DNA of 19,191 nucleotides from Cryomorphaceae bacterium (lineage in GTDB: Bacteria; Bacteroidota; Bacteroidia; Flavobacteriales; Crocinitomicaceae): the NCBI GenBank assembly GCA_021298235.1, contig JAJTDX010000036.1, forward strand, positions 1-19,191, read 5' to 3'. This document shows positions 1-19,191 of the stretch, piece after piece (the stretch's first letter is position 1; each line of letters starts with the position of its first letter). The notes beneath the pieces were generated by a model that had not been told where the DNA came from, did no database searches, and saw only the letters and a program-made list of their open reading frames with translations. A program made the translations under genes and the position numbers.

Positions 1-192
1 TTAACTCGCAAGCAAATGCTTGTGGACCTGGCCCAGGAAAAACGTCGTCTTGCGGAGTACAATGAGCACAAAGAAAGACAGCTAAGGCTGTACTCTCAGA
101 AAATGGTCTTTTTCACCTTTTTCCTGGTGGTTTTTATACTTGGACTCGTGATCTATGGGGTGCAGAAACTCACAAAGAACAGAGATCTATGA
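1..192 (+). CDS. C-terminal end of a membrane protein (partial, 5' end outside window)
   Basis: The reading frame is open from base 1 to a TGA at 190-192, giving 63 residues of a protein that begins before the window. It starts with a charged, probably coiled-coil stretch rich in Lys, Arg, Glu and Gln (about residues 1-34). One clear hydrophobic membrane segment follows (about 35-54, MVFFTFFLVVFILGLVIYGV), then a short basic tail. A helical region followed by a single membrane helix is common at the end of TPR-type sensor proteins of Bacteroidota, but no family-specific motif is visible, so the function is unknown. The stop overlaps the start of the LytTR gene (ATGA-type overlap at 189-192), so the two are probably cotranscribed and translationally coupled. 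Confidence 0.7.
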   Translation, partial: LTRKQMLVDLAQEKRRLAEYNEHKERQLRLYSQKMVFFTFFLVVFILGLVIYGVQKLTKNRDL

Positions 193-980
193 TGGGCGCA
201 TCTGATAAAATAAAGTGGAGTTTTGTTTTTGCGTTATTGCAATTGTTAGGAAACGCTTTTTTGGAAGGGCAACAGTTCTTAAATGAAAAGTTGAGCAGTG
301 CAGCCTATTTTTCGAGTTTGTTTGCAGTTGTTTTTGTCCTTACCTATTTTATGATGTTCATTGCTGAGCGACAATCTTTTGGAAAGCGATCCTTGATTCT
401 TCGAATCATAAGTTTCCCACTTGTTGGTGCAGGGACTTCCTTGATCTTATTCTTTGTATTTAGAACAGAAGAGGCTGATTTTGCAGTATATTCGGTGTCC
501 TTTCTGCTTTTATCTCTTCCGGGAGCAATTTGGTCCTTATTGCAGTCCATGTTCGATGAAGTAGATGAAAAAATCACCCAAATGGTGAATGCCAGAGTGG
601 CTTCTGCTCCGACGAATGATTCCAATATCAAAGAGGTACTTTTTCATTTGGAAAACGAAAATGGAAAGTTGTTACTCGAAGTACCTGTGAGCAGAATCAT
701 TTGCTATGAAGCGAATGACAATTACGTACTCACTCATTACCTCGAAGAGGACGGAACACTTAAACGATCTATGGAGCGTATCTCATTGCGCAAAATTGAA
801 CAGCTTTTAGCCGAAGAGCAGATTCAGTTTTTAAGGGTGCATAAATCTTATTTGGTTAATCCGGAATTTGTAGCAGACTTAAAAGGGCGTTCACAGGCCT
901 ATAAATTACAATTGAAAGATTTCGATCAATTAGTGCCTGTTTCTCGTTCGTACGATGTTTCCCTTCTCGGCTTGAAATAA
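189..980 (+). CDS. Membrane-anchored LytTR-family DNA-binding regulator
   Basis: This 263-residue protein has two parts. Residues about 10-120 hold four hydrophobic segments (roughly 10-27, 40-59, 69-91, 98-120) and are probably a membrane sensor or anchor. Residues about 160-263 form a LytTR DNA-binding domain, recognised from LEVPVSRIICYEANDNYV, the helix with SLRKIEQLL, the signature FLRVHKSYLVNP and the ending LVPVSRSY. LytTR domains bind DNA as response-regulator outputs, but there is no receiver domain here. It would therefore sense at the membrane or through a partner. The start overlaps the stop of the upstream membrane-protein gene, which makes that protein the obvious candidate partner (inference). 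Targets are unknown; the surface-protein gene 142 bp downstream has its own promoter candidate and could be one. The family assignment is firm, the signal unknown. Confidence 0.88.
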   Translation: MMGASDKIKWSFVFALLQLLGNAFLEGQQFLNEKLSSAAYFSSLFAVVFVLTYFMMFIAERQSFGKRSLILRIISFPLVGAGTSLILFFVFRTEEADFAVYSVSFLLLSLPGAIWSLLQSMFDEVDEKITQMVNARVASAPTNDSNIKEVLFHLENENGKLLLEVPVSRIICYEANDNYVLTHYLEEDGTLKRSMERISLRKIEQLLAEEQIQFLRVHKSYLVNPEFVADLKGRSQAYKLQLKDFDQLVPVSRSYDVSLLGLK

Positions 981-1068
981 CCCCCCCCAACCCTTTTACC
1001 ACAAAAAGGTAACCATTTGCCTCTGAATAGGTCAATTCGCCCAACTTTTCAACCATAGACGAAATTAA

Positions 1069-1100
1069 TTTGCATCGATCGAAGCTCAAAACTAAGTTTG
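1069..1100 (+). promoter_or_regulatory. Bacteroidota-type promoter for the beta-helix surface protein gene
   Basis: TTTG at 1069-1072 and a perfect TAnnTTTG (TAAGTTTG) at 1093-1100 are separated by 20 nt, matching the -33/-7 pattern of the Bacteroidota primary sigma factor. Transcription would start near 1106, about 17 nt before the ATG at 1123. It is a sequence match only. Confidence 0.6.
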
Positions 1101-1122
1101 TTGACTAATAGCCTTACTTGGT

Positions 1123-2961
1123 ATGTTCGTTAAGAATTTATGGATTCTACTTTTTGTGGCAACGTTGATGAGATCTTCGTTATGTTGCGCTACGGACTAT
1201 TATGTAAACAACGGTTCCCTGGGTGGAGATGTCTACTGTACGGCAATCGGTAACAATGCCAATTCTGGTACGAATCCCGCTGCGCCCAAGGCATCTTTAA
1301 CGGCTATTTTGATAACATACTCCTCTACATTTTCATCAGGTGATCGAATATTCATTGATGCAGGTACCTATGCTGACAAAAATTTAAATCTAACGGTCAG
1401 CGGAATTACAATTTCAGGTGCGGGTCCAGCAAAAACGATTTTTGACAATTCAGGTGCTGGTACAGGATCTTCTAATCGCTTATTTAGTATTTCTGCAAGT
1501 AATATTACGCTAGAAAATTTTATGGTCAAAGGATACACATATAGTGTAGCCGGTGAAGCAAGTGCAATTGAAATTACTTCGGCGATTAACCTTTTGATGA
1601 ATAATGTTCTTGCGGATGGAAACACAGCCGGGGGAGGCAGCGCAACGATAAGAATATCAGGAGGATCCACAGTTACGTTGAATGGGGGTGGATCGAATTG
1701 CAATCCTTCCGGTGCTACATTAGCTGGAGGTGGAGTTAATGTTGAAGGGAATGGAAACAATGTTACTTTCAACAATTATTCTTTTTCAAACAATTCAAAG
1801 GATCTTCAACCAGGAGCTGCTTTGTATGTCGTAGGAAACAATACCACAAGTGTTACAATTAACAACTCTATCATTGCTGACAATCGGTGCACAAGCAATG
1901 GAGGTGCTGTGTTCATCTCAGGGGCGAACTTGACAGTGAACAGTTCCTATTTTCTGAACAATTCCTCCTACGGTGGTTCGGGACCTAAATATGGAGGTGC
2001 TGTGACAATTGGTCGAGGTGCAAATGTGTCTTTCACAAATTGTAAATTCGAAAACAATAGTGTGACAAATAGTGGTAACGGAGGGGCAATATCCATAAAT
2101 ACTGCAATTGCTGGTACAGGGAGTACTGCGGTTCTTAATGTTACGAATTGCTCCTTCATAAACAACTCGGCTTCTTCCGGAAGCGGGAATCATATTTTTG
2201 CACGCGTGGGCAGCTATAATTCCGCAGAAATTAATATCAATGAATCGTACTTTTCCAGCTCAACAACTAGTATAGTAAATGGAAATACAGCTGTATTCAG
2301 CATCCAGAATTCAGGAAATCCTTCAACATCCGGTGCTGTTGGATTCGTGAATACAAATTTGCCTTCAACGAGTGCGACTCCCTCTTTTCCGACTTTACAA
2401 GGAAGCTGTTATGGTATGGTGTTACCTGTAGAATTTATTGATCTAAATTCGTTCTGTTCAAACGGTTCAACTCATCTCTTATGGTCTACTGCTTCTGAAC
2501 ACAACAACGATTATTTTACCATCGAAACAGGCAATGAGCAGGGTGAATTTGAGGTGCTGGTGACAGTCAATGGTGCTGGGAATTCTAATGAGGAGCTGAC
2601 CTATCAACTTCCTGTGAGAGATGCAGCGTATTACCGTTTGTCTCAGACGGATTTTGACGGCACGAAGGTGGAATTGAAAACAGTTTCTGCAAGTCCGTGT
2701 AAAGACCATAGCTCAGAAATAGTTTACCTCGATCAGTTGCATGCCTTTGATATTTATTTGAAAGAGCAGTTTTCAGGTGATGTCCAATTTTCTATGATAA
2801 ATAGTGTGGGTCAGGTCATCGAACGTGTCACCCGCTCAAATGATAACACTAGTGTACAGCGAATATTTTTAAGTTCTTTTTGCTCCGATGGGATGTACTT
2901 CCTGCAAGTTACCGCCGGTTCGGTGGTGCTTTCAGAAAAGTTCATGATAAGAAAGCAATAG
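1123..2961 (+). CDS. Secreted right-handed beta-helix surface protein with T9SS C-terminal sorting domain
   Basis: The 612-residue protein starts with a signal peptide (about 1-23). Residues 26-110 resemble the DUF1565-type entry to a parallel beta-helix (YYVNNGS, NSGTNPAAPKASL, DAGTY). Residues about 110-415 are a Gly/Asn/Ser-rich helix with repeats spaced near 30 residues. These include FxNN motifs (279, 309, 345) and GGA[VI] motifs (260, 291, 320), a combination seen in polymorphic outer-membrane proteins. Residues about 434-525 match the common Bacteroidota module LPVEF...LLWSTASEHNNDYFTIE...YYRLSQTDFDG. Residues about 533-612 look like a type A T9SS sorting domain (SVGQVIE, GMYFLQVTAG, basic end). 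It is therefore expected to be exported by Sec, then by T9SS, and attached to the cell surface or released. The ligand or substrate is unknown; the fold allows adhesion or polysaccharide binding or cleavage, and no catalytic residues are assignable. It is monocistronic by its own promoter candidate and the terminator region downstream. Confidence 0.85.
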   Translation: MFVKNLWILLFVATLMRSSLCCATDYYVNNGSLGGDVYCTAIGNNANSGTNPAAPKASLTAILITYSSTFSSGDRIFIDAGTYADKNLNLTVSGITISGAGPAKTIFDNSGAGTGSSNRLFSISASNITLENFMVKGYTYSVAGEASAIEITSAINLLMNNVLADGNTAGGGSATIRISGGSTVTLNGGGSNCNPSGATLAGGGVNVEGNGNNVTFNNYSFSNNSKDLQPGAALYVVGNNTTSVTINNSIIADNRCTSNGGAVFISGANLTVNSSYFLNNSSYGGSGPKYGGAVTIGRGANVSFTNCKFENNSVTNSGNGGAISINTAIAGTGSTAVLNVTNCSFINNSASSGSGNHIFARVGSYNSAEININESYFSSSTTSIVNGNTAVFSIQNSGNPSTSGAVGFVNTNLPSTSATPSFPTLQGSCYGMVLPVEFIDLNSFCSNGSTHLLWSTASEHNNDYFTIETGNEQGEFEVLVTVNGAGNSNEELTYQLPVRDAAYYRLSQTDFDGTKVELKTVSASPCKDHSSEIVYLDQLHAFDIYLKEQFSGDVQFSMINSVGQVIERVTRSNDNTSVQRIFLSSFCSDGMYFLQVTAGSVVLSEKFMIRKQ

Positions 2962-2996
2962 TTTAGTAAGGTTTAGGTTAAGATTTAGGTTTAGGT
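2961..2996 (+). repeat. Degenerate hexanucleotide tract (GTTTAG-like units)
   Basis: The stretch is built from units GTTTAG, TAAG, GTTTAG, GTTAAG, ATTTAG, GTTTAG, GT, so four of the five hexamers are TTTAG-ending. It lies exactly between the surface-protein stop codon and the leader-peptide ATG and must contain or abut the 5' end of the ilv leader transcript. The closest -7 like matches inside it, TAGTTTAG (2959-2966) and TAGGTTTA (2986-2993), each differ from TAnnTTTG at one position, and no convincing -33 element was found. Confidence 0.5.
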
Positions 2997-3047
2997 ATGA
3001 AACAGGTAGTCATTATTCTCGTCATTCAAAACATTCCAGAGGAGTGA
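2997..3047 (+). CDS. ilv operon leader peptide, MKQVVIILVIQNIPEE (ilvL-like)
   Basis: ATG at 2997 opens a 16-codon frame that ends at TGA 3045-3047. Codons 4-10 are GTA GTC ATT ATT CTC GTC ATT, that is Val-Val-Ile-Ile-Leu-Val-Ile, with another Ile at codon 13. Eight of 16 residues are the three branched-chain amino acids, and the gene stands directly before the ilvEDBNCA operon with an intrinsic terminator in between. This is the form of leader peptides in enterobacterial ilv attenuators (established for E. coli ilvL and ivbL). The control codons overlap the 5' arm of a hairpin and the stop codon lies in the next arm, as attenuation requires. There is no clear Shine-Dalgarno sequence, which is usual in this phylum. 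The peptide itself is not expected to have a function beyond being translated. Translation has not been shown; the case is from codon content and position. Confidence 0.8.
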   Translation: MKQVVIILVIQNIPEE

Positions 3048-3102
3048 GAATCTGCCTGTATCATAAAAAAGGCCTTTCTCACATGGGAAAGGCCTTTTTT
3101 TT
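3002..3102 (+). promoter_or_regulatory. Ribosome-mediated transcription attenuator of the ilv operon
   Basis: Mutually exclusive pairings can be read directly. Pause hairpin (1:2): 3002-3008 ACAGGTA with 3053-3059 TGCCTGT (one G-T pair), and 3015-3020 ATTCTC with 3046-3051 GAGAAT. Antiterminator (2:3): 3044-3050 GTGAGAA with 3076-3082 TTCTCAC, all Watson-Crick, extended across a 3x2 internal loop by 3054-3057 GCCT with 3070-3073 AGGC. Terminator (3:4): 3065-3080 with 3085-3100. Expected behaviour: a ribosome stalled on the Val/Ile/Leu codons (3006-3026) covers arm 1, arm 2 pairs with arm 3, and transcription continues. A ribosome that reaches the stop codon (3045-3047) covers arm 2, and the terminator forms. 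The pairing is seen in sequence; the mechanism is inferred by analogy with E. coli. Confidence 0.78.
3065..3102 (+). terminator. Intrinsic terminator of the ilv leader
   Basis: A6-GGCCTTTC (3065-3078) pairs perfectly with GAAAGGCC-T6 (3087-3100). Two more pairs (T-G, C-G) close a 4-nt ACAT loop, for 16 bp in total, and the T tract runs to 3102 (8 T). It ends 21 nt before the ilvE ATG, so it cannot be only the terminator of the upstream gene unless ilvE is transcribed from within these 21 nt. The symmetric A and T tracts mean it could also stop antisense transcription. Confidence 0.9.
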
Positions 3103-3123
3103 AATTTGTAATTTTGTGATGTT

Positions 3124-4011
3124 ATGTATTATACGGAAGAAACAGTCGTTTTTTGGAACGGCGAATTTGTAAAAGCGAAAGACGCTAAAGTTGGATTGTA
3201 CAACCAAACCATGCATTATGGGAATGGAGTGTTTGAGGGGATCAGATCTTATGATACTCCAGACGGCACACGGATTTTTAAGGCGAAGGAACATTACGAT
3301 CGTTTGCATTATTCAGCTGAGAAAATGCACATTCAGCTTTCCTACACTTCTGATGAGTTGGAGACGATTACCTACCGCTTGCTTGAATTAAATGGGTTGA
3401 AGGATGCATATGTGCGCCCATTGGTGTACCTTGGTGAAAATATGTCACTCACACCAACTCAGGATGTGCATGTGGTCATCATGGCATGGGAATGGGGGAA
3501 ATACCTCGGAGATTCTATGTTGAAAGTGATGTTGTCTTCGTATCAACGTCCGAACCCTAAGGCATGTCATGTTCAGGCAAAGGTGGTGGGTCATTACACG
3601 AACAGTATCCTTGCAACTACCGAAGCAAAACAAAAAGGATTCGATGAAGCATTGTTGACGGACATCCAAGGTAACATCGCTGAAGGTCCCGGAGCAAATT
3701 TCTTTTACGAGAAGGATGGAGTTTTATATACTGCACCTTTGGGTAATATCCTCTCAGGAATTACGAGAGCCACTGTGTTTGAAATAGCCGAAGAGCTGGG
3801 TATTCAGGTGGTTGAGAAACTTTTTAAACCTGAGGAAATCTATACTGCAGATGCTGCTTTCTTTTGCGGAACTGCAGCTGAAGTAATTGGTATCGCACAA
3901 TTCAATGACTACAAATTTCCACTCAATTGGGAGGATTCTAATAGCCATTTGATCCAGCGAAAATACAAGCGAAGAGTGGCATTCAACGAATACCGTAATG
4001 TGTATCTGTAA
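3124..4011 (+). CDS. ilvE: Branched-chain amino acid aminotransferase (class IV)
   Basis: IlvE carries out the last step of isoleucine, valine and leucine synthesis, moving the amino group of glutamate onto the branched 2-oxo acids, with PLP as cofactor. The 295-residue length is normal for the family. Visible motifs are [18 protein letters not shown] near the N terminus, the PLP-binding Lys153 in [18 protein letters not shown], and [11 protein letters not shown] (about 186-196) that contacts the cofactor phosphate. The ATG at 3124 is chosen because [16 protein letters not shown] aligns with typical Bacteroidota IlvE starts. It is the first structural gene after the leader terminator and is separated from ilvD by 2 nt, so it is controlled by the attenuator. 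D-amino acid aminotransferase and ADC lyase share the fold, but the operon context makes IlvE clear. Confidence 0.96.
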
Positions 4012-4013
4012 CT

Positions 4014-5687
4014 ATGGAATTGAATAAATACAGTAAGATAGTCACTCAGGATGAAACTCAACCTGCATCTCAAGCAATGTTGTATGGGGTTGGCCTGACA
4101 GATGAGGACATGAAAAAACCTCAAGTTGGAATAGCTTCTACATGGTTTGAAGGTAACACCTGTAACATGCATCTCAATGGGTTATCGAAATTCGTAAAAG
4201 ATGGCGTTCAGCAAAATGGGCAGGTAGGCCTGCAGTTCAATACGATCGGTATCAGTGATGGAATTACCAATGGTACCGATGGGATGCGCTACTCACTTGT
4301 TTCGCGCGAGATCATTGCGGATTCAGTTGAGGCGGTCACGGCAGCACATTATTACGATGGGTTAGTAACTATTGCAGGATGCGATAAGAATATGCCAGGA
4401 ATGACCATGGCGATGATCCGTCTGAATAGACCTTCATTGATGGTTTATGGTGGTACAATCGCTTCCGGAAAATACAAAGGACAAACCTTGAACATCGTTT
4501 CGGCATTCGAAGCGCTGGGTGAACGTTATGCCGGCAAGATCTCTGAAGAAGATTACAAAGGAGTGATCAAAAATGCATGTCCGGGTGCAGGCGCATGCGG
4601 TGGTATGTACACGGCAAATACTTTGTCTTCGGCTATTGAAGCATTGGGTTTGAGTTTGCCATACAGCTCATCAAATCCGGCTATGAGTTCTGAAAAAAGG
4701 GAAGAGTGCCTAAATGTTGGAAAATACATGAAGATCTTATTGGAACGTGACATTAAGCCATCCGACATTCTTTCAAAAAAAGCTTTTGAGAATGCTCTTC
4801 GTGTGGTCATAGTCCTTGGAGGATCTACAAATGCGGTCCTGCACCTGATCGCCATGGCGAAAACAGCAGAAATAGATATCTCTTTGGAAGATGTGACGCG
4901 TATGAATAATGAGACACCACTTATTGCAGATCTCAAACCAAGTGGGAAATACCTGATGGAGGATGTATTCGCCATTGGGGGGGTTCCCGCGATCATGAAA
5001 TACCTGTTATCTAAAGGGTTGTTGCATGGAGATTGTTTAACGGTAACTGGAAAAACGATACGCGAAAATCTGGACGAACTACCAGGGCTTCCGGAAAACC
5101 AAGATGTGATCTATCCTGTCGAAAATCCATTAAAAGCATCTGGACATTTGAGAGTCTTGTATGGAAATCTTGCACCGGAAGGTTCAGTGGCAAAGATCAC
5201 AGGGAAAGAGGGTGAACAGTTCTCCGGACCGGCCATCGTATTCGAAGATGAGTTTGATTGCATCCGTGGAATTCGCGATGGTGAGGTGAAAGCCGGTAGC
5301 GTAGTGGTCATAAGAAATGAAGGGCCGAAAGGTGGCCCTGGAATGCCTGAAATGTTGAAGCCTACTTCCGCACTCATTGGTGCAGGGTTTGGAAATAGTG
5401 TGGCATTAATCACTGATGGCCGTTTCTCTGGAGGAACACATGGCTTCGTCGTAGGACACGTTTGTCCTGAGGCGTTTGATGGCGGACCTATTGCCTTAGT
5501 GAAGAATGGCGATTTCATTACGATCGATGCGATCAACAATACGATCAACATGGACGTATCAGAACAAGAATTAAACGAAAGAAAAAGGAATTGGACTCAA
5601 CCCGAACTAAAAGTGAAGACTGGTGTTTTGTATAAATATGCGAAACTGGTGAGTTCAGCTTCGGAAGGGTGTATCACAGACAAATAA
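4014..5687 (+). CDS. ilvD: Dihydroxy-acid dehydratase
   Basis: IlvD dehydrates 2,3-dihydroxy-3-methylvalerate and 2,3-dihydroxy-isovalerate to the 2-oxo acids that IlvE aminates. The 557-residue protein has Cys50 (EGNTC), Cys123 (GCDKNMPGM) and Cys195 ([13 protein letters not shown]), the expected iron-sulfur ligands. The three-cysteine pattern at this spacing is that of [2Fe-2S] members, but cluster type cannot be fixed from sequence alone. The C-terminal [18 protein letters not shown] is the family signature. The start is 2 nt after ilvE and the stop 6 nt before ilvB, inside the operon. A run of seven G (4977-4983) encodes part of AIGGVPA at residues 322-323. Confidence 0.97.
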
Positions 5688-5693
5688 TAAGAA

Positions 5694-7379
5694 ATGAATA
5701 TCAGAGGAGCCGAGGCGGTCATGCGCTGCCTTACAGAGGAGGGAGTAACAACAATTTTTGGCTATCCGGGTGGTGCAATAATGCCCGTTTACGATGCTTT
5801 GTATGATTTTAAAGAGCAAATCAATCACATTTTAGTGCGTCATGAACAGGGAGCAATTCATGCGGCACAGGGTTTTGCCCGTACGTCAGGAAAAGTTGGT
5901 GTTTGCTTAGCTACATCAGGACCGGGTGCGACCAACCTGATCACAGGTTTGGCTGATGCGATGATCGATTCCACTCCCGTAGTTTGTATTACAGGACAAG
6001 TGGCATCGCATTTACTCGGAACAGATGCATTTCAGGAAACAGACGTGATCGGTATTTCGATGCCTGTAACCAAGTACAATATTCAGGTCACCAGAGCTGA
6101 AGACATTGCTCCGGCTATGGCAAAGGCCTTTTATATTGCAGCTACAGGTCGACCGGGTCCAGTTTTGGTAGATATTACCAAAGATGCGCAATTTGGAATG
6201 GTCGATTTTACCTACGAAAAATGTCAATCGATTCGTAGTTATATTGCGAAGCCAAAGTTGGATCGTATAGCAATTGAGGATGCGGTTGCATTATTGAGCA
6301 CAGCACATAAGCCTTATTTATTGGTAGGACAGGGAGTGATCCTCTCCGAAGCACAAGGTGCTCTGTTGAATTTTGCTGAGAAGAGTGGAATTCCAGTTGC
6401 CCTTACCTTATTGGGTTTAGGAGCATTTCCTGCAGATCATCCCCTGTATGTTGGATATCTCGGAATGCATGGGAATTATGCGCCAAATATTCTGACCAAT
6501 GAATGCGATGTCATCGTTGCAGTGGGTATGCGTTTCGATGATCGTGTAACCGGGGATGTTTCCCGCTATGCAAAACAGGCCAAAGTGATCCACATTGATA
6601 TCGACCCTGCAGAGCTGAATAAGATCGTTAAAGCAGATGTGGCGATCAATGCTGATGCACGAGAGGCCCTGGAAGAATTGACAAAGTCAATCTCTGAAAG
6701 GAAGTATGCGCAATGGTTGCAACAATTTAGAGATCTGGAGCAGATTGAACTGAATGAGGTAGTGAACGATGCGATCAATCCACCGGATAATGAATTGAAA
6801 ATGGCCGAAGTAGTTGACCTTCTTTCGAAAAAAACAGATGGTCAGGCGATTGTCGTAACCGATGTGGGTCAGCATCAGATGATTGCTTCCCGCTATTACA
6901 AGTACAAGGGGTATCGCAATAACATTACCTCAGGAGGATTAGGAACCATGGGGTTTGCCTTGCCGGCAGCCATCGGTGCTAAACTTGGAAATCCGGAAAA
7001 AACAGTGGTAGCAATTATTGGCGACGGTGGATTCCAGATGACGATTCAGGAACTTGGGACAATACTTCAGGCTGAAATAGATGTGAAGATCCTGATTCTC
7101 AATAATAACTTCCTCGGAATGGTACGTCAATGGCAACAGCTGTTCTTTGATCGTCGCTATTCGTTTACCGAAATTGTGAATCCGAACTTTACGGCGATTG
7201 CCAAAGCCTACTCCGTAGATGCATCCAAGATCGAGCAGCGATTAGAGTTGGATGAAGCACTTGATCAAATGCTTAATTCTAAAGTAGCCTATCTATTGGA
7301 AGTAGTAGTCCAAAGAGAAGAAAACGTATTCCCAATGGTAGCTACGGGAGCTTCTGTTTCTGAAATCCGATTAAACTAA
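5694..7379 (+). CDS. ilvB: Acetolactate synthase, catalytic (large) subunit
   Basis: This ThDP- and FAD-dependent enzyme joins two pyruvates to acetolactate (valine, leucine branch) or pyruvate with 2-oxobutyrate to acetohydroxybutyrate (isoleucine branch). The 561 residues show the N-terminal GYPGGAIMPVYDAL with the catalytic Glu51 in VRHEQGAIHAAQGFAR, the middle domain, and a C-terminal ThDP/metal motif GDGGFQMT (443-450) ending in NNN and followed by LGMVRQWQ. These are typical of anabolic AHAS rather than the catabolic FAD-independent AlsS. The regulatory subunit gene follows after 9 nt, which supports a biosynthetic, feedback-regulated enzyme. Confidence 0.97.
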   Translation: MNIRGAEAVMRCLTEEGVTTIFGYPGGAIMPVYDALYDFKEQINHILVRHEQGAIHAAQGFARTSGKVGVCLATSGPGATNLITGLADAMIDSTPVVCITGQVASHLLGTDAFQETDVIGISMPVTKYNIQVTRAEDIAPAMAKAFYIAATGRPGPVLVDITKDAQFGMVDFTYEKCQSIRSYIAKPKLDRIAIEDAVALLSTAHKPYLLVGQGVILSEAQGALLNFAEKSGIPVALTLLGLGAFPADHPLYVGYLGMHGNYAPNILTNECDVIVAVGMRFDDRVTGDVSRYAKQAKVIHIDIDPAELNKIVKADVAINADAREALEELTKSISERKYAQWLQQFRDLEQIELNEVVNDAINPPDNELKMAEVVDLLSKKTDGQAIVVTDVGQHQMIASRYYKYKGYRNNITSGGLGTMGFALPAAIGAKLGNPEKTVVAIIGDGGFQMTIQELGTILQAEIDVKILILNNNFLGMVRQWQQLFFDRRYSFTEIVNPNFTAIAKAYSVDASKIEQRLELDEALDQMLNSKVAYLLEVVVQREENVFPMVATGASVSEIRLN

Positions 7380-7388
7380 AAGAATCTT

Positions 7389-7916
7389 ATGGAAACAACT
7401 TTCAACATATCGGTTTTCACTGAAAATAGTATTGGAATCCTCAATAGGATAACGATCATCTTTACGCGACGTCACTTGAATATCGAGAGTATCACGGCTT
7501 CAGAATGTGAGATCAAAGGAGTATATCGCTACACGATCGTATTGAATACGACCCTTGACCAGGTGAAAAAGGTCGTATCGCAGATCGAAAAACAAGTAGA
7601 AGTCCTCAAGGCGTTTTATCATACCGATGAACAAGTCGTTTACCAGGAGATCGCTTTGTATAAAATCCGCACAGATGCGTTCACTAACGGGACGACAGAA
7701 AAGATCATCCGTGATCACCATGCGCGCATTTTGAGTGTGGATAAGGATTTTATGATCATCGAAAAAACCGGTCAGCCTGAGGAGTTGACGCTTCTATTTG
7801 ATGAACTCAATGTTTTTGGGGTACTGGAATTTGTTCGTTCCGGACGTGTTGCCATTTCCAAACCGATGAAAACCCTCGAAGCATATTTAGAAGAATTAGC
7901 AGAAAATCATAGATAA
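7389..7916 (+). CDS. ilvN: Acetolactate synthase, regulatory (small) subunit
   Basis: The 175-residue protein begins with an ACT domain (about 4-75: [18 protein letters not shown] then the strand-helix containing [10 protein letters not shown]). A second ACT-like half follows (about 80-165). This subunit stimulates IlvB and gives valine feedback inhibition in characterised systems. It is slightly longer than E. coli IlvH (163) and much longer than IlvN (96), so in architecture it resembles IlvH. It is placed 9 nt after ilvB and 1 nt before ilvC, so stoichiometric coexpression with the catalytic subunit is expected. Effector identity cannot be read from the sequence. Confidence 0.93.
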
Positions 7917-7917
7917 A

Positions 7918-9384
7918 ATGAATTATTTCAATCAATTACCTTTTAGAAAGCAAACCGAACAACTCGCAAAATGTGAGTTTTTAGATAATTCCCACTTTCA
8001 GCATGGAGTTGAAGCCTTGAAAGGTAAAAAGATCGTCATCGTTGGATGCGGCGCCCAAGGCTTGAACCAGGGACTTAACATGCGCGATTCCGGGCTCGAT
8101 ATCTCCTATGCTTTGCGTGAAGATGCTATTCGTGATCAACGTATTTCCTGGAAAAATGCCACTGACAATGGATTTCAAGTCGGTACCTATCAAGAGCTTA
8201 TTCCAACAGCCGATTTGGTATGTAACCTTACTCCCGATAAACAACATACATCTGTCGTAAATGCGATCATGCCTTTGATGAAACAAGGAGCGACCTTGTC
8301 CTATTCTCACGGATTCAACATCGTGGAAGAAGGAATGCAGATCCGTGAAGACCTCACCGTTATTATGGTGGCACCTAAATGTCCGGGAACCGAAGTGCGT
8401 GAAGAATACAAACGAGGTTTTGGAGTGCCAACGCTTATTGCGGTGCATCCGGAAAATGATCCGGAAGGCAAGGGATTTGAGCTCGCAAAAGCATATGCTG
8501 CTGCGACAGGCGGACATCGTGCTGGGGTATTACTTTCTTCCTTTGTGGCAGAAGTGAAATCAGATCTGATGGGTGAACAAACCATCTTGTGTGGATTGCT
8601 TCAGACAGGTTCAATTCTTTCATTTGACAAAATGGTTGAAAAAGGGATCGAACCAGGCTATGCGGCAAAATTGATCCAATATGGTTGGGAAACGATCACG
8701 GAGGCTTTGAAACATGGTGGAATCACCCATATGATGGACCGTCTTTCGAATCCTTCGAAGGTAATGGCCTTTGAATTGGCTGAACAATTAAAAGACATTA
8801 TGCGTCCCTTGTTCCGTAAACATATGGATGACATTATGAGCGGCGCATTTTCTGACCGAATGATGATCGACTGGAAAAATGGAGACCAGGAATTGCATAC
8901 TTGGCGTGCAGCAACTGGTGAAACGGCATTTGAAAAAACACTTGCCACTTCTCAGCCTTTCGCTGAACAAGAGTTCTTTGACCACGGAACCTTGTTAGTT
9001 GCTTTTGTGAAATCAGGAGTAGAATTAGCCTATGAAACAATGACCGAAACAGGTATCGTTGCAGAGTCTGCCTATTATGAGTCACTTCATGAAGCGCCGC
9101 TAATTGCCAACACAATTGCCCGCAAGAAATTGTATGAAATGAATCGCATCATTTCGGATACTGCTGAATACGGCTGCTATTTATTTGATCATGCGTGCAA
9201 ACCCTTGCTCGGTGACTTTATGAAGAAGATAGAAACAAGTGTGCTTGGTCGTCCGTTTAGTGATTCTAATCAGGTCGATAATAAGCGCCTGATAGAAGTG
9301 AATAAAGCTATCCGTCAACATCCAATTGAAACTGTTGGAGCCTATTTGCGAGAGCAGATGACTAACATGAAAAGCTTGAACTAA
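7918..9384 (+). CDS. ilvC: Ketol-acid reductoisomerase (class II, long form)
   Basis: IlvC isomerises and reduces acetolactate or acetohydroxybutyrate to the dihydroxy acid used by IlvD, with NADPH and Mg2+. At 488 residues it is the long class II type, close to E. coli IlvC (about 491) across its length. Matching blocks include [20 protein letters not shown] (cofactor loop), [46 protein letters not shown], and the duplicated C-terminal half with [20 protein letters not shown]. The start is 1 nt after the ilvN stop and the last base of the stop is the first base of the ilvA ATG, so translation is probably coupled. Many bacteria carry the short class I enzyme instead. Confidence 0.97.
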
Positions 9385-10628
9385 TGGTTAGTTTGGAGGA
9401 CGTCCGTAAGGCGCAGTTACAATTAAATGGGGTGGTTCAGGAGACTCCTTGTTTGCCAAATCTTCATTTATCAGACACATATGCTGCCACTATCTTCTTG
9501 AAACGTGAGGATCTTCAACTTGTACGTTCTTACAAAATACGCGGTGCTTTCAATAAAATAAGCTCGTTATCTGACGATGAGAAAAAGCAGGGGATCGTTT
9601 GTGCCAGTGCAGGAAATCATGCGCAGGGCGTTGCCTACTCATGTCACTTGTTAAATATTCAAGGAACGATTTACATGCCTGCAACCACCCCAAAACAAAA
9701 GGTTAGACAGGTAGAATTGTTTGGAAAAAATAATGTGAACATTGTTTTACAGGGTGATACCTTTGACGATTCATATGCTGCTGCGATGGATTTTTGTCAG
9801 CAAAATCATAATGTGTTTGTTCATCCCTTTGATGACGAGAAGGTTATTTCCGGTCAGGGAACAGTCGGATTGGAGATTCTCGAACAGGTAAGAGAGAAGA
9901 TTGACATAGTGTTGGTCCCCGTAGGGGGGGGTGGGCTGATCTCAGGAATTTTGAGCGTTTTCTCCCAGTTGAGCCCCGATACAGAGGTCATTGGTGTGGA
10001 ACCATTGGGAGCGCCAGCTATGCAGGTATCACTGAAGAAAGGCAAGAATACACAATTGGATGAGATCGATAAGTTCGTCGATGGTGCAGCAGTAAAACGT
10101 GTCGGTGATGCGAATTTCGAGATTTGTAAGCAATGGCTCAGTGAGGTCATTCTCGTAGCTGAAGGAAAAGTGTGCTCGACCATTCTGAAATTATACAACG
10201 AACAGGCGATGGTGGTAGAACCGGCTGGAGCATTAACCATTGCTGCCTTGGATCAGCTGGTAGATCGCATTAAAGGAAAGAATGTGGTATGTATCGTCAG
10301 TGGCAGTAACAACGATATCACCCGAACCGAAGAGATAAAAGAAAGGTCCTTATTCTACGAGGGATTAAAGCATTATTTTCTGATCCAGTTTCCGCAACGC
10401 CCGGGTGCTCTGAAGGACTTCGTGACGAAGGTGCTTGGAGAGAATGACGACATCACCTTTTTCCAGTTCTCCAAGAAAAACAATCGGGAAAGCGGTCCGG
10501 CTGTGGTTGGTATCGAACTTAAAACTCCGGAAGATTTCAAAGCAATAACAACCAATTTGGAAAGATTGCATTTTCAGTTTCAGTATCTGAACGAAGACCC
10601 AGATTTATTCACGCAGCTGATAGGGTAA
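9384..10628 (+). CDS. ilvA: Threonine dehydratase (deaminase), biosynthetic, single regulatory domain
   Basis: IlvA converts threonine to 2-oxobutyrate, the entry step of isoleucine synthesis. The 414-residue protein has the PLP Lys51 in VRSYKIRGAF, the substrate loop SAGNHAQG (75-82), and the glycine loop GGGG (181-184) that holds the PLP phosphate. A C-terminal ACT-like domain (about 325-414, from HYFLIQFPQRPGALKDF) would bind isoleucine or valine. E. coli IlvA is about 514 residues with two such domains; this is the shorter type seen in Bacillus. The C-terminal domain argues for the biosynthetic enzyme over the catabolic TdcB. The ATG overlaps the ilvC TAA by one base, so it is the last gene of the operon. 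An eight-G run (9924-9931) encodes the glycine loop. Confidence 0.95.
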   Translation: MVSLEDVRKAQLQLNGVVQETPCLPNLHLSDTYAATIFLKREDLQLVRSYKIRGAFNKISSLSDDEKKQGIVCASAGNHAQGVAYSCHLLNIQGTIYMPATTPKQKVRQVELFGKNNVNIVLQGDTFDDSYAAAMDFCQQNHNVFVHPFDDEKVISGQGTVGLEILEQVREKIDIVLVPVGGGGLISGILSVFSQLSPDTEVIGVEPLGAPAMQVSLKKGKNTQLDEIDKFVDGAAVKRVGDANFEICKQWLSEVILVAEGKVCSTILKLYNEQAMVVEPAGALTIAALDQLVDRIKGKNVVCIVSGSNNDITRTEEIKERSLFYEGLKHYFLIQFPQRPGALKDFVTKVLGENDDITFFQFSKKNNRESGPAVVGIELKTPEDFKAITTNLERLHFQFQYLNEDPDLFTQLIG

Positions 10629-10641
10629 AGAATTAAAGATT

Positions 10642-10677
10642 TTTGTCGCCATTCTCCTTGAGAATAACGTAATTTTG
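10642..10677 (+). promoter_or_regulatory. Candidate promoter for the arsC-like / arginine decarboxylase pair
   Basis: TTTG at 10642-10645 and a perfect TAnnTTTG (TAATTTTG) at 10670-10677 are 24 nt apart, a little longer than usual. The start point would be near 10684, about 13 nt before the ATG at 10697. A small perfect inverted repeat, ATTCTC-CTT-GAGAAT (10651-10665), sits between the two elements and could be an operator or a weak stop for the ilv transcript. It has no T tail. Confidence 0.45.
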
Positions 10678-10696
10678 ACATCCTGAATTTTACAAC

Positions 10697-11047
10697 ATGT
10701 CTACAGAAATCAAAGTCCTTCACAATGCACGCTGTTCAAAGAGCAGATGTGCCCTAGATTTTTTACGTTCAAAGGATTTGTCTTTTGAGGTAATCGAATA
10801 CCTCGATAAACCATTATCTAAGGTTGAAATGAAAGAAATCCTCAAAAAATTAAACATCAAAGCGGAGCAATGGATCCGTAAAAATGAAGAAGATTTTAAA
10901 GTGCATTACAAGGGTAAAACATTGTCAGATGATGAATGGATCGATGCTATGTTAAAATTTCCGAAACTAATTGAACGACCTGTCGTAATAGTAGGGGACA
11001 AGGCTGTTATTGCACGGCCAACTGAACGTATAGTAGAGATACTTTAA
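10697..11047 (+). CDS. arsC: ArsC/Spx-family thioredoxin-fold protein, arsenate reductase-like
   Basis: The 116-residue protein matches the ArsC family of the glutaredoxin-linked type. It begins VLHNARCSKSRCALDFL, with the catalytic-site Cys13 in the same place as the ArsC motif HNPxCxxSR, and ends ERPVVIVGDKAVIARPTERI, which contains the conserved RP and RP(T/P)E segments. Arsenate reductases of this type reduce As(V) to As(III) with glutathione and glutaredoxin, but many chromosomal homologues (YffB-like) have no proven arsenate activity. No arsR, acr3 or arsB gene is nearby, so resistance is not supported by context. It precedes the arginine decarboxylase-like gene by 14 nt, suggesting cotranscription. 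Family call firm, substrate uncertain. Confidence 0.72.
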   Translation: MSTEIKVLHNARCSKSRCALDFLRSKDLSFEVIEYLDKPLSKVEMKEILKKLNIKAEQWIRKNEEDFKVHYKGKTLSDDEWIDAMLKFPKLIERPVVIVGDKAVIARPTERIVEIL

Positions 11048-11061
11048 ATGTTTGTGAATAA

Positions 11062-12462
11062 ATGAGAACGAAATATATTGACCTGATCGACCAGACTTTC
11101 GACTTTCCACAAAATGAATTTCATTTAAGGGAAGATCACCTGTTCTTTCATGGGATCGATCTCATGCGTTTGATCAACGAGTATGGTACTCCTTTGAAAT
11201 TCAACTACCTACCACAGATTTCTAACAATATTCAACGTGCAAAGGGATGGTTTCGCGAGGCAATAAGCAACCTTGGTTACTCTGGAAATTACTATTATTC
11301 GTATTGCACAAAGAGCAACCATTTTTCATTTGTGCTGGATGAGGTACTCAAAAATGATGTGCATATAGAGACGTCCTCGGCCTTCGATATTGACATTGTC
11401 AAGAACCTTTACAATTCTGGAAAACTTACCCAGGGAAAATATGTGATCTGCAATGGGTTTAAACCACAGCAATACATTGATAACATTGTTGGTCTGATCA
11501 ATGAAGGAAACTTAAATGTCGTCCCTGTAGTTGATAACACGCATGAACTAAATGAAATTCTCTCCAAAACGGATAAAGATGTCAAAATAGGTGTCCGAAT
11601 TGCTTCGGAGGAAGAACCGAAATTCGAGTTCTATACCTCAAGATTGGGCATCAGATACCGTGAGATCGTTCCTTTCTATAAAGCTATGCTGATGGACAAT
11701 CCGCGTGTTGAAGTTAAAATGCTACATTTCTTTATTAATACTGGCATTAATGACACAGCGTATTATTGGAATGAATTAACGAAGTGTTTGCGGATCTACA
11801 GCGATCTTAAAAAGATCTGTCCGTCACTGGATTCGCTGAACATAGGGGGTGGGTTCCCAATCAAGAAATCACTGGCGTTTGATTTCGATTATGCCTACAT
11901 GGTGCGAGAAATTCTTACTCAGGTCCAACGTGTTTGTACGGAAAATGACATTCCTGAGCCCAATATTTTTACTGAGTTCGGATCCTTTACAGTTGGAGAA
12001 AGCGGCGGAGCGATCTTCTCCGTTTTGCACCAGAAACAACAGAATGACAGAGAGAAGTGGAACATGATCGATTCTTCTTTTATGACCAACCTTCCTGATA
12101 CATGGGCGATCAATCAGCGTTTTATCATGTTGCCTGTCAACCGTTGGAACGATGATTACGAGCGCGTTCTTTTGGGGGGCTTGACCTGTGACAGCGATGA
12201 TTACTACAATTCAGAGCAGCATTCCAATGCGATTTATCTTCCGAAATTTGACAAAAACAATCCGCTTTATCTTGGCTTCTTCAACACTGGAGCATATCAG
12301 GAAACCATCGGTGGCTTCGGCGGATTGAAGCATTGCCTCATTCCTGAGCCTAAGCATATTCTCATACAAAGAGATGAGGATGGAAAATTGCAAACATCTC
12401 TGTTCAGTGAGGAACAAACGGCACATGATTACCTTAAAATACTAGGATATATTCCTGAATAA
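11062..12462 (+). CDS. speA: Arginine decarboxylase-like, PLP fold-type III (alanine racemase-like barrel)
   Basis: The 466-residue protein belongs to the Orn/Lys/Arg/DAP decarboxylase group with the alanine racemase barrel. The PLP lysine is Lys84 in YYSYCTKSNH, the phosphate loop is LNIGGGFP (Gly262-264), and the C-terminal GGLTCDSDD supplies the catalytic Cys376. It is the type usually annotated as arginine decarboxylase in Bacteroidota, giving agmatine for polyamine synthesis. It is much shorter than E. coli SpeA (about 650), so the substrate is an inference; a diaminopimelate- or carboxynorspermidine-type activity is possible. Agmatinase (speB), usually expected close by, is absent from the window. 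It probably shares a transcript with the ArsC-like gene, 14 nt upstream. Confidence 0.7.
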   Translation: MRTKYIDLIDQTFDFPQNEFHLREDHLFFHGIDLMRLINEYGTPLKFNYLPQISNNIQRAKGWFREAISNLGYSGNYYYSYCTKSNHFSFVLDEVLKNDVHIETSSAFDIDIVKNLYNSGKLTQGKYVICNGFKPQQYIDNIVGLINEGNLNVVPVVDNTHELNEILSKTDKDVKIGVRIASEEEPKFEFYTSRLGIRYREIVPFYKAMLMDNPRVEVKMLHFFINTGINDTAYYWNELTKCLRIYSDLKKICPSLDSLNIGGGFPIKKSLAFDFDYAYMVREILTQVQRVCTENDIPEPNIFTEFGSFTVGESGGAIFSVLHQKQQNDREKWNMIDSSFMTNLPDTWAINQRFIMLPVNRWNDDYERVLLGGLTCDSDDYYNSEQHSNAIYLPKFDKNNPLYLGFFNTGAYQETIGGFGGLKHCLIPEPKHILIQRDEDGKLQTSLFSEEQTAHDYLKILGYIPE

Positions 12463-12522
12463 TTCTGAAGGCACAAACTAAATTCTTATTTTTACATTAC
12501 TTTTAATTCCCCACTTCAATCA

Positions 12523-12894
12523 ATGAAACTCAACAAGATTATTATACGAAATGCTTCTAAATTTTCAGTTGTTCTTAAAAATTGGGCCGAAGAAAGAGGG
12601 TACGAAATTGAAGAACAAGATGAGAAGGTCGAAAGTCCTGAGGAAGGAATTGATGGTCTGGTAATTTTTACCCAAAATCAAATTTTGGAAAAAGAAGTTC
12701 TGGAAGTAAGAAATGCTTTCGATCATCAGCAAAAACCTGTGCATAAGATCGATATCAATGGGACATTAATGGTGGGTATCTCCAATCTTGATCTATGGAT
12801 CGAGCGAAATAAATCTAAAAGAGTTCTTTTCATAGGTGCGGATAACCTTCTGGAAAACATGAATCTCGTTCGTTTTCTTGAACATCTGAAATAA
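12523..12894 (+). CDS. Conserved-looking small protein of unknown function
   Basis: This 123-residue protein is not recognised. It has no signal peptide or membrane segment and is soluble, charged and likely alpha/beta. Two parts can be told apart: strand-helix-strand patterns around IDGLVIFTQN (44-53), and a C-terminal part with KRVLFIGADNLLENMNLVRFL that resembles a Rossmann-like or flavodoxin-like edge strand plus helix. It fills the gap between the decarboxylase (60 nt before) and the desaturase (64 nt after) on the same strand. Codon use and the lack of a longer competing frame support a real gene. A -7 like TATTTTTA (12487-12494) lies upstream but lacks a -33 partner. No function is proposed. 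Confidence 0.65.
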   Translation: MKLNKIIIRNASKFSVVLKNWAEERGYEIEEQDEKVESPEEGIDGLVIFTQNQILEKEVLEVRNAFDHQQKPVHKIDINGTLMVGISNLDLWIERNKSKRVLFIGADNLLENMNLVRFLEHLK

Positions 12895-12958
12895 CAATAA
12901 GGAAACTGTTAGAACTTTTTTCGTTTTCAAGTTTTATCCTTTGAGGAAGTAAAGCTGA

Positions 12959-14428
12959 ATGACCACACAAAAAAAAGCAATCATTATTGGTTCGGGTGTT
13001 GCAGGTTTGGCATCTGCTATTCGCCTGTCTGCAAAAGGCTATAGCGTTCATGTATTTGAATCAAATTCCTACCCAGGTGGAAAACTCACTACCCTTCAAC
13101 TCGGCAAATATCGTTTTGATGCAGGGCCATCTCTTTTTACGCTTCCTCATTTAGTAGATGAACTGTTCGAGCTCACCGGAAAGGATCCAAGAGCTTATTT
13201 TGAATACTCGACGGTTTCTACGGCATGCCATTATTTTTTTGAAGATGGCACAAAGCTTCAGTTTTCTGCAGATAAAGAACAATTGCTTAAACATGTGAGT
13301 GAGGAGCTCCAGGTTGATCCGGAGCCACTACGTTTACATTTTGAAAAAAGCCAATTCATTTTTGAACGCACTAAATCTGCTTTTTTAGAAAGATCCTTAC
13401 ACCGCTGGCAAAGCTACCTTTCAGTGGATATTTTGAAAGCAATTATTGCAATTCCCCGCCTTGGGATCTTCTCCACCATGCATCGTGAAAATGAGCGTTG
13501 CTTAAATCATCCCAAGTTGGTTCAGATATTTGACCGGTACGCTACATACAATGGTTCTAATCCCTATCAGGCACCTGGAATTTTGAATATTATTCCACAC
13601 TTGGAACATGGGATAGGAACTTATTTCCCTAAAGAAGGCATGCACGGAATTACCAAAGCTTTAGTCAAACTGGCGGAGGATTTGGGGGTGCAGTTCTTTT
13701 TCAACCAACGTGTGCAAGAGATAATTGAACAAGGTGGACGTGTGAAAGGAATCCGGCTGAACGACCGAGATGAATATGCGCATGTTGTGATATGCAATTC
13801 TGATGTTAAACCTGCCTACAGAAAGTTATTGAAGAATGTCAAGGCACCGGAGAAAACCATGAAACAAGAACCCTCAAGTTCTGCAATGATCTTTTATTGG
13901 GGTGTCAAAGCGTCATTCCCGGAGCTCGATCTTCATAATATCTTCTTTTCTGAAGATTATCAAGCTGAATTTGATTGTATTTTCAGAAAGGGCATTGTAT
14001 CAGCCGATCCAACGGTGTATGTTCATGTCGGATCCAAGTACGTGTCTGAGGATGCCCCGGAGGGGTGTGAGAGTTGGTTTATTCTTGTGAATGTACCGAG
14101 TAACAATGGACAGGATTGGGAGACGTTGCGCAATCAAATACGACAAAATGTACTTCATAAATTATCTCGTATGCTGGGGAAAGATATTGAGGGCCTCATC
14201 GAAGAGGAAGACTATCTTGATCCAGTGAGGATCGAACAACGCACCTCGAGTCACGCAGGTGCACTATACGGAGCAAGTTCAAACGATCGTATGGCTGCAT
14301 TTTTCAGGCATCCTAATTTTTCGAAAATAAAGGGGCTTTATTTCGTCGGAGGCAGCGTCCACCCGGGTGGTGGAATACCTTTGTGTTTGCTGTCCTCTAA
14401 AATAGCTGTTGATTTGCTTGAGGATTGA
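12959..14428 (+). CDS. Phytoene desaturase-family FAD oxidoreductase, CrtD-like
   Basis: The 489-residue flavoprotein starts with a dinucleotide-binding fold, IIIGSGVAGLASAIRLSAKG with E34 closing the motif, followed by YPGGKLTTL and RFDAGPSLFTLPHLVDELF (52-70). It ends with the FAD-contacting GLYFVGGSVHPGGGIPLCLLSSKIAVDLL (about 458-486), the carotenoid desaturase signature. The DAGPSLFTLPHLVDELF form is closer to the flavobacterial CrtD group (hydroxycarotenoid 3,4-desaturase) than to CrtI (inference from memory of the family). No crtB, crtI, crtY or crtZ lies in the window, so the substrate and the link to pigment cannot be settled here. Related proteins act in other isoprenoid or retinol-saturase-like reactions. 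Confidence 0.8.
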   Translation: MTTQKKAIIIGSGVAGLASAIRLSAKGYSVHVFESNSYPGGKLTTLQLGKYRFDAGPSLFTLPHLVDELFELTGKDPRAYFEYSTVSTACHYFFEDGTKLQFSADKEQLLKHVSEELQVDPEPLRLHFEKSQFIFERTKSAFLERSLHRWQSYLSVDILKAIIAIPRLGIFSTMHRENERCLNHPKLVQIFDRYATYNGSNPYQAPGILNIIPHLEHGIGTYFPKEGMHGITKALVKLAEDLGVQFFFNQRVQEIIEQGGRVKGIRLNDRDEYAHVVICNSDVKPAYRKLLKNVKAPEKTMKQEPSSSAMIFYWGVKASFPELDLHNIFFSEDYQAEFDCIFRKGIVSADPTVYVHVGSKYVSEDAPEGCESWFILVNVPSNNGQDWETLRNQIRQNVLHKLSRMLGKDIEGLIEEEDYLDPVRIEQRTSSHAGALYGASSNDRMAAFFRHPNFSKIKGLYFVGGSVHPGGGIPLCLLSSKIAVDLLED

Positions 14429-14481
14429 GTAGAATACCCCCAAACAAAATAATCTTGCTAATTTGGCGTTCGTAAAAAACA

Positions 14482-15294
14482 ATGAGAAGCACTTTCTTAT
14501 TTTTAGTCATTAGTTGTGCTGTTTTTTCGCAGCAACAAAACCACCGATCACGATCCGAATTAGGGATTTTGGTGGGAGGTTCCAATTATATTGGAGATTT
14601 GAATTCATTGAACCCTTTTTACAATATTCATCCTGCAGGAGGATTGCTGTACAGGTACAATCAACACAGTCGTTTGGCGTGGAGAGCATCATTGCTATAC
14701 GGAACGGTCAGCGCTTCGGATGCAGATTCGAAGGAAGCATTGTTAGCGAATCGAAATTTAAGTTTTAAATCCACAGTGTACGAAGTAAATGCGGGGTTAG
14801 AATTTAATTATTTGCCTTTTCAGATTGGTCATGATAAATACAAAGGAACGGCATATTTAATGACGGGAATTTCTCTGTTCAGAATGAATCCAATGACGGA
14901 ATACAATGACGAATGGATCGAATTGCAACCACTTGGAACAGAAGGACAGGGGAGTAGTTTGAATGACGAAGAAAATTACAATCTTACCCAATTAAGCGTG
15001 CCTCTTGGTGTGGGAGTTCGATTTTCCATTGGAAAGCGGTCTACGATTGGATTTGAATACGGTTTGAGGAAAACCTTCACAGACTATCTGGACGATGTTG
15101 CAAGCAATGGCTATGTTGATGCTAGCGCACTATCTGAAGAAAACGGCCCCTTAGCAGCAACCCTATCGAACAGGAGTATAGATGGTTCTAGATTTGGGAA
15201 GAGAGGAACAGCAGCCACGAAAGATTGGTATTCCTTTTTCGGGGTTACACTTACTTTTCGATTAGGGAAACCGAATAAGTGCTTTAATCATTGA
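14482..15294 (+). CDS. DUF6089 (PorG-like) outer-membrane beta-barrel protein
   Basis: The 270-residue protein has a signal peptide (about 1-16, ending VFSQQQ). An eight-strand-like barrel follows: ELGILVGGSNYIGDLN, PAGGLLYRYN, WRASLLYG, VYEVNAGLEFNYL, AYLMTGISLFR, LGVGVRFSIG, GFEYGLRKTFTDYLDDV, and DWYSFFGVTLTFRLG near the end. The order and the motifs GGSNYIGD, RKTFTDYLDDV and NDWY/KDWYSFFG-type ending match DUF6089, the family of PorG, an outer-membrane component of the type IX secretion system. Whether this copy is the T9SS component or a paralogue cannot be told. PorG genes of flavobacteria usually sit with nadK, uppS and bamA; here nadK is close but in the opposite orientation, with an isomerase gene between. 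Confidence 0.72.
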   Translation: MRSTFLFLVISCAVFSQQQNHRSRSELGILVGGSNYIGDLNSLNPFYNIHPAGGLLYRYNQHSRLAWRASLLYGTVSASDADSKEALLANRNLSFKSTVYEVNAGLEFNYLPFQIGHDKYKGTAYLMTGISLFRMNPMTEYNDEWIELQPLGTEGQGSSLNDEENYNLTQLSVPLGVGVRFSIGKRSTIGFEYGLRKTFTDYLDDVASNGYVDASALSEENGPLAATLSNRSIDGSRFGKRGTAATKDWYSFFGVTLTFRLGKPNKCFNH

Positions 15295-15308
15295 TAGAGC
15301 TTCTTTTG

Positions 15309-15320
15309 CTGTGCGCACAG
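15309..15320. repeat. Perfect 12-bp palindrome between convergent genes
   Basis: CTGTGCGCACAG reads the same on both strands. Flanking TTCTTT (15301-15306) and AAAGAA (15324-15329) are also complementary, so a longer imperfect hairpin is possible. It lies 14 nt after the PorG-like stop codon. It could be part of a bidirectional transcription stop or a protein-binding site; there is no T tract directly after it. Confidence 0.35.
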
Positions 15321-15475
15321 AACAAAGAACAGGATTAAATGAGTATCATTTATTTACAACTGTTTTGAAGCATACATTAAAGAAATAAGTACGTTTTGTA
15401 GCTAGGAAAAATTCTTTGTTCTTTGATCCTTACTTACCCTAAGGTTGAGGTAAACTCGAACACTGAGATAATCTC

Positions 15476-15515
15476 CAAATTGTCAAATCTTCAAATTGTC
15501 AAATCTTCAAATTCT
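15476..15515 (+). repeat. Tandem octamer repeat, CAAATTGT / CAAATCTT
   Basis: A 16-nt unit, CAAATTGTCAAATCTT, occurs at 15476-15491 and 15492-15507, then a third partial copy CAAATTCT (15508-15515) follows. Each unit is two related octamers, so there are five octamers in a row. The tract ends 2 nt before the stop codon of the minus-strand isomerase gene. It is too short and has no spacers, so it is not CRISPR. Confidence 0.7.
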
Positions 15516-15516
15516 T

Positions 15517-16629
15517 CTAGTGCTTATGTCCGTCGCCTTCCGTATGTTGATGAGGTTCAGCTTGTGGGGCTTGCAAATCAATCACTTCAATATCAAATAC
15601 CAAATCTGAATAAGGAGGGATAGCTCCCGGACGTCCGTTCTTGCCATAGGCTTGGAAATAAGGGATAATTAGTTTGGCTTTTCCGCCTTTACCAAGCATT
15701 CCAAGTCCTTCTTCAAATCCAGGGATCATCCGATTGGTTTTGTATTGAAATGCCATCGGTTGTCCTCTATCATAGGAGGCATCGAATTGCTTTCCGTCTG
15801 CTCTGAATGTTCCACGGTAATGGACAGACATATTGGATCCAGTAACGGGTTTCATCTCTTCTCCAGCATTTTCGATCACATAAACCAAACCTGAGGTACT
15901 TTGCTGAGCGTTTGGATATACTTTTTTGACTTCTTCAAACATGAAGGTACGATATTGTTCCTCACTCATGGCTGCAATTTTCGCCAAAGCCTCCTCTTTC
16001 ACTTTTTCTTCATTTCGGATCTTACCATACACCTCCATAAATGCTTTTGATGCGTCCCAGTTTTTCGCTTCTTTACCGACACGAATGATTTTTACGGTAT
16101 TCATAACATCTCCCTGTTCGATGGCATTTACCACGTCCTGGCCTGTGATTACATGTCCAAAAACAGTGTGTTTCCCATCCAACCACGGGGTTTCTTTGTG
16201 TGTAATAAAAAACTGACTTCCGTTTGTTGCAGGTCCAGCATTCGCCATGGAAAGAATACCAGGGCCGGTATGTTTGAGGTCAGGATGAATCTCATCATAG
16301 AATCTGTGTTTTGGACCGCCTGAGCCATTTCCATCCGGATCACCTCCCTGGATCATGAAGTCCTTGATCACTCTGTGAAATTTAAGTCCGTTGTAGAAAG
16401 CTTTGTCATAGGTCAACGAATCCATGATTTTCAAATTTCCTTCTGCTAGACCTACAAAGTTTGCGACTGTCATTGGCGTTTTTTGGTATTCCAAAACACA
16501 TACTATGACACCTTTGTTTGTATTAAATTCTGCATAAATTCCCGGAGCGAGTCCCTCCTTGTCATTTTTTTGAGCAAGTGAGATAGAGAAGGTAAGAACA
16601 GAAAAAAGGATTACGGATAAATTTTTCAT
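15517..16629 (-). CDS. Dual-family peptidyl-prolyl isomerase: cyclophilin-FKBP fusion, exported
   Basis: The 370-residue protein has a signal peptide (about 1-19, ending ISLAQ), so it acts in the periplasm or as a lipid-free exported protein. Residues about 30-190 are a cyclophilin domain with [22 protein letters not shown] (Arg86 catalytic), NGSQFFIT (136-143) and [12 protein letters not shown] (149-160). A charged helical linker (about 190-245) follows. Residues about 248-353 are an FKBP domain, from [25 protein letters not shown] through MIPGFEEGL to [15 protein letters not shown]. The tail [11 protein letters not shown] is His-rich and may bind metal. Both catalytic domains look intact, so it should fold proline-containing exported proteins with two isomerase types. 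Cyclophilin-FKBP fusions have been reported in flavobacteria and protists. It lies 47 nt after nadK but has its own promoter candidate. Confidence 0.9.
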
Positions 16630-16671
16630 GGATTATATTTTAATTTTCGTGGTCATTGACAAAAACCTGAC

Positions 16672-16702
16672 CAAAGTTAATTTCGTTTATCGATTCCCCA
16701 AA
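16672..16702 (-). promoter_or_regulatory. Bacteroidota-type promoter for the isomerase gene, inside the nadK 3' end
   Basis: On the minus strand TTTG (16702-16699) and a perfect TAnnTTTG, TAACTTTG (16679-16672), are 19 nt apart. The -7 element overlaps the nadK stop codon. Transcription would start near 16665, about 36 nt before the ATG at 16629, so the isomerase gene need not depend on nadK read-through. Confidence 0.55.
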
Positions 16703-17555
16703 GCATTTTGTTACGAATGGTATCCAGGAAGTTGTTGTCTTCGAATTTGACGACATTGATCATGAACTCTGCTTTTGTCACGATGACTTCTTCTCCCTGT
16801 TTTATGCTTTTGGAATTTCCATCCAAACTAATGAGACACTTTCGATCGCGACCCTCTAAACTTAATTTGATCGGCAAATGATCAGGAACTACCATCGGTC
16901 TTACATTCAGATTGTGGGGTGCGATGGGCGTGAGAATATGTACCTGACAACCTGGCGTAATGATTGGTCCTCCACAACTTAAATTATATGCGGTGGATCC
17001 GGTAGGAGTAGCAACAATCAATCCATCTGCCCAATACGAATTTAAATATTTATTGTCCAATGAGGCATGAACGGTCACCATAGAGGCCGTATCCTTTTTG
17101 TGAAAAGTGACTTCATTGAGCGCAAAATTATCTTCCCCAAACAAATCTTCCTCCGTCTTGACGCGCAAAAGAGATCGCTTCTGAAAGTCATATTTTTTAA
17201 GCTTCACCTGATTCATAGTATATTCGATCTGGTCTCTGGAAATATTTGCCAAAAACCCGAGTCTTCCAGTATTAATACCGAGTATGGGCACACCTGAATC
17301 CCTAACGAATCCTACCGTTTTTATAAATGTTCCGTCGCCGCCAATGCTTAGGGTTAAATCAATGCCTTTATTAAAGTCTAGGTGCGAGGAGAACACATCT
17401 GTTTTTTTCGTTAAACCGATCTTATCGATGAGTGTTTCTTTTAGGTCCTTCTCCAAAACCAAATTCCATCCATAACTGTCAATAAGATCTATAACAGCTT
17501 TAAAATCAGATAAATTTTGTTTGTTCGGCTTTCTGCCGTAGATGGCAACATTCAT
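16677..17555 (-). CDS. nadK: NAD kinase
   Basis: NadK phosphorylates NAD+ to NADP+ and is the only source of NADP in most bacteria. The 292 residues show SIGGDGTFIKT (GGDGT 72-76, ATP/NAD site), INTGRLGFLAN (95-104), NEVTFHK (147-153) and WADGLIVATPTGSTAYNLSCGGPI (175-198), all in the family order. Length and motifs are typical. It starts 2 nt after the CBS-domain gene on the same strand and is almost certainly translated from the same message. The operon partner with nucleotide-sensing domains suggests coordinated control of NADP supply (inference). Confidence 0.96.
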   Translation of the reverse strand: MNVAIYGRKPNKQNLSDFKAVIDLIDSYGWNLVLEKDLKETLIDKIGLTKKTDVFSSHLDFNKGIDLTLSIGGDGTFIKTVGFVRDSGVPILGINTGRLGFLANISRDQIEYTMNQVKLKKYDFQKRSLLRVKTEEDLFGEDNFALNEVTFHKKDTASMVTVHASLDNKYLNSYWADGLIVATPTGSTAYNLSCGGPIITPGCQVHILTPIAPHNLNVRPMVVPDHLPIKLSLEGRDRKCLISLDGNSKSIKQGEEVIVTKAEFMINVVKFEDNNFLDTIRNKMLWGIDKRN

Positions 17556-17557
17556 GA

Positions 17558-18220
17558 TCAGAGCTTCAAAAAGTTCATGAGTGCTTCATATTTTTCTCGA
17601 ATATCATCCAGTTCGTCTGTGGTTTGATACGATGCTTTGATTATGTAATCGTAACGTTCAAATGTTCTGGTAATACGGGAAAGTTCAGTGTGATTGATCT
17701 TTAAGGTTACCTCAAGCCTTGTGGAATCCGGAATTGAAGTTATGTAGGAGCTGAGAATTCTTGCGTTGTTACTTTCAACGATTTGAGAAATCTGTGACAT
17801 TGAATAGTCAACAGTATTGACCTCAAGTACTAAAATACCTCCTGGTTCTTTGATGCTTCCAGTATTTGCTAGTACCGTCAGTAAATGATACACTGAAGTA
17901 CATCCAAGGTAGCTTTCTTTTTCATCGAGAATAGGTAAAACACTAACTTTCAAATCAGAAATCACGTTAAGCACGTCGTAAATGTGAGCGGTAGCAAAAA
18001 CATAGGGACGAGGCAAGTGATTGAAAAGTTTGTCGAGTTGTTCGTCCAGATCTAATTTATCTAGAATGTCTGACTCAGAAACTACACCCACAAAGCTTCC
18101 GTTTTTAAGCACGGGCAGGTGCGAAACTTTAAATTCATCCATCCAACGCAAGGCTTTTTCACCTGAATCCGAGTGTTTCAGAGGAGGAATTTCTTCGGTG
18201 ATAAGTTCGAAAGCTCTCAT
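17558..18220 (-). CDS. Tandem CBS-domain protein with C-terminal ACT-like domain
   Basis: The 220-residue cytoplasmic protein has two CBS motifs: residues about 3-56 (KVSHLPVLKNGSFVGVVSESDIL) and about 70-120 (LKVSVLPILDEKESYLGCTSVYHLL). Together they would form one Bateman module that binds adenine nucleotides. Residues about 128-200 (GGILVLEVNTVDYSMSQISQIVESNNARI...) have an ACT-like beta-alpha-beta pattern, so a second small ligand is possible. A charged helix ends the protein. There is no catalytic or membrane domain, so a regulatory role is likely. It is directly upstream of nadK, 2 nt apart, and divergent from pdxJ. This arrangement recurs in Bacteroidota genomes (from memory). The ligand and the target are unknown. 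Confidence 0.85.
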   Translation of the reverse strand: MRAFELITEEIPPLKHSDSGEKALRWMDEFKVSHLPVLKNGSFVGVVSESDILDKLDLDEQLDKLFNHLPRPYVFATAHIYDVLNVISDLKVSVLPILDEKESYLGCTSVYHLLTVLANTGSIKEPGGILVLEVNTVDYSMSQISQIVESNNARILSSYITSIPDSTRLEVTLKINHTELSRITRTFERYDYIIKASYQTTDELDDIREKYEALMNFLKL

Positions 18221-18257
18221 TCTTTGACCAAAGTACTAAATTAGTATTTATCTTGAT

Positions 18258-18265
18258 TACATTTG
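18258..18265 (+). promoter_or_regulatory. Candidate -7 promoter element of pdxJ
   Basis: TACATTTG is a perfect TAnnTTTG, with a start point expected near 18272 and 18 nt to the pdxJ ATG at 18290. No TTTG was found at the usual distance upstream. The divergent CBS gene begins 37 nt to the left, so promoters for both directions must be packed into about 70 bp. Confidence 0.4.
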
Positions 18266-18289
18266 GTCCGTCAAAAATTATGCCTTTCC

Positions 18290-19006
18290 ATGACCAAGTT
18301 GAGTGTAAACATTAATAAGATCGCGACTCTCAGGAATGCGAGAGGAGGAGATGTTCCAAGTGTAGTTCAGGTAGCAATTGATTGTGAGCGTTTCGGAGCA
18401 GATGGAATTACAGTCCATCCTAGGCCAGACGAACGCCATATTACTTTGCGTGATGTCTATGAGCTCAAAGAGGTCGTCACTGCGGAGTTCAACATTGAGG
18501 GGTATCCGGATGACCGTTACATGAAGATGATCGAAGAAGTTTGTCCGACACAGGCGACTCTAGTTCCAGACCCCCCGGGTGTATTGACCTCAAATGCCGG
18601 ATGGAATACGGTGGATAACAATGCATTTTTACAAGAAAGAATTGCCAGAATTAAAAGCTGGGGAGTGAGGACATCTATTTTCGTGGACACGAATCTTCAA
18701 AACATTACCTATGCTTCAAAGACAGGTGTTGACAGGATTGAATTTTACACAGGACCATTTGCTGAAGATTTTACCAAAAATGCTGAGAATTCAGTGATGC
18801 CTTATGTTCATGCTGCTCGATTAGCAAAAGAGCTTGGTTTGGGAATTAATGCCGGGCATGACCTAAGCCTAGAAAATTTGCGATTTTTCAAGCAGTCTAT
18901 CCCTTTTCTGGATGAGGTTTCTATCGGTCATGCGTTGATCTCTGACGCACTCTATTTAGGGTTGGAAAATACAGTTCAACGATACAAATATTTACTTCGT
19001 GATTGA
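18290..19006 (+). CDS. pdxJ: Pyridoxine 5'-phosphate synthase
   Basis: PdxJ condenses 1-deoxyxylulose 5-phosphate with 3-amino-2-oxopropyl phosphate to pyridoxine phosphate, the final ring-forming step of DXP-dependent vitamin B6 synthesis. Using the ATG at 18290 gives 238 residues, the normal size. The longer frame opening at a TTG (18263) is rejected because the nine extra residues do not fit the family and overlap the promoter element. Motifs: [18 protein letters not shown], the active-site HPRPDERHI (His43, Arg45), Glu70 in [24 protein letters not shown], and [13 protein letters not shown] (His190). It is divergent from the CBS-nadK pair and its end overlaps the convergent channel gene by 15 nt. 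Confidence 0.96.
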
Positions 19007-19191
19007 TGGATCAGTAGTAAGGTGAACAGTAGTGTGTGGATAAGGAATTCGGATTTTATATTCTCGGAAAACACGGTCGATTTCAAATCTAAGGTCAGAT
19101 TTGTAATTGTTGATGTCCCAGCTTTGATCTGCCCAGAAAATCAATTCCATTTCAAGTCCATTGTTTCCGAAGTTTGCGAGTCGGACATCCA
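18992..19191 (-). CDS. MscS-type mechanosensitive ion channel, C-terminal end (partial)
   Basis: The minus-strand frame is open from the window edge to a TAA at 18994-18992, giving the last 65 residues. They read [20 protein letters not shown]..., then [26 protein letters not shown]. The pattern V(R)xxxFGxxxLxxEL, followed by the helix ending in a Phe-Arg-Glu and I-x-IP(Y/F)P, is the C-terminal cytoplasmic alpha-beta domain of MscS-family channels, which release solutes during hypo-osmotic shock. The pore helix lies outside the window, so channel subtype and total length cannot be given. The last 15 nt overlap the end of pdxJ on the other strand. Confidence 0.8.

Follow-up and report, generated by a model that had tools for sequence, protein, structure and literature searches.

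Our analyses predict that the branched-chain amino acid operon of this Cryomorphaceae bacterium is very probably preceded by a complete, classical ribosome-mediated transcription attenuator that senses charged Val-, Ile- and Leu-tRNA. All the sequence features of such an element are present in the window (the whole 19,191-nt stretch of DNA analysed): a leader reading frame with a run of control codons, an intrinsic terminator, a mutually exclusive antiterminator and a 1:2 hairpin over the control codons. A scan of both strands revealed no other module in the window that joins an open reading frame with an amino-acid run to a terminator.

The operon comprises ilvE (branched-chain transaminase, 3124-4011), ilvD (dihydroxy-acid dehydratase, 4014-5687), ilvB (acetolactate synthase large subunit, 5694-7379), ilvN (acetolactate synthase small subunit, 7389-7916), ilvC (ketol-acid reductoisomerase, 7918-9384) and ilvA (threonine ammonia-lyase, 9384-10628). 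These genes are tightly packed up to 10628 on the forward strand, the strand of the leader and of the RNA arms described below, and each scored above at least one NCBIfam cut-off for its enzyme (TIGR00119 for ilvN). Ahead of ilvE, the leader frame MKQVVIILVIQNIPEE (2997-3047, assigned by reading the frame and by its conservation) has 16 codons followed by a TGA stop (3045-3047). Codons 4-10 (3006-3026) read Val-Val-Ile-Ile-Leu-Val-Ile, the run that an earlier note, made from the letters of this DNA, had pointed out. No Shine-Dalgarno-type start was seen at this leader.

The RNA from the leader onwards can fold in alternative ways. The intrinsic terminator (arms 3 and 4, 3065-3102) consists of a 16-bp stem (3065-3080/3085-3100) with a 4-nt loop and a T8 tail (3095-3102), and it ends 21 nt before ilvE (3124). 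Arm 2 (3039-3065) contains the leader stop codon and has two alternative partners: arm 1 (2996-3027, in which the start codon lies) and the antiterminator side of arm 3 (3070-3082, made up of 3070-3073 and 3076-3082), which it would contact by its segments 3044-3050 and 3054-3057. Arms 1 and 2 were assigned from folds and covariation, and arm 3 from folds and pairing in the alignment. At the core of the switch, GTGAGAA at 3044-3050 can pair with ATTCTC at 3015-3020 or with TTCTCAC at 3076-3082. The earlier note had claimed both of these pairings, the terminator with its tail and its distance from ilvE, the leader stop within arm 2 and an antiterminator overlapping the 5' arm of the terminator, and each was found where it had been placed. 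The antiterminator has, in addition, a second block (GCCU 3054-3057 with AGGC 3070-3073) and as a whole spans 3044-3057/3070-3082. The hairpin that the note had drawn across the control codons exists but is bigger than described, with 25 pairs between 2996-3027 and 3039-3065; at 2996-3065, it spans the start codon and most of the control codons. Folding of 2990-3110 gave -44.3 kcal/mol (z -7.4), and none of 200 shuffles was as stable.

We simulated the switch with a ribosome assumed to shield the RNA as far as 13 nt beyond the first nucleotide of the codon in its A site. When it stalls at codons 4-10, the RNA left free up to 3085 folds as the antiterminator (-14 to -15 kcal/mol); with the ribosome at the leader stop, arm 2 is hidden and the terminator has no competitor; and with no ribosome, the 1:2 hairpin forms (-22.6 kcal/mol). 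As the model ribosome advances along the leader, the fold switches as in textbook attenuation. Once the RNA is complete, the terminator exceeds the antiterminator in stability, and the decision must therefore fall before arm 4 has been transcribed. We infer the transcription start, the translation of the leader, the termination itself and the response to amino acids. RNA polymerase would transcribe the leader and a ribosome would start on it. Under shortage of a branched-chain amino acid, the ribosome would stall at codons 4-10 and cover arm 1; arms 2 and 3 could then form the antiterminator ahead of the synthesis of arm 4, and the polymerase would continue into ilvEDBNCA. When amino acids are plentiful, the ribosome would reach the stop codon and cover arm 2, and arms 3 and 4 would terminate transcription near 3102. 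If no ribosome is loaded, arms 1 and 2 would pair, which would also free the terminator.

The leader could instead act mainly through reinitiation of ribosomes at ilvE, boosting its translation. An excerpt of PMC4833913 proposes that ribosomes reinitiate from leader genes and gives, for Bacteroidetes, a peak of 11-14 bp, whereas the leader stop in the window lies 76 nt before ilvE with a strong terminator in between, and we see next to no chance that reinitiation is its main role.

The gene upstream of the leader (1123-2961), of a T9SS/adhesin-like family, stops 35 nt 5' of it. In a protein search, relatives of this gene were annotated as putative adhesin or T9SS-sorted proteins, and its Por_Secre_tail match is under the Pfam cut-off (22.3 versus 27). 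The spacer between this gene and the leader (2962-2996) must hold or follow the promoter. Neither the window nor its clade shows a clear TAnnTTTG promoter box ahead of the leader; the best box in the window spacer agrees at 5 of 6 positions (TAGGTTTA), and the predicted transcription start then falls at the AUG. The spacer carries TTTAGG-like repeats directly before the leader (2967-2995), which are kept in two close relatives (L001, L184) and varied in two others (L188, L190). With at most one mismatch, TTAGGTTTAGG has 3 matches in the window versus 0.28 expected. About 60 nt 5' of the leader are identical in L001 and L184 except for one T.

A scan of 2600-3300 revealed no terminator between the upstream gene and the attenuator hairpin. 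Because the upstream gene has no terminator of its own there, the attenuator terminator may also end its transcripts. This arrangement, like the lack of a clear promoter box before the leader, would also suit a hairpin that is a plain terminator of the upstream gene, with an ilvE promoter after 3102 and a short reading frame that is accidental. We consider such an arrangement very unlikely: the T-run lies only 21 nt from ilvE, the arms covary, and a frame rich in Val, Ile and Leu precedes the terminator in most relatives.

This conservation, which the earlier note had proposed as a check, was profiled in the best 80 of 145 loci related by IlvE, 79 of which had upstream DNA and, with the window, made up a set of 80; L068 had no upstream DNA and was left out of all counts. 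A strict rule (ATG start, 8-40 codons, at least five of seven codons Val/Ile/Leu, stop 0-75 nt before a terminator, within 260 nt upstream) detected leader and terminator in 56 of these 80 loci (best 80 of 145) and in none of 400 dinucleotide shuffles. When the rule was relaxed (four or more of eight Val/Ile/Leu, within 620 nt), they were detected in 74/80 (best 80 of 145; the module of L056, 539 nt upstream, included) compared with 3/80 on the antisense strand and 1/240 dinucleotide shuffles. A conserved Ile/Val/Leu-rich short frame is thus widespread in the relatives, which argues against the accidental frame of the plain-terminator reading and for an attenuator. The gap from stop to terminator was 18-38 nt in all relaxed-rule modules except a false positive, the first module of L022, which we dropped; a second module in L032 was added by inspection. 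Three loci (L026, L053, L065) fail the relaxed rule, yet both leader and terminator are visible on inspection, and three others (L057, L072, L073; 3/80 by rule and inspection) have neither a leader nor an attenuator-like terminator. The Val/Ile-rich leader upstream of ilvE in L026 seems to start with TTG, not ATG. Several loci are of Pedobacter and Chitinophagaceae type (L061, L062, L066, L069, L074-L078, L080), and in these the G-rich stretch complementary to the 5' arm of the terminator seems to lie inside the last leader codons upstream of ilvE, not after the stop. Locus titles name Flavobacteriales, Sphingobacteriales, Chitinophagaceae and, among other genera, Fulvivirga, Reichenbachiella and Microscilla, although several titles of binned genomes look doubtful. 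The loci are not independent events because near-duplicates exist (the leaders of L044 and L045 are identical, those of L034 and L035 nearly so).

We also sampled the phylum through ilvD. The sample held 118 genomes, 86 of them over the cut-off, and the 86 loci were scanned; one further match (G009) was omitted, its ilv locus being L050, which was already counted. Raw matches were found at 19 of the 48 loci in the lower-scoring IlvD group, one of them (L183) doubtful, and on the antisense strand at 1/86. The 38 loci with higher IlvD scores, which appear to be Bacteroidales-like (our own reading, not an assigned label), gave three raw matches that were unlike leaders and judged spurious.

The earlier note had also called for compensatory changes in the arms. 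We swapped arms among 132 distinct modules (97 ilv, 21 from the ilvD sample and 14 his), and the swaps support both alternative helices. Antiterminator arms 2 and 3 paired better within their own module (-8.90) than on permutation (mean -6.64, sd 0.16; best of 2000, -7.31), and so did the leader with its own arm 2 in the 1:2 hairpin (-11.43 versus -9.34, sd 0.22; best of 2000, -9.98). The own partner was better than the average of the others' in 103/132 modules for arms 2-3 and in 85/132 for 1:2. In the remaining 29/132, arm 3 suited arm 2 no better than the swap average; these weak cases include a run directly before ilvD (L143, L145, L146, L148, L151, L154, L157, L167), where the antiterminator as we defined it may be wrong or absent. 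Within the window clade (12 sequences), arms 1 and 2 gave -13.98 versus -10.37 (sd 0.91), a value reached by 0 of 5000 permutations. In the partner tables, six positions of arm 1 have changes on both sides of the pair; the partners there come from the minimum-energy fold of each individual sequence, a choice biased towards pairs. In a plain alignment, the signal for 1:2 was modest, with 68.4% of cells paired (reached in 12/500 shuffles) and covariation reached in 6/500, and that for the antiterminator was good, with 88.7% paired (1/500) and covariation at 1/500. Pairs changed on both sides were matched in 220/500 shuffles for 1:2 and in 269/500 for the antiterminator. The antiterminator core UGAGA/UCUCA is uninformative in the window clade because it is invariant there.

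Alternative folds alone do not tell what the sensor is. A T-box, an unknown riboswitch or an RNA-binding protein might switch the terminator, with no sensing by the leader. However, the conserved codon content tracks the operon: Val/Ile/Leu before ilv, His before hisG and Trp before trpE. In the genomes of the relatives, hisG was found in 17 of 20, and 14 of these 17 loci have a leader with a His run and a terminator (0/170 shuffles). All 16 full-length matches to the trpE model have a leader with a Trp run and a terminator (16/16, versus 0/160 shuffles); the other 4 of 20 trpE-model loci, from the other 4 genomes, are partial matches with no Trp leader module. Upstream of trpE in L219, there are two successive leaders with Trp runs, each with its own terminator. 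No Thr leader was detected at homoserine dehydrogenase (0/27 loci), but the 1500-nt flank barely reaches the start of these fusion frames of about 810-840 aa because the homoserine dehydrogenase domain lies far into the gene.

Searches with Rfam likewise point away from a known riboswitch. No family reached its gathering score on the window, RF01692 Bacteroid-trp and T-box included, and neither of these two was among the 24 weak matches (E up to 10) in 2900-3200, where RF00506 Thr_leader reached 27 bits versus the 55 required. There were no gathering-score matches on 13 ilv and 3 his loci of relatives, and on a set of 9 trp, 4 his and 3 ilv loci the sole matches were RF01692 in 3 of the 9 trp loci (L214, L215, L218). 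We therefore regard a riboswitch or protein as an extremely improbable sensor and retain the leader peptide in that role. Because no family reaches its threshold on the window, the ilv leader is uncatalogued in Rfam 15.

Tandem arrays are the part of these results that specialists would least expect. Two ilv modules in series were found in 14/80 loci (best 80 of 145; L031, L032, L034, L035, L037, L039, L041, L044-L047, L055, L064, L070), and three in 2/80 (best 80 of 145), namely L060 (Aequorivita sinensis) and L063 (Flavobacterium limnosediminis), whose arrays lie within about 430 nt upstream of ilvE. Modules 2 and 3 are nearly alike in L060 and in L063 and therefore look like duplications. 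The ilvD sample adds three tandem loci (L149, L159, L161). For 17 tandem loci (without L032 and the duplicate L045), an exact TAnnTTTG box occurs at most 40 nt before the leader start in 11/17 first modules versus 1/19 later ones (L037). Arm 2 paired better with arm 3 of its own module (-9.08, n=36) than with that of its neighbours (-6.61, n=42). This pattern of predicted boxes and arms fits control in series from one promoter.

More broadly, exact boxes at most 40 nt upstream precede 44/112 first leaders, compared with a mean of 4.1 and a maximum of 11 in 200 shuffles, and 53/112 have one within 90 nt, with a predicted median 5' UTR of 14 nt. The predicted 5' UTR is at most 10 nt in 17/112 first leaders (shuffled mean 1.3, largest 5). 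These predictions use the box spacing of PMC9723704: in excerpt, that paper has the sigma-A box TAnnTTTG span -12 to -5 (coordinates stated for a related motif said to lie "at the same position"), with 5' UTRs of 24 nt at the median and 5.5% of mRNAs leaderless. Near-leaderless leaders as a general rule are only partly supported by these counts (44/112 with a box, 17/112 with a UTR of at most 10 nt), and we withhold the claim for the window because its clade shows no clear box.

The evidence seems to us evenly poised on a wider reading, in which many Bacteroidota outside the Bacteroidales-like group would place ilv under two or three serial attenuators downstream of a single promoter, every one with a leader and a matched antiterminator of its own; the first leader would often lie very near the predicted transcription start with no Shine-Dalgarno site, and the attenuator of the window would be the single-stage form. 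Such a cascade would need read-through at every stage and would therefore sharpen the response to starvation.

Enterobacterial ilv attenuators have a leader peptide rich in Val, Ile and Leu, alternative 1:2, 2:3 and 3:4 hairpins and a terminator before the structural genes. The window has the same leader codons, alternative hairpins and a terminator before ilv, but it belongs to another phylum, its leader is shorter, the stop lies in arm 2 and no Shine-Dalgarno-type start was seen. Within Bacteroidota, a tryptophan leader, Bacteroid-trp (RF01692), was listed in 2010 (PMC2864571, in excerpt). Judged by its name and the loci it matched, it shares the phylum and the leader-plus-terminator logic with the window but has Trp codons and precedes trpE, and the model has no match on the window. 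Excerpts of a report on Flavobacterium psychrophilum (PMC9723704) give strong clues to leader-peptide attenuation upstream of amino-acid operons; these structured 5' regions with short peptides, in Flavobacteriaceae, resemble the window, although those excerpts mention neither an ilv leader nor any arms. Short open reading frames in Bacteroides reminiscent of attenuation leaders are mentioned in part of PMC7366714.

Outside the phylum, the Corynebacterium ilvBNC attenuator (PMC11857589, PMC10272879, both in excerpt) also combines a leader frame with alternative hairpins before ilv in a non-proteobacterium, but it is actinobacterial and its operon order differs. The Salmonella mgtCBR tandem attenuators (excerpt of PMC3641672) are like the tandem relatives in having two leader frames in one 5' region; however, they do not serve amino-acid biosynthesis, whereas the modules of the relatives have a terminator each and the same kind of codons, and the window, unlike mgtCBR, has a single module. 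In 2010, to the knowledge of the authors of PMC2965389 (in excerpt), leader-peptide systems had been shown only in Proteobacteria and Actinobacteria, and they added Firmicutes. No ilv leader in Bacteroidota was named in the literature searched, most of it non-subscription, and an earlier description in print may exist. A 2010 survey by Lopatovskaya and colleagues may cover Bacteroidetes and may list an ilv leader. The earlier note had called it notable to find all parts of an attenuator in this phylum; such an attenuator is less surprising than first stated because of the RF01692 Trp leader and the Flavobacterium clues (PMC9723704, in excerpt). The attenuator is of a known kind and not an isolated novelty.

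These findings suggest that much of Bacteroidota keeps branched-chain amino acid, histidine and tryptophan synthesis under constant control by ribosome-mediated attenuation. They make it possible to test how ribosomes load quickly enough on leaders in bacteria where Shine-Dalgarno sequences are reported absent (flavobacteria, in excerpts of PMC9723704), and why certain lineages place two or three attenuators in a row ahead of a single operon. They would justify a new Rfam family and the annotation of overlooked small leader genes.
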